Part shown: positions 1 through 52,949 of the stretch, in pieces
Position numbering within the stretch: the stretch's first letter is position 1
How the letters are laid out: each line of letters begins with the position of its first letter
Assembly: GCA_013215505.1 (NCBI GenBank)
Contig: JABSQZ010000029.1
Coordinates: 1-52,949, forward strand
Direction of reading: 5' to 3'
DNA from: Oceanospirillaceae bacterium
GTDB taxonomy: Bacteria; Pseudomonadota; Gammaproteobacteria; Pseudomonadales; Balneatricaceae
Length of the DNA: 52,949 nucleotides
Notes under the pieces: generated by a model
Database searches by the model: none
Seen by the model: the letters and a program-made list of their open reading frames with translations, nothing else
Told to the model about the DNA's origin: nothing
Made by a program: the position numbers and the translations under genes

Positions 1-2
1 TA

Positions 3-722
3 ACCTTTATACCAATGGCTTTGGCATCTGTGGACGATACTAAAGATCCTGTAAAAATAGGTAGTTTTTTGACACCTAGATTAATTGAAGAAGACGGAAC
101 AGGTTTATTAAATAAATTGAACAATGCATTATTCATGGAAATGAATAAAAATGTCGAATTAAACCTCTCATCTGTGAATAGGGTTCGAAGAGGTATCAAA
201 AATGGGCAGTTAGATGGTTATTTTCCCGAATTATGGGAGAACCTACCTGGGGAAAAGGCCCAATATGTAGTTTCAAGGACGATTTTTTATAAACGGGTCA
301 TATTGTTCACACTAAAGAGCTCGGGCTTGACTAAACTCTCAGATTTTGAAAATAAACTTTTAGGTGCTGTTGGAGGCTTTTCTTACGGAAAGGGAATAAA
401 GTCTAATCCACACTTGACCCTCTCCTTTCAAAAAGATGACATTACCAATATTAATATGTTATTAAATGGACGGTTTTCTGGTGTTTTAGGTGGTTACCCA
501 GGAACTGTGATAGCAGTAAAAGGAAATAATAGGACCAATGAAATCCATTACGACCTAGATAAGCCTGTCGCTATTTTAGAAAGCTTCTATGTTTGTAAGA
601 ATAGTCCAGATGGCGTGAAACTCTGCAATTCTATTAATAAAGCCATCGAGTCTTTATTACGAAAAGGCGTATTAGAGTTGAATGAAGAGACAGGGTTTAG
701 TCGGTTCAATCCACCAGAGTGA
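3..722 (+). CDS. Periplasmic solute-binding-like protein (SBP_bac_3 type), 5' end outside window
   Basis: The reading frame is open to the left edge. The first visible residues (TFIPMALAS) look like the end of a signal peptide with an Ala-X-Ala cleavage site, so the ATG at 15 is probably internal and the true start lies upstream. About 235 residues follow. Alternating alpha/beta sequence, a GxVGGFSYG stretch near residue 115 and a C-terminal ...INKAIESLLRKGVLELN... helix fit a type-2 periplasmic binding fold like the amino-acid-binding family. No permease or ATPase gene is adjacent, so it may act as a stand-alone sensor or scavenger rather than as part of a transporter. The ligand is unknown. 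The family call is by overall pattern only. Confidence 0.65.
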   Translation, partial: TFIPMALASVDDTKDPVKIGSFLTPRLIEEDGTGLLNKLNNALFMEMNKNVELNLSSVNRVRRGIKNGQLDGYFPELWENLPGEKAQYVVSRTIFYKRVILFTLKSSGLTKLSDFENKLLGAVGGFSYGKGIKSNPHLTLSFQKDDITNINMLLNGRFSGVLGGYPGTVIAVKGNNRTNEIHYDLDKPVAILESFYVCKNSPDGVKLCNSINKAIESLLRKGVLELNEETGFSRFNPPE

Positions 723-1329
723 AATTGTTGGCTAGGGGAAATGCGATTAAGTCCCCCATGTGAAATAATTGTCGCTTAATCACGCTAAGGTAGAATTATA
801 AAGCCCTAATGATGGGCAAAGAACTGTTGACTGATATGGTGAACAGAATGGCCGCTTTTAGCCGATACCGACTGTCGCCAATCACTGACTAACCGCAGGA
901 TCTGACACATAGAGGAAGTTTAAAGAAACTTACCGCAAATTGATATTATGCAGATATTACTCCCGGGATGTGTCTCATTCCGTCTTGATCTTCTGCCCCA
1001 TAATACTTCCGACAACTATCATCATTGAGACTAATAACATAGGATCCAGATACTAATAGGGAGTCCAGCGAGCGATCGAGTTCTAAAAATCAGGCCTGCA
1101 TCTCTGACTCAGTTCATGCCTTTTACAGCAAATCAGAGACGATATGAACATAAAAATCTGATAGATGTTCTGAGACAGATAGAAGTTTCAATGCTAACAA
1201 CGTTGTTTGAATATAGCTGATTCATGCGAATAAAAAAAGCCTATAACTATACAGTAACGCTGAAAAACATCACTGAATGGTCGCTACTAAGAGCCTATAT
1301 TGGCGTTGATGGGGCAGTTTAGACAGCAG
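723..1329. other. Gene-free spacer between two convergent genes
   Basis: No convincing ORF. It holds one copy of a 20-nt repeat (846-865, starting GAATGGCCGCT; second copy at 3135-3154 with 2 differences) and one copy of an 18-nt repeat (1057-1074, TAGGGAGTCCAGCGAGCG; second copy at 27205-27222 with 2 differences). No clear terminator with a T-tract was found. Confidence 0.4.
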
Positions 1330-2208
1330 TCAATCTCCAACCGAGTACCACAGACTCTTGTCTTCGAACAAGGCTTTTGTCTCAGGGCTCAGCTGTGGAT
1401 TAACTAAATCAAAAATTAGCCGCTGGGAGATATTGGCTGAGCTAAAGATCTTTTGAGTGATCGGATGGTTGTACAATAACTGCTCAAAAGAGCCGTCGGC
1501 GATGGCTATTTTCAAGCCAGATTTTATGCGCTGTTGCAGCGATGTATTGTTGTTACTGACAAAGAAGAATACTGGTGACGGGTAGCGCAATAATAGTTTT
1601 TGCTCTACCACTAGTTTTTTATCCTTATGGACGAGAATTTCATGCCATGGCTCGTGTACTCCCCTAGGGAAATAGTCGAACCTTTTGTGCTGCAACAGAG
1701 AGAATAGACTGTTGTAATCTGCCGCTGTGACTACTTCTAAGCCGTTGGCTTGTAGAACCTTCGTATCCGCCCAGTGCAGCCCCTGTCCGGCCGTTAGTCT
1801 TCCGAGCTGCTCTAAACTATCAATTACTGAAAAACGCTGCTGTTCTCCCTGGCGGATAATAAAAATGCGGTAGCTCAGTAAGCCTTTAAGCAGTGGTACT
1901 CTGATGGGCAGAGCTTTTTTTTCACGCGCGCTTGAGGTCATACTCCAGAGCACGTCCAGCTCGCCACTGCGTAGCATTTCAAAGGCGCGCTTTCTATAGA
2001 CAATACGTTTGGAGGGTAGCAAGCTAAGTTGCTGATAAGTCTGGTCAGGAATGGTCTTGTTAAGGACTAATTCAAGCAGTGCCAAGTAGTAAGTTTCGCG
2101 TAAATCATTGCTGGCCTGCGCCGTTGGTATATGACGTATTGTCAAAGTATTCGCACGGCATATTGTTGTTATAAAAACTAGTACTACAGTATAGGCAATA
2201 AGCTTCAT
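1330..2208 (-). CDS. Periplasmic substrate-binding-domain protein (SBP_bac_3-like)
   Basis: 292 residues with a signal peptide (MKLIAYTVVLVFITTICRAN). The rest matches the pattern of lone transporter substrate-binding-domain proteins common in marine gammaproteobacteria: an N-terminal lobe with ...ALLELVLNKT..., a MLRSGELDVLWSMTS stretch typical of the ligand pocket edge, and a C-terminal lobe ending in ...RIKSGLKIAIADGSFEQLL. It probably binds a small amino-acid-like molecule in the periplasm, but no partner transporter genes are nearby and the ligand cannot be told. The start at 2208 directly precedes the hydrophobic signal segment. It is one of four such genes or remnants in this window. 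Confidence 0.8.
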   Translation of the reverse strand: MKLIAYTVVLVFITTICRANTLTIRHIPTAQASNDLRETYYLALLELVLNKTIPDQTYQQLSLLPSKRIVYRKRAFEMLRSGELDVLWSMTSSAREKKALPIRVPLLKGLLSYRIFIIRQGEQQRFSVIDSLEQLGRLTAGQGLHWADTKVLQANGLEVVTAADYNSLFSLLQHKRFDYFPRGVHEPWHEILVHKDKKLVVEQKLLLRYPSPVFFFVSNNNTSLQQRIKSGLKIAIADGSFEQLLYNHPITQKIFSSANISQRLIFDLVNPQLSPETKALFEDKSLWYSVGD

Positions 2209-2330
2209 TGTATTATCTCATTTCAATAAGAGGTGGCATTTGATCCCCAGAAAATAATTATATTCCTCACCAGAACTGTGTGATTTAAAATACAGGTATT
2301 GAATATTGGTTTTAAGCTAATACGGTCACT

Positions 2331-2416
2331 GGAGAGCAGTGACTACTACTATTACTACTACTCATTTGGCGCAGTTAGGAAGCGCCGTCTATCCCACAAA
2401 AACTCGAACATATTAA
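2331..2416 (+). promoter_or_regulatory. Threonine-rich leader-peptide-like ORF with hairpins
   Basis: A GTG start at 2339, 4 nt after GGAG (2331-2334), opens a 25-codon ORF beginning with the run TTTITTT and ending TAA at 2414-2416. A perfect inverted repeat GTCACT/AGTGAC (2325-2330, 2338-2343) would place the start codon in a stem and the GGAG in its loop. A second stem GGCGC/GCGCC lies at 2368-2386. The Thr/Ile codon run resembles leader peptides of threonine-biosynthesis attenuators, but no thrA follows, and a dead minus-strand gene lies downstream. It may be an orphaned leader or a chance triplet repeat. The role is an inference. Confidence 0.3.
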
Positions 2417-2620
2417 TTTCCCTCAGCACCAACAATGATCGCTGTTGGCCGACAGCCGTCGAATGCCAGCTACATCAATTAAGCAGGCTAATCAGGTCCA
2501 ACAACGTAGATCAGACACAGAATAATTTACAGGCTCAGCAGAAATTAGTTAAAGGTAAAGAGCTAGAAATACGGTTTATCCACTCTTTTACTTTAGACTT
2601 CGAATCAAAAAAATGAAGTT

Positions 2621-2953
2621 CTATTCCTGCTCTAGTGAACACCGGCTCATTTGTTCTTTTACCAAATATTTAAAATATGCATCCTCTAAAATTACATAAC
2701 CAGCTGTTAAATCTCTTGATCTTCTGTTTATGAGAGTGTCTGTAAGCAGCTTTTCTGCTTCAGGAGTGAATAAATTCAATTGATGCAAAGCAATAATTTG
2801 ATTCCATTATGAGACTTCAACCTGCCCGATACATGACTCTACGGCTTCAATTTAATGCTTGGCCACCTCATCATTAAACGGTCCAGTCGCGTCAACAAGT
2901 AATAGGTTAGCTTCAGTTTCTATCTCAAATACGCCATGCTCTTTAAATCTCAT
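2621..2953 (-). pseudogene. Decayed small cytoplasmic protein (STAS-like hypothetical family)
   Basis: From ATG at 2951-2953 (MRFKEHGVFEIETEANLLL) to TAG at 2621-2623, one frame of 110 codons reads as a sensible protein except for two in-frame TAA codons at 2852-2854 and 2807-2809. Between the stops the sequence keeps protein-like composition (ESCIGQVEVS, WNQIIALHQLNLFTPEAEK, LTAGYVILEDAYFKYLVKEQ). It resembles short hypothetical proteins of marine gammaproteobacteria with a STAS/SpoIIAA-like pattern. That family call comes from memory of the pattern and is moderate. The two nonsense changes argue for a pseudogene rather than a sequencing error. Confidence 0.5.
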
Positions 2954-3693
2954 ACAACAGCATGTCTGAATAATTCATTCCTTGAATAACAATTATTTAA
3001 CAATAGGATCTCTCTATCTTCAAGAGTGCCAATACAATACAGCCCTTCACGAGCATAAATATTGGGTTAAGCTAGAAATGCAAATGGATATATTAATGGG
3101 GAGGCATATAGAAAGTGCTTCATTCGGACTTTGAGAATGGCCGCTATTAGCTGACAGTCGTCATCGCTAACGGAAAATTCACCGCTTGAAAGTCAGCCAG
3201 GGTAACGGTAAAACTTGGCCGTTAGGAGCCAAACCGCTGTGGCATAGCAGACGATGATGTCGCCTGGTAAAAGTGGATATTTAACACAAAAAAATTTATA
3301 ATTATGTTTAAAACAGATGCTTACAATGTATCCTTGTAAGTGTTGTTGTATTTTAAGAGGATATAAGTAACTGAAAACAAAGGATTACATATTTATGCTG
3401 TGGCTACCTATTCTATAGATAGCCACAGTTTGATTTAATAGCATGCTGTCACCTAAGACTGTTTTTCTGTCAGGCTCACTACCTAGAGAGTCAACCGTTT
3501 TCATCATCTCTTCCTATCGTTGCAAACCTGATTAATCTTTTTGAACGAGATGAGACTCGTGCTTGCGCAGGCGATTCTTACCAGCTTAAGCAAACGTTGT
3601 GAAGTAGAAGTAGCAACCCTTGTATTTCGTTCGCCTCATCAACTATTCAATAAGCGATAATAACGGCAACAGAAGGTTGGTTATTCGCCTTCT
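2954..3693. other. Gene-free AT-rich spacer
   Basis: No supported ORF on either strand. It contains the second copy of the 20-nt repeat (3135-3154). The stretch 3290-3420 is very AT-rich. It ends downstream of the GntR gene. Confidence 0.35.
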
Positions 3694-4398
3694 TCACTCG
3701 GGAAACAGCTTCGATGTGACCGATTGCAGGTGTTGGTGCATTAAGGTCTGGGCTTGATCGCCATCACGGTTTTTGACTGCTTCGATTAGCGCTTGGTGTT
3801 CGCCAAAGCTATGGTGATCTTTTGGCGGATGATCAGGTCGCTGGCGTAGTCTACCCCATACTACGGTACGCCGAAGGGCATTAAGTTGATCGAACATCGC
3901 TAACAAAGCGGTGTTCTGACTAGCTTCGGCAAACAATCGGTGAAACTGGTTGTCAAGCGTTTCGTACTCGCGCCAGGACTTGCAGCGATGGGTTTTGTTC
4001 GAAATCAGCTGCAAGGCATCCATGTGTTGTGCCGTGGCGTGAAACGCTGCTTCACGAGCTAATAGAGGCTCAAGTAACAGGCGAGCTTGCATCACCTCTC
4101 GCGGTGTCGTGTTTTTCGCAATTGCCGTGATCGAGAGAGAAATATCTTCAGATACTCCATCGCCGATGAAGGTGCCTCGACCGACATGACGCCAGATTGT
4201 GCCCTCAGTTTCCAGAACCGCGAAAGCTTTACGAAGTTCGCAGCGCGTCACACCCAACAAATCACAGAGCTTCCTCTCTGAAGGAAGGCGATCATTAGGG
4301 TTTAATTTGCTTTGAGAAATATAGGCCCGCAATTGCACCAGTGCACCTTCAGCCGTGTCCATCTTTACTGTTTCCTTTGGTGAATGAATATTACTCAT
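3694..4398 (-). CDS. GntR/FadR-family transcriptional regulator (FCD domain)
   Basis: 234 residues. The N-terminal winged helix-turn-helix spans roughly residues 17-77 (LNPNDRLPSERKLCDLLGVT then LRKAFAVLETEGTIWRHVGRG, the GntR signature). The C-terminal all-helical FCD ligand-binding domain (about 98-230) carries the usual polar and His positions (DNQFHRLFAEASQN, HQALIEAVKNRDG). FadR-subfamily proteins bind organic acids or other small carboxylates and usually control adjacent genes. It is divergent from the importer/FAH/IDH series and separated from it by a 654-nt spacer with repeated TTGGT motifs, so it is the likely regulator of that locus. The effector is unknown. Confidence 0.9.
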   Translation of the reverse strand: MSNIHSPKETVKMDTAEGALVQLRAYISQSKLNPNDRLPSERKLCDLLGVTRCELRKAFAVLETEGTIWRHVGRGTFIGDGVSEDISLSITAIAKNTTPREVMQARLLLEPLLAREAAFHATAQHMDALQLISNKTHRCKSWREYETLDNQFHRLFAEASQNTALLAMFDQLNALRRTVVWGRLRQRPDHPPKDHHSFGEHQALIEAVKNRDGDQAQTLMHQHLQSVTSKLFPE

Positions 4399-4758
4399 CT
4401 ATGAAATTCAATAGTTGTTTATAAATGACGATCAGTGTTGTTAGCTGACAGTGAATCGTTATTTCGTCGCGTGTACACCGCTTCCCCATGTGACGTGTAT
4501 AGTATTTCAAAGCTAATACTCTGTTTTAAATAGTTTTTGGCAGTGGATTGTATTATCGATATAACGATATAACAATTGTATTTCACGTTTAGAACCTTTG
4601 CAATCTTGCCGGCTGCTGAGTGAGATTGCCGTTATCCGAAAATTGCCGGTATTTGTCCTTTTCTACCGGTAACTTGCTTCAAGCTTTATTTCTATTACGT
4701 CAGTTTCCAGCCTGTAACATTAAACCAAAACCACAATTGATTCAATATACTCCAAGGA

Positions 4759-5011
4759 TTGGTTTAATATTGGTTTTTCATATAAACAACGTTAGATTCA
4801 TTCAATGGATACTTATAGCGCTAAAAATAATTTTTATTATATATTTTTATCTTTATTTACAATGATTTATCATCTAGTTCGCTATGTTTATTGAACATGC
4901 GGAACATGCATGGTTTTAGTAGGAACCGAAAATATTAACTTGAAAATTGGTTTTAATTGGTATATAAAGTGTCTCGTGAAATGCAGTGATTCACAGAAAA
5001 CTACAATTGGT
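4759..5011 (+). promoter_or_regulatory. Candidate operator cluster (five TTGGT motifs) upstream of the importer genes
   Basis: TTGGT occurs at 4759, 4770, 4947, 4957 and 5007, all in the same orientation. Two pairs are spaced 11 and 10 nt, about one helical turn. FadR-subfamily GntR regulators often recognise TGGT-type half-sites, so these are candidate binding sites for the divergent regulator. The assignment is inferred from motif repetition and position. Confidence 0.4.
4940..4968 (+). promoter_or_regulatory. Sigma70-type promoter for the importer operon
   Basis: TTGAAA at 4940-4945 and TATAAA at 4963-4968 are separated by exactly 17 nt. The spacer contains two TTGGT motifs (4947, 4957), where a bound repressor would block RNA polymerase. 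Transcription would begin near 4975, leaving a leader of about 78 nt before the ATG at 5053. Confidence 0.55.
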
Positions 5012-5052
5012 TAAATTGATTTTTTCAAAAAAACAATAACAAGGAGCTTTAC

Positions 5053-6036
5053 ATGAGAAAAATACTAAAACAGCTGGCACTTTCCGCTGCGGTAACTCTA
5101 TCGGCTATTTCAGTCTCCGCCCCTACCTATGCAAGCACGGTACGCATAGCTCTAGGCGATGTAGCATCAGTCGAAACTCTGGCCATGCTTGTCGCCTTAG
5201 AGCGAGCCAAGGAAAAAGGGCTTGATTATGAATTGACCACCTTTGCGAAAGAAAACCTTGCTATCCAGGCGATGATTAGCGGACAAATGGATATTGGTAT
5301 TGGCTCGCCTTACTCGGTGATTCAAAAAACTAAGACTAAGTTACGTAACTTCTTTCAACTTTCTAAACTTGTCTTCTACCCGGTTGTGTCTAAGGAATAC
5401 AAAACCTGGCAGGATCTCGACAATGAACCTTTTACTTTTCACGCGCGGGGAACAGGCACTGAAGCCATCGGTTCAATCATCGCGAAGCGCGAAGGTATTA
5501 CGATTGGCACGCGTTCCTATGTTCCAGGTTCTGAAAACCGCATCGTTGGTATGATGAGGGGACAGTTAAAAGCGACCATAGTTGATATCTCTAATAAAAA
5601 CATCCTACTGAAAAAAGCAGGTGACCGTTTTCATGTGTTACCGGGACTCGATGGTAATGCAAGTGATGAAATTATGTTCGCCAATGAAGGATGGATAAAT
5701 TCAAATCCAGAAGATGTAGCAATTCTGGTGGAAGCTCTGTTGCGAACTTGGCGGGAGATGAATGCCGACCCAACCATCATCGACAAAGAACGCAAACGCT
5801 TTGGTCTACTAGCGGATCTACCTTCAGAGTTACTGGAAGAAGTGGATGCCTATTACCAGGAAGCCATCGAAGCCGAACTGTATGACCCTAATGGCGGTGG
5901 CGCTTTAGCGGTCCAGGCAGATTTTGATTTCTATGTCGAAGCAGGGCAGCTGAAGGGTCCGGCGGACTCTCTGAAAGTTGCTGACTACTGGGACCTAAGG
6001 CCATTGAACCGGGCTAAAGAAAAACTCAGTAACTGA
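5053..6036 (+). CDS. ABC transporter substrate-binding protein (NMT1/TauA-like)
   Basis: 327 residues with a clear signal peptide (about residues 1-27, cleaved after ...PTYAS). The mature part starts STVRIALGDVASVETLAML and contains the pattern of NMT1/TauA-type binding proteins that serve nitrate/sulfonate/taurine-class importers (AIQAMISGQMDIGIGSPYSV near residues 70-95, then FTFHARGTGTEAIG near 130). A strong Shine-Dalgarno AAGGAG (5041-5046) supports the ATG at 5053. It is first in a same-strand series with two permeases and an ATPase, so it delivers the imported solute in the periplasm. The ligand is unknown. The FAH and IDH neighbours suggest an organic acid rather than a sulfonate. Confidence 0.88.
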   Translation: MRKILKQLALSAAVTLSAISVSAPTYASTVRIALGDVASVETLAMLVALERAKEKGLDYELTTFAKENLAIQAMISGQMDIGIGSPYSVIQKTKTKLRNFFQLSKLVFYPVVSKEYKTWQDLDNEPFTFHARGTGTEAIGSIIAKREGITIGTRSYVPGSENRIVGMMRGQLKATIVDISNKNILLKKAGDRFHVLPGLDGNASDEIMFANEGWINSNPEDVAILVEALLRTWREMNADPTIIDKERKRFGLLADLPSELLEEVDAYYQEAIEAELYDPNGGGALAVQADFDFYVEAGQLKGPADSLKVADYWDLRPLNRAKEKLSN

Positions 6037-6109
6037 TCTTTCTCGTGGGAGTGATGGCGCGTCAGCGTTCGTCTGCTCCCTAATAAATCATTAAGTGAGA
6101 GCATGCTTT

Positions 6110-6874
6110 ATGGCTCAATTTATAGTACACCCTCGGACCCTCAAGATACTTTCATTTATCTTGGTCTTCAGTGCCTGGGAATATGCTGGTCGTATCCCTG
6201 TCAGCCCGGCATTTCCCACTTTTTTAGAAACGATGGCTGCGTTATGGGACTTAATTATGGACGGCTCTATGCTCAAAGCATATCCGGAGACATTAAAGCC
6301 ACTGGCCTTAGGCGTTATTATCTCCACTATTTTTGGAATTGGTAGTGGTATTTGGATGGGGCTCAGTCGAAAAGCGGAATGGTTCGGCGCACCCATTTTC
6401 ATTGTCATGCAATCAGCTCCACTTGCCGCGCTTATTCCTTTATTGGTGATGGCCTATGGAATTGGCCTAACGGCTAAGATACTGGTGGTTTGTATTATGG
6501 CAATGCCTGTCATTGTTCTCAATACATTCAATGCTGTTCGTAATACACCACATTCTTTAACAGAGATGGGCCGTGCATTCCAGGGAAGTCAATTTGACAT
6601 TATTATGAAAATCATAGTGCCCTCCGCAAGCCCTCTTATATTTGCAGGTCTGCGACTGGGCGTTTCGGCTGGCTTTATCGGGGCAATCCTTGCAGAGCTG
6701 TTAATCACACCGACCGGAATTGGAGACCTTATCTCCTACAATCAGTCGATTGCCGAATATGGAAAAATGTATGCCGCGATTTTTTCCATCATTGTACTGT
6801 CTGTTATTTTCCTAGAATTACTGGAGAAGGCGGAACACTCATTATTTAGACCGGATAAGAGAGAGAGCTTATGA
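6110..6874 (+). CDS. ABC transporter permease (SsuC/TauC family), first copy
   Basis: 254 residues from ATG 6110. A GTG at 6095 is possible, but GAGAG at 6097-6101 gives the ATG a properly spaced ribosome site. About six membrane segments. The cytoplasmic EAA loop that contacts the ATPase is visible (EMGRAFQGSQFDIIMKIIVP, about residue 150). BPD_transp_1-type inner-membrane permease. Its stop overlaps the start of the ATPase gene (ATGA), showing translational coupling. A second, different permease follows the ATPase, so the channel is probably a heterodimer. Confidence 0.9.
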   Translation: MAQFIVHPRTLKILSFILVFSAWEYAGRIPVSPAFPTFLETMAALWDLIMDGSMLKAYPETLKPLALGVIISTIFGIGSGIWMGLSRKAEWFGAPIFIVMQSAPLAALIPLLVMAYGIGLTAKILVVCIMAMPVIVLNTFNAVRNTPHSLTEMGRAFQGSQFDIIMKIIVPSASPLIFAGLRLGVSAGFIGAILAELLITPTGIGDLISYNQSIAEYGKMYAAIFSIIVLSVIFLELLEKAEHSLFRPDKRESL

Positions 6875-7677
6875 ACCTTGCTGAAAAAATATCTCCAGTA
6901 AACGACACTTCTGCTGTTGAGACACCCGCTGTATCCGTTAAAGGGATTTCAAAAGTCTATCCTGGTGGTGTTCAGGCACTGGACAATATGACTCTGGATT
7001 TTCCTAAAGGGGAGCTGATATCGCTACTTGGACCCTCAGGATGCGGTAAAACAACACTGCTGAAAATCATTGCTGGTCTGATACCAGCGACTTCTGGAGA
7101 GGTTCTGGTTAATGACAAACCTGTGACCCGCCCTGGTAATGACCGTGCTTTTGTATTTCAGGACTTTGCTTTAATGCCATGGGCTACAGTAATGCGAAAT
7201 ACCGCGTTTGGGCTGGAATTGCGGGGAATGGACAAATCTGAACGCGAGGCAATTGCAGAAAAATATATTAAAGATGTCGGCTTATCAGGCTTTGAGCACA
7301 GCTACCCACATGAGCTCTCAGGTGGCATGCGTCAGCGAGTTGGATTAGCTCGGGCGCTGTCAATGGATGCCGACGTATTGTTGATGGATGAACCTTTTTC
7401 AGCTGTTGATGAACAGACCCGACGGAAATTCCAGGAAGATCTGATTCGTCTGGTTGAAGTTGAAAAGAAGACCTTCATCTTTGTCACTCACTCCATTGAA
7501 GAAGCCGTCTACGTATCGGATAAAATTGCGTTGTTGCTGCCCAGACCGAGTCGGGTTTCGGAGATCATTAGACCGGATATTTGCCGCGAGCTTGGACCAG
7601 ATGCGATGCGGCGAGATTCCGCTTATTTAGACACGGTAGAACAAATCTGGAGCTCTTTACGCTCCTATGTTGAATAG
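6871..7677 (+). CDS. ABC transporter ATP-binding protein (SsuB/TauB family)
   Basis: 268 residues. Walker A is GPSGCGKTT (about residue 54), the Q-loop region VFQDFALMPW, the ABC signature LSGGMRQRVGLARAL (about 150), Walker B VLLMDEPFSAVDE and the switch His in THSIEEA. It powers import through the flanking permeases. The start overlaps the upstream permease stop by 4 nt. The C-terminal extension after the switch region is of normal length for the nitrate/sulfonate/taurine ATPase family. Confidence 0.95.
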   Translation: MNLAEKISPVNDTSAVETPAVSVKGISKVYPGGVQALDNMTLDFPKGELISLLGPSGCGKTTLLKIIAGLIPATSGEVLVNDKPVTRPGNDRAFVFQDFALMPWATVMRNTAFGLELRGMDKSEREAIAEKYIKDVGLSGFEHSYPHELSGGMRQRVGLARALSMDADVLLMDEPFSAVDEQTRRKFQEDLIRLVEVEKKTFIFVTHSIEEAVYVSDKIALLLPRPSRVSEIIRPDICRELGPDAMRRDSAYLDTVEQIWSSLRSYVE

Positions 7678-7689
7678 AAGGGGATTGTT

Positions 7690-8442
7690 ATGAAACTTTT
7701 TGGTGTTCATTTACCAATGATGTCGTCCTTGTTGATATGGGCGGTACTCTGGGAGATAGTTGGTCAGCTTGAATTGACTATGCTGCTTCCGCCACTTTCC
7801 TCAATTATCGATAAAATGATTGATATTGTGCCGACTGCTTCGTTCATGATTGCCTTGGGTGAGACGGGTCGGGCATTCCTGGTCGGTACCTCTGCCGCGA
7901 TAGTGATAGGTGTGCCCGTCGGAATTCTGATGGGACAGTCTGTATTGATCGACAGGCTGCTTCTACCTTGGGTCAATATGTTTCTCAGTGCGCCGCTGAC
8001 TGCCTTGGTACCAGTTCTGATGATTCTCTTCGGCATCGGCGAGCAGACGGTCATTATTACCACGACCCTGTTTGCGATCTGGATCATCGTCCTAAACGCC
8101 AGGGCTGGTGTTAAACAGATATCACCCTCACTGGTGGAAATGGCTAATTGCTTTGGTGCCTCTTGGTGGCAATCATTTTCGAAAATTTACGTCTGGGCTG
8201 CACTACCGGAAATTCTTGCAGGAGTACGAATCGGTTTTATCCGTGCTGTTAAGGGCGTAATTATCGGACAACTTTTGGTTTCAATTGTCGGTTTCGGTCG
8301 CCTGTTTGAACTTTACTCAGCGAACTTCCTGATGGAACACTTCTGGGCACTGCTATTGGTATTGTTCTTCTTCGCTTTTTTGATGGCGGAAGGTCTCGCT
8401 GCACTGGAACGCCGTGTCTCATATTATGCGTCCAACCGTTAA
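7690..8442 (+). CDS. ABC transporter permease (SsuC/TauC family), second copy
   Basis: 250 residues, 12 nt after the ATPase gene, with AAGGGG upstream of the ATG. It has about six transmembrane helices and the EAA-type coupling loop EMANCFGASWWQSFSKIYVW near residue 155. It is clearly a divergent paralogue of the permease at 6110, so the importer has two non-identical membrane subunits. Most TauC/SsuC systems use one permease gene, which makes this a slightly unusual arrangement. Confidence 0.9.
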   Translation: MKLFGVHLPMMSSLLIWAVLWEIVGQLELTMLLPPLSSIIDKMIDIVPTASFMIALGETGRAFLVGTSAAIVIGVPVGILMGQSVLIDRLLLPWVNMFLSAPLTALVPVLMILFGIGEQTVIITTTLFAIWIIVLNARAGVKQISPSLVEMANCFGASWWQSFSKIYVWAALPEILAGVRIGFIRAVKGVIIGQLLVSIVGFGRLFELYSANFLMEHFWALLLVLFFFAFLMAEGLAALERRVSYYASNR

Positions 8443-8467
8443 TGTTTTTATTAGCCCCATTTAAATC

Positions 8468-8489
8468 CTGCTGCCAGCAATGGCAGCAG
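8468..8489 (+). other. Intercistronic hairpin between permease and FAH gene
   Basis: Perfect 9-bp stem CTGCTGCCA/TGGCAGCAG with a GCAA tetraloop, followed by TTTCATG rather than a long T-run. The GNRA-type loop and position suggest an mRNA-stabilising or processing hairpin, or a weak terminator, that would let the importer and enzyme genes be expressed at different levels. Confidence 0.6.
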
Positions 8490-8521
8490 TTTCATGTAAA
8501 CATTTAGTATAAGGATCCATA

Positions 8522-9208
8522 ATGAAAAATTTTGTAATCACACCGGCAAAACAAGCCACTGCCGTTATTAAAAACAGTAATGACCTGTTTCCAGTACGTC
8601 GGATCTATTGCATAGGCCGTAACTATGCGGATCATGCCATTGAAATGGGACATGATCCGGATCGTGAGCCTCCTTTTTTCTTTCAAAAAAACCCAAACAA
8701 TGTGGATTTTTCCGGTGAATTTAGCTACCCCCCTAAAACTTCTAACGTTCATCATGAAATGGAACTCGTAGTTGCGCTGAAAAGTGGCGGAGTTAACATC
8801 TCCATCGACGATGCCCTCGAGCATGTGTATGGCTATGCGCTGGGCCTCGATATGACACGGCGCGACCTACAGGGCGAGATGAAAAAGATGGGAAGACCCT
8901 GGGAGATTGGTAAATCCTTTGAGCAGTCCGCTCCGATGGGACCAATTATTCCGGTGTCCGAAATTGGTCATCCTGAAGCAGGTATCATTAATTTGACAGT
9001 TAATGGTGAGCTGCGTCAGCAGGGCGACCTGAATCAGATGATCTGGAAGGTTGCGGAAATGATCTCGTACCTGTCTGAATATTACGAGCTGGCCGCCGGC
9101 GATCTGATTATGTCGGGTACCCCGGCTGGTGTAGGCCCGGTCGTTAAGGGTGATGTCATGGTTGGTGCTATCGAAGGGATAGGCGAACTGGTTGTAACTG
9201 TCGTCTAA
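8522..9208 (+). CDS. Fumarylacetoacetate hydrolase family protein, fumarylpyruvate-hydrolase-like
   Basis: 228 residues. The core pattern is very close to the fumarylpyruvate hydrolase (NagK) branch of the FAH superfamily: RIYCIGRNYADHAIEMGHDP near residue 22, the REPPFFFQK substrate loop, metal-binding HHEMELVVAL and GYALGLDMTRRDLQ, RPWEIGKSFEQSAPMGPI, and a C-terminal GDLIMSGTPAGVGPVVKGD. Such enzymes hydrolyse acylpyruvates (fumarylpyruvate to fumarate plus pyruvate) with Mg/Mn. No gentisate dioxygenase or maleylpyruvate isomerase is present, so the substrate may be another acylpyruvate or oxaloacetate-like acid, perhaps derived from the imported solute. The start has a GGAT-type ribosome site just upstream. 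Confidence 0.9.
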   Translation: MKNFVITPAKQATAVIKNSNDLFPVRRIYCIGRNYADHAIEMGHDPDREPPFFFQKNPNNVDFSGEFSYPPKTSNVHHEMELVVALKSGGVNISIDDALEHVYGYALGLDMTRRDLQGEMKKMGRPWEIGKSFEQSAPMGPIIPVSEIGHPEAGIINLTVNGELRQQGDLNQMIWKVAEMISYLSEYYELAAGDLIMSGTPAGVGPVVKGDVMVGAIEGIGELVVTVV

Positions 9209-9229
9209 ACGACCTGGAGTGCGCGGAAC

Positions 9230-10069
9230 ATGTTTGAAACCATAATTGCAGAACCGTTGTTTTTTATAAGCTTCGCTATTGCCTTGCTAGCTACCGGGGC
9301 GATTGCAGGCCTATTGGCGGGGTTGTTGGGGGTCGGCGGCGGGATTGTTATTGTACCAGTGCTGTATTTAATGCTTCCCTTGCTAGGTGTTGACGAGAGT
9401 GTGCTTATGCATGTGGCTGTCGGCACATCGCTGGCTACAATTATCCCCACCTCTATCATGTCCGCTCGCTCCCATCACAAGCGTGGTGGAGTGGATTTTG
9501 AGCTCTTGAAATCCTGGGGGCCGATAATTTTTCTTGGCGTTGTCATTGGCGGCTATTTTGGTACGACGGTGAAGGGGGAAGTATTAACGCTGATCTTCGC
9601 GGTGGTCGCAATTCTGGTCGCAGCCAATATGGCGCTTCGCAAGGAAGGTATAGTGTTAGCCGATGCGTTACCGGTTGGAGCAATTCGACATAGCCTGGCG
9701 TTAGTGGTGGGAATGTTCTCTGTGGTTATGGGGATAGGAGGTGGAACCCTGAGCGTTCCCATTCTTACAGCTTTTAATTATCCAATCCGCCGTGCAGTGG
9801 GAACCGCTTCGGCTATTGGGTTGATCATAGCGCTGCCAGGCTCGGCTACCTTTATTCTCAGTGGTATGGGCCATCCTGATCTGCCACCGGGAAGTCTGGG
9901 CTACGCCAATCTGTTTGGTTTTGCTTTGATCGTCCCAGCTACCATGTTAATGGCACCGGTGGGTGCGAAATTGGCCCACAGCATCAATCCTATCCATCTT
10001 CGCATGGCGTTTGCGTTTTTTCTGCTGCTGACTTCCCTACGTATGTTCTACAGCATCTTATTTGGGTAA
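9230..10069 (+). CDS. TSUP family permease (TauE/SafE)
   Basis: 279 residues, about eight membrane helices in two homologous halves, each with the glycine-rich TSUP signature (GLLAGLLGVGGGIVIVPVL near residue 25; GMFSVVMGIGGGTLSVPIL near 165). TSUP proteins move sulfite, sulfoacetate or other small organic anions across the inner membrane, often as exporters paired with a catabolic pathway. It lies 21 nt after the FAH gene and 64 nt before icd. Here it may export a by-product anion. Direction and substrate cannot be read from sequence. Confidence 0.9.
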   Translation: MFETIIAEPLFFISFAIALLATGAIAGLLAGLLGVGGGIVIVPVLYLMLPLLGVDESVLMHVAVGTSLATIIPTSIMSARSHHKRGGVDFELLKSWGPIIFLGVVIGGYFGTTVKGEVLTLIFAVVAILVAANMALRKEGIVLADALPVGAIRHSLALVVGMFSVVMGIGGGTLSVPILTAFNYPIRRAVGTASAIGLIIALPGSATFILSGMGHPDLPPGSLGYANLFGFALIVPATMLMAPVGAKLAHSINPIHLRMAFAFFLLLTSLRMFYSILFG

Positions 10070-10099
10070 TGCATTCTCATTACTACTGATTCAATATAT

Positions 10100-10115
10100 G
10101 GGCTGCTAGCAGCCC
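10100..10115 (+). promoter_or_regulatory. Perfect 16-bp palindrome in the icd leader
   Basis: GGGCTGCTAGCAGCCC lies 18 nt before the icd start, just ahead of the ribosome site AGGAAG (10124-10129). As RNA it can form a 6-bp stem with a CTAG loop; as DNA it could be an operator. No T-run follows, so it is not a classical terminator. Confidence 0.45.
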
Positions 10116-10133
10116 GAAACTATAGGAAGTTAC

Positions 10134-12362
10134 ATGGCTACCAGTAACCAGACCATCTACTACACGCTCACCGATGAGGCTCCTGCGTTGGCGACGTGCT
10201 CGCTCTTGCCTATTATTAGAACCTTTACTGCCGCTGCTAATATTGATATCAAAATGACCGATCTGTCTCTGGCTGGTAGGGTGCTGGCTGCTTTTCCTGA
10301 ACAACTTTGTGATGAGCAGAAGGTCGACGATGATCTAGCGTTTTTGAGCGATCTCACCCAGGACCCGAATGCCAACATCATCAAATTGCCTAACATAAGT
10401 GCTTCTGTATCGCAGCTGAAAGCCTGTGTCGCTGAACTGCAGTCTCAGGGCTATGCTCTTCCTGACCTGCCAGAAGATGCGCAAAGCGAAGAAGAACTGA
10501 ATGTTAAGGCTCGTTATTCCAAAATTCTAGGTAGCGCGGTAAACCCGGTGTTGCGTGAAGGAAACTCTGATCGCCGCGCACCCCCAGCGGTTAAGCAGTA
10601 TGTGCGTAAGTTTCCGCACTCTCTGGGCAAGTGGAGCAAGGCATCCCGCACCCACGCCGACTACATGGGTGACGGTGACTTCTTCTCCAGTGAGCAATCC
10701 ATCACTTTGCAACAGGCCAGCGACGTCCGTATTGAATTCGTTGATCGGACCGGCAAGGTTGAATTGAAGAAAGAGCTGAGCCTGGAGCAGGGTGAAATTC
10801 TGGACAGCATGCGCATGAGCTGCAAAGCCCTGCGCGAGTTCTTCGAAGAGTCACTGAACGACGCCAAAGAAAATGGTGTTATCTGGTCCCTGCACGTTAA
10901 AGCGACCATGATGAAGGTGTCTCACCCGATCGTATTCGGCCATGCTGTAACGGTATTTTACAAAGAGCTGTTCGATCAATACGCCGAGCTGTTTGATGAG
11001 CTTGGTGTTAACCCGAACAATGGTATCGGCAGCGTTTACGACAAGATCGACAGCCTGCCAGGCACCAAGCGTGAAGAGATCGAAAGAGCAATCCGCGCCT
11101 GCCACGAGCAGCGCCCTGAACTGGCGATGGTTGATTCCGTTAATGGTATCACCAACCTTCACGTACCTTCCGACGTAATTGTCGATGCATCTATGCCGGC
11201 TATGATCCGTAACTCCGGTAAGATGTGGGGGGCGGATGGCAAGCCAAAAGATACTAAGGCGGTTATGCCAGAGAGTACCTACGCCCGTATTTACCAGGAG
11301 ATGATCAATTACTGCAAGACCAACGGAGCGTTTGATCCGACCACTATGGGTAGCGTACCAAACGTTGGCCTGATGGCTAAGAAAGCGCAAGAATACGGTT
11401 CCCACGATAAGACTTTCGAAACGCAAGCCGGCACTATGCGCGTTGTTGCAGCTGACGGTACAGTGCTGATGCAGCACGACGTTGAGCAAGGCGACATCTG
11501 GCGCGCCTGCCAGACTAAAGACGAGGCTGTTCGCGACTGGGTTAAACTGGCCATTACCCGTGCTCGTCAGTCCGACACGCCTGCAGTATTCTGGCTGGAT
11601 CACAAACGTGCTCATGACTCTGAGCTGATCAAGAAAGTTAATACCTACTTGCAGGACCACAATACTGTCGGTTTGGAAATCTACATCAAGACTTACAACC
11701 AAGCGATCCGTTTCAGCATGGACCGTATGCACCATGGTAACAACACTATCTCTGTCACTGGTAACGTATTGCGTGACTACCTGACCGATCTGTTTCCGAT
11801 CATGGAACTGGGTACTTCTGCTAAGATGCTGTCCATTGTTTCGATGATAAAAGGCGGCGGTATGTACGAGACCGGTGCCGGCGGTTCTGCACCTAAGCAC
11901 GTACAGCAGTTTGAAGAAGAGAACCACCTACGTTGGGATTCTCTGGGTGAATTCCTAGCTTTGGCTGTATCTCTGGAAGATATGGGAAACAAGCAGGACA
12001 ACCCACGCGCCGCTATTCTTTCCAAAACGCTGGAGGCAGCTACCGTCAAGCTGCTGGAACATAACAAGTCTCCATCCCGTAAAACCGGCGAGCTGGACAA
12101 CCGTGGCAGCCACTTCTATCTCGGTATGTACTGGGCACAGGAGGTTGCCGCTCAGAGCGAAGATGCCGAACTGTCCGTGATGTTTGCAACAGTTGCAAAA
12201 GAGCTTACTGCTAATGAAGAGAAAATTATTGGTGAGCTGGCAGCCGTTCAAGGTAAACCCGCTGAGCTGGACGGTTACTACCGCCCAAAGCGTTCTACTG
12301 TTAAGAGAATTATGCGCCCGAGCGCTACGCTTAACGCGGTATTAGCCGCCGCTAACCGCTGA
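10134..12362 (+). CDS. icd: NADP-dependent isocitrate dehydrogenase, monomeric type
   Basis: 742 residues, the normal length for the monomeric IDH family. It aligns end to end by eye with the Azotobacter vinelandii enzyme: [20 protein letters not shown] at the N-terminus, the substrate loop [18 protein letters not shown] (about residue 129) with the Ser/Asn/Arg isocitrate contacts, [20 protein letters not shown] (metal and substrate region), [20 protein letters not shown], and [15 protein letters not shown], which lies in the coenzyme region. It converts isocitrate to 2-oxoglutarate with NADPH production in the cytoplasm. Catalytic residues appear intact. Placement right after the importer/FAH/TSUP genes is unusual and suggests coordinated TCA flow, but it may have its own promoter. 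Confidence 0.97.
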
Positions 12363-13225
12363 GTCAGCCTTCAAACTTCCTATTTGGGGTGACTTTATTC
12401 AACACCCGGGCAGGTAATCTGCCTGGGGGTACCTGAAATAGTAGCTACAATATTATACCAGCCTAGATCTAATCTTAGTTTCGCAAGGAGCGAACAGTTG
12501 ATATCTCTTCTCAACTATAAGAAATGCGTTATCGCAGACTAGGATCAAAGAATAGGATTTATCTTCTCTTGCGGTCCAAGTTTCTGGGTAACAGGCAAAA
12601 TTCTTTCTCGATGAATCGCTATTTTGCACAGAGTCTAAGCGAGTTGTTGACGTAATAAGTGCTACCGAAGAATGTTGCGGTAGCCTGGTAAACCCTCCCA
12701 GAGTTTTAATCCGGACTCTGGTAGTACAACCCTGAGCTGTTCTCTCAGCTTAGGTATCTCTTGTTAATAATGGCCTGGTACTTGCGGATACATTACAGGC
12801 TTTGTCTGTTTGATTTATCGGTGTTATAGGTTAGCTTGAAATCAAGCCCGCCTATTGCCCTACTATCAACCAATCGCACAATTTGCGTTTGACCTGTTCT
12901 ATCAAGCATAGAGGAGTCATCAATAAATAATTTAGACCTGTGTAAGGTGGGGGACTTTTTGGGGGCCTTTAGTTATGCTGGTGATAGTGTATCTTAATTT
13001 AATCAGTAGGTTATGATGTTTATTCAACTCCCTCCAGGCGTACCACTTTCACAAAATACACATTCCCAATATAACTCTATGTTTTTTTTCACAGACTACT
13101 ACTACATCCACCTGAGCTACAGGCGCAGAGAACGGGATTTTGCTGTGCGGATACCGGAGGAGGCACAATGTGGTCACATTGGTAGCATTTTGCCAATTCA
13201 GTAGCGCATTCTAAGTGAGTGTTAT
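12363..13225. other. Long spacer with a run of inverted repeats downstream of icd
   Basis: No convincing gene. Inverted repeats occur one after another: 12405-12427 (9-bp stem), 12496-12516 (AGTTGA/TCAACT), 12595-12627 (GCAAAAT/ATTTTGC), 12661-12684 (GCTACCG/CGGTAGC), 12698-12721 (CCAGAGT/ACTCTGG) and 12732-12748 (CTGAG/CTCAG). This could be a structured RNA or a decayed repeat element. The rest (12750-13225) shows nothing recognisable except a triplet run near 13093. Confidence 0.4.
12405..12427 (+). terminator. Hairpin just after icd, possible terminator without T-run
   Basis: CCCGGGCAG pairs with CTGCCTGGG (9 bp, one G-T) around a GTAAT loop, 42 nt after the icd stop. No T-tract follows, so Rho-independent termination is doubtful. 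It may protect the mRNA 3' end. Confidence 0.35.
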
Positions 13226-13387
13226 TTACCTGTAGCTAGCCTCAAAACTAATCACTTCAACGCCTTCAAAATTATTAATTCTGAGAAAGTCCTCAACAAA
13301 GTTTATTGGCGTTTGGTTGTTAGGACCTAGCACGATTTTGTTGTTTGGGTTGGTGACTAAGCTTAGTTCATACTTGGTCTTACATTG
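13226..13387 (-). pseudogene. C-terminal remnant of an unknown gene
   Basis: The minus strand holds 53 protein-like codons followed by TAA (13226-13228): QCKTKYELSLVTNPNNKIVL, then GPNNQTPINFVEDFLRINN and FEGVEVISFEASYR. The frame is preceded directly by a TAA (13388-13390) and has no start codon. The composition is that of a real, folded protein end rather than random translation. No family recognised. Most likely the 3' remnant of a gene whose front has been lost or scrambled. Confidence 0.35.
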
Positions 13388-13516
13388 TTAACTATCAGGC
13401 CAAACCTAGCGGTACAATAAGTAAGGGCTGATAATGCATACCACTACGCAAAAGTACGTGCTAACTTCCGCTCATGGCTGATACCGGCCCTAAATGATCT
13501 TAAAATATCCAGCAAA

Positions 13517-13915
13517 CTATCTAAGCGGCTTCAGCTTGAACGCGAACACAGCTATAAACGAACTGATCAAAAAAACTAAGAATGAAGTAACTGTCTTATC
13601 ATACTCACCACAACCGAACAAATACTCCAAAGGCACTAACTCTCCTCTTAAATATGAGTAATAAGAGAAAAACACAATAACCATCACTGCAAAGAGCGTA
13701 AATTTGTTTTTAGTTAAAAATAAGCATACTGACACCGCAATAAAGTGCATCATAATCTGAAGATATATGACTCTAACGAATGTAGAAATTGATGCCGATT
13801 GCACTCCAGTAAAAATATCTTCATGTATATTCAAATATTCGATCAGTATAAATGTGAAGAAGAACATCAACAAATCAATAAGGCAAAGCAACAATGAACT
13901 CTTCACACTAATCAC
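13517..13915 (-). CDS. Small hypothetical membrane protein
   Basis: 132 residues with about four hydrophobic segments (residues ~6-28, 46-66, 72-90 and 110-128) and a positively charged C-terminus (FKLKPLR), a plausible four-helix inner-membrane protein. It is not similar to any family I can name. It lies alone in an AT-rich region between a gene remnant and the MocR gene. The start ATG at 13913-13915 leads directly into the first hydrophobic segment. Function unknown. Confidence 0.6.
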   Translation of the reverse strand: MISVKSSLLLCLIDLLMFFFTFILIEYLNIHEDIFTGVQSASISTFVRVIYLQIMMHFIAVSVCLFLTKNKFTLFAVMVIVFFSYYSYLRGELVPLEYLFGCGEYDKTVTSFLVFLISSFIAVFAFKLKPLR

Positions 13916-14068
13916 CGTTTTTTCACCAAAGCAGCAATTTTCTGGCGGATATCCACCGGGTGTCCGCTGTCCTGACTCAGGACAAGCAGAACAGATAATT
14001 GCAGCCAGTAGCCGCGGGTATTAAAAGCTTAATAGGGGGCTTGTTGTGCCTTTTGCTTTCTCCGTAGA

Positions 14069-15442
14069 TTATATAGCGCCGGGGCTTGAGTAAACTAACA
14101 GACGAATACGCTTTAAAGCATAGCTTAGTTCCTGCTCGGTTTTTGTTGCCATTAGCGAAATGCGCACTGCTGCAGTATGCACTTGATGTTCGGCGCAAAA
14201 GTAGTCGGCGCTGGAAACTAATATTCCCTGCTGCTTTAAGTTCTGGCTAAAGCGTTGACTGTTCCAGGGCTGGGGCAACTTTAACCATAAGTGATAACTA
14301 TTGGCTTGCGCTAAATAATCACAGCCCGTTAGTAGCTTAGCCGCCAGCTTTTGCCGCTGCTGCGCTAACTGGCTTTGCAGTTGCTGTATTTCCAGGGATT
14401 GGCCAGAGTAAATAAGTCGTGATGCCAGTGCTAAAGTCAGTGGTACTGGCATCCAAATGCTGTTTCTGATCTCGGCATCGATGCGCTGTTTAAAGCTGCT
14501 AGGGGAGACTAAGTAACCTATTCTTAAGCCAGGAAACATCGACTTAGATAAGCTGCTTAAATAAAAGCTCTGCTGCGGAGCAAAGTTTGAAATAGGGGGC
14601 AAATCAGGCGATAAAAATCCATAAACGTCATCATCGACCAGCCACAGTGAATATTTTTTAACGATGGCTGCGATAGCTTTTCGTCGCGACTCTGACATCA
14701 CTGCAGTGGTTGGGTTTTGATGCGAGGCGACTACTATCAGCATTTTAAGATGCTGCTGCTGGCATGCCCGTTCCAGCGATTGCGGAATCATTCCCTGTTG
14801 GTCCATTTCTATGCCGACCAGCTTGCGACCCGATTGATTCGCAAGTGAGATGATTCCGGGGTAACAATAGTTTTCTACCCCGATGTAATCGCCATGCTGA
14901 GTCACGCAGTTAATCAGTACCATTAGCCCATGCTGTGCGCCACTGCAGATACTGATGCCGCGGTTTTCAATATTCACCCCCTGCTGAGATAACCAGTCTC
15001 TGGCGGTTTGCTGATCCGTTAAGCTACCGCCATCTGGGTTGTAATCCATTAAATCGGTTAGCGGTTGTTGCTCAGACAATGCTTTGAATTGCTCCGCTAA
15101 CTGGGTTTTGGCCAATGCCACTTGCGGTTTAATGATCGATAAATTAATGCATTGATAATCTTGAGCGCGGATAGCTTGCGGCAGCACTGGGCAGATAGAA
15201 ACAAAACTGCCCTTGCCGACTTTGGCATAAATTAACCCTTGTTGCTCCGCAAGGTTATACACACGAGTCACTGTAGCCAAGGCAATGTCTAAACGTTGCG
15301 CCAGTTGCCGCTGCGGAGGCAGCTGATCACCGGCACGCAGCACACCTTGTTGGATGGATTTTTCTAGCTGCTGGTATAAAGCTTTATAAATCACCGGTTG
15401 TAACCGTTGGAGTCTTTCAAACCCAGCTAACCAAGCCCACAT
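14069..15442 (-). CDS. MocR-type regulator: GntR winged helix fused to PLP aminotransferase-like domain
   Basis: 457 residues. The N-terminal GntR winged helix (about 18-82: LRAGDQLPPQRQLAQRLDIA, ATVTRVYNLAEQQGLIYAKV) is followed by a class I aminotransferase fold with the PLP-binding lysine in YLSSLSKSMFPGLRIGYLVS (about residue 300) and VDDDVYGFL. MocR proteins (PdxR, GabR, TauR, EnuR) use PLP plus an amine or amino acid as effector and usually regulate a divergent gene. Here the divergent gene encodes a DUF711 protein. A perfect 9+9 bp dyad lies between them. Effector unknown. Confidence 0.93.
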   Translation of the reverse strand: MWAWLAGFERLQRLQPVIYKALYQQLEKSIQQGVLRAGDQLPPQRQLAQRLDIALATVTRVYNLAEQQGLIYAKVGKGSFVSICPVLPQAIRAQDYQCINLSIIKPQVALAKTQLAEQFKALSEQQPLTDLMDYNPDGGSLTDQQTARDWLSQQGVNIENRGISICSGAQHGLMVLINCVTQHGDYIGVENYCYPGIISLANQSGRKLVGIEMDQQGMIPQSLERACQQQHLKMLIVVASHQNPTTAVMSESRRKAIAAIVKKYSLWLVDDDVYGFLSPDLPPISNFAPQQSFYLSSLSKSMFPGLRIGYLVSPSSFKQRIDAEIRNSIWMPVPLTLALASRLIYSGQSLEIQQLQSQLAQQRQKLAAKLLTGCDYLAQANSYHLWLKLPQPWNSQRFSQNLKQQGILVSSADYFCAEHQVHTAAVRISLMATKTEQELSYALKRIRLLVYSSPGAI

Positions 15443-15495
15443 GTTCTTTCCTATAACCTGTTTTTAATAGTTGCAGCCTAATGCTTTTTTTGCAT

Positions 15496-15520
15496 TAGTA
15501 CAATGTCGATGATTGTACTA
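15496..15520. promoter_or_regulatory. Perfect inverted repeat operator between MocR and DUF711 genes
   Basis: TAGTACAAT (15496-15504), a 7-nt spacer and ATTGTACTA (15512-15520) form a perfect 9+9 bp dyad, 53 nt upstream of the MocR start and 179 nt upstream of the DUF711 start. Its place in the divergent spacer makes it the prime candidate for MocR binding. Binding is inferred, not shown. Confidence 0.6.
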
Positions 15521-15699
15521 GTTAAACGTTACTGCGGGTTAATTTATCAGTCTAAACAGGCTGTTTCAGATCTGCTTTATTCGTCAAATATTAATAACTC
15601 TGCTTTAATCTTAATTCGATTTATTGGCTAATTTAATAGCTGCAACTTGTATTGATGCCCTCTGGATGAAACATCATCCATTGCATAAGGATTAGAAAA

Positions 15700-16932
15700 T
15701 TGAGTTACAAAAATAAAGATCTTTGCAAAATCAGAACCATCACCACTTTCCTCTGTTTGACTGCCGACAAGGGCAGCTGGAAGCAAGAAATATTAAAAGC
15801 GTCGCAGTTCTGTTCTGGCTTATCCAAAGAGTTTCAAGATCAAGGTTACTGCGTTCAATCGGTTAGAATTGTTACCAACCCTTTTGGTGAGTATCTCAAT
15901 ACTGATAATTTGCTCAGCGCAAAAATCGATTTAAACTACCTCAGTGATTTATTGAATAGCTCTGATATGTCCGGCATTCGCATGCGCTTTGCTATTGGCG
16001 AAGCCAGAACAAAAGCAGAAATTGCGATGCTGCCGGAATTAATCAAAGAATTCGGTGATTTATGCAATGTCTGTGTGAATGTAGATCTTGATGAATTTGC
16101 TGTTTTAGATAACGAGTTGATTCTAGATGCGGCAAAAGCGGTTAATAAAATAAGTACTATTACACCCAGAGGGGAGGGCAACTTTAATTTCACCGTTAAC
16201 TTTAACTGTGATCCACTGATACCCTATTTCCCCGCCAGCTATCACAACTCTGAACTGGGTAATCGTTATGTGATTGGTCTTGAAACCCCAGACTTACTGG
16301 TTGATGCTCTGCAAACTGTTAATCAATCCTTAGATAGCCAAGATCATAATCAGCTATTTAAAGGCTACTACGAGGTGATGCGCACTGCACTGCAACATCA
16401 TGTATCACAGATTAAAAATATCATTGACCAGTCGACGATCGCTATGCCTTTTGCTTTTTCTGGTTTTGATAGCTCCGCCGCACCTTCTAAAAACTGCGCC
16501 AGTATGGTCGAGGTTTATGAGCAAATGGGGGTAGAATATTTTGGTGCCTCAGGTACTGTTGAAGCATCCGCATTGTTAACTAAAGTGTTTAAGTCAATCA
16601 AAGGGGTTGAGCTGGTGGGTTTTTCCGGGTTGATGCTGGCGCTCACCGAAGATACAGGTTTAGCTAAAGGCAGCGTTAATGCAGATTTCGATATTCGATC
16701 GCTATTAACGTACAGTGCGGTCTGCGGCATCGGTTTAGATACAGTACCTATTCCAGGGGATACCCCTATTGAAAAAATAGCAGCACTGATGCGAGATACC
16801 GGCACAATGGCATATCGTTTAAACAAACCATTAACAGTACGGGTATTTCCTGTACCGGGTTTAAACCCCGGGGATATAACAGCATTTGAAAGTGATGATC
16901 TCTGTAACTGTGCTGTATTAGCGGTTCCGTAA
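15700..16932 (+). CDS. DUF711 family protein (UPF0210-like)
   Basis: 410 residues. The DUF711 family pattern is visible: KIRTITTFLC at the N-terminus, SIRMRFAIGEARTKAEIA-like region near 95 (here GIRMRFAIGEA), GFSGLMLALTEDTGLAKG, and the C-terminal SAVCGIGLDTVPIPGDTP (about residue 347). The family has structures but no established reaction; homologues in other bacteria often sit beside ACT-domain proteins. TTG start at 15700 with AAGGA (15687-15691) eight nt upstream; no better ATG exists in that frame. It is divergent from a MocR regulator and followed by a GNAT enzyme, which hints at amino-acid or amine metabolism. Confidence 0.85.
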   Translation: MSYKNKDLCKIRTITTFLCLTADKGSWKQEILKASQFCSGLSKEFQDQGYCVQSVRIVTNPFGEYLNTDNLLSAKIDLNYLSDLLNSSDMSGIRMRFAIGEARTKAEIAMLPELIKEFGDLCNVCVNVDLDEFAVLDNELILDAAKAVNKISTITPRGEGNFNFTVNFNCDPLIPYFPASYHNSELGNRYVIGLETPDLLVDALQTVNQSLDSQDHNQLFKGYYEVMRTALQHHVSQIKNIIDQSTIAMPFAFSGFDSSAAPSKNCASMVEVYEQMGVEYFGASGTVEASALLTKVFKSIKGVELVGFSGLMLALTEDTGLAKGSVNADFDIRSLLTYSAVCGIGLDTVPIPGDTPIEKIAALMRDTGTMAYRLNKPLTVRVFPVPGLNPGDITAFESDDLCNCAVLAVP

Positions 16933-17134
16933 TTCGTTGAGAATTAATTGGCTGTTCCCTATACAGTGGGATATGGCTAGTATATTCGCATCCCATTGGA
17001 TGCGACTTTTGCCCAATATTTAGCACAACTATAAAATATCAGAGGGACAGTAAAGAAGCAGACCAGAATGCGTTATTGCATCTCTCAACTTTTAATAAAT
17101 CAATATCATTCTGTTACAGACTTAAGGATACGCA

Positions 17135-17581
17135 GTGATAAAGTTACGAGAATCTATCGATAGTGAAATTGCATTATTTGTCGAAATGGAGCAATCAACA
17201 GAAGCCGCAGAGTTTATTATTCCATACTCATTAACGCAGCACCTTGATGCACTGCAAAAGCCAGAGATTGTATATCTTTCAATTTTTAGTGATGGCTTAC
17301 TCGCTGGCTTCATTATCTTAGCTGTCGATAATGTTCACAGGAGTGTCGAGTTTCGTCGCATTGTGGTTGCCACTATGGGGCAGGGGATAGGACAATCGGC
17401 AATCCAGGCAATGGAGGCTTACTCTGTGGAAAAACTGGGTTGTGAACGGATCTGGCTGGATGTATTTGCCCATAACAAACGCGGCCAGCATATTTATGAA
17501 AAACTCGGTTATCAGCAATTTAAAACAGCTGAATATCAAGGTGCAGAACTGTTATATTTGGATAAAAAGTTATCCCCTTAA
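17135..17581 (+). CDS. GNAT family N-acetyltransferase
   Basis: 148 residues from a GTG start with AAGGA (17123-17127) upstream. GNAT features: MIKLRESIDSE N-terminus, beta-strand VEFRRIVVATMGQGIGQSAI with the Q/RxxGxG/A acetyl-CoA pyrophosphate loop (GQGIGQ, about residue 87), and the late motif FAHNKRGQHIYEKLGYQQF (about 111-129). It is the RimI/RimJ-like subclass. Located 202 nt after the DUF711 gene on the same strand; it could be the acetylating partner in the MocR-controlled unit. The acceptor is unknown. Confidence 0.9.
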   Translation: MIKLRESIDSEIALFVEMEQSTEAAEFIIPYSLTQHLDALQKPEIVYLSIFSDGLLAGFIILAVDNVHRSVEFRRIVVATMGQGIGQSAIQAMEAYSVEKLGCERIWLDVFAHNKRGQHIYEKLGYQQFKTAEYQGAELLYLDKKLSP

Positions 17582-17590
17582 GTGTTTATT

Positions 17591-17611
17591 GCACCGCCGA
17601 ACATGCGGTGC
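17591..17611. other. Hairpin between convergent genes
   Basis: Perfect 7-bp stem GCACCGC/GCGGTGC with a 7-nt loop, 10 nt after the GNAT stop and about 50 nt from the convergent SDR stop. It lacks a T-run. It may be a transcript 3' end structure. Confidence 0.35.
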
Positions 17612-17663
17612 CCTGGTAATGCAGTACTTATAAACAAGCAGACCTTGGCTAAAGTACTTCAGC

Positions 17664-18407
17664 TTATGATGGATGGTTGTTACTTAATATAATTTTATCT
17701 ATCGAGCATACTCTGTCCTGATTCAATGAAAATTTGATGCATTCAAAAACATTTCTGGCGCTTAAGTACCTTAAATCAGTGTGTCCTCTTTGTTCATTCC
17801 AATCTTTATCAATCAGCGGTGAAGTGTTTTCGAAATTGGGTGGATAGATAGAAATTACCCGGATACCGCTTGCCTTTAGTCGATTGCGAAGCCTGTCTGC
17901 GAAGGTGGATTGGGCGGCTTTTGCCGCGCTAAAAGCTTCATTACTGCTTGACTGGCAATTATTGTCCAAACTAGCGGTAGAGTTAATGAACACTATATCG
18001 GGGTTGGCAGATTTTTTTAGCAGTGGTAAAAAATGCTTGGTTACCAGGAAACTGCCTGTTGCAGTGGAGTTAATTGTCTCAACAATCTGTTCATCACTGG
18101 CCTCTACAATACCTTCTGCTAGCCAATAGGAAGCGTTGTTGATTAGAATATCTATCTGCGGGGTCTGCGCATTTACGTTTTCAGCGAATTTAACAATATC
18201 GGCAGGTTTAGAGACATCTACCTGAAAGGTTGAAATTTTTGCATTTGGAACATTCTCTCTGACTAACTTGGCAGTTGCGTTGGCTTTTTCTAAGCTGCGC
18301 GCGGACAAAAACAGCTCTGCTCCCATCTTGGCAAATAATATTGACAGTGTCTGACCAAAATCTGGACTTGCACCGGTAATAACTACTTTTTTATTTTCAA
18401 AACTCAT
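17664..18407 (-). CDS. SDR family NAD(P)-dependent oxidoreductase
   Basis: 247 residues. Classical short-chain dehydrogenase layout: N-terminal VVITGASPDFGQTLSILFA (cofactor-binding Rossmann motif, TGxxxxxG), VDVSKPAD, the NAS version of the NNAG motif (LINNASYWLAEG, about residue 88), catalytic Ser region FINSTASLDN, and an Asn-Glu-Ala-Phe-Ser-Ala-Ala-Lys stretch where most SDRs have YxxxK: the tyrosine appears replaced by Phe (NEAFSAAKAAQ). If the alignment is right, catalysis may be altered. It is divergent from a TetR regulator and its SRPBCC partner. Substrate unknown. Confidence 0.88.
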   Translation of the reverse strand: MSFENKKVVITGASPDFGQTLSILFAKMGAELFLSARSLEKANATAKLVRENVPNAKISTFQVDVSKPADIVKFAENVNAQTPQIDILINNASYWLAEGIVEASDEQIVETINSTATGSFLVTKHFLPLLKKSANPDIVFINSTASLDNNCQSSSNEAFSAAKAAQSTFADRLRNRLKASGIRVISIYPPNFENTSPLIDKDWNEQRGHTDLRYLSARNVFECIKFSLNQDRVCSIDKIILSNNHPS

Positions 18408-18722
18408 TTACTCTCCTTGGCGATCTCTTCGGCAAAGTCTGGATAACAATGACCGGTTAATTGAATCGAGTGGATGATAAAGCCTCAAGTTAGCTTGAGG
18501 TAAAGAAGTTTTTTAGTATTTTAAAAAAAGAGCATGCTCGGGTTAACAGGGGAAGTGGTTTTAATCTTCTGACTGTTCATATTTGCAGTACACAAATATA
18601 CCTACACTTTGATCTTATCTAGGCGACGTATCTCGATAAATTCACTCCCCAGGATCTACAGCAATTCTAGCAGCGGATAGATGATTTCTATTACTGAACA
18701 CTGGGTGATTAAACATTATTTG
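18408..18722. other. Divergent spacer between SDR and TetR genes
   Basis: Holds a perfect hairpin CCTCAAG/CTTGAGG (18483-18500, loop TTAG) in the leader of the SDR gene. It is otherwise featureless until the TetR promoter at 18723. Confidence 0.35.
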
Positions 18723-18751
18723 TTGACAAGAGACTGTCAGTCTCTTATATT
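18723..18751 (+). promoter_or_regulatory. TetR gene promoter with nested operator
   Basis: TTGACA (18723-18728) and TATATT (18746-18751) are separated by exactly 17 nt. A perfect 9+1+9 palindrome AAGAGACTG-T-CAGTCTCTT (18728-18746) fills the spacer, and a further half-site AAGAGAC lies at 18758-18764. This is textbook geometry for TetR-family autorepression. It supports the downstream regulator controlling itself and the SRPBCC gene. Confidence 0.75.
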
Positions 18752-18778
18752 GGGAATAAGAGACCAGAGGACACTTAG

Positions 18779-19435
18779 GTGAGAGTTATGAATTGGCAGC
18801 GAGCTAGAACAGACGAAAAGAAGAGTGAGCGAAAAGAGGCTATTTATAAGGCTGCTTTCGCTCTTTTCAAAAAGAACGGCTACGACAAGGTGAGTTTCAA
18901 TGGCATAGCTGTAGAAGCGGGGTTCACTAAATCCAACATGTATCGGTACTTTAGTTCCAAAGAAGAGATTTTTTTGAATGTTTTTGCGGATTTATTTGGA
19001 AAATGGTTTGAGGACTGTAATAACCAACTGCAAAAACTTGAACAAGACGAAGCGATAAAACACTTTGCAAAAACCTGGGTGAAGTCACTTATGTCTCATC
19101 CCAAGTTTCTGGATTTAACCCCCCTTCTTTTTTTGTCTCTTGAAAAAAATAGCTCTTTTGCGCAATTGCTTGAATTCAAAACACACGCCAAAAGTCTTCT
19201 GTATAAAATTTCTATTGAAATCGGCAGAATTTATCCGGACATCCAAGGTGACAAAGCGTTTAAGTTTCTAACCCTTAGTTATGCTGCAACCGCTAATTAT
19301 TGGGCGGCAACTTCGCAAAGTGAGCCGCTTAAAAAAATATATCAAATGGATGAATTCAAAGAGCTGAAACCAAATTTTGAAATAGATTTAACAACCTCAA
19401 TTGAAATAATTATTCGAGGAATAAAAGCAAGTTAG
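18779..19435 (+). CDS. TetR/AcrR family transcriptional regulator
   Basis: 218 residues from GTG 18779, or 215 from ATG 18788; GAGG at 18767-18770 suits the GTG and AGGTGA at 18777-18782 suits the ATG. The N-terminal TetR helix-turn-helix spans about residues 16-62 (YKAAFALFKKNGYDKVSFNG, then AGFTKSNMYRYFSSKEEIF). The C-terminal domain is helical and probably binds a hydrophobic ligand. The promoter carries a palindromic operator. Divergent SDR and downstream SRPBCC genes are likely targets. Confidence 0.93.
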   Translation: MRVMNWQRARTDEKKSERKEAIYKAAFALFKKNGYDKVSFNGIAVEAGFTKSNMYRYFSSKEEIFLNVFADLFGKWFEDCNNQLQKLEQDEAIKHFAKTWVKSLMSHPKFLDLTPLLFLSLEKNSSFAQLLEFKTHAKSLLYKISIEIGRIYPDIQGDKAFKFLTLSYAATANYWAATSQSEPLKKIYQMDEFKELKPNFEIDLTTSIEIIIRGIKAS

Positions 19436-19515
19436 GCGAAAAACAGCAGAAACACATTGGCTATTCACACATCAGATAGCTGGAAAACAGTTAAATTAAA
19501 TTAAGGTAAATTTTT

Positions 19516-20022
19516 ATGTCACATCACACTGAAAAAGCAATCAAGGTTAATATCCCAGCGGCGAAAATTTGGCAAGTGTTGGGAGACTTCAGCAGTGTTG
19601 AAAAGTTCGCAACAACGATTAAATCGTCTCCTATCGTCAATGGTATACATTCAGGAATGGGAGCAAAGCGGTTGTGCACCTTTAATGATGGTTCGAGCCT
19701 AGTTGAAGAAATTATTGATTTCCAAGAGGGACAAGGCTATAAAATGGAGCTTTCTGAGTTTTCACTACCGTTAAAGAGTATGCATGCAGAAATGCGGGTG
19801 AAAGAGATTGATGCAAACAGCAGTGAAATCTACATGTCAGCGGATTTTGTAGTAAAAGCAGGTCCATTGGGCTGGTTGCTGGGGTATTTAATAATGCGGC
19901 CTGTGATGAAGGGAGTATTCAAGAAACTTTTGAGTGGCTTGGCATATCATTGCGTGACTGGGAAATCAGTGGGTGAAAAATTACCCGCTAATCAAGAACT
20001 GGCAAAAATCATCATCAGTTAG
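19516..20022 (+). CDS. SRPBCC family protein (polyketide-cyclase/MxaD-like)
   Basis: 168 residues. The START/Bet v1-like pattern is visible: IKVNIPAAKIWQVLGDFSSV at the N-terminus, GAKRLCTFNDGSSLVEEIID, YKMELSEFSLPLKSMHAEMR and a long C-terminal helix. This fold forms a hydrophobic cavity that binds lipids or polyketide-like ligands; many members have no known reaction. It follows the TetR gene by 80 nt on the same strand and is likely under the same promoter. With the SDR it may modify or buffer a hydrophobic compound. Confidence 0.88.
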   Translation: MSHHTEKAIKVNIPAAKIWQVLGDFSSVEKFATTIKSSPIVNGIHSGMGAKRLCTFNDGSSLVEEIIDFQEGQGYKMELSEFSLPLKSMHAEMRVKEIDANSSEIYMSADFVVKAGPLGWLLGYLIMRPVMKGVFKKLLSGLAYHCVTGKSVGEKLPANQELAKIIIS

Positions 20023-20471
20023 TGCCGCAAGTAAACTGTGACTTCAGTTTGAGAAATTGATGACCATGTACTTTACGCTAAGCGGTTTAGTCTAGCCGCT
20101 TACTATGTTGACCTCTGAGTAGCATGATGGGACTAAGCATTAGAAAATAGTTGGCAAAGAATCTGAGACTAAAACCTCTAATGCATAGGTCTGGGCTTTA
20201 GCCTTATTTTTAGATTAACTGTAATCGTCGTCTGATCAAGATTTTTCATGATCTCAGTCTGTTGCATGGCAACGGCTTAAAGTAGACAGTGTAAACACTG
20301 CTCCTGTCTGCTTTTATAGGAGCTTACCAATAACACCCGGGCAATATTGTAATACTGGCTCAGAAATTGCTTCTAAATCCGAATGTTAACGATAGAGGGG
20401 CATAGCCCCTTCTGCAGACTAAATAATGGCAATAGCTTGCCATTGTGGCAATTTTTAACCCGGAGAAGACT
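20023..20471 (+). other. Spacer with two 5' hairpins ahead of the small protein gene
   Basis: No gene seen. Two perfect hairpins precede the next ORF: AGGGGC/GCCCCT (20396-20410, loop ATA) and AATGGCAA/TTGCCATT (20425-20444, loop TAGC). They may form a structured 5' leader that affects translation. They do not match a riboswitch class I recognise. Confidence 0.4.
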
Positions 20472-20921
20472 ATGCAAATATCGAGTATTAGCCAAACGTA
20501 TTTACAGCCTAATGGAAAAACTTACTCTACAGCTACAGTCAACACAGAGCCATCAGAAAAAAGCGACAATGTTGCTCTTTCCAAAGCTGGAAAAGCTGCA
20601 TTAATTAACGATAAACAAGTTGATGCGAAACTTGAACATTTAGCCTTACCACCTTGGATGAAGGAGTACACAGTTTTTGTTTCAACCAATCTTGGCGGAA
20701 GCCCTAAAGAGACCTATGGATCCAAGTTAATCGGCGACAGTGACAGAGCAAAACAAGACTACGCTGGTTTAGTGCAAAATGAATTCCGGGCTGTACTCAA
20801 TGAGGCCGGCATCAGTGGAGATCAACAATATTACACCGCTTTTTTTGTAGACCAAGATCTTAGTAAATTATTAGAGCAGAGGTTTTTGGATAAAATTGAT
20901 CTTTTGAACGAAAACAGCTGA
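20472..20921 (+). CDS. Hypothetical small protein
   Basis: 149 residues from ATG 20472, chosen because GGAGAA (20462-20467) sits at the right distance; an upstream ATG at 20445 lacks one. It begins MQISSISQTYLQPNGK, has a Ser/Thr-rich first 45 residues that look disordered (ending DNVALSKAGKAALI), then a folded-looking part with PPWMKEYTVFVSTNLGG and a helical C-terminus. No signal peptide or membrane segment. The front resembles export or flagellar-hook-type disordered tails only superficially. No family assigned. A strong terminator follows. Confidence 0.6.
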   Translation: MQISSISQTYLQPNGKTYSTATVNTEPSEKSDNVALSKAGKAALINDKQVDAKLEHLALPPWMKEYTVFVSTNLGGSPKETYGSKLIGDSDRAKQDYAGLVQNEFRAVLNEAGISGDQQYYTAFFVDQDLSKLLEQRFLDKIDLLNENS

Positions 20922-20974
20922 AACAACGGATTGGCACATAAAGCTTCTGTATAAATCTCAATCAGCCCCCCTAT

Positions 20975-20997
20975 AAGCCCGATACTCGGGCTTTTTT
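20975..20997 (+). terminator. Rho-independent terminator
   Basis: Perfect 8-bp stem AAGCCCGA/TCGGGCTT with a TAC loop, running into a T-run ending at 20997. Located 54 nt after the stop of the 149-residue protein gene. Confidence 0.88.
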
Positions 20998-21056
20998 ATT
21001 TCTAAATTATTGAAAAATCAACCAACAGAACAAGGTCAATGACACAAGGGCAAGCT

Positions 21057-21632
21057 CTAAGCGACTTTTTGTTTATATTGCTCTAACCACAAATACATTT
21101 GCTCAACTTCACTGCGGATAAATTTCTCGTCGTTGAAGGCGTTGGCCAAAGTGGCTACACCTTGGCTACGGGCCAGTAAATGCATGGCTAAATCTTCGGC
21201 TTCCCGGCTGTAGCCTAATTGCTGGAACTCTCTGATTAGCCAAGTGCGAAATAGGCTGAACAGTTTATTGGCATCTTCCTGGGCCGGGTGCTGCAGTTTA
21301 GTCAGTTCAGTGGTTAATGTACCGACCGGGCAGCCAAAACGTTTTATTTTTGCCCGGTTCATGATTAAGAGGTTGATAAAACTGCGGATACGATCGACGG
21401 GCTCTGCTCCCTCAATTAGCCATTGCTCCAACATGGCCTGAGTGTTAATCAAGCGCAACTGGATCACCGCAAGCAAAATTTCATCTTTGCTTTTGAAGTG
21501 GTAATAAAAATTACCCCGGGAGATTTTCACCGCCTCGGCGATATGAGCGAAGGAGGTGTGCTCAAATCCCCGCTGATAAAACAGCTGATCGGCAGCTGCA
21601 ATGATTAAATCCCGCTTTGTCTTACCACTCAT
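21057..21632 (-). CDS. TetR/AcrR family transcriptional regulator
   Basis: 191 residues. The N-terminal HTH (about 6-52: LIIAADQLFYQRGFEHTSFA, KISRGNFYYHFKSKDEILL) is followed by a TetR_C-type helical domain (RGNFYYHFKSKDEILLAV and CPVGTLTTEL, the pattern of the YcdC/NemR-like group). It begins 14 nt after the end of the Old Yellow Enzyme pseudogene and was probably co-transcribed with it, as with NemR and NemA. NemR-type regulators sense electrophiles through cysteines; here one Cys precedes PVGTLTTEL. With the enzyme gene broken, the regulator may be orphaned. Confidence 0.92.
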   Translation of the reverse strand: MSGKTKRDLIIAAADQLFYQRGFEHTSFAHIAEAVKISRGNFYYHFKSKDEILLAVIQLRLINTQAMLEQWLIEGAEPVDRIRSFINLLIMNRAKIKRFGCPVGTLTTELTKLQHPAQEDANKLFSLFRTWLIREFQQLGYSREAEDLAMHLLARSQGVATLANAFNDEKFIRSEVEQMYLWLEQYKQKVA

Positions 21633-21646
21633 TTTACTACCTTTAT

Positions 21647-23046
21647 TTACGCTAATGCTTGTTCGCTATGATAATACTTATAGTCGGTATAGCAAGGAAC
21701 ATGTGAACAAGTCCGGTGCGCCTCTGGCTTACAGTGCATTCCAATATCTAGGCATCGAATACAGACAGGCTGGTTGCCTGTCGAAAGTTGATAACGCCGA
21801 TATTGGGGTGCTCTGTAAGCCCCTACGGGCGAGCTCTAAAACGGTCATCTGCTTTGCATACACGGATGTAGGCAAGGGGCGTGAGCAGGACGCGGTAGCT
21901 TTGTCAGGTAACTTGGAAAGGACTCGTCATTCCACTGCGTTTCCTTTCGCGCATCTGACCGCTTTATAGCTCGCAGAGAAGACACCGGACTTATTCTCAT
22001 GTTCCTAATTTCATTGCCGCCATAAAAAGTGTCAAAATCTACAGGGTTTAATGGCAGTTGCTCTTTATAGCGGCGCACTAGGTCGGGATTTGCCAGAAAG
22101 GGCAGGCCAAATGCCACTAAACTTGCATCGCCATTGTCCAGTGCTGTCTGCGCTTTTTGCAGGTCATAACCGTTATTGGCAATATAGCTGCCGGAAAACT
22201 TATCCCTTAGTGCCCGGTAGTCCAACAGACTGACCTTAGTCATCATGTCGCCTTGCAAGATGTGTAAGTATCCGAGCTGACGAGTGCTGAGTTGTTCAAT
22301 GAAGTAGCCAAAATGCTGTTGCGGCTGGCTATCCGACATAGAATTAAAACTGTTCTCGGGCGTAAGGCGAACACCGACTCGATCAGAGGACCAAACGCTT
22401 ATTACCGCATCCAGTATCTCATTTAACAAACGCATGCGGTTTTCCACACTGCCACCGTATGGATCAGTGCGCTGATTACTGCCATCTCGTAAGAACTGGT
22501 CAATGATATAGCCGTTGGCACCGTGTATTTCAACCCCGTCAAAGCCAGCCAGTTTTGCCATTTCTGCTGCGTGCCTGAACTGCTCTACTAACTGTGGTAT
22601 TTCGGCTGTCTCTAAGGCGCGAGGGTTTGGTAATCTAGCATCCCGGTGTAAGTCACTGCCTGGCCGTCAGCTTTTATCGCTGAGGGGGCCACAGGCAGCG
22701 CATTATCAAGTTGCATACTGCTGTGAGAGATGCGCCCGCAGTGCTGCAGCTGGGCGAAAATATGCCCGCCTTTTGCATGCACAGATTCAATTAAGGGTGC
22801 CCAGCTGGCTGCCTGCTCGGTATTGAACATTCCCGGGGTATTGGGGTAGCCAACAGCCTGGGCTGAGACCGGGGATGATTCAGCAATGATCAAACCGGCT
22901 GTGGCCCGCTGCTGATAATGCTCAATCATCATGTTGGACACCAGACCTTGTTGGCTGGCACGGTTGCGGGTCATCGGGGCCATTACCATACGGTTGCTCA
23001 GTTTTAAACTTCCTAGTTGCACAGCGGCAAATAACTTCTTGCTCAT
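21647..23046 (-). pseudogene. Old Yellow Enzyme (alkene reductase, NemA-like), frameshifted and interrupted by an insertion
   Basis: The gene starts at 23046 (MSKKLFAAVQLGSLKLSNRM) and keeps OYE landmarks: MAPMTRNRA, AQLQHCGRISH, then HGANGYIIDQFLRDGSNQR, DPYGGSVENRMRLL and LANPDLVRRYKEQLPLN. Near 22630 one C is missing in CAAACCCTCGCGCC, which moves the frame after DYQT. The reading frame then runs to FYGGNE near 22010, where a 312-bp element begins. The true OYE end (YTDYKYYHSEQALA, stop at 21647-21649) resumes beyond the element at 21693. OYEs reduce activated C=C bonds with FMN and NADPH. Two independent lesions make loss of function likely. Confidence 0.88.
21695..22006. mobile_element. 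312-bp MITE-like element with 24-bp terminal inverted repeats
   Basis: The left end AGGAACATGTGAACAAGTCC (continuing to 21718) is inverted at the right end (21983-22006) with only two mismatches in 24 bp. The element splits the OYE reading frame between GGNE and YTDY, which shows it is a genuine insertion with defined edges. It encodes no transposase, so it is non-autonomous. A related single end lies at 28705-28728. Target duplication is not obvious. Confidence 0.75.
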
Positions 23047-23125
23047 TTATATCTCCAGAGGAATTCAATTTCACATATAGGACAATCGTCCTATTGTGTC
23101 AAGAAGTTAATTTATAGGAGGAATG

Positions 23126-23216
23126 GGAAGTAGGAAGTAGGAAGTAGGAAGTAGGAAGTAGGAAGTAGGAAGTCGTAAGTCGTAAGTGGGAAGTTGGAAG
23201 TTGGAAGTTGGAAGTC
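23126..23216. repeat. Heptanucleotide tandem repeat, 13 units
   Basis: Thirteen consecutive 7-bp units: six GGAAGTA, then variants (GGAAGTC, GTAAGTC, GTAAGTG, three GGAAGTT, GGAAGTC). It lies between the LysR stop and the OYE start. Because the unit is not a multiple of three and sits in a promoter region, length changes could alter spacing rather than coding. Confidence 0.9.
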
Positions 23217-23311
23217 GTGGGTGGTTAGTTTTTAGCAGAAGAAGATTAACAGACACTGTCAAAACTGATTTCTTTCAGTTAGAGCGTGTCTGCCTTTACG
23301 CTATCGCGGAT

Positions 23312-24253
23312 TTATAGGTTGGATTCTTTTAAGGGTAATCCCAGTGTACCGAAGGCGCTGCGGATTTCCTCGGCGGATTGTTTAGCTGTTGTTTGAAACC
23401 ATTCAATCAATAACTCAGATGCATGTTTAGACAAGTTTTTCTTTCGTGATAAATAGTGAGCACCTAACAGCACCGGTTGTGCATCGGTCGCTGGTACCAG
23501 TAATTTATTGTTGAGCTTATCACTCATGTAGTGGGCATTGGTTAAGGCGATTCCGTAACCTGCCACCGCCATTTCTATCGCGGCGAAGTCAGTCGGTAAT
23601 TTCATGGCGCTATTGATGGCAGCAGCAAAATCAGCAGAGTCTATGTGCATCAGTTTCGCCCAGGTTTTCCAATCACTGGCAGTGGGTGAATTTAACAGTA
23701 GCCGCTGTTTCGGCAGATCATGAATATCAAAGATGCCACTGTTTAAATATTTTGGTGAGCAAACAGGTATCATCCATTCTTCCAGCAGAGGTTCAGCTCC
23801 CTCTCGCTCCAGTGGAGTGGTGGAATATAAAATCTCTAAATCATAGTATTTTGGGATGTTATTTTCCTGACTGCCGGCACTCATCTGTACTGTGATCTTA
23901 GGGTGCTCTGCCTCAAATTGATGAAAGCGGGGCATCATCCAGCTCATTGCAAAACTGGTGGAGGTGCTGATAGATATTTCTCTGGTGGTTTTACTGACTT
24001 CGCTAACTGCATCCAAGATGATTTCAAAAGCCTGGACGATTGCAGGGAGAATCTTTTCACCTTCTTCGGTCAAGGTTAAACCTTTGGTATTGCGTAAAAA
24101 TAAAGAAAAACCAAAATGTTCTTCCAAGAGCTTTATTTGCTGGCTGACCGCACTTTGGGTAACAAAAAGGTCTTCGGCTGCATGTTTAAAACTCAAGCGC
24201 TTGGCTACGGCTTCAAATGCACGAATTGAGTTTAAAGGGGGTATTCTTCGCAT
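23312..24253 (-). CDS. LysR-family transcriptional regulator (GcvA-like)
   Basis: 313 residues. The N-terminal winged HTH (MRRIPPLNSIRAFEAVAKRL, FKHAAEDLFVTQSAVSQQIK, residues 1-60) has the RxPPLNxLRAFEA pattern of the GcvA/AmpR subgroup. The C-terminal LysR substrate domain spans about 90-300 (ISISTSTSFAMSWMMPRF). It lies 101 nt downstream of the SbnA-like gene on the same strand, so it is the likely regulator of the kinase/exporter/synthase operon. The co-inducer is unknown. Confidence 0.92.
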   Translation of the reverse strand: MRRIPPLNSIRAFEAVAKRLSFKHAAEDLFVTQSAVSQQIKLLEEHFGFSLFLRNTKGLTLTEEGEKILPAIVQAFEIILDAVSEVSKTTREISISTSTSFAMSWMMPRFHQFEAEHPKITVQMSAGSQENNIPKYYDLEILYSTTPLEREGAEPLLEEWMIPVCSPKYLNSGIFDIHDLPKQRLLLNSPTASDWKTWAKLMHIDSADFAAAINSAMKLPTDFAAIEMAVAGYGIALTNAHYMSDKLNNKLLVPATDAQPVLLGAHYLSRKKNLSKHASELLIEWFQTTAKQSAEEIRSAFGTLGLPLKESNL

Positions 24254-24354
24254 TTATTCTCCCTATGAATACATGATAAATAACATGGCACTACAGGGAG
24301 AATATATCACTACACCAGAATAACAACTGATTTAAAACAAGCTGTTAATTCTTA

Positions 24355-25401
24355 TCAGGCAGCACTCAAGTTGATTTCCTTCGCCGGATATCTAAAAGGT
24401 GTCAATGCAGCTGCCTGAGCTAAAATAACAGAGTGATCGTCGAGCGCAGATAAGCCTTTTTCCCGCAGCCAGGCATCGTTATAAAACTCATCCAGATATT
24501 TTTCACCCCTGTCAGCCGAGATAGCTAAAACAATTTTGTCGGGGCCTAAATTTAGCGCTTGGTGAATGGCGACAAATATTGAGGCACCACTTGAACCGCC
24601 CAATAAAATACCGAGTTTTTTGGCAATGATGCGCACAGTGGTAAAGCACGGTTGGGTGTAAACCAGAAAGGCTTCATCGACGACCTTTTCATCCAGGTTA
24701 TCGGGAACCCACCCCAACCCCATTCCGGTAACGGCTGTCGGGCCTTTGCTTCCACCAAAGACTACCGAGCCTTTTACATCGACGCCAACAATTTTGGTCT
24801 TGGCATTTCGTTTACGTAACCCCTTGCCGATACCGGTGATTTGTCCCGCAGTAGATACCGATGCGACTAACACATCAGGAGCCATTGGAAAATCGTTCAG
24901 AATTTCCAGCGCGGTAGTATCAATATGCGCCGCAGGGTTTCTGGGATTGCCGTATTGCCAGGGCATATAAGCATTTGGCAAAGTGTCAGCCAAGTGATGG
25001 GCGCGCTTAATTCTGGCCTCCTGGTAAGTGCCATCTTGGGGGTTTTTATCGATGACAATATCCACTTGTGCGCCAAATGCTTTGAGCATTGAGATGTTAT
25101 GTTGGCTAGTTCTTGGGTCGACGATAATAATGCACTTATAACCTCGCACTGCAGAAATCATCGCCAGAGCGGCGCCTAAATTACCCGAACTCGATTCTAC
25201 TATGGTACCTCCAGGTTTTAATTCCCCAGATTTTTCTGCCTCTAAAATCATGTTTAAGGCGGCGCGGTCTTTAATCGATCCCCCTGGGTTATACCCCTCT
25301 AACTTTACAAATAGTTGCGCTGACCCCACAGGCATTAGCTCCTGAAGGGATAGCACCGGTGAATTGCCTATATGCGATAATATATTGTTATCTAAGATCA
25401 T
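24355..25401 (-). CDS. SbnA-like PLP-dependent synthase (beta-substituted alanine from O-phosphoserine)
   Basis: 348 residues, fold type II PLP enzyme of the cysteine synthase family. The PLP lysine is in NPGGSIKDRAAL (about residue 45), the substrate loop is ESSSGNLGAALAM and the phosphate-binding loop is GGSSGASIFVA. Three stretches match staphylococcal SbnA more closely than CysK: VGVDVKGSVVFGG, LGILLGGSSGAS, and SADRGEKYLDEFYNDAWL. SbnA joins O-phospho-L-serine with L-glutamate to N-(2-amino-2-carboxyethyl)-L-glutamate in L-2,3-diaminopropionate formation. The usual partner SbnB is absent here, so the product may differ. The start overlaps the exporter gene by 14 nt. Confidence 0.85.
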   Translation of the reverse strand: MILDNNILSHIGNSPVLSLQELMPVGSAQLFVKLEGYNPGGSIKDRAALNMILEAEKSGELKPGGTIVESSSGNLGAALAMISAVRGYKCIIIVDPRTSQHNISMLKAFGAQVDIVIDKNPQDGTYQEARIKRAHHLADTLPNAYMPWQYGNPRNPAAHIDTTALEILNDFPMAPDVLVASVSTAGQITGIGKGLRKRNAKTKIVGVDVKGSVVFGGSKGPTAVTGMGLGWVPDNLDEKVVDEAFLVYTQPCFTTVRIIAKKLGILLGGSSGASIFVAIHQALNLGPDKIVLAISADRGEKYLDEFYNDAWLREKGLSALDDHSVILAQAAALTPFRYPAKEINLSAA

Positions 25402-26623
25402 TTGTAGCTCCTACATTTTTTGATAGTTGGGTCATAGCGCGGTTTTTCTTCAGGTACGCGGGTAAAAAAATCACCGGGGCCAAAATAGCGATAAACAAGG
25501 TGAAATAAATCGCGGCCAATACCCCAGATGCAGATAAAACTAAGGTCATTACAAACAGGCACAGTGCCCGCATCAGCATAATCCAGCCCTGCAGTAATGC
25601 ACCGATTCTGCCGATTTCGCTGGCTGTCGTTTGCTGCATCAATAACGTTTGTCGCAGAATACGCACCACGGAATTACTGAAACCAAAGGCACACGCCAAC
25701 ACGATGAACCCCCAATAGGTGGGAAAAAGTACCTGAAATGAAACGACCAGTAAAAACAAGCCGAGTGAATAGAGCAATAACAATTCAGTGTTGACGCCTT
25801 TAAAGCGACCTGAAATCATGATCCAGCCACCTAAAATTGCGCCCAGGCCAAACAGCAGTTCAACAACTGCATAAGTAGAACCGCTCGCTTGTGGTATCTG
25901 TGATAAGGCGATGGGATGCAAAACCGTATAGAGAATAATCACCACATAGGGGATTGATGAGACCAACAACATTAAGGCCAGCACTGGCTTACGTAGCGCT
26001 ATCTGGACGCCTTCGTTGAAAGACTTAAATATGCTTTGGCTCTTTAAAGAGAATTGTTTAGCGGGGTGTTTTATCCTGGCGATACAAAATACTGCGACGA
26101 TATAACAAGCCACATTGCCTAATATTATTATTGAAAGGCCTAAATACTCCATCACTAGTATGGCCAGTGCACCGGTACTGACAGCGGCAACTTGGTTTTC
26201 CACTTCTAGTATCGAATTTATCCGGGCGTATTCATCGGCCGCAAATAGCTCTTGTACGTAAGCGGTACGCAGGGGCACATTAAAGGCGTAAAATACCGCA
26301 CCTAAGCTGTAATAGAGTATTAATGACGCGGTAGTGTTATCGCTGAATGCAAAGATAGCGTAGACCAAAACTAGCCCCAACAGAAAAGCCAGGCGTAAAC
26401 CAATCATTAGTTTTTGTCGAGAACAACCATCTATATATGGACCAATAAAAGGGGTAAGAAAAAACAAAAAAATATTGACGATAGTTGCAAGTACACCAAA
26501 CAATACTGAGCCACCCTCGCCGGTGGCTAGAAACCAGGGAATTGCGATCATAGCAACACCTGTACCGATGGAGGCCAGTGCATTTGAAATCAATAACAGT
26601 ATTAAAGTAGGGTTAGCTATCAT
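25388..26623 (-). CDS. MFS transporter, probable exporter
   Basis: 411 residues with about 12 membrane segments. Pattern of the EntS/SbnD-like drug- and siderophore-export branch: LLLISNALASIGTGVAMIAI at the N-terminus, a FLTPFIGPYIDGCSRQKLMI loop between TM2 and TM3 (motif A-like), and FGFSNSVVRILRQTLLMQQ in the second half. The start overlaps the kinase-like gene (ATGA, 4 nt) and the end overlaps the synthase gene, so all three proteins are translationally coupled. In staphyloferrin B loci an MFS protein exports the siderophore; by analogy this one may export the synthase product. Confidence 0.87.
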   Translation of the reverse strand: MIANPTLILLLISNALASIGTGVAMIAIPWFLATGEGGSVLFGVLATIVNIFLFFLTPFIGPYIDGCSRQKLMIGLRLAFLLGLVLVYAIFAFSDNTTASLILYYSLGAVFYAFNVPLRTAYVQELFAADEYARINSILEVENQVAAVSTGALAILVMEYLGLSIIILGNVACYIVAVFCIARIKHPAKQFSLKSQSIFKSFNEGVQIALRKPVLALMLLVSSIPYVVIILYTVLHPIALSQIPQASGSTYAVVELLFGLGAILGGWIMISGRFKGVNTELLLLYSLGLFLLVVSFQVLFPTYWGFIVLACAFGFSNSVVRILRQTLLMQQTTASEIGRIGALLQGWIMLMRALCLFVMTLVLSASGVLAAIYFTLFIAILAPVIFLPAYLKKNRAMTQLSKNVGATNDLR

Positions 26624-27042
26624 GCCGCAATGCCCGACTTTAGTTGCTCTAGTGCGAATACTTGTTCGGGGAAAATGCCATTAAAATGATGACGGCTGGT
26701 TTTTATCGGTAATAAATTTCCTTTGGCAGCCTGGCGAACTACCTTGCGATCAACGTAGAAATCTTCGCGCCAGGAACTGACAAAAATTTTCCGGTCGTCG
26801 TAATCGAGGCAAATACAGGGAATGACATCCAGGCAAAGTTGTTGTGCGGCGGCTAATCTATGGTGGCCGTCAAGAATGATGCAAGAATTTTTAACGACAA
26901 AAATCGGCTGCTTCCAGATCCCCTCACCCTGAATTTTATCGGCCAATGCCTGGGCGTGTTGAGGGTCGTGATGCTCGTGGGGAATTAAATTTTCTATCGC
27001 TATTAATCTGACTGTAAATGTTGGATGCAACTGAATTGTCAT
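26620..27042 (-). CDS. ParB/Spo0J-fold protein, probable free L-serine kinase (SbnI/SerK-like)
   Basis: 140 residues, a short single-domain ParB/sulfiredoxin-fold protein. It has a VRLIAIENLIPHEHHDPQHA start, ILDGHHRLAAAQQL (GxHR nucleotide motif, about residue 58) and a C-terminal RKVVRQAAKGNLLPIKTSRH like the end of archaeal SerK. The HE pair at residues 22-23 lines up by eye with the catalytic Glu of SbnI (HE at 19-20) and SerK, which make O-phospho-L-serine from free serine. True ParB proteins lack it and are longer. As first gene of the operon it would supply phosphoserine to the synthase. The family match is from memory of those sequences. Confidence 0.7.
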   Translation of the reverse strand: MTIQLHPTFTVRLIAIENLIPHEHHDPQHAQALADKIQGEGIWKQPIFVVKNSCIILDGHHRLAAAQQLCLDVIPCICLDYDDRKIFVSSWREDFYVDRKVVRQAAKGNLLPIKTSRHHFNGIFPEQVFALEQLKSGIAA

Positions 27043-27104
27043 TACTGGTACTCCGTGTTGATGTAGTCCAATAATTCTAGTTATTTTAACGCTTTAGACA
27101 AATT

Positions 27105-27127
27105 CCAATTTCTTAAGAGCAAATTAG
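27105..27127 (-). promoter_or_regulatory. Imperfect dyad upstream of the kinase operon
   Basis: CCAATTT and AAATTAG face each other across 9 nt, about 63 nt upstream of the first gene of the operon. The size suits a LysR-type binding site for the regulator encoded at the other end of the operon. Low confidence, since AT-rich dyads occur by chance. Confidence 0.3.
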
Positions 27128-27458
27128 AATTTTTAATGCGCAGCCGATAAAACGTCTGCAATTACCGCACAGTCGAGCTAGTAGTAACTTGACCGGAAGG
27201 TTATTAGGGAGTCCAGTGAGTGGAATTCTATATTACCAGCCGAAAAAAGCGGCTAACCGCAGTTAGCAAAGCACTGCAGCAGACACAGAAGGGAGCTTAC
27301 TTGCCCTCGCTAAGTGCATTTTTACAGCCTAGCTATGCAATATAGTTGGATATTATTAGCGCGTTAGCTGCTTTGCTCTGATTCTTGTAAACACACACGA
27401 GGGAAAAAGTGACAAAATGAAATTAATAGAAAAAGTCAGTAATAGGGGGCGATGAACT

Positions 27459-27626
27459 TTGGAAATAGCAGCAGTTAAATTATTTTCTCAGCAGGGAGCT
27501 GAGGTGGATTTTTTTGGGCGCTGTGCAAATTTGTTAATGAAATTGCACACTGCTATTGAACTGGGTTGTAGTGAGCATAGCAGTGTCACTGAATCAGCAA
27601 AGATGGTGCTGTTGGTCAGAGCATAA
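27459..27626 (+). CDS. Candidate 55-residue small protein
   Basis: TTG at 27459 follows AGGGGG (27444-27449) at 9 nt and opens 55 codons: MEIAAVKLFSQQGAEVDFFG, then a helical stretch with RCANLLMKLHTAIELG. The codons read cleanly to TAA at 27624-27626 and the composition is protein-like. It overlaps nothing and lies in an otherwise empty spacer. No family recognised. It could equally be the end of a decayed gene because a TGA precedes the start within two codons. Confidence 0.35.
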   Translation: MEIAAVKLFSQQGAEVDFFGRCANLLMKLHTAIELGCSEHSSVTESAKMVLLVRA

Positions 27627-27654
27627 GCTATAGCCCTCACTCAAGTTGTGGTAA

Positions 27655-28437
27655 TTAGTTGCTGGTTTGGGTATTAGCAACAGTGGGCTGAAATTCAGCC
27701 AGATACTGGTCGAACTTCCCGGAGGCTTTTAATTTCTGTAGTCCTTCATTAAACGCTTTGAGAAAGCCTTGATTAGCGGCGCTTTTTTTACCAAAGATCA
27801 GGTGCAGATCATTGTCCGTTAATACTTTTTTGTGGTGAGTGAACTTTTCAGCATCGGCCGGGCTAAAGTTGTTTTTGATCTGCTGGTAGCCTACATGCAA
27901 GTTTGAGGGAAAAATATCGAACCTTTTGCGCAGTAATTTTTTAAAATTGAGCTCATCACTGGGCACAGTTTGCACTGCTAGTGTGCCGTTTTGCTGCGCT
28001 TCATTGAAACCGTCACCGTAGTTATAACCACTGGTGGCTCCCGAACTCAGTCCTTTTAAATCAGCATATTCCCGCCATTGAAAGTCAAAACTTTTCAAAT
28101 GAAAAAACACCCCCTGATTGCCGATAATCGCATCGCTAAACAGGAATCGTTTAGCGCGCTTTTCTGAATGTACCCAGGGAAAAGTGCCATCCCATTCACC
28201 TTGCTGGGCAAGTGCTTTGGCCCTGGCCCAGGGAAAAAATCCCAGCTCAACTTTTACCCCTTCCAGGGCAAAAGCTTCTGTGATTATTCGTGCTATCAAG
28301 CCGTTATGGGGCAGGTTTTGCGATACGTAAGGTTCCCATTCTCCCACCGCCAGGCGCACTGTTTGTTGCGCATAACTGCCGCTAGACAAACTGATAAAAA
28401 GTATGGCAAAACTGATCAAGTATTTTATCTTTATCAA
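27655..28437 (-). CDS. Periplasmic substrate-binding-domain protein (SBP_bac_3-like)
   Basis: 260 residues with a signal peptide (MIKIKYLISFAILFISLSSG, cleaved near YAQQ). Typical amino-acid-binding-type fold: VRLAVGEWEPYVSQNLPHNG at the mature N-terminus, VELGFFPWARAKALAQQGEW (first-lobe arginine region), a GATSGYNYGDGF loop, and a C-terminal LQKLKASGKFDQYLAEF. Such lone proteins without membrane partners are common in marine gammaproteobacteria. Ligand unknown. Confidence 0.88.
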   Translation of the reverse strand: MIKIKYLISFAILFISLSSGSYAQQTVRLAVGEWEPYVSQNLPHNGLIARIITEAFALEGVKVELGFFPWARAKALAQQGEWDGTFPWVHSEKRAKRFLFSDAIIGNQGVFFHLKSFDFQWREYADLKGLSSGATSGYNYGDGFNEAQQNGTLAVQTVPSDELNFKKLLRKRFDIFPSNLHVGYQQIKNNFSPADAEKFTHHKKVLTDNDLHLIFGKKSAANQGFLKAFNEGLQKLKASGKFDQYLAEFQPTVANTQTSN

Positions 28438-28835
28438 AGGTTTTCCTGGTTTCGGTTTTTAGTGCTAAGTTTTTTTGCAGGCGAAATATACAGAAGCTGG
28501 TAGATAAAGAAAGAACAGAATCACAATTAAGTGAGTCTATTGTATAAATCGTTACGTTAAAGTCACTAAAGAAATTGAACCTATACAAATTATTAGTCTT
28601 TAGATAAGTATCATTTATATAACCTGAAATTGGACCGAGCAGATCAGTATAACGGGTATTAAGCTAAAAATCCGAAAGCGACTATATTTAAACTAACGCT
28701 TACAGAACAGCTGAACAAGTCCGGTGTCTATGGCTATCCACTGAGAAGATACGGGGACTTAATCGTTTGCTTCTTAAGCTGTGGCTGTAACAGACTTGCA
28801 GTTGTCTAATTGCTGAAAACAATAAAGGCATGAAC
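28438..28835. other. Spacer with a single MITE-like end
   Basis: No gene. At 28705-28728 (starting GAACAGCTGAACAAGTCC) it carries a sequence nearly identical to the terminal repeat of the element at 21695-22006. It may be a decayed or solo copy. Otherwise AT-rich with nothing recognisable. Confidence 0.5.
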
Positions 28836-30134
28836 ATGAGCATAAGAGTTAAGTTAATTTTACTCCTGGGGGTTTTGTTCCTTGCTGCAATTGGAAATTC
28901 AATTTTCACTTTTCAGCTGGAAGCCCATGAAGAAGAAAAACTGGCCTGGGTCAATCATACCCATAAGGTGCTCGAAGAGAGTCTACTGCTTATAAGCTCC
29001 CTGAAGGATGCAGAAACCGGACAGAGGGGGTTTTTATTGACGGGTATTCCCCTCTACCTACAACCCTACTATACAGGCCGCGCCAACGCGATAAAGCATC
29101 TGGGAAAATTATTCGCCCTCACACTAGACAACCCTGATCAACAAGAGCGCCTGCAGTCGATCAACGATCAAATGAAATTTAAATTTGAAGAATTAGCTGA
29201 GACAATTGAACTGACTCAAATCGATGGCAATTCTCAGCGGGCTGTAGAGATGGTTAGAAACAATGAAGGTAAAGAATATATGGATGAGCTCAGGCGCATC
29301 TTGAGTGAATTTACTAACGCAGAATCGCTGTTACTAGAGCAGAGAAAAGGAGATTTTAAAGCCAGTAAGGCGCGGATAGCCACATTGATCGTAGTCGAGT
29401 TAGTATTTTTTATTTCACTGGCATTCTTTACTGTGTTGTTTTTACAGAAGAACTTATTTCAACCGTTAAATTTACTGCTTGCCAGCACCCGTAAATCAGA
29501 AGATGGCAAAGAGATTGAGATTGGGGATATTTTACAAAGAGATGAAATGGGATATCTGCTCGCGAGCTTTTTTGAAATGAACAAACGTATTGTGAAAAAT
29601 GCTGAAGAGTTAAATTTTAAAGCAGACCATGACAAATTAACGGGTTTGAAAAACCGTTCAACCATGCTTGGGGAAATTAAACGGACCATTAAACACTCGC
29701 AGCAATTTAAAACTAAATCAGCGATTTTATTTATAGACCTTAATGATTTCAAACTCATAAATGACAGCTTGGGGCATGATGCCGGAGACCAGCTATTAAT
29801 AGAAACAGCGACGCGTCTTAATAAATGTGTACGTTCTGACGACAGTGTGTTCCGTGTCGGAGGGGACGAGTTCGTGGTGCTAATAAAAGACCTCAGGAAT
29901 CTTGAAGAAATTAAACAAGTCGCCACTAAAATTTTACGCATCACTAAGTTTCCGGTGACGATTCAGGAGCAGGAGACAAAAATTAAGTTCAGCGTTGGCG
30001 TGGCTGTTATGCCCGATGATGCAGATGTATTGGTCAAATATTCAGATATCGCCATGTATGCGGCTAAACGCGATACAGACACTCAGTGTAAGTTTTTTGA
30101 TAGGAGTATGCTCAAACGCGGTTCAGATGCTTAA
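28836..30134 (+). CDS. CHASE3-HAMP-GGDEF diguanylate cyclase
   Basis: 432 residues from ATG 28836, preferred over ATG 28830 because AAAGG (28824-28828) is 7 nt upstream of it. Order: TM1 (about 7-25), periplasmic CHASE3 domain with the conserved AETGQRGFLLTG (about 58-69), TM2 (about 185-207), HAMP-like linker, and a GGDEF domain (about 270-425) with DKLTGLKNR, LNDFKLINDSLGHDAGD and the active loop RVGGDEFVVL. An RSDD sequence (RxxD) before GGDEF fits the product-inhibition I-site. It makes cyclic di-GMP in response to an envelope signal. Confidence 0.94.
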   Translation: MSIRVKLILLLGVLFLAAIGNSIFTFQLEAHEEEKLAWVNHTHKVLEESLLLISSLKDAETGQRGFLLTGIPLYLQPYYTGRANAIKHLGKLFALTLDNPDQQERLQSINDQMKFKFEELAETIELTQIDGNSQRAVEMVRNNEGKEYMDELRRILSEFTNAESLLLEQRKGDFKASKARIATLIVVELVFFISLAFFTVLFLQKNLFQPLNLLLASTRKSEDGKEIEIGDILQRDEMGYLLASFFEMNKRIVKNAEELNFKADHDKLTGLKNRSTMLGEIKRTIKHSQQFKTKSAILFIDLNDFKLINDSLGHDAGDQLLIETATRLNKCVRSDDSVFRVGGDEFVVLIKDLRNLEEIKQVATKILRITKFPVTIQEQETKIKFSVGVAVMPDDADVLVKYSDIAMYAAKRDTDTQCKFFDRSMLKRGSDA

Positions 30135-30332
30135 GACCCATTATCCCAGTGCTTAGCTCTACAGAAAATTCCAGGGGGTGCCTAAGCAGAGCCGTTCATT
30201 CCTCGCTTAGACATTTATCTGATGTTGCTCGCCTGCTAAGTCTTATAGCATTGCTGGCAGATTAATTAATGAACCTGTTAATAAACCTATCTTGCTCGCC
30301 CCACTTTTCCACTCATACTATGAGCTGCTGTC

Positions 30333-31106
30333 ATGCTAATTGTCAGTGGTCAGGTTATGGGAGGCTACGTGAGTAAGCTAATCCGCCTTGCACTAGGTGA
30401 TCTGCAAAAATCGCTATGCTGTTGTGCATGCCTGGCCATTTCTATGGCTGTTTCGGCAGATCACATTGTCGAAGTCATTCACAATCCCGCGTTCACCACT
30501 TCGGCGTTTGCAAAAGCAGTAGGAATCAACCAAGAAAATTTTTTATGGCCAATTGAGCGTTGCCCGAAGTTATTTTCAGAGGTAACTAGGGTGTGCAGCG
30601 GGTCGGTATTGAAAGTGTCTTAATCTGGAGTGCACTGAAAAATTTAGGATTCAAAGGTCAGATTGAATTTATCCCGGCAGCTAATAGTAAACGGCAGAAG
30701 GTTGAGCTGGCGAAAGGTAACGCTGATTTTATCGGCTATACGCTATTTCGAGTCTCAGTAGAGGGTAGTCAGCAATTTAGCGCAGCGAGCTTTTTGATAA
30801 CCACACCAGTGATAAAGGTAGGGCAGTCCATTGCCGGGATATTTACCACTGCAAATCAGCTGGAGGCTATTAGTCAGGCACTGTAAGGTTAACAACCGGG
30901 GAGGGCCGTTAAAGCAGGTATTAGGATTTAAGGTATAGCTGCTAGATAGCCGAGTTTTTTTAGTCAATAAACAGCGGCCTGAAATATTTAAAGCACTGCA
31001 GGATTATCTTGATTTTTTGCGCACAAAAGATGATTTACTCAGCAAAGCTTTTATACATGCCAATTATATTTCGCAGCAACAGCTAGATTGGCAGTCGTTA
31101 AATTAA
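30333..31106 (+). pseudogene. Decayed substrate-binding-type protein gene with two frameshifts
   Basis: Three protein-like stretches follow one another in shifting frames: a leader-like N-terminus with CLAISMAVSADHIVEVIHN (frame of 30333), then GIESVLIWSALKNLGFKGQI...ANSKRQKVELAKGNADFIG (frame of 30593), then PEIFKALQDYLDFLRTKDDL...QQLDWQSLN ending TAA at 31104-31106 (back in the first frame). The middle and end have the feel of a periplasmic binding protein. Frame changes are needed near 30590 and in 30887-30962. Most likely a dead gene. Confidence 0.5.
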
Positions 31107-31137
31107 CGGGCATTAATCTGCAAGCTATCGTCTTAAT

Positions 31138-32055
31138 TTAATGTTGCATCCAGCTAGATTTCTGCTCCAGCAACAGCTTCACAAACTGCTGTTGCACAAA
31201 CCCCAGAGAATGTTTCCTCTTGTGTACCAGATCCAATTCTACGTAGATATTTTGCGCTGACTGGTTATTCAATAAAGGTCTTAGTTCCCCTGTGTTCAGT
31301 TCAGCTTCGATCGCCTCGCGGTGTAAAAAACTAAATCCCAGTCCCTGCAAAACCAGTTGTTTTAAGACAAGATTGTTAGATGTAGTAATGGCAGGTGCTT
31401 TTTTTTGTGCTTTTGGCAGTAACTGGCGGGCATTTTTTTTCACCCACTGCTGGTAGGCTGAATACTGTGGTGCGTAATCCAGTAGTGGCATGTTTAAGGT
31501 ATCGGCGACACTGTTGGCTGCGGGCGCATTTTTTAGGTAGCTGCGAGAAATAACCGGAATCATTGCCTGGCGATAAACCGCTTCGGCTTTAAATAGCTTG
31601 TGGTCCTGACAGTATAATTGCAGACCCAAATCCAGCTGGTTAGTTTCTAGCAAACGTTCTATTTCAGCATCCTCTGCGATGGTCAGGGAAAATTCGACCT
31701 GGGGAAACTCTTGCTTAAAGATGCGGATCATCTCTGGCAGGTAGTTGACTGCCTGCTCCATCCACAGGCCAATTCTGATTAGACCCCGCGCCTGGCGCTT
31801 GCCCGACTTTAACTCCAACAACGCACTTTCCATGGCCAGTAACTGTGGCTTAAACAACTTATAAAGCTTATCACCATCATCTGTGAGTGTAATCTTTGGC
31901 CCCTGGCGATGAAATAGGTTCAGCTGCAGTTCTGCCTCTAATTGTTGTAGTTGCAGTGAAATAGCTTGCTGGCTCCGCAGTAATCGATTGGCTGCTAAAG
32001 TGATACCTCCGCTGTCGACCACTTCTATAAAAGTACGGGCTCTATTGAAATCCAT
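31138..32055 (-). CDS. LysR-family transcriptional regulator
   Basis: 305 residues. N-terminal LysR HTH (MDFNRARTFIEVVDSGGITL, AANRLLRSQQAISLQLQQLE) followed by a LysR substrate domain (RIGLWMEQAVNYLPEMIRIF near 95, VEFSLTIAEDAEIERLLETN). It is divergent from the DUF1330 gene with a 16-bp palindrome between them. Control of the DUF1330/secreted-protein pair is the obvious hypothesis. Confidence 0.92.
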   Translation of the reverse strand: MDFNRARTFIEVVDSGGITLAANRLLRSQQAISLQLQQLEAELQLNLFHRQGPKITLTDDGDKLYKLFKPQLLAMESALLELKSGKRQARGLIRIGLWMEQAVNYLPEMIRIFKQEFPQVEFSLTIAEDAEIERLLETNQLDLGLQLYCQDHKLFKAEAVYRQAMIPVISRSYLKNAPAANSVADTLNMPLLDYAPQYSAYQQWVKKNARQLLPKAQKKAPAITTSNNLVLKQLVLQGLGFSFLHREAIEAELNTGELRPLLNNQSAQNIYVELDLVHKRKHSLGFVQQQFVKLLLEQKSSWMQH

Positions 32056-32122
32056 AGTATTGATCGCTCTGTGATTGGCAGAAGAGAGAATATTATCACA
32101 AGTATTTCTATATTAATTAGTA

Positions 32123-32138
32123 AAATAACTAGTTATTT
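32123..32138. promoter_or_regulatory. Perfect 16-bp palindrome in the LysR/DUF1330 spacer
   Basis: AAATAACTAGTTATTT lies between the divergent starts, 68 nt from the LysR start and 67 nt from the DUF1330 start. Position and symmetry fit a regulator binding site. Its AT content means a promoter element could overlap it. Confidence 0.5.
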
Positions 32139-32205
32139 ATTGTGCTTGTTAGTCTGGATAATGATTTTGTTGCAAGCAAATACTCAAATAAATAAGGAAC
32201 AAAGC

Positions 32206-32550
32206 ATGAATCCCATCACTGAAACTAACCCTGACCGCAACAATAAAAGTATCGTCATCATCGAGGCGACTTTCAACCAAAACGGCATGCACACCCCAGA
32301 GTTTAAAGAGTACTCGCGCCGCTCTAATGCCAACGGTGAAGCACACGGAGGGGTGGTCTTAGCAAAGTATCAAATCACCGAAAATCTCGGTGATGGCGAG
32401 TTGCCCCATCTGCTGTTAGTGATTGAATATCCGGATAAAGAAAGCGCCCGTGAAACATTTAGCAATGCACAGTACCTGTCTTTATTACCGCTGCGCGAAG
32501 TGGCTTTTAAGCAGGTAAATATTTACACCACCAACAGCTTGCTGGTCTAA
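32206..32550 (+). CDS. DUF1330-like protein
   Basis: 114 residues from ATG 32206, with AAGGAA 7 nt upstream; a longer frame from 32071 would cross the promoter region and is rejected. Dimeric alpha/beta-barrel pattern of DUF1330: KSIVIIEATFNQNGMHTPEF, then YSRRSNANGEAHGGVVLAKY, LVIEYPDKESARETFSNAQY. DUF1330 proteins are small ferredoxin-like-fold dimers of unknown function, often near oxidoreductases. It is divergent from LysR and 28 nt ahead of a secreted protein gene. Confidence 0.8.
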   Translation: MNPITETNPDRNNKSIVIIEATFNQNGMHTPEFKEYSRRSNANGEAHGGVVLAKYQITENLGDGELPHLLLVIEYPDKESARETFSNAQYLSLLPLREVAFKQVNIYTTNSLLV

Positions 32551-32578
32551 CTGCTGTTATCAGACAAAGGAATAACCG

Positions 32579-33259
32579 ATGAAAATCCACAATAATTTAG
32601 CCCTTGGCTTGATAGTGAGCGCACTGCTCAGTCAAACAGCACAGGCGCAGAGCAGTGCCTTATTCGGCTTGTACCAAGCTGCAGCAAATGACAATAGAGT
32701 TGTAACGATATTGGAAAACAATACTCAAGGTTGTGTATTACGCCGTGAAGGCAAAACCACCGGAACTCAGGGAGATTATAAGCTAGCGCAAGTGAACAGA
32801 TTTTTTCTCTTAGAATGTCAGCAAGCGCAATTGGTTCAGCTCAGTAGCCAGGCGCTAATCACCGAGTTAGACGACAGTAGTGAAAATCTAATGTTAGTTG
32901 AGGGACCTATGCTGAAATTTACCGGTTTAGCTTTACAGCAGCCAGGTGCCGAGCGCAGCTATATCTTTAAGCTCAGTGATTATAATAACCTGACGCCGCA
33001 GCAACGGCGCGGGGATGTGAAAAAGCTATCTGCACAAGCACAGCAGCGCCAGTATCATTACAGTACTGAAGCATTTATCCGGATCAATGATGCCTTTGGG
33101 ATAGCGAGGCCTGATGAGCTGGTGGTGCTCTATTATCGCAGCGAGGCAGAAGGACAAAAGTTTCGTCAGCAGAACTTAGGTTTAATGCGCCAGGTTGGCG
33201 AATTTAATCAGCGGCACCTGACAAAATATAGCTACATAGGGGCACAGTCAAACTTGTGA
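32579..33259 (+). CDS. Hypothetical secreted protein
   Basis: 226 residues with a signal peptide (about 1-23, ...SQTAQAQS). The mature part has two cysteines (NTQGCVLRRE and LLECQQAQ) that could form a disulfide, and a YNNLTPQQRRGDVKKLSAQA stretch. No family recognised. Same strand as and just after the DUF1330 gene, and followed by a strong terminator, so the two form a unit under the divergent LysR protein. Confidence 0.8.
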   Translation: MKIHNNLALGLIVSALLSQTAQAQSSALFGLYQAAANDNRVVTILENNTQGCVLRREGKTTGTQGDYKLAQVNRFFLLECQQAQLVQLSSQALITELDDSSENLMLVEGPMLKFTGLALQQPGAERSYIFKLSDYNNLTPQQRRGDVKKLSAQAQQRQYHYSTEAFIRINDAFGIARPDELVVLYYRSEAEGQKFRQQNLGLMRQVGEFNQRHLTKYSYIGAQSNL

Positions 33260-33326
33260 TTTTACAGCATTGAAATGATCTGAATTTAACCTACTTATAC
33301 AGTTGAGTTGAATATCTATAGTGGAA

Positions 33327-33360
33327 GGCTCTGAGCATTGATGTGCTCAGAGCCTTTTTT
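33327..33360 (+). terminator. Rho-independent terminator
   Basis: Perfect 11-bp stem GGCTCTGAGCA/TGCTCAGAGCC with a 6-nt loop followed by six Ts, 67 nt after the secreted protein gene. Confidence 0.93.
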
Positions 33361-33555
33361 ATCGCTGCAATGTGCTGCTTTTATCAGTATTCACGGCTTG
33401 CGGATAATCCGTCAAGCTGGCATCAATTGCATAGCATTTGTCATTTTATGCAAAGCCAAAATTCTTATCCGCAGATAAAATATACCCCAGTAAATAGCAG
33501 CAGAATAGTCTGCTGAAACTACAAAAACAGCTGGGGACTATAAGTCAAAATTGTT

Positions 33556-33897
33556 ATGCAAAAGATATTTACCCCTCGTGGGATAGTAAAACCTCTACTG
33601 ATAATTGGCGCTGTTAGCTGTGCTGTTTTTCTGCTGGATAAGGGGCTCGGGCTACTGCATACACAGGCATCGGACAAATTAATGCAATGCTCGGCAACAG
33701 CTACAGATAACACTGATAAGTTTGGCTACAGCATCCTCGCGGGTATTGCTGCAAGCAAGGCAACAGACACACATATGATGAACCTGACCGTGGTGTTGGA
33801 TCGTTTCGCAGCGAGTCTGGAGCGTCACATGGCAGCAGCGAACGATTTAGATAGCTGCAACGTATTGGCCTTAGTTTATTTGAAAGTTTATCAATGA
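33556..33897 (+). CDS. Unknown small protein with N-terminal membrane segment
   Basis: 113 residues. One hydrophobic segment (about 12-28, PLLIIGAVSCAVFLLD) anchors or exports the protein; the remainder is helical with a Cys near the start of the soluble part (KLMQCSATA) and one near the end (LDSCNVLAL). The Cys-x(~60)-Cys spacing is echoed in the protein at 34667. Its stop overlaps the next start (ATGA). No family recognised. Confidence 0.65.
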   Translation: MQKIFTPRGIVKPLLIIGAVSCAVFLLDKGLGLLHTQASDKLMQCSATATDNTDKFGYSILAGIAASKATDTHMMNLTVVLDRFAASLERHMAAANDLDSCNVLALVYLKVYQ

Positions 33898-34400
33898 CAG
33901 GAGTTCATAGATTGAAAATGATTAGCAATGCGCCGCAGGTTCAGTCATTAACCCTTAGTTTGATTGACTCTCAACCGATGAAAAATACTTCCCAGGTGGC
34001 TAAGTTCAAAGTGCTACTTAATCATCTGGTTTGCAACCTGACATTAAATAACCAGGACTACTGGCATCTGTCGGTACATGAACTTAAGGACAAAAACTAT
34101 GCAGGGTTATTTGGCTTGCTGCAACACTGCAGCTCAGATGATTCGATAGTCATTCAAGTGCCTGAAATGATTGTTAAATCCTGGAGTATGTTAGATGTAA
34201 ACGCGGTGAGTGTGGCGCTGATAAATATCTGGGAGGTGACTGTTACTAAGGGTGCTGCAGTTATTTCCAAAGGGGCTGCCGGGGATGTGATGTTTGTTGA
34301 ACTGATGAAAGTAATGTCCAAGAGCGGGGTGGTTTTAAGCGCTGAGAAAGATGCAGAATATCTTGAATCTTATTCTGCAGCTGGCCAGGAACAAGTTTAA
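33894..34400 (+). CDS. Unknown protein, coupled to the gene before it
   Basis: 168 residues from ATG 33894 in the ATGA overlap; a second ATG at 33918 is possible. No signal peptide. Contains two cysteines (VCNLTLNN, QHCSSDDS), a hydrophobic middle (VSVALINIWEVTV) and a KGAAVISKGAAGD repeat-like stretch. Alternating strand/helix pattern suggests a small cytoplasmic alpha/beta protein. No family recognised. Confidence 0.6.
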   Translation: MTGVHRLKMISNAPQVQSLTLSLIDSQPMKNTSQVAKFKVLLNHLVCNLTLNNQDYWHLSVHELKDKNYAGLFGLLQHCSSDDSIVIQVPEMIVKSWSMLDVNAVSVALINIWEVTVTKGAAVISKGAAGDVMFVELMKVMSKSGVVLSAEKDAEYLESYSAAGQEQV

Positions 34401-34429
34401 ATTTCTAAATGACTACCCAGGAAAAGTAT

Positions 34430-34651
34430 ATGAAAAGTTTAATAGTACTAGGCACCTTGATGCTGCTTACCGCTGCGGCTTCTGTGTCCACAATCGCCAA
34501 TGCAACAGAGCCCCAGCAGTTGGGAGTTATATCTCAAACGCGGTTGTCAGCGAGCTCTATAGCCGATAGCAATGGATTTTCTGCAGTGCAGCACAGTCGT
34601 AAAATAGGCGAGTTCTGCAAGCTTAAACATTGCGGGTTTTTTGGACGCTAA
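34430..34651 (+). CDS. Small exported cysteine-containing peptide
   Basis: 73 residues from ATG 34430 (AGGA at 34419-34422, spacing 7). Clear signal peptide (MKSLIVLGTLMLLTAAASVS, cleaved near ANA), leaving a mature peptide of about 45 residues ending GEFCKLKHCGFFGR. The Cys-x4-Cys tail with basic residues could form a small disulfide loop. It starts 29 nt after the preceding gene. Function unknown; a secreted peptide or small periplasmic factor is possible. Confidence 0.65.
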   Translation: MKSLIVLGTLMLLTAAASVSTIANATEPQQLGVISQTRLSASSIADSNGFSAVQHSRKIGEFCKLKHCGFFGR

Positions 34652-34666
34652 ACAGGTTTTTAAGAA

Positions 34667-35020
34667 ATGAAATTGATTAAGGCATTAACGCTATTAGCAG
34701 TATTGAATACTGTTGTATTAGTGAAAGCGCAAGCTGAGGTGTTCGCCACGGAGCACCCAGTAAAGACAGTGTACCAACATCGGGAGTGCTCAGTTGTAGC
34801 CATGAAGATGAACCGTGAAAATCTGGCCAGGGACCACTACCAATTAGCGTTAGCGGCAATTGCTGAAGTGGCGATGACGAGAGCGGAATTTAAAAAAAGC
34901 TGGGCTAGAATAGTGGATCACTGGGAATCGATCGAGGCCAACATGGGGGCTGAAAATTTCCAGAATTATCTACAGACTGTGTATTACCCACTGTGTGCAT
35001 TAAAAAAAACGGCAGCCTAA
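34667..35020 (+). CDS. Unknown small exported protein
   Basis: 117 residues, 15 nt after the preceding gene. Signal peptide about 1-23 (MKLIKALTLLAVLNTVVLVK, cleaved near AQA). The mature helical part has Cys early (QHRECSVVAM) and late (YYPLCALKK), similar in layout to the protein at 33556, and a helical core RARIVDHWESIEANMGAEN-like segment. Probably periplasmic with one disulfide. No family recognised. Confidence 0.7.
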   Translation: MKLIKALTLLAVLNTVVLVKAQAEVFATEHPVKTVYQHRECSVVAMKMNRENLARDHYQLALAAIAEVAMTRAEFKKSWARIVDHWESIEANMGAENFQNYLQTVYYPLCALKKTAA

Positions 35021-35062
35021 ACGGCCGAGTATTGCACAAACTCAAAACAAAATCTTCAGGCT

Positions 35063-35485
35063 ATGCTCAGTCATATGCGTCAATTGGTGTGGGAAAAAGT
35101 AGTGAATAGCAGTAATAATTGCACAGTAATAGTAAATAATAATTTAGGTCTTAAGGGAACGATAGATATTAAGGGTCGCACTATTCTCTGTGCCTTCGAC
35201 GAGACAACACTTGAGGATGATCAGAAAATTATCGGAAACAACCTGCAATTACTGAAACAAACCGCCTTAGATGTGAAAAATTTGTTATCTGCCCTGGCGA
35301 GTAATGATTCATCAATCTTTAGCACCACAGGTAAAGAGCCCGCTTTAACCGAGCGGGGGGATTTTCATTTAGAACTGTTGCTACTAGCAACGACCAGTGT
35401 CAGCGGTGATCTTATTTCTGAAAATTACTATTTCCAGAATCTTATAGACAATGCTATTCACCAGATAAAAATACCTAAGCCATAA
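35063..35485 (+). CDS. Unknown small protein
   Basis: 140 residues from ATG 35063 (an alternative start ATG is at 35075). No signal peptide. Begins MLSHMRQLVWEKVVNSSNNC, then a strand-rich part with NNLGLKGTIDIKGRTILCAF and a helical part KQTALDVKNLLSALASN. Last of the five same-strand small genes from 33556. The distance of 42 nt to its neighbour suggests one transcript. No family recognised. Confidence 0.6.
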   Translation: MLSHMRQLVWEKVVNSSNNCTVIVNNNLGLKGTIDIKGRTILCAFDETTLEDDQKIIGNNLQLLKQTALDVKNLLSALASNDSSIFSTTGKEPALTERGDFHLELLLLATTSVSGDLISENYYFQNLIDNAIHQIKIPKP

Positions 35486-35704
35486 CCTTTTATATTTACA
35501 TCCCCGATTTGACCCAGGGGATATGCGAACGTGCTGGGCACGATTCTAAAGGTTATAAGTTAACCCTTGCCGCTAATTTTTATGTTTCATAAAAATTGGC
35601 ACATTCGGCACTTTTATTGTCACAGATTGCCGATTTCTTAAACGCTTATTGCCCTAAAATAGCCTCATAGATTAACAACTGAACACTACCAGAGAGACAA
35701 TCAA

Positions 35705-36058
35705 ATGCTTAACAAGATATTAGTTACAGTAACCGTTACCGCATCACTATTAATTCCAACAACTCAGGCGCTTGCTGCAGGTATTGCACATAACAACAAG
35801 CGGGTGCACACGCCGGTAATAGGTAAATCAATTGTCAGCCCTCGTAGAATGATGATGAAGCGTTCGCATTGGAGCCGCCACAGCTACAACCGTGGTTTTT
35901 ATGTCGCAGCAGGTATTGTTCTAGGGTTAGTGATAGCTGACATTAACTCGGTTCCAGACACGGGTGTTGTCTCTTTTGTTGATAATGGGGTGACCTATTT
36001 TGTGGTCAATGGCAAGAAGTGTGTGATCGTTGGCGGCCAGTTTGTAGCCGTTAGCTAG
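35705..36058 (+). CDS. Small exported protein, paralogue of the gene at 43988
   Basis: 117 residues: signal peptide (about 1-24, ...TTQALAAG), a basic stretch with SPRRMMMKRSHW, one membrane or amphipathic segment (FYVAAGIVLGLVIADI, 65-80) and a C-terminal NGVTYFVVNGKKCVIVGG motif. It has the same length as the protein at 43988-44341, and about 89 of 117 residues are identical by eye, with residues 59-86 unchanged. Its terminator is also conserved in the paralogue. Probably an envelope protein; function unknown. Confidence 0.8.
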   Translation: MLNKILVTVTVTASLLIPTTQALAAGIAHNNKRVHTPVIGKSIVSPRRMMMKRSHWSRHSYNRGFYVAAGIVLGLVIADINSVPDTGVVSFVDNGVTYFVVNGKKCVIVGGQFVAVS

Positions 36059-36082
36059 ATCGAAAACTCCCCCCTTGATTTT

Positions 36083-36115
36083 GCCTCAGTACTTCTCAGT
36101 GTTGGGGCTTTTTTT
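36083..36115 (+). terminator. Rho-independent terminator, duplicated at 43931-43963
   Basis: An 11-bp stem with G-T pairs (GCCTCAGTACT, loop TCTC, AGTGTTGGGGC) is followed by seven Ts, 24 nt after the small exported protein gene. The same stem, slightly changed, follows the paralogous gene on the other strand. Confidence 0.85.
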
Positions 36116-36197
36116 ACTGTATTTTCAGATTGGCATGGATTGTATTGCAAGCAACTTTCTATACACAGCAACAGCTAGAGCTAAGGAATTAAATGTA

Positions 36198-36281
36198 ATG
36201 GTTGTTTACACCGTAAACGGTATACGCATCAAGATTATAAATGGAAAAGTAGTATCCAAGATGTTTCTTAAAAGAGGCTGA
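36198..36281 (+). CDS. 27-residue microprotein of a VNG-NGK family
   Basis: ATG 36198 with AAGGA (36183-36187) 10 nt upstream. The protein begins MVVYTVNGIRIKIINGKVV and ends in KMFLKRG. It matches the 24-residue protein at 48287 (MVRIIVNGVLYRFLNGKLV) at M, V, VNG, NGK and V. Both look like one small beta-hairpin. The NGVxY...VNGK pattern also occurs at the C-terminus of the exported paralogues. The repetition of motif and ribosome site makes it likely to be real. Confidence 0.55.
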   Translation: MVVYTVNGIRIKIINGKVVSKMFLKRG

Positions 36282-36282
36282 C

Positions 36283-36446
36283 ATGAGCTGGGCTAATGAC
36301 AGTGAGGATAACAACGAAGGCTATTTAGCTGTTTTCTCCTGATCCCAGAATTGGCAGTATTGCAGTGGTTGGATACAGTATCAGTGGTTGACTATGCTGA
36401 GTCTGATTTGCAGCTGTTCAGAGGCGTTAAAAACTCTACAGCATAG
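36283..36446 (+). pseudogene. Possible frameshifted small protein after the microprotein
   Basis: ATG 36283, one nt after the microprotein stop, gives MSWANDSEDNNEGYLAVFS before a stop. A clean continuation (IPELAVLQWLDTVSVVDYAE, then SDLQLFRGVKNSTA, TAG at 36444-36446) lies in the next frame, joined near 36335. A one-base shift would restore a protein of about 55 residues. It could be decay or a sequencing error. Confidence 0.35.
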
Positions 36447-36519
36447 GCTTTTGCAGTGTCAGGGCGTTTACACAAGTAACTCATAAGACTCTAATAATCT
36501 CAAATTGGAATAACAACAA

Positions 36520-37005
36520 ATGGGTATTAATCAGGACTCTTTTTATGCATGGGCAAGAGCAAATCACCCATCTGTGAGCAAGGAATTCTTAGAGCAAGAA
36601 CTCGCTAAAATAGCTCAGCCCCTTAGAAAAAAAGTTATATGTACTCACTTAATGACTGATGCGTTGGCGCTAGCTATAGGAAAAAATATTAGTAGTTATA
36701 TGGCTAAAACTATTGATCAAGTAACACAACATATTGATAACGATGGAGCAACGGTTTACGCGGCCTGGTGTGGAAAAGTGCAGAGTGTCTATTTGCTGGG
36801 CGTAACTTTAGCAGAACCTGACACAGCCTTAACTGAACTGACGGCAACAAAAGAAGTTAAATATTTTGGTTATCAATACATTTCTGAAGCAGTAGGGCTG
36901 GATATTAGTTTTTCAGAATGTCTGCAGCAACTAGGCTGGCTCGAAGTAGAGGATGAATACAAAATGTTAACAGTGACAATACTTGGTAAATCTGAACAGC
37001 AGTAG
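36520..37005 (+). CDS. Hypothetical protein
   Basis: 161 residues with GGAATA upstream of the ATG. No signal peptide or membrane segment. Helical N-terminal half (SKEFLEQELAKIAQPLRKKV) and an alpha/beta second half (TVYAAWCGKVQSVYLLGVTL, EVKYFGYQYISEAVGLD). No family recognised. Isolated, with 74 nt to the decayed gene before it. Confidence 0.65.
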   Translation: MGINQDSFYAWARANHPSVSKEFLEQELAKIAQPLRKKVICTHLMTDALALAIGKNISSYMAKTIDQVTQHIDNDGATVYAAWCGKVQSVYLLGVTLAEPDTALTELTATKEVKYFGYQYISEAVGLDISFSECLQQLGWLEVEDEYKMLTVTILGKSEQQ

Positions 37006-37433
37006 AAAGCCTAAAGGGGTGCTGATTTTAAGGCTAGTCGCAGGTTTTTAAACTGGTAATACAGCATTATCCGGTCCCCAGAACTGCTGATAAAAAGAGT
37101 AGCTGTCAGAGAAGCCCAAGAGCTCGTTATCAGTTTTAAGCTGCTGCATTTACTCTTCACTTTGATCGCATCTCTGAAGGAGATCACATTTTTAAAATGT
37201 TAGGTAATCTATGTAGTTATCTAAAAAATCATCGTCGCATCTGCCATTTCAACAGGGTCATAGCTGCTAATACCCCCACCACTTTTTAATGTATTCCTGT
37301 CATTGCTCATGACAAAACCTTTATTTAGGTGGCCAAATTCACTATATCACTGCAGTAGGTTTGACACTGAATTAATTAGGACAGTAAAAGGCCTCTTAGT
37401 TGTATAGAGGCCTTTATCTGCTGAGAATTCCTA
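37006..37433. other. Spacer downstream of the RND operon
   Basis: No gene seen. It ends with a terminator for the minus-strand RND genes at 37387-37415. Confidence 0.5.
37387..37415 (-). terminator. Terminator of the RND pump operon
   Basis: Perfect 10-bp stem AAAGGCCTCT/AGAGGCCTTT with a 9-nt loop. On the minus strand it reads into TTTTACTG, 19 nt past the RND stop. Confidence 0.7.
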
Positions 37434-40400
37434 TCACTCTATAGCAGAGTTACCTGATACTTTTATCCCGAATAGACTGGCATAGATAACGGGGATCACA
37501 CATAAGGTCAGTATGGTGGAAAATAACAATCCGCCCATTATCGAGATTGCCATTGGCTCCCAAAATTCTCCTCCTCCCAGGTAGAGCGGCAGTAATCCCA
37601 AAATGGTGGTTGCCGTTGTCAGTACTATAGGTCGCAAGCGCTTTTGAGCTGCCTCGATAATAGCTGTCACCGGCTGATCAGGCCTGATATCTTGTTCGAT
37701 TTGAATCCTTTCCAGCAGGACTATGGCATTATTGATCACTATCCCCGCCAGTGAAATAATCCCCAACAAAGTCATAAAGCCAAAGAATGACTGACCGACT
37801 AATAAACCTGCCACTACCCCTATGATCCCTAGCGGAATAGTCAGCATAATTATGATGGATTTTCGAATAGAGTTAAATTGTGCCACGAGCAATAGCACTA
37901 TAATAAAACCAGCGATCGGTAGCTTATCGGCAATGGACTGGTTTGCCTTTCCCGATGACTCCATTTCTCCTCCCAGTTCATAACTATAGCCGTAGGGCCA
38001 TCTTTGCTGCTGCTCTTCTAGCCAGGGAATCAACTGATTGAAAGCCGTGGTAGCAGTAATAGTGCTATCGATTTGAGCGCCAACAGTGACCGTTTTTAAG
38101 CGATCGCGCCGCAGTATTTTTGCCGGTTGCCATACCACTTCTATATCTGCAACTTGCTTTAAAGGCACCGCATTGCCAGTCGCTTGTGAATACATCGCCA
38201 ACGCTTCCAACTTACCTATATCCTGGCGGTCCAGAGCCTTAGTTCGCATGACCACTGGAATCACTAATTCCCCTTCGCGATACTGAGTTAGCTCTAATCC
38301 TGACAATCCGGTCTGCAGAGAAATCGCGATATCTTTACTGGTCACTCCGGCGCGGCGAGCACGAGTCTGATCAATTTTAATCAGTAGCTTTTTAATCGGC
38401 AGTCCCCAGTTATCGCTGATAGATTTCAGCCCATTAACCGCTGTCATCTGTTGTTTTAGCTCAGTGACGATATCAAATATTTCTTTTGAATCAGGGCCTT
38501 TAATCCGCACTTCGACCGGATTTGCAATCGCGGCGCCATTTTCTATTTTACGAACTTTTACTAACACATCCGGGAAATTATCAAATGCATATTTTTCAAT
38601 AGCCGCCATATTCTGATCTACCAGCGTATTGGAGGTGAGGTTAACCACCATAAATGCATAGTTGGAACTAGCAGGTTTTGGGCTGTGGGTTAATAAAAAC
38701 CTCGGTCCTCCATTGCCAATATAAGTAACCCAGTTAGTTACCCCTGTATCCCGCTCGGCATTCACTTGTAGCTCTTTGCTAATAAACGCTTCGATCTGCT
38801 TGGTCATCGCCTCAGTTGTTTCAATTCTGGTCCCCACTGGTAACTCCAGCTCTACCTTAAAGAAATCCCGATCTGAAGGAGGGAAAAACATTTTAGGTAC
38901 AAACTGTAGACCCCAGATGGAAAACATAAAGACAGCGGCGGTGGCCACAATGGTTAACCAGCGAAATTGAATTAACCGATAGAGAGCTTTACGGTAAAAA
39001 CGGTAGAAAGGAATATCAAATGATTGCGGACCTTTTTTCACTTTCATGAAATGGACACATAACATAGGAATTACCGTCATCGACAATATCCAGGAACACA
39101 ATAGTGTGATGGTCACTACTTTAAATAACGAGGCAGTATATTCACCCGTGGCTGACTCCGCTAAAAATATCGGTAGGAACGCCGCAGCAGTCGTTAAGGA
39201 AGAAGTCAACAACGGGATTTTAAGCTCATTCGCTGAGTCTACAGCAGCATCAACAGGGGCCTTACCCTCGCCCATCTGCACCATTATATTTTCTGACATA
39301 ACAATGCCATTATCAACTAGCATCCCCAGAGCAATAATTAACGCAGCCAGAGAAATTTGATCGATGCCGATGTTAAACAAAGACATTATCAAAATGCCGA
39401 AAATCATACTTGAAGGGATTAAAGCAGCAACGATTAATCCAGTGCGCAAACCGAGACTCAGCAACATTACTATAGTCACTATGACAACCGCCTGGATTAA
39501 ATTACTGGCAAAATCATCGACTTTAAGAGCTACATCTTTAGGTAAAAAAGAAACCAGGGTGAAATCCACGCCGATTGGGTAGATAGTATCCATACGTTGT
39601 AACAACTGCTCTACTTGCTGCCCCAAAAGTATATTATTACCTCCATCGCGCATCGCCACGGCAATAGACAAGCCTTGAGTGCCACTTAAACTGACTTTAC
39701 TTTTTACCGGGTCAACATAGGCACGACTTACCGTGACCAGATCACTCAGATACTGCACCTGATTACTGCCTGGTATCTGTATAATGGTCTTTCGAATATC
39801 ATCAGCAGTTTCAAAGTTACCGGTCGGTTCCAGGGAGATTTTCTCCTCACCAAGGTAAATGGAACCTCCAGGAATAACGATGTTTCGGGTGGCAAGCTGA
39901 TCGCTGAGCTGTGCAGGAGATATGCCCAATTCAGCAAGGCGGGCATTATCATATTCAATAAAGATCCGCTCTTCCTGCTCGCCAAAAACATCCACTTTGG
40001 CGCTTTCAGATAAGCGTAACAACTCATCTTTTACCTGATCTGCAATTGTTTTCTGTTCGCTGTAGCTATAACCTTCTGCAGTCAGACCAATGACTATGCC
40101 ATAGACGTCACCAAATTCATCATTGACGATAGAAGTCTGCGCTTCAGCTGGCAAACTTTCTTGTACAGTATCAATTTTACGTCTTAAGCTATCCCATATA
40201 GGTCTCAGATCAGAGTAGCTTTCTTTGACGTTGGCACTGATAATCGATACACCAGTACGAGACTCGCTACTGACAAAATCTAACTCAGGTAACTCCTGGA
40301 TCACTTTTTCAATTTTATCTGTGACCAGTAACTCAACCCGCTCCGGACTGGCTCCAGGAAAATAAGTAATAATTTGGGCGGTGCGAATAATAAAGCCAGG

Positions 40401-40511
40401 GTCATAGTTCTTGGGCATTTGTTTGTACGATGACAAACCTAATAAAATAATCACCAACAACAACATCCAGGTTGTTCTGTTATTGGTAATAGCTAGTCTT
40501 GTTATATTCAA
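37434..40511 (-). CDS. RND family efflux pump permease (AcrB-like)
   Basis: 1025 residues, the normal size for an RND permease: N-terminal TM1, two large periplasmic loops and two blocks of TM segments. TM4 reads LGMLVDNGIVMSENI, where AcrB has VDDAIV, so the first Asp of the proton relay is kept and the second is Asn. TM10 reads AGIVINNAIVLLERI, where AcrB has AKNAIL, so the lysine is replaced by Asn. The pump therefore belongs to a divergent RND clade, and the coupling residues are unusual. It lies downstream of an adaptor and a DUF3313 lipoprotein; no outer-membrane channel gene is near. Substrates unknown. Confidence 0.93.
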   Translation of the reverse strand: MNITRLAITNNRTTWMLLLVIILLGLSSYKQMPKNYDPGFIIRTAQIITYFPGASPERVELLVTDKIEKVIQELPELDFVSSESRTGVSIISANVKESYSDLRPIWDSLRRKIDTVQESLPAEAQTSIVNDEFGDVYGIVIGLTAEGYSYSEQKTIADQVKDELLRLSESAKVDVFGEQEERIFIEYDNARLAELGISPAQLSDQLATRNIVIPGGSIYLGEEKISLEPTGNFETADDIRKTIIQIPGSNQVQYLSDLVTVSRAYVDPVKSKVSLSGTQGLSIAVAMRDGGNNILLGQQVEQLLQRMDTIYPIGVDFTLVSFLPKDVALKVDDFASNLIQAVVIVTIVMLLSLGLRTGLIVAALIPSSMIFGILIMSLFNIGIDQISLAALIIALGMLVDNGIVMSENIMVQMGEGKAPVDAAVDSANELKIPLLTSSLTTAAAFLPIFLAESATGEYTASLFKVVTITLLCSWILSMTVIPMLCVHFMKVKKGPQSFDIPFYRFYRKALYRLIQFRWLTIVATAAVFMFSIWGLQFVPKMFFPPSDRDFFKVELELPVGTRIETTEAMTKQIEAFISKELQVNAERDTGVTNWVTYIGNGGPRFLLTHSPKPASSNYAFMVVNLTSNTLVDQNMAAIEKYAFDNFPDVLVKVRKIENGAAIANPVEVRIKGPDSKEIFDIVTELKQQMTAVNGLKSISDNWGLPIKKLLIKIDQTRARRAGVTSKDIAISLQTGLSGLELTQYREGELVIPVVMRTKALDRQDIGKLEALAMYSQATGNAVPLKQVADIEVVWQPAKILRRDRLKTVTVGAQIDSTITATTAFNQLIPWLEEQQQRWPYGYSYELGGEMESSGKANQSIADKLPIAGFIIVLLLVAQFNSIRKSIIIMLTIPLGIIGVVAGLLVGQSFFGFMTLLGIISLAGIVINNAIVLLERIQIEQDIRPDQPVTAIIEAAQKRLRPIVLTTATTILGLLPLYLGGGEFWEPMAISIMGGLLFSTILTLCVIPVIYASLFGIKVSGNSAIE

Positions 40512-40612
40512 AAATTTCTCCTGGGGCGCAATTGCAAGCCCATAATGCTCAGTATCATCCTGTTGAACTTTCTCTTATCAATCAGGAATATGCGATAACT
40601 TAGATTGATCGC

Positions 40613-41701
40613 TTAAAATTTGACCATCATGCCGTCTAAAATTTTGCTCATACCCGCAGTCACAACCAGCTCACCCTGTTCCAAACCACTGAATATTTCT
40701 ATCCCCAGGGGTGTGATTTCGCCGATAGTTATCACCTTTTTTGTTATCTTTCCTTTCCCTTCTGCCACTTTAGTTAATACAAATACATAATGGGTTTCGC
40801 CCTGTTTCAAAACAATATTGGTCGGTAGGTAAAAACTTGGAGCCGTAGCACTATCAATGTTAAGTTCAGCACTAACCACCGCCGTCATACCCGGTAATAT
40901 TGTATAGTTTTTCGGTGTATCCATTAAAAATATGACTTGATAGGTTTTAGTCACTTCGTCGGCAAGTGTCGTTACTTCACTAAAAGTCAGTTGGAAGCTC
41001 TGCTCTGGGATTGAATTAAACACCGCTATAACTCGGCTTTGTTGATTGTCTTTATTGAGCCGGATCATTATGCTTTCCGGGATATCAACCAACAGTTTTA
41101 TCTTGCTAATATCATGTAATCTGACTATCGCTGATTTAGCGCTAATTTCCTGAAACCGCTCGGTATATGTTTTTGCAATGACACCGTCAAAGGAGGCGAT
41201 AAGCTCAGTGTAACGTAAATTATTTTTTGCCCCTTCTAGCTGGGCTTGTGCGGCGTTGTAAGATGCTTTTAATTTGCCAAAGTCTACCTTGGAAATATAG
41301 TTCTTTTTAATCAGCGCACGGCCTCGGGTATACTCAGATCTTGCCTTTTCGTATAGCGCTCTGGCTTCATTTAACTGAATAGAAATATCGGTATCATCCA
41401 GCCTAGCAATGACGTCGCCTTTAACGACCCTATCACCTTGTTTGACAAAAAACTCAGCAAGTTGGCCTGATACTTTAAAAGACAAATCCGCTTTTTGCGA
41501 AGCATCCACTACTGCGGTAAATTCATGTACCCGCGCCGCATCTACAGGCAAAAGCAGCATTGTTCTGACGGGTCTTAATTGTTCAACTACAGCTTGTTCG
41601 TCCTCTTTACCGCAAGAGATCAGCATTGTTACACTGAGTGTTACTAGTATTAAAGTGCGTATTATTGAAATCTTTTTCTTCATGGCCTTACCTATACCCA
41701 T
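40613..41701 (-). CDS. RND efflux periplasmic adaptor (membrane fusion protein), lipoprotein
   Basis: 362 residues; an inner ATG at 41683 gives a cleaner signal sequence (MKKKISIIRTLILVTLSVTM) and lipobox LISCG near residue 30, so it is probably lipid-anchored. HlyD/AcrA-type order: biotinyl-lipoyl region with VSGQLAEFFVKQGDRVVKGD, helical hairpin (LNEARALYEKARSEYTRGRA), second lipoyl half ASFDGVIAKTYTERF, and beta-barrel. It connects the RND permease to an outer-membrane channel encoded elsewhere. Confidence 0.92.
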   Translation of the reverse strand: MGIGKAMKKKISIIRTLILVTLSVTMLISCGKEDEQAVVEQLRPVRTMLLLPVDAARVHEFTAVVDASQKADLSFKVSGQLAEFFVKQGDRVVKGDVIARLDDTDISIQLNEARALYEKARSEYTRGRALIKKNYISKVDFGKLKASYNAAQAQLEGAKNNLRYTELIASFDGVIAKTYTERFQEISAKSAIVRLHDISKIKLLVDIPESIMIRLNKDNQQSRVIAVFNSIPEQSFQLTFSEVTTLADEVTKTYQVIFLMDTPKNYTILPGMTAVVSAELNIDSATAPSFYLPTNIVLKQGETHYVFVLTKVAEGKGKITKKVITIGEITPLGIEIFSGLEQGELVVTAGMSKILDGMMVKF

Positions 41702-41715
41702 ACTCTTGATTGAAT

Positions 41716-42405
41716 TTAATTGTTTGATTTGATGTCAGTGAGCTTCGAAACAAAATTTGTCACCCAGACATCTAATAACTGTTGTACTGCCAGAACGTTA
41801 TCCGCACCACTATTGGCAACCGTCGAATCTACATATTTAGTGGCTATCAGGGCAAAAATTCTTTGTTGTTGTTTTCCAATCATAAACTCAGCCTCGATTG
41901 AAACTTCTGTAATCACATCCTTTTTATCCGTTACTTGAAGGTAGGCGGCGTTACCGGCATTCAATACAATTCTGAAAGGAATAAAGTCTGTAGGTGATAA
42001 TTCAGGGGCAGAAAAGCTGATTCCTGAAAACGCCCCTTTAATAGTCAGAGTTTCGGCTCCAGCCTTGCCGACTACTTCAAAACCACTTTTCTTTAGTTTA
42101 TGTCCTAGCTGATGGTGAAAATATCTAGAAATATCAGCTAGTTGCTGTGGGTTAAAATTAGCATTAGAAGTGGGGGATAACCACATTTCAAAAGGGACTA
42201 GATTAATGTCTTTTATCTGAGCCAAAGTTTCCCGGTCAGAAGAGTCTACATCGTATGTTTTAGTGTAATCATATTCTTTAGAATCAACGAAATCCTGATA
42301 ATTATCAAAATATCCGGAGTTTTGTTGAGTTGTATTCGCAGCACAACCACTGAGTAAAAATATCGCAATTAAGGCGATGGGTATAAGCGGTGATTTATTA
42401 TGCAT
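41716..42405 (-). CDS. DUF3313 family lipoprotein
   Basis: 229 residues with a type II signal sequence and lipobox FLLSGCAAN (Cys about residue 21). The remainder follows the DUF3313 pattern of Gram-negative outer-membrane-associated lipoproteins (VPFEMWLSPTSNANFNPQQL, LVRHALDVWV-like end). These genes are regularly found upstream of RND adaptor/permease pairs, as here (14 nt before the adaptor). Exact role unknown, possibly an accessory of the pump. Confidence 0.85.
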   Translation of the reverse strand: MHNKSPLIPIALIAIFLLSGCAANTTQQNSGYFDNYQDFVDSKEYDYTKTYDVDSSDRETLAQIKDINLVPFEMWLSPTSNANFNPQQLADISRYFHHQLGHKLKKSGFEVVGKAGAETLTIKGAFSGISFSAPELSPTDFIPFRIVLNAGNAAYLQVTDKKDVITEVSIEAEFMIGKQQQRIFALIATKYVDSTVANSGADNVLAVQQLLDVWVTNFVSKLTDIKSNN

Positions 42406-42474
42406 AATATCCTCTTATAAATTATTTTTTTGGCATTTATTTATATGTTGTTAATCAACCGGCACTTGGATGAA

Positions 42475-43668
42475 CTAAGTTACCCACCCCAGCATTGATT
42501 GAATAATCACTGCATTTGCTATATCGATAAAAAAGGCGCCTACCAGAGGAACCACAATAAACGCCTTAGGTGATGCCCCAAATTTCTTTGTTACGGCAGT
42601 CATGTTTGCAATTGCAGTGGGCGTGGCACCTAGTGCCAACCCCGAGTAGCCAGAGGCGATAACGGCGGCATCATAGTTGCTTCCAAGTAACTTAAACACT
42701 ACAAACACTGTGAAAAGTACCGTGAGGACGACCTGTGATAACAGCAATAATAATATAGGTGCTGCCAAATCAACCAGCGACCAAAGTTGTAAACTCATTA
42801 AAGACATTGATAAGAATAAGCTTAGACTTAAATCTGAAACTAACGCTAATGTTGGCGTATTACTAGGCCAGGGGATATGTTTAAACAACAGCGGGATACT
42901 ATTTGTTAATAGTATTCCGCCAAATAAACAAGGGACAAATACAGGTAGTTTTACGCCTAAAAAGGCCAACAGTTGATGAAGATAGAGGCCTAGGCCTACA
43001 GCAACACTCAAAACTAGCAGTAAGGACAATACGGAGTCGACACTAATTTTTTGCTTTTCTTCATCTGCTAAACCAACGGTGATATGTTCCGGACTTGACG
43101 AGCTTAAGTTGTGTTTTTTGATTAAGTATTTAGCGATAGGTCCACCTATCAGGCCTCCTAGAACTAATCCAAATGTTGCACAAGCTATGCCAATTTCAAC
43201 CGCATTCTCAATGCCGTATTGATCTTTGAATATCGGTGACCAGGCAATCGCAGTTCCGTGGCCTCCGCTGAGAGAAACCGATCCTCCGAGTAAACCTGTA
43301 ACAGCGGGTAAGTCAGTCACCAATGTTACGCCTACGCCGGTCAAGTTTTGCAGGAATAAATATATAATGGCCAACACTAATAATAGAACCAGCGTTTTGC
43401 CACCTTCTAATAAAGTGCTAAATTTAGAATTTAAACCAACTGTAGTGAAAAAAACTACCAGTAGCACATCGCGCTGCATCAGTGAAAAGCTAATGCTGTA
43501 ATCAAACATGACATAAAGTAAGGTAAGCAGAATCGAGACAATTATTCCTCCACTGACCGGTTCAGGAATATTATATTCTTTTAATACAGAAACACGTTTA
43601 GTGAGAAATTTACCTAAAAACAATACTAAGATTGCCAATATGACTGTTTGTCTTGCGGTGAACTCCAT
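42475..43668 (-). CDS. gltS: Sodium/glutamate symporter GltS
   Basis: 397 residues, about ten to twelve membrane segments in two inverted halves. GltS landmarks: EYNIPEPVSGGIIVSILLTL, LLGGSVSLSGGHGTAIAW (first hairpin, about residue 128), and the second-half YSGLALGATPTAIANMTAVT (about 345). It imports L-glutamate with sodium. It is upstream of the DUF3313 gene on the same strand with a 69-nt gap; co-transcription is possible but not shown. Confidence 0.95.
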   Translation of the reverse strand: MEFTARQTVILAILVLFLGKFLTKRVSVLKEYNIPEPVSGGIIVSILLTLLYVMFDYSISFSLMQRDVLLVVFFTTVGLNSKFSTLLEGGKTLVLLLVLAIIYLFLQNLTGVGVTLVTDLPAVTGLLGGSVSLSGGHGTAIAWSPIFKDQYGIENAVEIGIACATFGLVLGGLIGGPIAKYLIKKHNLSSSSPEHITVGLADEEKQKISVDSVLSLLLVLSVAVGLGLYLHQLLAFLGVKLPVFVPCLFGGILLTNSIPLLFKHIPWPSNTPTLALVSDLSLSLFLSMSLMSLQLWSLVDLAAPILLLLLSQVVLTVLFTVFVVFKLLGSNYDAAVIASGYSGLALGATPTAIANMTAVTKKFGASPKAFIVVPLVGAFFIDIANAVIIQSMLGWVT

Positions 43669-43930
43669 CGGGAATTTGGCCTCTGTTTGTTATTTATATT
43701 AATTTTTTCTGAATATCACTGATTTTTGATATCACCATGTAACATCATCCGTTAAGCCGTCGTCCCAAGCAGTGTAAGTATAGAAAAACATTGGCTATTA
43801 TAATATTTTGAGTCTCTGAATCAATTGTATACTTGCTTATTCCCTAAAGCTTGATTCGATTTTCATTATAAAAAGCTTGGCCATTTAAGAACGCTCAAGT
43901 GATTCGGAGATCCCTATTGTTGATGCTTAT

Positions 43931-43963
43931 AAAAAATGCCCCAACACCGGGAAGTATTGAGGC
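43931..43963 (-). terminator. Rho-independent terminator of the second small exported protein
   Basis: On the minus strand GCCTCAATACT, loop and GGTGTTGGGGC are followed by ATTTTTTA. It is the same stem as at 36083-36115, so the duplication that produced the paralogues included the terminator. Confidence 0.85.
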
Positions 43964-43987
43964 TAAATTCAAGGAGAATTTTCTGTG

Positions 43988-44341
43988 TTAGTTAACGGCT
44001 ATGAACTGTCCACCGACGATCACGCTTTTCTGTCCATTCACCACAAAGTAGGTCACACCATTTTCTTCAAAAGACACAACATTTGTATCAGGTACGGAAT
44101 TGATATCTGCAATGACTAATCCCAAGACAATTCCTGCAGCGACATAAAAGCCGCGGTTGTAACTATGGTTGTTCCAATGTGCACGTCTAATGACAGTTCT
44201 ACGGGGGCTTATAATAGGTTTACGCAAAACGGGTGTATGTACTCGTTTGTTGTTGTGTTGAATGCCAGCTGCAACAGCTTGAGTCGTAGGGACTAATAGT
44301 GATAGCGCGATTGTTACGGTCAGTAGAAGATTCTTAAGCAT
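43988..44341 (-). CDS. Small exported protein, paralogue of the gene at 35705
   Basis: 117 residues from ATG 44341, where AGAGG is 7 nt upstream; a longer frame from 44419 has no signal-peptide logic. Signal peptide (MLKNLLLTVTIALSLLVPTT...), basic SPRRTVIRRAHW region, the membrane-like segment and C-terminal NGVTYFVVNGQKSVIVGG. The cysteine of the first copy (NGKKCVIV) is serine here. Function unknown. Confidence 0.8.
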   Translation of the reverse strand: MLKNLLLTVTIALSLLVPTTQAVAAGIQHNNKRVHTPVLRKPIISPRRTVIRRAHWNNHSYNRGFYVAAGIVLGLVIADINSVPDTNVVSFEENGVTYFVVNGQKSVIVGGQFIAVN

Positions 44342-44651
44342 TGCTCTGCCTCTTTGGAGTGATTCACTCGTTAATGTATGAGTGAATTTTAGAGGAAGCA
44401 GTCTTTGATCTCTTTGCAATCACCGCCAACTTATATTCTTCAGGTGACAACCTTCAATAGATACAAACAATCTCCCACTAGGCTAATAATTTGAACCTGG
44501 GACACGAGTTTGTAACTTTACATATCCTCTCGGGATATGCAGCGATGCAAATTATTGATGTACTAACCTGAATACTGGCTAGCTTGCTGATCGGAACAAT
44601 ACACTTCTATATGTACAATTACTCGAGGCATTTCTTAACCCACTGAAGTAT
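44342..44651. other. Spacer upstream of the small exported protein gene
   Basis: No gene. A perfect 7-bp hairpin CATATCC/GGATATG (44521-44539) is the only structure seen. Confidence 0.4.
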
Positions 44652-45419
44652 TCAGCGAGCAATATCCAATAATCGCTTTTTCGTATATAACAATCGTATT
44701 AGCTCATATTCGAAAGGAGATCCGGTGTCATAATAACGAAAACTAATGTTGTGACGACTGTCAATCGCATCGGCTAGATAAAAGATCAATTCGCGTTTAC
44801 TGTGGTCATCCAGATTCAACAGATCTATTTCACTAAACGCGACCGAATCAGCGATATAGCCTGTGGCGTCCCGAAGGTTGGAGGGTCCGAATACGGGTAA
44901 CACAAGATAAGGTCCATTACCTACACCGTAATGCCCCAAAGTTTGCCCGAAGTCTTCTTCGTTTTCGTATAGTCCAAGTTTTGTAGCGACATCAAAAATA
45001 CCGCCTAACCCTAAGGTTGTGTTAATTATAATGCGCCCTGTAGTTTCTACAGCTGACTTGGGCTTTAGTTGCAGCACCGCGTTGGTTAGGTTGGTAATTT
45101 CAAATATGTTGTTAAAGAAATTTGATATTCCATCTTCAATGGGGTCTGGTGTGACAGCTTCATAGCCCGCGACGACAGGCAGAAATACATAGCGATCAAA
45201 ACCTGCATTAAATCGATAAACACCTCGGTTGAACCCCTCAAAGGGGTCGTAGATGTCAATCACATAATCAACATCGTCACGTACCACGCTATCGACAGAA
45301 TGTTGCGCAGGGAGTTCGTCAATCTGTTTTTTAGGTAGGCTGTTGCACCCGGATAGAAGTAACAGGCTACCGAGCACACTGAATAGGGCCAACTTACGTA
45401 AAAGGTGATTAGTGTGCAA
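44652..45419 (-). CDS. mlaA: MlaA (VacJ) family outer-membrane lipoprotein
   Basis: 255 residues with lipobox LLLLSGCNS (Cys about 25) and the MlaA signature DPFEGFNRGVYRFNAGFDRY (about residue 57), then VTPDPIEDGISNFFNNIFEI, LGLGGIFDVATKLGL and FGQTLGHYGVGNGPYLVLP. In the Mla pathway it removes phospholipids from the outer leaflet of the outer membrane with a porin and passes them to MlaC. Start is TTG at 45417-45419, a few nt after the hydrolase gene stop, so translation is probably coupled. Confidence 0.94.
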   Translation of the reverse strand: MHTNHLLRKLALFSVLGSLLLLSGCNSLPKKQIDELPAQHSVDSVVRDDVDYVIDIYDPFEGFNRGVYRFNAGFDRYVFLPVVAGYEAVTPDPIEDGISNFFNNIFEITNLTNAVLQLKPKSAVETTGRIIINTTLGLGGIFDVATKLGLYENEEDFGQTLGHYGVGNGPYLVLPVFGPSNLRDATGYIADSVAFSEIDLLNLDDHSKRELIFYLADAIDSRHNISFRYYDTGSPFEYELIRLLYTKKRLLDIAR

Positions 45420-45425
45420 AATAGG

Positions 45426-46706
45426 TTATTGCTCCTGGGCTTTAAAATAATTAACCATGAACTCAACATTGTCTCGGTAGCCCATGTTGCCAAGATGCCC
45501 ACCTTTGGGATAAATATATGCTCTAGACTTAAAGGTTTTGCGAAAAAAATTAATTTCACCAGGAGCGAGGATAATATCATCTTCATTGTGCACTACGGAT
45601 ATATTCTTCGCGGAACGCAGGTAGTCCGCAATACTCCTTAAGCTAGTGTTGTAAATTAAATCTTCTTGGCTGATTCCGCTGTTTAGTGAACGGTAAAAGG
45701 GATAGAAACGCTCTGAGAAATAGTCGGCAAAACTGATCCGAGAAGCCACTTTAAAGTAGTTAGTGGTAGATTCTGTAGGGTGCATCTTATGGTTCTTGGG
45801 CAGTATGTAGCCGCCATTAGTCGCAATATCAGAGGTAAATATCATATTGGCTGAAGACAAGCGGAATGAGATTCCAATGAGGGCGGCTATTCTACCAGTA
45901 TCGATGTTCCTTGGACTTTCCTGATAAATTCGGTAAAGAAAATTGTCGCTAAAATCTATGTGTTCAGATTCTTTGTAGATTTTAGTGAAGTCTTGCATAA
46001 GTTCATCAAAGTAAGCATTGAACCCCTGAGCCCCACCGGGGATATTGTCTACCAATAGGCGATCCAGTATAGAAACTGAATTAAATAGGCTCACAGGTGG
46101 GTTGATCATCAGAACTTTTTTAAAGTTAAATATCTGTTTTTCTTTATCAAGTTTATCGACAAAGGCAGCCTGAGCACCGCCAAGACTATATCCGGTAAGA
46201 TAGTACTCTGAAATTTCCAATTGATTACTAATCTGATTTTGGACCATTTCCATTACACGATAGAGATCTTTACTGTCTTGTTCAAGGTGCCCAGGTACTT
46301 GGGTGGAAGACGCGTTCACGATAAAATTGGCGTAAGTAGGTGAGGGTAGTGACACCACGTGAAAACCGGCTTGGTAGAAGGCTTTTTCTAACAGCTGCAT
46401 TTTAGCGCTGCGATGGCTAGCGCCTGTGCCGGCGATAGAAAAGATTAGTGGTGCCTTATAAGCTTGTCTTACCAGCGTGTAATTAAGTTTGCTAACAGGG
46501 AAGAATGTTTTAATAGGACGATTTGGAAAAATTGCGATGCTGTTTTCCAACCTGTCGATGTCTTTGGGCAATGCAGCGGCATAATCCTTTGGTGTACCAA
46601 TCACAGTGGCAACAATAGGATCATCGATAGGGTAATTATATTCCTCTGTTGCATAGCAGAAGCTAGAGAGCATCAAAGGCAATAAGTATAAAAGAATGCG
46701 TTTCAT
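45426..46706 (-). CDS. Exported alpha/beta hydrolase linked to MlaA
   Basis: 426 residues with a signal peptide (MKRILLYLLPLMLSSFCYAT). Serine-hydrolase features: GTGASHRSAKM (oxyanion-hole region, about 95), nucleophile elbow GYSLGGAQAAF (about 170), late acid VVHNEDDIILAPG (about 370) and His in KGGHLGNMGY. It is probably a periplasmic esterase or lipase acting on phospholipids or lysolipids, given its operon with mlaA (6-nt gap). The pairing is seen repeatedly in marine gammaproteobacteria. Substrate unproven. Confidence 0.85.
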   Translation of the reverse strand: MKRILLYLLPLMLSSFCYATEEYNYPIDDPIVATVIGTPKDYAAALPKDIDRLENSIAIFPNRPIKTFFPVSKLNYTLVRQAYKAPLIFSIAGTGASHRSAKMQLLEKAFYQAGFHVVSLPSPTYANFIVNASSTQVPGHLEQDSKDLYRVMEMVQNQISNQLEISEYYLTGYSLGGAQAAFVDKLDKEKQIFNFKKVLMINPPVSLFNSVSILDRLLVDNIPGGAQGFNAYFDELMQDFTKIYKESEHIDFSDNFLYRIYQESPRNIDTGRIAALIGISFRLSSANMIFTSDIATNGGYILPKNHKMHPTESTTNYFKVASRISFADYFSERFYPFYRSLNSGISQEDLIYNTSLRSIADYLRSAKNISVVHNEDDIILAPGEINFFRKTFKSRAYIYPKGGHLGNMGYRDNVEFMVNYFKAQEQ

Positions 46707-47174
46707 ATCAAATCTATAAGTTGGGAAAAAATTAACTAAAACACTTTAAGAGATAGATTCAATGTTGTCAAATTATGGGTTTTACAATCGTCGATGAGTA
46801 AAAGTGATTTCTGGTGTACGAGGAATAAATAGAATGGTAGATCCTGCAAGATCACAATCACATTGTGAGGAATATTTCACGGTTATTGAGTGAAAAACAC
46901 GGCTCCGGTTCTACCCCGATTTTCCGAGCGCTTATTTTAGTAAAGAGATAACACTTTCAAGTCCACCCAGTGGGCTTTCAGATTCGCATAGGCCTTCACT
47001 GTTAACAATCTGAAGCTTAAAGATCGATTACAAGTAATGGGTCGATCAGAGGACGCTGCTGCTAAAGCCGTATACTAGAATTGACAATAAATCTGGGTTT
47101 CAGGATAGTGCCCCGAGTTATGCTTACTACAAAAATGTAAGTCCTGAACATTAGTACATCACAGGATGTGATTA
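46707..47174. other. Spacer between divergent genes, nothing recognised
   Basis: 468 nt without a supported ORF, repeat or clear hairpin. It separates the hydrolase start from the plus-strand lipoprotein-like gene and probably holds both promoters. Confidence 0.35.
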
Positions 47175-47552
47175 ATGAATAAGCTTCAGATTTTAGCCGC
47201 TCCCATACTGGCAACTTTAATCGGTTGTTCCCCTCAGCTAAAAGCTAACCCAGAAATCTATTCCTATTACGTCACTCCTGGAGCAGGTTTGTACCCAACA
47301 CACTTATGTGGAGTCAGCCCTTCAGGCGAAGCGTGCCTGCAGATGAAGGATGGGCGCAAGGTTAAAGCAGTAATAAATGATTATTTTTTAAATTGGCTTC
47401 CTAGCTTAAAATCGAATGAAACTACAATAGCCAACTCCGGCAGGAGCTCTTATATACTGTCAGCAGAATTTGCAGCCCCCCTGTTGCAAGCCTTAGTCGC
47501 CGGCAGTAAGCATAGAGAGTTTGAGCGACGGAGGAAACGCGACGACGATTGA
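47175..47552 (+). CDS. Small lipoprotein-like hypothetical protein
   Basis: 125 residues. An N-terminal signal with a weak lipobox ATLIGCSPQ (Cys about 18), then YVTPGAGLYPTHLCGVSPSG and a strongly basic and acidic C-terminus (REFERRRKRDDD). Probably an envelope lipoprotein. No family recognised. It stands alone between spacers. Confidence 0.65.
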   Translation: MNKLQILAAPILATLIGCSPQLKANPEIYSYYVTPGAGLYPTHLCGVSPSGEACLQMKDGRKVKAVINDYFLNWLPSLKSNETTIANSGRSSYILSAEFAAPLLQALVAGSKHREFERRRKRDDD

Positions 47553-48286
47553 ATGGATTGCCTAGCAAGAGAGCATCGGCAGTTGGGATGCTCGTTGTTA
47601 GGGCCTTAAGAGGGCAACTCAGGCAATTTCACCTGCCATAAAAAGGCCAGTTTTACTCAGATTCCACAGACCGTTAGAAATGTACGGTTTGAGTGTGCTT
47701 ACGATTTTCCCTATGGATATAGAATCGCTCAATGTAGTCAAATACTTCACAGTTGGCTTCCAGGCGACTTAGATAATTTCCCCTGTTTACTCTATCCCTT
47801 TCAGTAGCCTAGTCACTGGGTTTTCTCATAGCACTCACGCTGGAGATGAGAATTTGATCAGACATAAGGCTTTGCTCCTCATAACTGGTTAATTGAGAGT
47901 CTGGGTCTAAATGCGATATCGCCATCAACACTTCGTGAATACAACACTGGGGCAGGATTCATTGAGCAATCCACAGTTATCGACTGGATACTCAGTAACA
48001 TAAACTTAACTTCCAACCTGTAGATCGCAACACTAATGAATCACTGTACTGGCCCATACTGTAATTTGTAGGAACATTTTAATACCAAAAACTCGTCATC
48101 TCATGCACATTCATTGTCCAGCTGTGCACATCGAAACTTATAACCTTTCTCTATAATTCCTCACATCGAAGACACATCAATAACGTTAAAAGATCTAACG
48201 AACCAGTCAAGCGCTGCTCTTACAATATTTTTGAGAAGAGCAGAGATTATTCTTTCAAATTAGGACAACATTAAGGGCTTAGTCAG
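47553..48286. other. Spacer, nothing recognised
   Basis: 734 nt with no supported gene, mobile element or clear terminator. It ends at the ribosome site of the microprotein gene. Confidence 0.3.
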
Positions 48287-48361
48287 ATGGTCAGAATAAT
48301 AGTGAATGGCGTTTTATACCGATTCTTAAACGGTAAATTAGTTGAAAAAAGGGTCATTTAA
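48287..48361 (+). CDS. 24-residue microprotein of a VNG-NGK family
   Basis: ATG 48287 with AAGGG (48273-48277) 9 nt upstream. It reads MVRIIVNGVLYRFLNGKLV and ends EKRVI. The stop TAA (48359-48361) overlaps the start of the next gene (TAATG), so the two are translationally coupled. The sequence pairs with the microprotein at 36198. Possibly a partner or leader of the 79-residue protein. Confidence 0.5.
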   Translation: MVRIIVNGVLYRFLNGKLVEKRVI

Positions 48362-48600
48362 TGAATGTTAAACCGTCGAGAGCTGAGCGAAAAAATCACA
48401 GTTTTACACAAGTAGAAAAAACTTTAGATGAAGCCTTAAAACACTCTGAAGGACTAACTCAACAGATTGATATTGCAATTGACTCTGCTTCTGAGAACAA
48501 ATGGAATCGCAACCTAGAAGAATCGAACTCCAGAAGTGTTGGCAAGACTGAGCGAGTGGCTGAGAACCAAGAAGGAGACGAGAAAGGTAGCCAACGATAA
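48361..48600 (+). CDS. Small charged hypothetical protein
   Basis: 79 residues, highly polar, without hydrophobic segments: MNVKPSRAERKNHSFTQVEK, a helical heptad-like middle (KTLDEALKHSEGLTQQIDIA) and a very charged tail (RVAENQEGDEKGSQR). The middle may be coiled coil and the tail disordered. Coupled to the microprotein before it. No family recognised. Confidence 0.5.
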   Translation: MNVKPSRAERKNHSFTQVEKTLDEALKHSEGLTQQIDIAIDSASENKWNRNLEESNSRSVGKTERVAENQEGDEKGSQR

Positions 48601-48831
48601 TTCGTCATGAACCGGAAATATATTTAGGTGATTAGATATCAGTTTCACAGTGCAGGTTTTAATCTAAGACAACCAAACTAAATTCAGATCATTTGATTTT
48701 GTCAGACAGGTAACATTCATAATATAACCAGTAAAATACGCTTCGTATAATAGTTAAATATGAACCTTTGGAAAGTACCAATTTGTTCTTTTAAATACAT
48801 ATTAATCAAGAAACATAAATTAGAGGGAACT

Positions 48832-49929
48832 ATGAAAATATTTATAAAATGTGCAATTGTTGCTGCATTATTATTTACAACAGCATCTCAAGCAAATGAA
48901 AGTGCTTATGAGATAAGCAACGAATTCCAAGGTGCTAATCTGAAAGTTGTGACACAAACATTAGTGGCTCCCCCGGCGTTCCCTGAGCATAAACAAGTAG
49001 TAACAGAGAACAAGATTGTTCAGGTTCGGCTTGTAATCGAAGAGAAAGAAGTTGAAGTATCTCCAGGCGTATTTATGTGGCAAATGACGTTCAACGGTAC
49101 TGCGCCAGGTCCTATGATCGTTGCTCATGAAGGCGATTACATTGAGATGACTCTAGTAAATCCTAGTACAAACATGCTGATGCACAACATTGATCTACAT
49201 GCATTCACGGGTGCCATGGGTGGTGGTGCACTGACTGAAATTATGCCTGGACAAGAAGTAACAGTGAGGTTCAAAGCAACAAAAGTTGGTACCTTTGTAT
49301 ATCACTGTGCGCCAGGTGGGATTATGATTCCTTGGCACGTAGTCTCTGGTATGAATGGCGCAATCACAATTCTTCCTAAAGACGGACTAAAAGATAAAGC
49401 TGGCAACAGTATCACTTACGATAAAGCTTTCTATATTGGTGGTCAGGACTTCTACCTGCCTAAAGATAAGAAAGGTAAATACAAGCGCTATCCTAATTCA
49501 GTCTCTGGCATGGCAGATACACTTGAGGTGATGAAGACATTACTACCCTCGCATCTACCCTTTAATGGCGTGATGAATGCCATGACGGGTTCCAACGCTC
49601 TCACTGCGAAGGTAGGCGAAACTGTATTGATAGTGCACAGCCAAGCAAATCGGCAGGCATATCCTCACCTAATTGGTGGTCATGGTGATTATGTATGGGA
49701 AACAGGAAGTTTCAATGATGCCCCTGCGACTGATCAAGAAACATGGTCTATCGCAGCCGGAGCAGCTGGAGCGGCAATCTACACATTCGAACAACCAGGA
49801 ACTTACGCTTACGTAAGTCACAACCTGATCGAGGCAATCATGATGGGGAGCATAGCCCATTTCAAAGTTGAAGGTAAGTGGAACAATGACTTACAAGAGC
49901 AAGTCTCTGCTCCAGGTAAAATAAAATAG
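48832..49929 (+). CDS. nirK: Copper-containing nitrite reductase (NirK)
   Basis: 365 residues from ATG 48832 (AGAGGG upstream; a longer frame from 48760 is not needed) with a signal peptide ending near SQAN. Two cupredoxin domains. Type 1 copper and neighbouring type 2 ligands are visible in LMHNIDLHAFTGAMGGG and GTFVYHCAPGGIMIPWHVVS, with GMNGAI following; the second-domain His and the last type 2 ligand are in PHLIGGHGDYVW and SHNLIEAIMMG. All key residues look intact. It reduces nitrite to nitric oxide in the periplasm. No nirV, nor or nos genes are near, so it is a solitary denitrification step. Confidence 0.97.
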   Translation: MKIFIKCAIVAALLFTTASQANESAYEISNEFQGANLKVVTQTLVAPPAFPEHKQVVTENKIVQVRLVIEEKEVEVSPGVFMWQMTFNGTAPGPMIVAHEGDYIEMTLVNPSTNMLMHNIDLHAFTGAMGGGALTEIMPGQEVTVRFKATKVGTFVYHCAPGGIMIPWHVVSGMNGAITILPKDGLKDKAGNSITYDKAFYIGGQDFYLPKDKKGKYKRYPNSVSGMADTLEVMKTLLPSHLPFNGVMNAMTGSNALTAKVGETVLIVHSQANRQAYPHLIGGHGDYVWETGSFNDAPATDQETWSIAAGAAGAAIYTFEQPGTYAYVSHNLIEAIMMGSIAHFKVEGKWNNDLQEQVSAPGKIK

Positions 49930-50416
49930 TAGACTTGCTAAAAAGTAACATAGCTTGAGAAGATGATGGTCGTCATGCAGAAAATTGGCGGCGGAATCTG
50001 TTGTAAAATAGCTTAGCGTTGCCTTCGATCCTACACCTTTAGCAAAATTCCAGAGAGCTTCAAATGAAGCTCTCTTTGTTGTAGCAGAGGTTCTAACAAA
50101 AATATCAGATGTACAGGCTAATCAAACTTTAGAATATGGTGTGCTAAAATCGCATTAGGTAAGCAGTGGGTAATACTGGTACTAACAGAACCTCGCTTAA
50201 TGGGGAGGGGGGGTGAATTTAAAAGTAAGAGTTAACCACTTACCAAAAGTCTCGAACTGCTTATGACAATGCAGTGTCTTTATAAATCGAACGGTGGAAG
50301 ACCGCCATTGATGGCGCACACCCTCTTCCCAAAAGTTTAGAATTTACAGGGTTAATTGCCATTCTACGATATGCAACACAGAGCATAATGGTTTTTTATG
50401 TAAGAGCAAATCACCG
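49930..50416. other. Spacer after nirK
   Basis: Apart from the nirK terminator at 50052-50079 nothing is recognised. A G-rich run lies near 50201-50216. Confidence 0.4.
50052..50079 (+). terminator. Terminator of nirK
   Basis: Perfect 10-bp stem AGAGAGCTTC/GAAGCTCTCT with an AAAT loop and a short T-rich tail, 122 nt after the nirK stop. Confidence 0.75.
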
Positions 50417-51313
50417 CTAAATCGAAAATTGATTACGTCCATTTCTTTTTGCTTTATAAAGTGCTTCATCTGCTTGCTTGAGTAAAACCTGAGGAGCTTC
50501 TATGCCTATATTGCTGTTGGAAGAAACGCCGAGGCTGATTGAAATACAATCACCTATCAAAGTGCCTTGATGAGGGATTTCGAGAGCGATGATGCAATCT
50601 TTCATTGTTTTAGCAACTCTCATTGCCCCTTCAATATCTGTGCTGGGTAGTACCGCTAAAAATTCTTCTCCGCCATAACGCGCAAGCAAATCGATCTCTC
50701 TCGCGCAGACTTTATCGAGGGCATGAGCTACTTTTTGCAGGCAGTCGTCGCCGGCGGGATGACCATAGATATCATTAAATTGTTTGAAAAAATCGATGTC
50801 GATCATGATAAGAGAAATCCAGTCCTTCATTCGAATGGCTCTCTTCCATTCATGTTTTAAGGAAAGGTCAAATCGGCGTCGGTTGGCAATACCCGTTAAG
50901 GCATCTGTGATATGCAAATGTTCAAGCAGGTCACGTTGGCGTTTTAACTCCATATGGTTGGAGACACGGGCAAGGACGATGGCGGGTGAGAACGGTTTCG
51001 ATATGTAATCCACTGCACCCAAATTTAAACCTTTAGCCTCTTCGGCTTCTGTCGCCTTGACGGTAATGAATATGATTGGAATATTTTTGGTTTTTTCATT
51101 CTTTTTCAGAAGTCGACAAACTTCATATCCATCAAGGTCTGGCATGATTACGTCAAGTAAGATCAAATCCGCAGGTTGATCTGAAAGTGCACGTTGTATG
51201 GCCTGTTCGCCATTCAATGCGATGATGGTTGTACAATCTTGAAGAAGAGAAATGAGCAGGTTGCAATTAATTTTCTCGTCATCAACGATTAAAACTCTGC
51301 CCTTATTCGCCAT
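50417..51313 (-). CDS. Response regulator with GGDEF output (PleD-like)
   Basis: 298 residues: REC domain (about 5-122; phosphoacceptor Asp in LILLDVIMPDLDG, switch Lys in YISKPFSP), then a GGDEF domain (about 135-296; DALTGIANRRRF, DIDFFKQFNDIYGHPAGDDC and RYGGEEFLAV). REID before GGEEF matches the RxxD inhibitory site. It would make c-di-GMP when phosphorylated. GGAGGATA lies upstream of the start. It starts 19 nt after the hybrid kinase gene, which is the likely phosphodonor. Confidence 0.95.
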   Translation of the reverse strand: MANKGRVLIVDDEKINCNLLISLLQDCTTIIALNGEQAIQRALSDQPADLILLDVIMPDLDGYEVCRLLKKNEKTKNIPIIFITVKATEAEEAKGLNLGAVDYISKPFSPAIVLARVSNHMELKRQRDLLEHLHITDALTGIANRRRFDLSLKHEWKRAIRMKDWISLIMIDIDFFKQFNDIYGHPAGDDCLQKVAHALDKVCAREIDLLARYGGEEFLAVLPSTDIEGAMRVAKTMKDCIIALEIPHQGTLIGDCISISLGVSSNSNIGIEAPQVLLKQADEALYKAKRNGRNQFSI

Positions 51314-51332
51314 ATTAATTATCCTCCATGTC

Positions 51333-52949
51333 CTACTTTTGCAGATCGTCCATTAGCTTCTGTAATTCAATAGCGGCGTGGTCGAATTCAAAATCATCCA
51401 CGAGTTTTCGTATCGTTGTTAGATTATCTGGAAATGATTCTCCAAGTACGTTTTCAAGCTCTGAATGGCTTTGCATGGAGTTTCCATCTCCCATCTGCAG
51501 CTTCTTTAACAGGATATTACTAAGTGACTTTGCGCTATCCCAATCTATAGGTGCGTCAGCCGTTCCAGAAGTTGAGTTACTAGCTGATTCTTCGTCTACA
51601 GAAATTGCCCCCAGACTAGTGATGATGATTTCAAACTCGACTGCGAAGAGATCAACCAAGGTTGAATCAGATTGGTTGTTTTTGAACAGGATTTCTAATT
51701 TTCTCGCATATATAACCAGTTGGTTTGCACCCAGGTTACCTATTGATCCAATAAGGCCGTGGACCAAGTAAGCCGCCTCCCCATAGGACTTTGCTTCAAT
51801 CATCTGCATGAGCGTGGAGATGACGTCTTTTTTCTCATGGTAAAAATCGCGCAGTAATTTTAGCAATAAAGCTTCGTTGCCATTGACGCGTAATAAAGCG
51901 CTTTGCAGATCAAACCCCATCAATTTTTTGGGTAGTGAGGTAAGGATGCTAGGGACAGAATCCGTTTCACATCGATGATATATTTCCCGAAATGCGGGCC
52001 TGATCCACAACACTAAAGTGTCAAATAGTTCATCTGGGGAAATCGGCTTGTTAATATGCCCATTCATGCCGACTTGTAGACTTTTGTTATGGTCTTCTTT
52101 CATCGCATTGGCTGTCACTGCAATAATAGGAAGCTCATACCCTAAATTCAATTTTCGGATTTCTAGTGTTGCAGTATGTCCATCCATTTCGGGCATTTGA
52201 ATATCCATTAAAATAATATCATATTGATTCTTTTGCACCGCTTGCACGGCTTCTAACCCGTTACTGGCAATATCTACATGAAGCCCATGCCCTTCTAATA
52301 ATTCGCGGGCAACTTGCTGATTTGTTTCAATATCTTCGACCAGTAATACCTTTGCGCCAAGGATTTGCGAGAGTGCTTGATCATCTCTTTTTGGCAGGTG
52401 ATGGACAGTTATGTCATCGTCTACTTTCAGCCCCATGGCTTTTTGTATGGTATTCAGCAGCACTGTGGGTTGGACCGGTTTTAGCAGATACCCTTCTAAA
52501 TTGTTGCTGCCAACTTCATTCATAACTTTGGACTGCTCATAGGCACTGACCATAATAATAGCGGGAAGGGGAGTTGAGCTTTTCAAGTCCCTGATGCGGC
52601 CTGCGCATTCCAATCCATCCATTCCGGGCATGCGCCAATCCATCAGTATGAGGTCAAAATAATCACTGTCCTGACCTTGTTGCCCGGCAATCATGGAATA
52701 GGCATCTTCGCCATTTTCCGCCGTTTGCGCATTCATCCCAAAACCCTGAACTAAGGAGCTGAGAATAATGCGCGAGGCCTCGTTGTCATCGACAATTAAT
52801 ACGCGCTTGTTTTTTAATTTTGCTATGGATTGAGTCGATACCGTGTTTTCCTGATCTATCCCAAAGTGACTGGTGAAAGAAAATGTGGATCCTGTGCCTT
52901 TTTCACTTTTGACAGAGATTTCTCCATCCATTAGCTGCACCAGTTGTTT
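51333..52949 (-). CDS. Hybrid sensor histidine kinase, C-terminal part (REC-REC-HPt), runs off right edge
   Basis: The frame is open to the edge, so the sensor and dimerisation parts lie outside. The visible 538 residues begin in the last part of the ATPase domain (KQLVQLMDGEISVKSEKGTG), then REC1 (phosphoacceptor in LILMDWRMPGMDG, about 100), REC2 (LMDIQMPEMDG, about 245), and a C-terminal HPt domain with LVHGLIGSIGNLGA supplying the phosphorylatable His (about 395). This is an ArcB/BarA-like phosphorelay layout. Same operon as the PleD-like regulator. Confidence 0.95.
   Translation of the reverse strand, partial: KQLVQLMDGEISVKSEKGTGSTFSFTSHFGIDQENTVSTQSIAKLKNKRVLIVDDNEASRIILSSLVQGFGMNAQTAENGEDAYSMIAGQQGQDSDYFDLILMDWRMPGMDGLECAGRIRDLKSSTPLPAIIMVSAYEQSKVMNEVGSNNLEGYLLKPVQPTVLLNTIQKAMGLKVDDDITVHHLPKRDDQALSQILGAKVLLVEDIETNQQVARELLEGHGLHVDIASNGLEAVQAVQKNQYDIILMDIQMPEMDGHTATLEIRKLNLGYELPIIAVTANAMKEDHNKSLQVGMNGHINKPISPDELFDTLVLWIRPAFREIYHRCETDSVPSILTSLPKKLMGFDLQSALLRVNGNEALLLKLLRDFYHEKKDVISTLMQMIEAKSYGEAAYLVHGLIGSIGNLGANQLVIYARKLEILFKNNQSDSTLVDLFAVEFEIIITSLGAISVDEESASNSTSGTADAPIDWDSAKSLSNILLKKLQMGDGNSMQSHSELENVLGESFPDNLTTIRKLVDDFEFDHAAIELQKLMDDLQK

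Follow-up and report, generated by a model that had tools for sequence, protein, structure and literature searches.

A minimal serine-kinase-like protein, a predicted exporter and an SbnA-like synthase form a candidate phosphoserine operon in an Oceanospirillaceae bacterium

Kinase activity of SbnI, from the staphyloferrin B (SbnI-SbnA-SbnB) system, has been reported to require Glu20 and Asp58 (excerpt of PMC9641203), and an arginine, a tyrosine and a serine of SbnA have been named as the residues selecting O-phospho-L-serine (OPS) (excerpt of PMC12414870). A single step catalyzed by the aspergillomarasmine A (AMA) synthase turns OPS and aspartate into AMA, which binds zinc with a Kd of 0.2 nM (excerpt of PMC8319579). 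L-aspartate is a precursor of [S,S]-EDDS, a zincophore from Amycolatopsis japonicum (excerpt of PMC9252823). We analyzed a window of 52,949 nucleotides from an Oceanospirillaceae bacterium (contig JABSQZ010000029.1), in which a first-pass annotation had proposed an undescribed operon for making and exporting a phosphoserine-derived amino acid. The word undescribed agrees with our literature searches, in which no paper describing such a gene set was found among open-licence PMC articles, some represented by their title or the start of their abstract.

The operon consists of three genes in an overlapping row on the minus strand, encoding a minimal ParB-fold, free-serine-kinase-like protein of 140 residues (positions 26620-27042), an MFS transporter of 411 residues (25388-26623; Pfam MFS_1 and MFS_3), and an SbnA-like PLP enzyme of 348 residues (24355-25401; Pfam PALP). 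They are followed on the same strand by the gene for a GcvA-like LysR regulator of 313 residues (23312-24253; HTH_1/LysR_substrate), whose best NCBIfam model, NF008352 (GcvA), scored 213.9 bits, below the cut-off of 288. The kinase and MFS genes overlap by 4 bp and the MFS and synthase genes by 14 bp. The tight three-gene overlap and the trailing LysR gene of the first-pass annotation were thus confirmed from the open reading frames and the Pfam and NCBIfam matches, and a search for the same overlap elsewhere found it, again with 4 and 14 bp, in one further species of the genus (G006). Two of the seven genus genomes carry the block, and across the genomes searched the three-gene set occurred in only 2 species. 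With the single kinase-like protein as query, a class sample of 369 genomes returned matches only in G000 and G408.

Comparison of the window with G006 by YN00 gave dN/dS values of 0.33 for the kinase, 0.19 for the MFS gene, 0.11 for the LysR gene, and 0.08 for the synthase (first 310 codons), and by this measure the open reading frames behave like real genes. The synthase frame of G006 is interrupted by an in-frame TAG near codon 311, which counts against a functional reading. The operon might then be the decaying remnant of a larger metallophore cluster whose product is no longer made, as the stop codon, the presence in two of seven genus genomes, and the kinase ratio would suggest, the last being the highest among five genes measured (0.19 in the neighboring solute-binding protein gene). 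However, none of the four reading frames is interrupted in the window, the two species share exactly the same overlaps, dN/dS stays between 0.08 and 0.33, and the catalytic residues and the LysR gene are retained; we therefore consider decay very unlikely.

ParB_N was the sole Pfam domain matched by the 140-residue protein, at 25.8 bits and slightly below the cut-off of 26.3. Among NCBIfam models, SerK scored best (56.4 bits; cut-off 380), followed by SbnI (27.4 bits; cut-off 350), and the protein falls short both of these curated cut-offs and of the full length of SerK and SbnI (242-254 residues). SerK chains in the PDB were matched with E values from 5.7e-9 to 6.4e-8. A profile built from 11 minimal proteins fitted SerK in two pieces, 14-119 and 204-241 (E 5e-21), the second of which holds K-T-T-R-H; the values for other families were 6e-13 for SbnI, 2.4e-4 for the ParB family, and 0.023 for sulfiredoxin. 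Glu23 aligned with Glu20 of SbnI and with a SerK position occupied by E in chain 5x0b, Q in 5x0j, and A in 5x0e, and Asp58 aligned with Asp58 of SbnI; both residues are invariant across the 11 family members. The catalytic glutamate on which the earlier proposal depended is thus in place. The His-Glu pair that it had taken as the kinase signature is present as H22-E23, but only the glutamate is invariant, and the second residue needed by SbnI, according to the excerpt cited above, is Asp58 and not a histidine. Judged from these alignments, the protein is a serine-kinase core of the SerK/SbnI kind without the central insert, and it is the predicted producer of OPS. A canonical ParB partition protein was ruled out by the length of 140 residues, the lone ParB_N domain, and the preference of the profile for SerK over ParB, and a sulfiredoxin identity drew only weak profile matches (E 0.023 or worse). 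The predicted structure, made from a two-row alignment, had a pLDDT of 43 and was too poor for use.

Thirty-three loci were examined in all frames with the kinase profile and by blastp with the synthase; the checks also took in PyrE of L052, L001, ANKH-like exporters, and the FMN oxidoreductase of G006. Left out of the family were L002 (41 residues matched), G036/L005 (E 1.9e-6, 442-residue frame), G025/L006 (E 7.1e-5, 451-residue frame), and G408/L008, which by eye adjoins a ParA-like gene. Five weak partial matches to the family were seen in viral contigs. Members have about 130-155 residues and are mostly recorded as "ParB N-terminal domain-containing protein", once as "transcriptional regulator". 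An SbnA/CysK-like synthase was found in the same locus in 17 of the 19 minimal-kinase loci outside the genus, so that comparative genomics supports the proposed pairing of kinase and OPS synthase. The reverse association was absent: all 12 loci fetched by the synthase alone (8 exporter-linked, 3 SbnA/SbnB, and 1 pyrD) were free of a minimal kinase in the stretch read. In G1113, of the same family, a 139-residue member comes immediately after the sbnA-H-like genes in an operon of the staphyloferrin B type; these genes encode SbnA (417.2 bits), SbnB (411 bits), an SbnC-like protein, and an MFS protein, together with two NIS-type proteins, an aldolase, and a decarboxylase. A minimal kinase accompanies SbnA and SbnB (TIGR03944, 395 bits) in G909, of the same order, and the gene order of G839 is identical. 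Many other minimal kinases lie within siderophore-type or NRPS clusters. The 140-residue protein is one of a recurring family of minimal SerK/SbnI-like proteins, also present in full staphyloferrin-B-type and rhizobactin-like loci.

The protein could alternatively be a nucleotide-dependent, ParB/CTPase-like regulator and not a kinase, with the synthase drawing its phosphoserine from ordinary serine metabolism. Proteins of the ParB fold bind a variety of NTPs, and CTP binding has been seen in a SerK-like protein (excerpt of PMC12704722); in cyanobacteria and Vibrio, exporter-linked synthases have no minimal kinase nearby. We regard this reading as highly improbable, given that ParB_N is the only domain found in the 140 residues, the kinase glutamate and aspartate are conserved, the G1113 member is placed directly behind the sbnA-H-like genes, and SbnI itself is named both a regulator and a kinase (NCBIfam; excerpt of PMC9641203).

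The synthase was matched best by the SbnA model TIGR03945 (319.4 bits, cut-off 349.95), ahead of CBS (278.8 bits), CysKM (266.6 bits), and CysK (262.7 bits), all below their cut-offs. At the positions of SbnA Arg132, Tyr152, and Ser185, the window and G006 enzymes carry R/Y/S and the genome's own CysK A/F/G; the tyrosine and serine vary among SbnB-linked and rhizobactin-like enzymes. The best tree joined the synthase with exporter-linked and pyrD/pyrE-linked enzymes (95/90), outside the SbnB-linked SbnA. In the AU test, a topology forcing it together with SbnA was not rejected at 5% (p = 0.058), whereas one forcing it together with the genome's own CysK, its own CysM, and one CBS was rejected at p = 0.013, a group set after the first tree had been seen and to which the analyst had added CBS. 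The earlier description of the enzyme as closest to SbnA accordingly holds for the best model but not for the cut-off or the best tree, and the clustering with CysK/CysM that would have spoken against the proposed pathway did not appear. Going by its score and its place in a sister clade of the best tree, the enzyme is probably no true SbnA, and we predict an OPS beta-substitution enzyme. Related cyanobacterial synthases are paired with ANKH-like exporters; of seven exporter-linked loci read, five are divergent from two-component genes (named RppAB in three), and one adjoins a MerR regulator and RND genes.

In a cysteine route, the kinase would feed an OPS sulfhydrylase and the MFS protein would export excess cysteine or a related thiol. 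The synthase does lie within the CysK/CBS superfamily, and SerK is part of such a route in Thermococcus kodakarensis (excerpt of PMC5120207). Yet the genome already encodes a separate CysK (451 bits) and a separate CysM (538.6 bits), each scoring above cut-off; residue 185 is serine as in SbnA and glycine in both of these and in CBS, although also in several SbnB-linked SbnA; and grouping with CysK/CysM/CBS was rejected as above. For these reasons cysteine biosynthesis was dropped as first choice for the main role, and with so many minimal kinases in siderophore-type or NRPS clusters the route appears unlikely.

The missing SbnB and NIS synthetases of the first-pass annotation were sought in the whole draft genome (98.2% complete), and their absence held there. 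No match to IucA/IucC was found, the E. coli and Haloferax controls being positive. The OCD family was represented at five places, by four full-length proteins, none of which matched the SbnB model TIGR03944 at E 1e-30, and by a 112-residue fragment that matched no model. The best models of the four were ornithine cyclodeaminase (two), pyrroline-carboxylate reductase, and BhcD, and none is linked to the operon. No opine-type dehydrogenase was recognized in the locus; the genome search with Octopine_DH was empty, but the control genomes were also silent. It is conceivable that one of the OCD-family enzymes, as a distant stand-in for SbnB, allows L-2,3-diaminopropionate (Dap) to be made, with export of Dap or a Dap product by the MFS protein, and the association of minimal kinases with SbnA and SbnB in G909 and G839 would fit. 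The lack of an SbnB match, the better models elsewhere, and the distance of all four genes from the operon make this quite unlikely.

The MFS protein (81% identity between window and G006) was nearest to the H+ antiporter model TIGR00900 (121.5 bits, cut-off 319.6), with EntS at 38.4 bits, and blastp gave no match among the SbnD-like, rhizobactin-type MFS, and MATE/ANKH-like exporters compared. It is predicted to export the product, export being inferred in preference to import. Of 57 genomes searched for the LysR protein at E<=1e-60, G000 and G006 alone had it; the protein is co-inherited with the operon and is a candidate dedicated regulator. Upstream of the kinase gene, an imperfect palindrome, AAATTCTAATTT-N9-AAATTGGAATTT (27100-27132), is a candidate LysR operator within a block conserved in G006; 3 of 300 mononucleotide shuffles reached an equal score, and the same search on the G006 block reported none, which counts against such an operator. 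An inverted repeat seen by eye in the synthase-lysR gap, ATTCTCCCT...AGGGAGAAT (24256-24303), of which TTCTCCCT/AGGGAGAA is retained in G006, may be a control site for lysR. Inspection by eye showed no Fur or Zur sites, and a promoter and terminator scan was uninformative (14 and 7 sites versus shuffle means of 9.0 and 4.4). In a scan of 10 neighboring window ORFs, neither a TonB receptor nor an iron transporter nor any metal-specific gene was seen, which weighs against the chelator pathway proposed below. An AcrB-type RND pump is encoded 10 kb from the operon.

Gene structure, catalytic and substrate-selecting residues, phylogenetic place, and genomic association were read from sequence, and from them we infer the activity, nucleophile, product, transport direction, metal role, and regulation of the operon. 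In the pathway we propose, the 140-residue protein would phosphorylate free L-serine to OPS; the SbnA-like enzyme would then remove the phosphate on PLP and add the amine of an amino acid to the aminoacrylate, possibly repeatedly, giving an N-(2-amino-2-carboxyethyl)-amino acid that would be ACEGA-like with glutamate and of the aspergillomarasmine type with aspartate. Because there is no SbnB, this adduct would itself be the end product, and the MFS protein would export it as a metal chelator under the co-inherited LysR regulator. The minimal pathway first suggested is partly supported, through the gene pairing, the glutamate, and the non-CysK/CysM clustering, though not as regards an SbnA proper. 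On balance we lean toward a self-contained phosphoserine module that produces a small aminopolycarboxylate and exports it. More speculatively, and less probably than not, it may represent an as yet unnamed class of bacterial one-enzyme metallophore operons, in which a minimal serine kinase and a single SbnA-like synthase lead to an aspergillomarasmine/ACEGA-type chelator with a dedicated transporter, and which has cyanobacterial relatives of the same chemistry.

If true, a secreted amino-acid chelator would arise from just a kinase, a synthase, and a transporter, in parallel with the reported fungal metallophore, and the number of genes would be lower than in the related pathway to staphyloferrin B. 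The cyanobacterial operons of synthase and ANKH-like exporter, mostly next to metal-type or two-component regulators, would then use the same chemistry, for example in metal detoxification. The comparison also points to the minimal kinase family as the probable supplier of phosphoserine in clusters of the staphyloferrin B, rhizobactin-like, and NRPS types, and the family could mark phosphoserine-dependent natural-product loci.

Among known systems, [S,S]-EDDS, whose genes are known here by description alone, is likewise a small aminopolycarboxylate but is Zur-controlled. The fungal AMA synthase, also known here by description, resembles the operon in that one OPS-using synthase is enough for a metal-binding aminopolycarboxylate; the operon adds an OPS supply and a transporter. 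Staphyloferrin B loci share the ParB-fold serine kinase, the OPS-type synthase with Arg/Tyr/Ser, and an MFS transporter, whereas here the kinase has 140 residues against 254 in SbnI, the synthase scores below the SbnA cut-off, and the locus lacks SbnB, NIS synthetase, decarboxylase, and receptor. Archaeal ADP-dependent SerK is matched in two profile pieces, the catalytic glutamate, DGHHR, and the KT(T/S)RH motif, but the 140-residue protein is without about 85 central residues and sits in a synthase/transporter operon. Clusters that we label rhizobactin-like from their gene content and a published structure (excerpt of PMC7676072) combine a minimal kinase with a Y4yA decarboxylase, a CysK-like synthase, an octopine-type dehydrogenase, an MFS protein, and in some cases IucA/IucC. 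They share the minimal kinase, synthase, and MFS protein with the operon, some adding a TonB receptor or periplasmic binding protein, but their synthases form a clade of their own (Ser/Gly at SbnA 152/185; AU test against joining the operon synthase, p = 0.007) and further enzymes follow.

The locus comprised four genes on the reverse strand. The minimal kinase gene (26620-27042, 140 residues) overlapped the MFS gene (25388-26623, 411 residues) by 4 bp, which in turn overlapped the synthase gene (24355-25401, 348 residues) by 14 bp; the LysR gene (23312-24253, 313 residues) followed after a 101-bp gap. The kinase scored 25.8 bits for ParB_N (cut-off 26.3), the synthase contained a PALP domain, and the other two proteins matched MFS and LysR domains. 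The best NCBIfam models were SerK for the kinase (56.4 bits), the H+ antiporter TIGR00900 for the MFS protein (121.5 bits), SbnA TIGR03945 for the synthase (319.4 bits), and GcvA for the LysR protein (213.9 bits), none of which reached its curated cut-off. Coordinates and model matches agree with the first-pass annotation, which had described tightly overlapping ParB-fold, MFS, and SbnA-like genes followed by a GcvA-like LysR gene. Elsewhere in the window, an Oxidored_FMN frame at 21845-23046 was divided into two ORFs (22612-23046 and 21845-22561), possibly a broken gene; the second species of the genus (G006) encoded a single 357-residue Oxidored_FMN protein at L007:7588-8661.

In phmmer searches, the window kinase matched SerK chains (1vk1, 5x0b, and variants) at E values of 5.7e-9 to 6.4e-8 and SbnI at 7e-4. 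The catalytic glutamate expected of such a kinase was present as Glu23, which aligned with SerK position 30 (E in 5x0b, Q in 5x0j, A in 5x0e) and with Glu20 of SbnI; Asp58 aligned with SbnI Asp58. Both SbnI residues are reported as needed for kinase activity (PMC9641203). An alignment of 11 family members of similar size (window, G006, one MAG, and eight plasmid-borne proteins) contained invariant Glu23, Asp58, Gly59, His61, Arg62, Trp91, Lys114, and His118. The derived profile matched SerK twice (14-119 and 204-241) and SbnI (5ujd) at 8-94, with a second, weak match at 181-223. Given these matches in two pieces, the minimal kinases look like a SerK core without about 85 central residues rather than a fragment.

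The selectivity of SbnA for O-phosphoserine has been attributed to its residues Arg132, Tyr152, and Ser185 (PMC12414870). The corresponding residues were Arg/Tyr/Ser in the window synthase, Ala/Phe/Gly in the CysK of the same genome, and Arg/Phe/Gly in its CysM, both of which scored above their cut-offs. Arg132 was found in all 32 aligned rows except the genome's own CysK and CBS. Because Tyr152 and Ser185 varied even within the SbnB-linked enzymes, the triple suggests O-phosphoserine selectivity without proving it. Maximum-likelihood trees (32 and 35 proteins) placed the window enzyme with exporter-linked enzymes from cyanobacteria and Vibrio together with pyrD/pyrE-linked enzymes (support 95/90), at a path length of about 2.7 that marks them as distant; this whole group was the sister of the SbnB-linked SbnA enzymes (97/94 in the larger tree). 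Clustering of the synthase with CysK and CysM would have spoken against the first-pass proposal; topology tests, run with several long branches (a program warning) and on groups chosen after viewing a first tree, rejected a clade of the window enzymes with the own CysK, CysM, and CBS (p = 0.013). Grouping with rhizobactin-like enzymes was also rejected (p = 0.007), and grouping with SbnA was not rejected at 5% (p = 0.058).

The genome (98.2% complete, 52 contigs) gave no IucA/IucC match, and none of its OCD-family proteins scored as SbnB at 1e-30, in line with the first-pass claim that SbnB and NIS synthetases are missing. A search for octopine dehydrogenase was likewise empty, an absence of little weight because the control genomes gave no match either. 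No TonB receptor was found among the ten adjacent window ORFs scanned.

A search for the same three-gene overlap elsewhere, as had been suggested, recovered it in G006, where all four genes were present with identical overlaps. Among 57 genomes (including that of the window, G000), the synthase (E<=1e-70) and the LysR protein (E<=1e-60) were found in G000 and G006 only; the kinase (E<=0.001) was found in these two and matched weakly to two long frames resembling ParB, which were left out of the family count. The kinase family profile did not match the other five genus members. Between the window and G006, dN/dS was 0.33 for the kinase, 0.19 for the MFS protein, 0.08 for the synthase, 0.11 for the LysR protein, and 0.19 for a solute-binding protein encoded nearby. 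The G006 synthase frame (L007 2037-2969) had an in-frame TAG near codon 311, leaving a 310-residue ORF, which reflects either an assembly error or a real inactivating lesion. A block of about 100 bp preceding the kinase gene was conserved in G006, and in the window it contained an imperfect palindrome, AAATTCTAATTT-N9-AAATTGGAATTT (27100-27132), whose score was equalled in 3 of 300 mononucleotide shuffles. It is a possible LysR-type site, a weak candidate because an identical search of the G006 block yielded no palindrome; its CTAAT element resembles the GcvA box.

Outside the genus, 19 minimal-kinase loci were examined: 12 plasmid loci (of 20 matches listed, from 101 matching records, several left-out matches being near-duplicates), one MAG, and six genomes, the latter being every non-genus match among 398 phylum genomes (G625, G514, G674), 341 order genomes (G839, G909), and 116 family genomes (G1113). 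An all-frame check placed the kinase in 19/19 loci; as a raw count, 17/19 also encoded a synthase within the region examined, at distances of up to about 14 kb (11 of 12 plasmid loci, all six genomes, not the MAG). These loci are not independent, since the plasmid loci came from top matches, several are related, and G839 and G909 belong to one genus. The exceptions were a Methylobacterium nodulans plasmid, with no synthase within +/-20 kb, and the examined MAG region (L001). In L001, the gene for the 140-residue SerK-like protein (5980-6402) came after a 2-hydroxyacid dehydrogenase gene and immediately ahead of the glycine-cleavage genes H and P. Minimal kinases are therefore frequent neighbours of SbnA/CysK-like synthases. 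The converse did not hold: no minimal kinase was found in the stretches examined of any of the 12 loci chosen by synthase match alone. A further locus chosen by synthase match (Bacillaceae L052) had a full-length SbnI-like protein in its place; two other genomes of the phylum sample had a strong TIGR03945 match, and only G674 had the minimal kinase.

Related loci were of staphyloferrin-B type, NRPS with SbnA and SbnB, SbnA-SbnB alone, OCD/decarboxylase/MATE, pyrD/pyrE, or rhizobactin-like (decarboxylase, octopine-type dehydrogenase, MFS, and in some IucA/IucC). The most telling was G1113, from the window's own family. Its staphyloferrin-B-type operon encoded SbnA (417 bits) and SbnB (411 bits), both above cut-off, and an SbnC-like protein (324 bits, below), continued with an MFS protein and two more NIS-type proteins (best model SbnF, 79 and 493 bits, both below), and ended with an aldolase, a decarboxylase, and a 139-residue minimal kinase (L065:9327-9746); a TonB receptor gene followed (best model RhtA, 308 bits, below cut-off). 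The last position in the operon is the one that SbnI holds in the S. aureus sbn operon. In similar pyrE clusters, L052 encoded a 253-residue SbnI-like protein (178.8 bits, cut-off 350) and the Chimaeribacter arupi plasmid L014 a minimal kinase; the Sphingobium stretch L053 had no ParB-type serine kinase. These three clusters shared an SbnA-like synthase, a 4-hydroxyphenylacetate-3-hydroxylase-like protein, and a peptidase (M24-type in L014 and L052), with a NUDIX protein in L014 and L052, pyrD in L014 and L053, and pyrE in L014 and L052, and look like a pyrimidine-derived amino acid pathway. Downstream of the minimal kinase, SbnA, and SbnB, L043 (11367-13873) encoded a haem-oxygenase-like, iron-dependent redox protein as well as a transporter resembling lactate permeases, with the same gene order in L044 (5137-7643); they may belong to a Dap-derived pathway.

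The operon components are of known kinds, and in a 2025 survey of ParB folds SerK and SbnI are listed with the sporadic examples (PMC12704722). Targeted searches of open-licence papers turned up neither this combination of genes nor the minimal kinases as a family of their own, nor their use without SbnB. We considered that the kinase would convert serine to O-phosphoserine, the synthase would let an amino-acid amine displace the phosphate on PLP, and the MFS protein would export the adduct under LysR control; without SbnB, this adduct would be the end product.

Exporter-linked relatives of the synthase point the same way as a metal-chelator reading. Seven cyanobacterial loci (of 12 matches listed) all had a transporter-like gene after the synthase, with Pfam ANKH in 6/7; the L054 and Vibrio transporters had no Pfam match, yet were homologous to the other exporters. 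A divergent two-component pair lay beside the synthase in 5/7 (named RppAB in L057, L069, and L070, unnamed in L022 and L071), L051 had RND genes together with a MerR regulator of the heavy-metal type, and L054 had neither regulator type there. Heavy-metal P-type ATPases occurred near the synthases of L057 and L070. Systems of the Rpp/Nrs type are sensors of nickel or of redox state. In these seven plasmid loci and in Vibrio europaeus (L021), synthase and ANKH/MATE-like transporter formed a two-gene unit, the transporter being annotated 'hypothetical protein'. Against a metal link, no metal gene was found among the window ORFs adjacent to the operon, its MFS protein was unrelated by blastp to the ANKH-like exporters or siderophore-cluster MFS proteins compared, and the cyanobacterial pairs, unlike the window operon, had no minimal kinase nearby. 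In fungal aspergillomarasmine A biosynthesis, one synthase is reported to make successive O-phosphoserine additions to L-Asp, giving a product with a Zn Kd of 0.2 nM (PMC8319579) and a preference for Zn, Co, and Ni (PMC11091072); by this precedent, one-synthase chemistry can be enough for a chelator.
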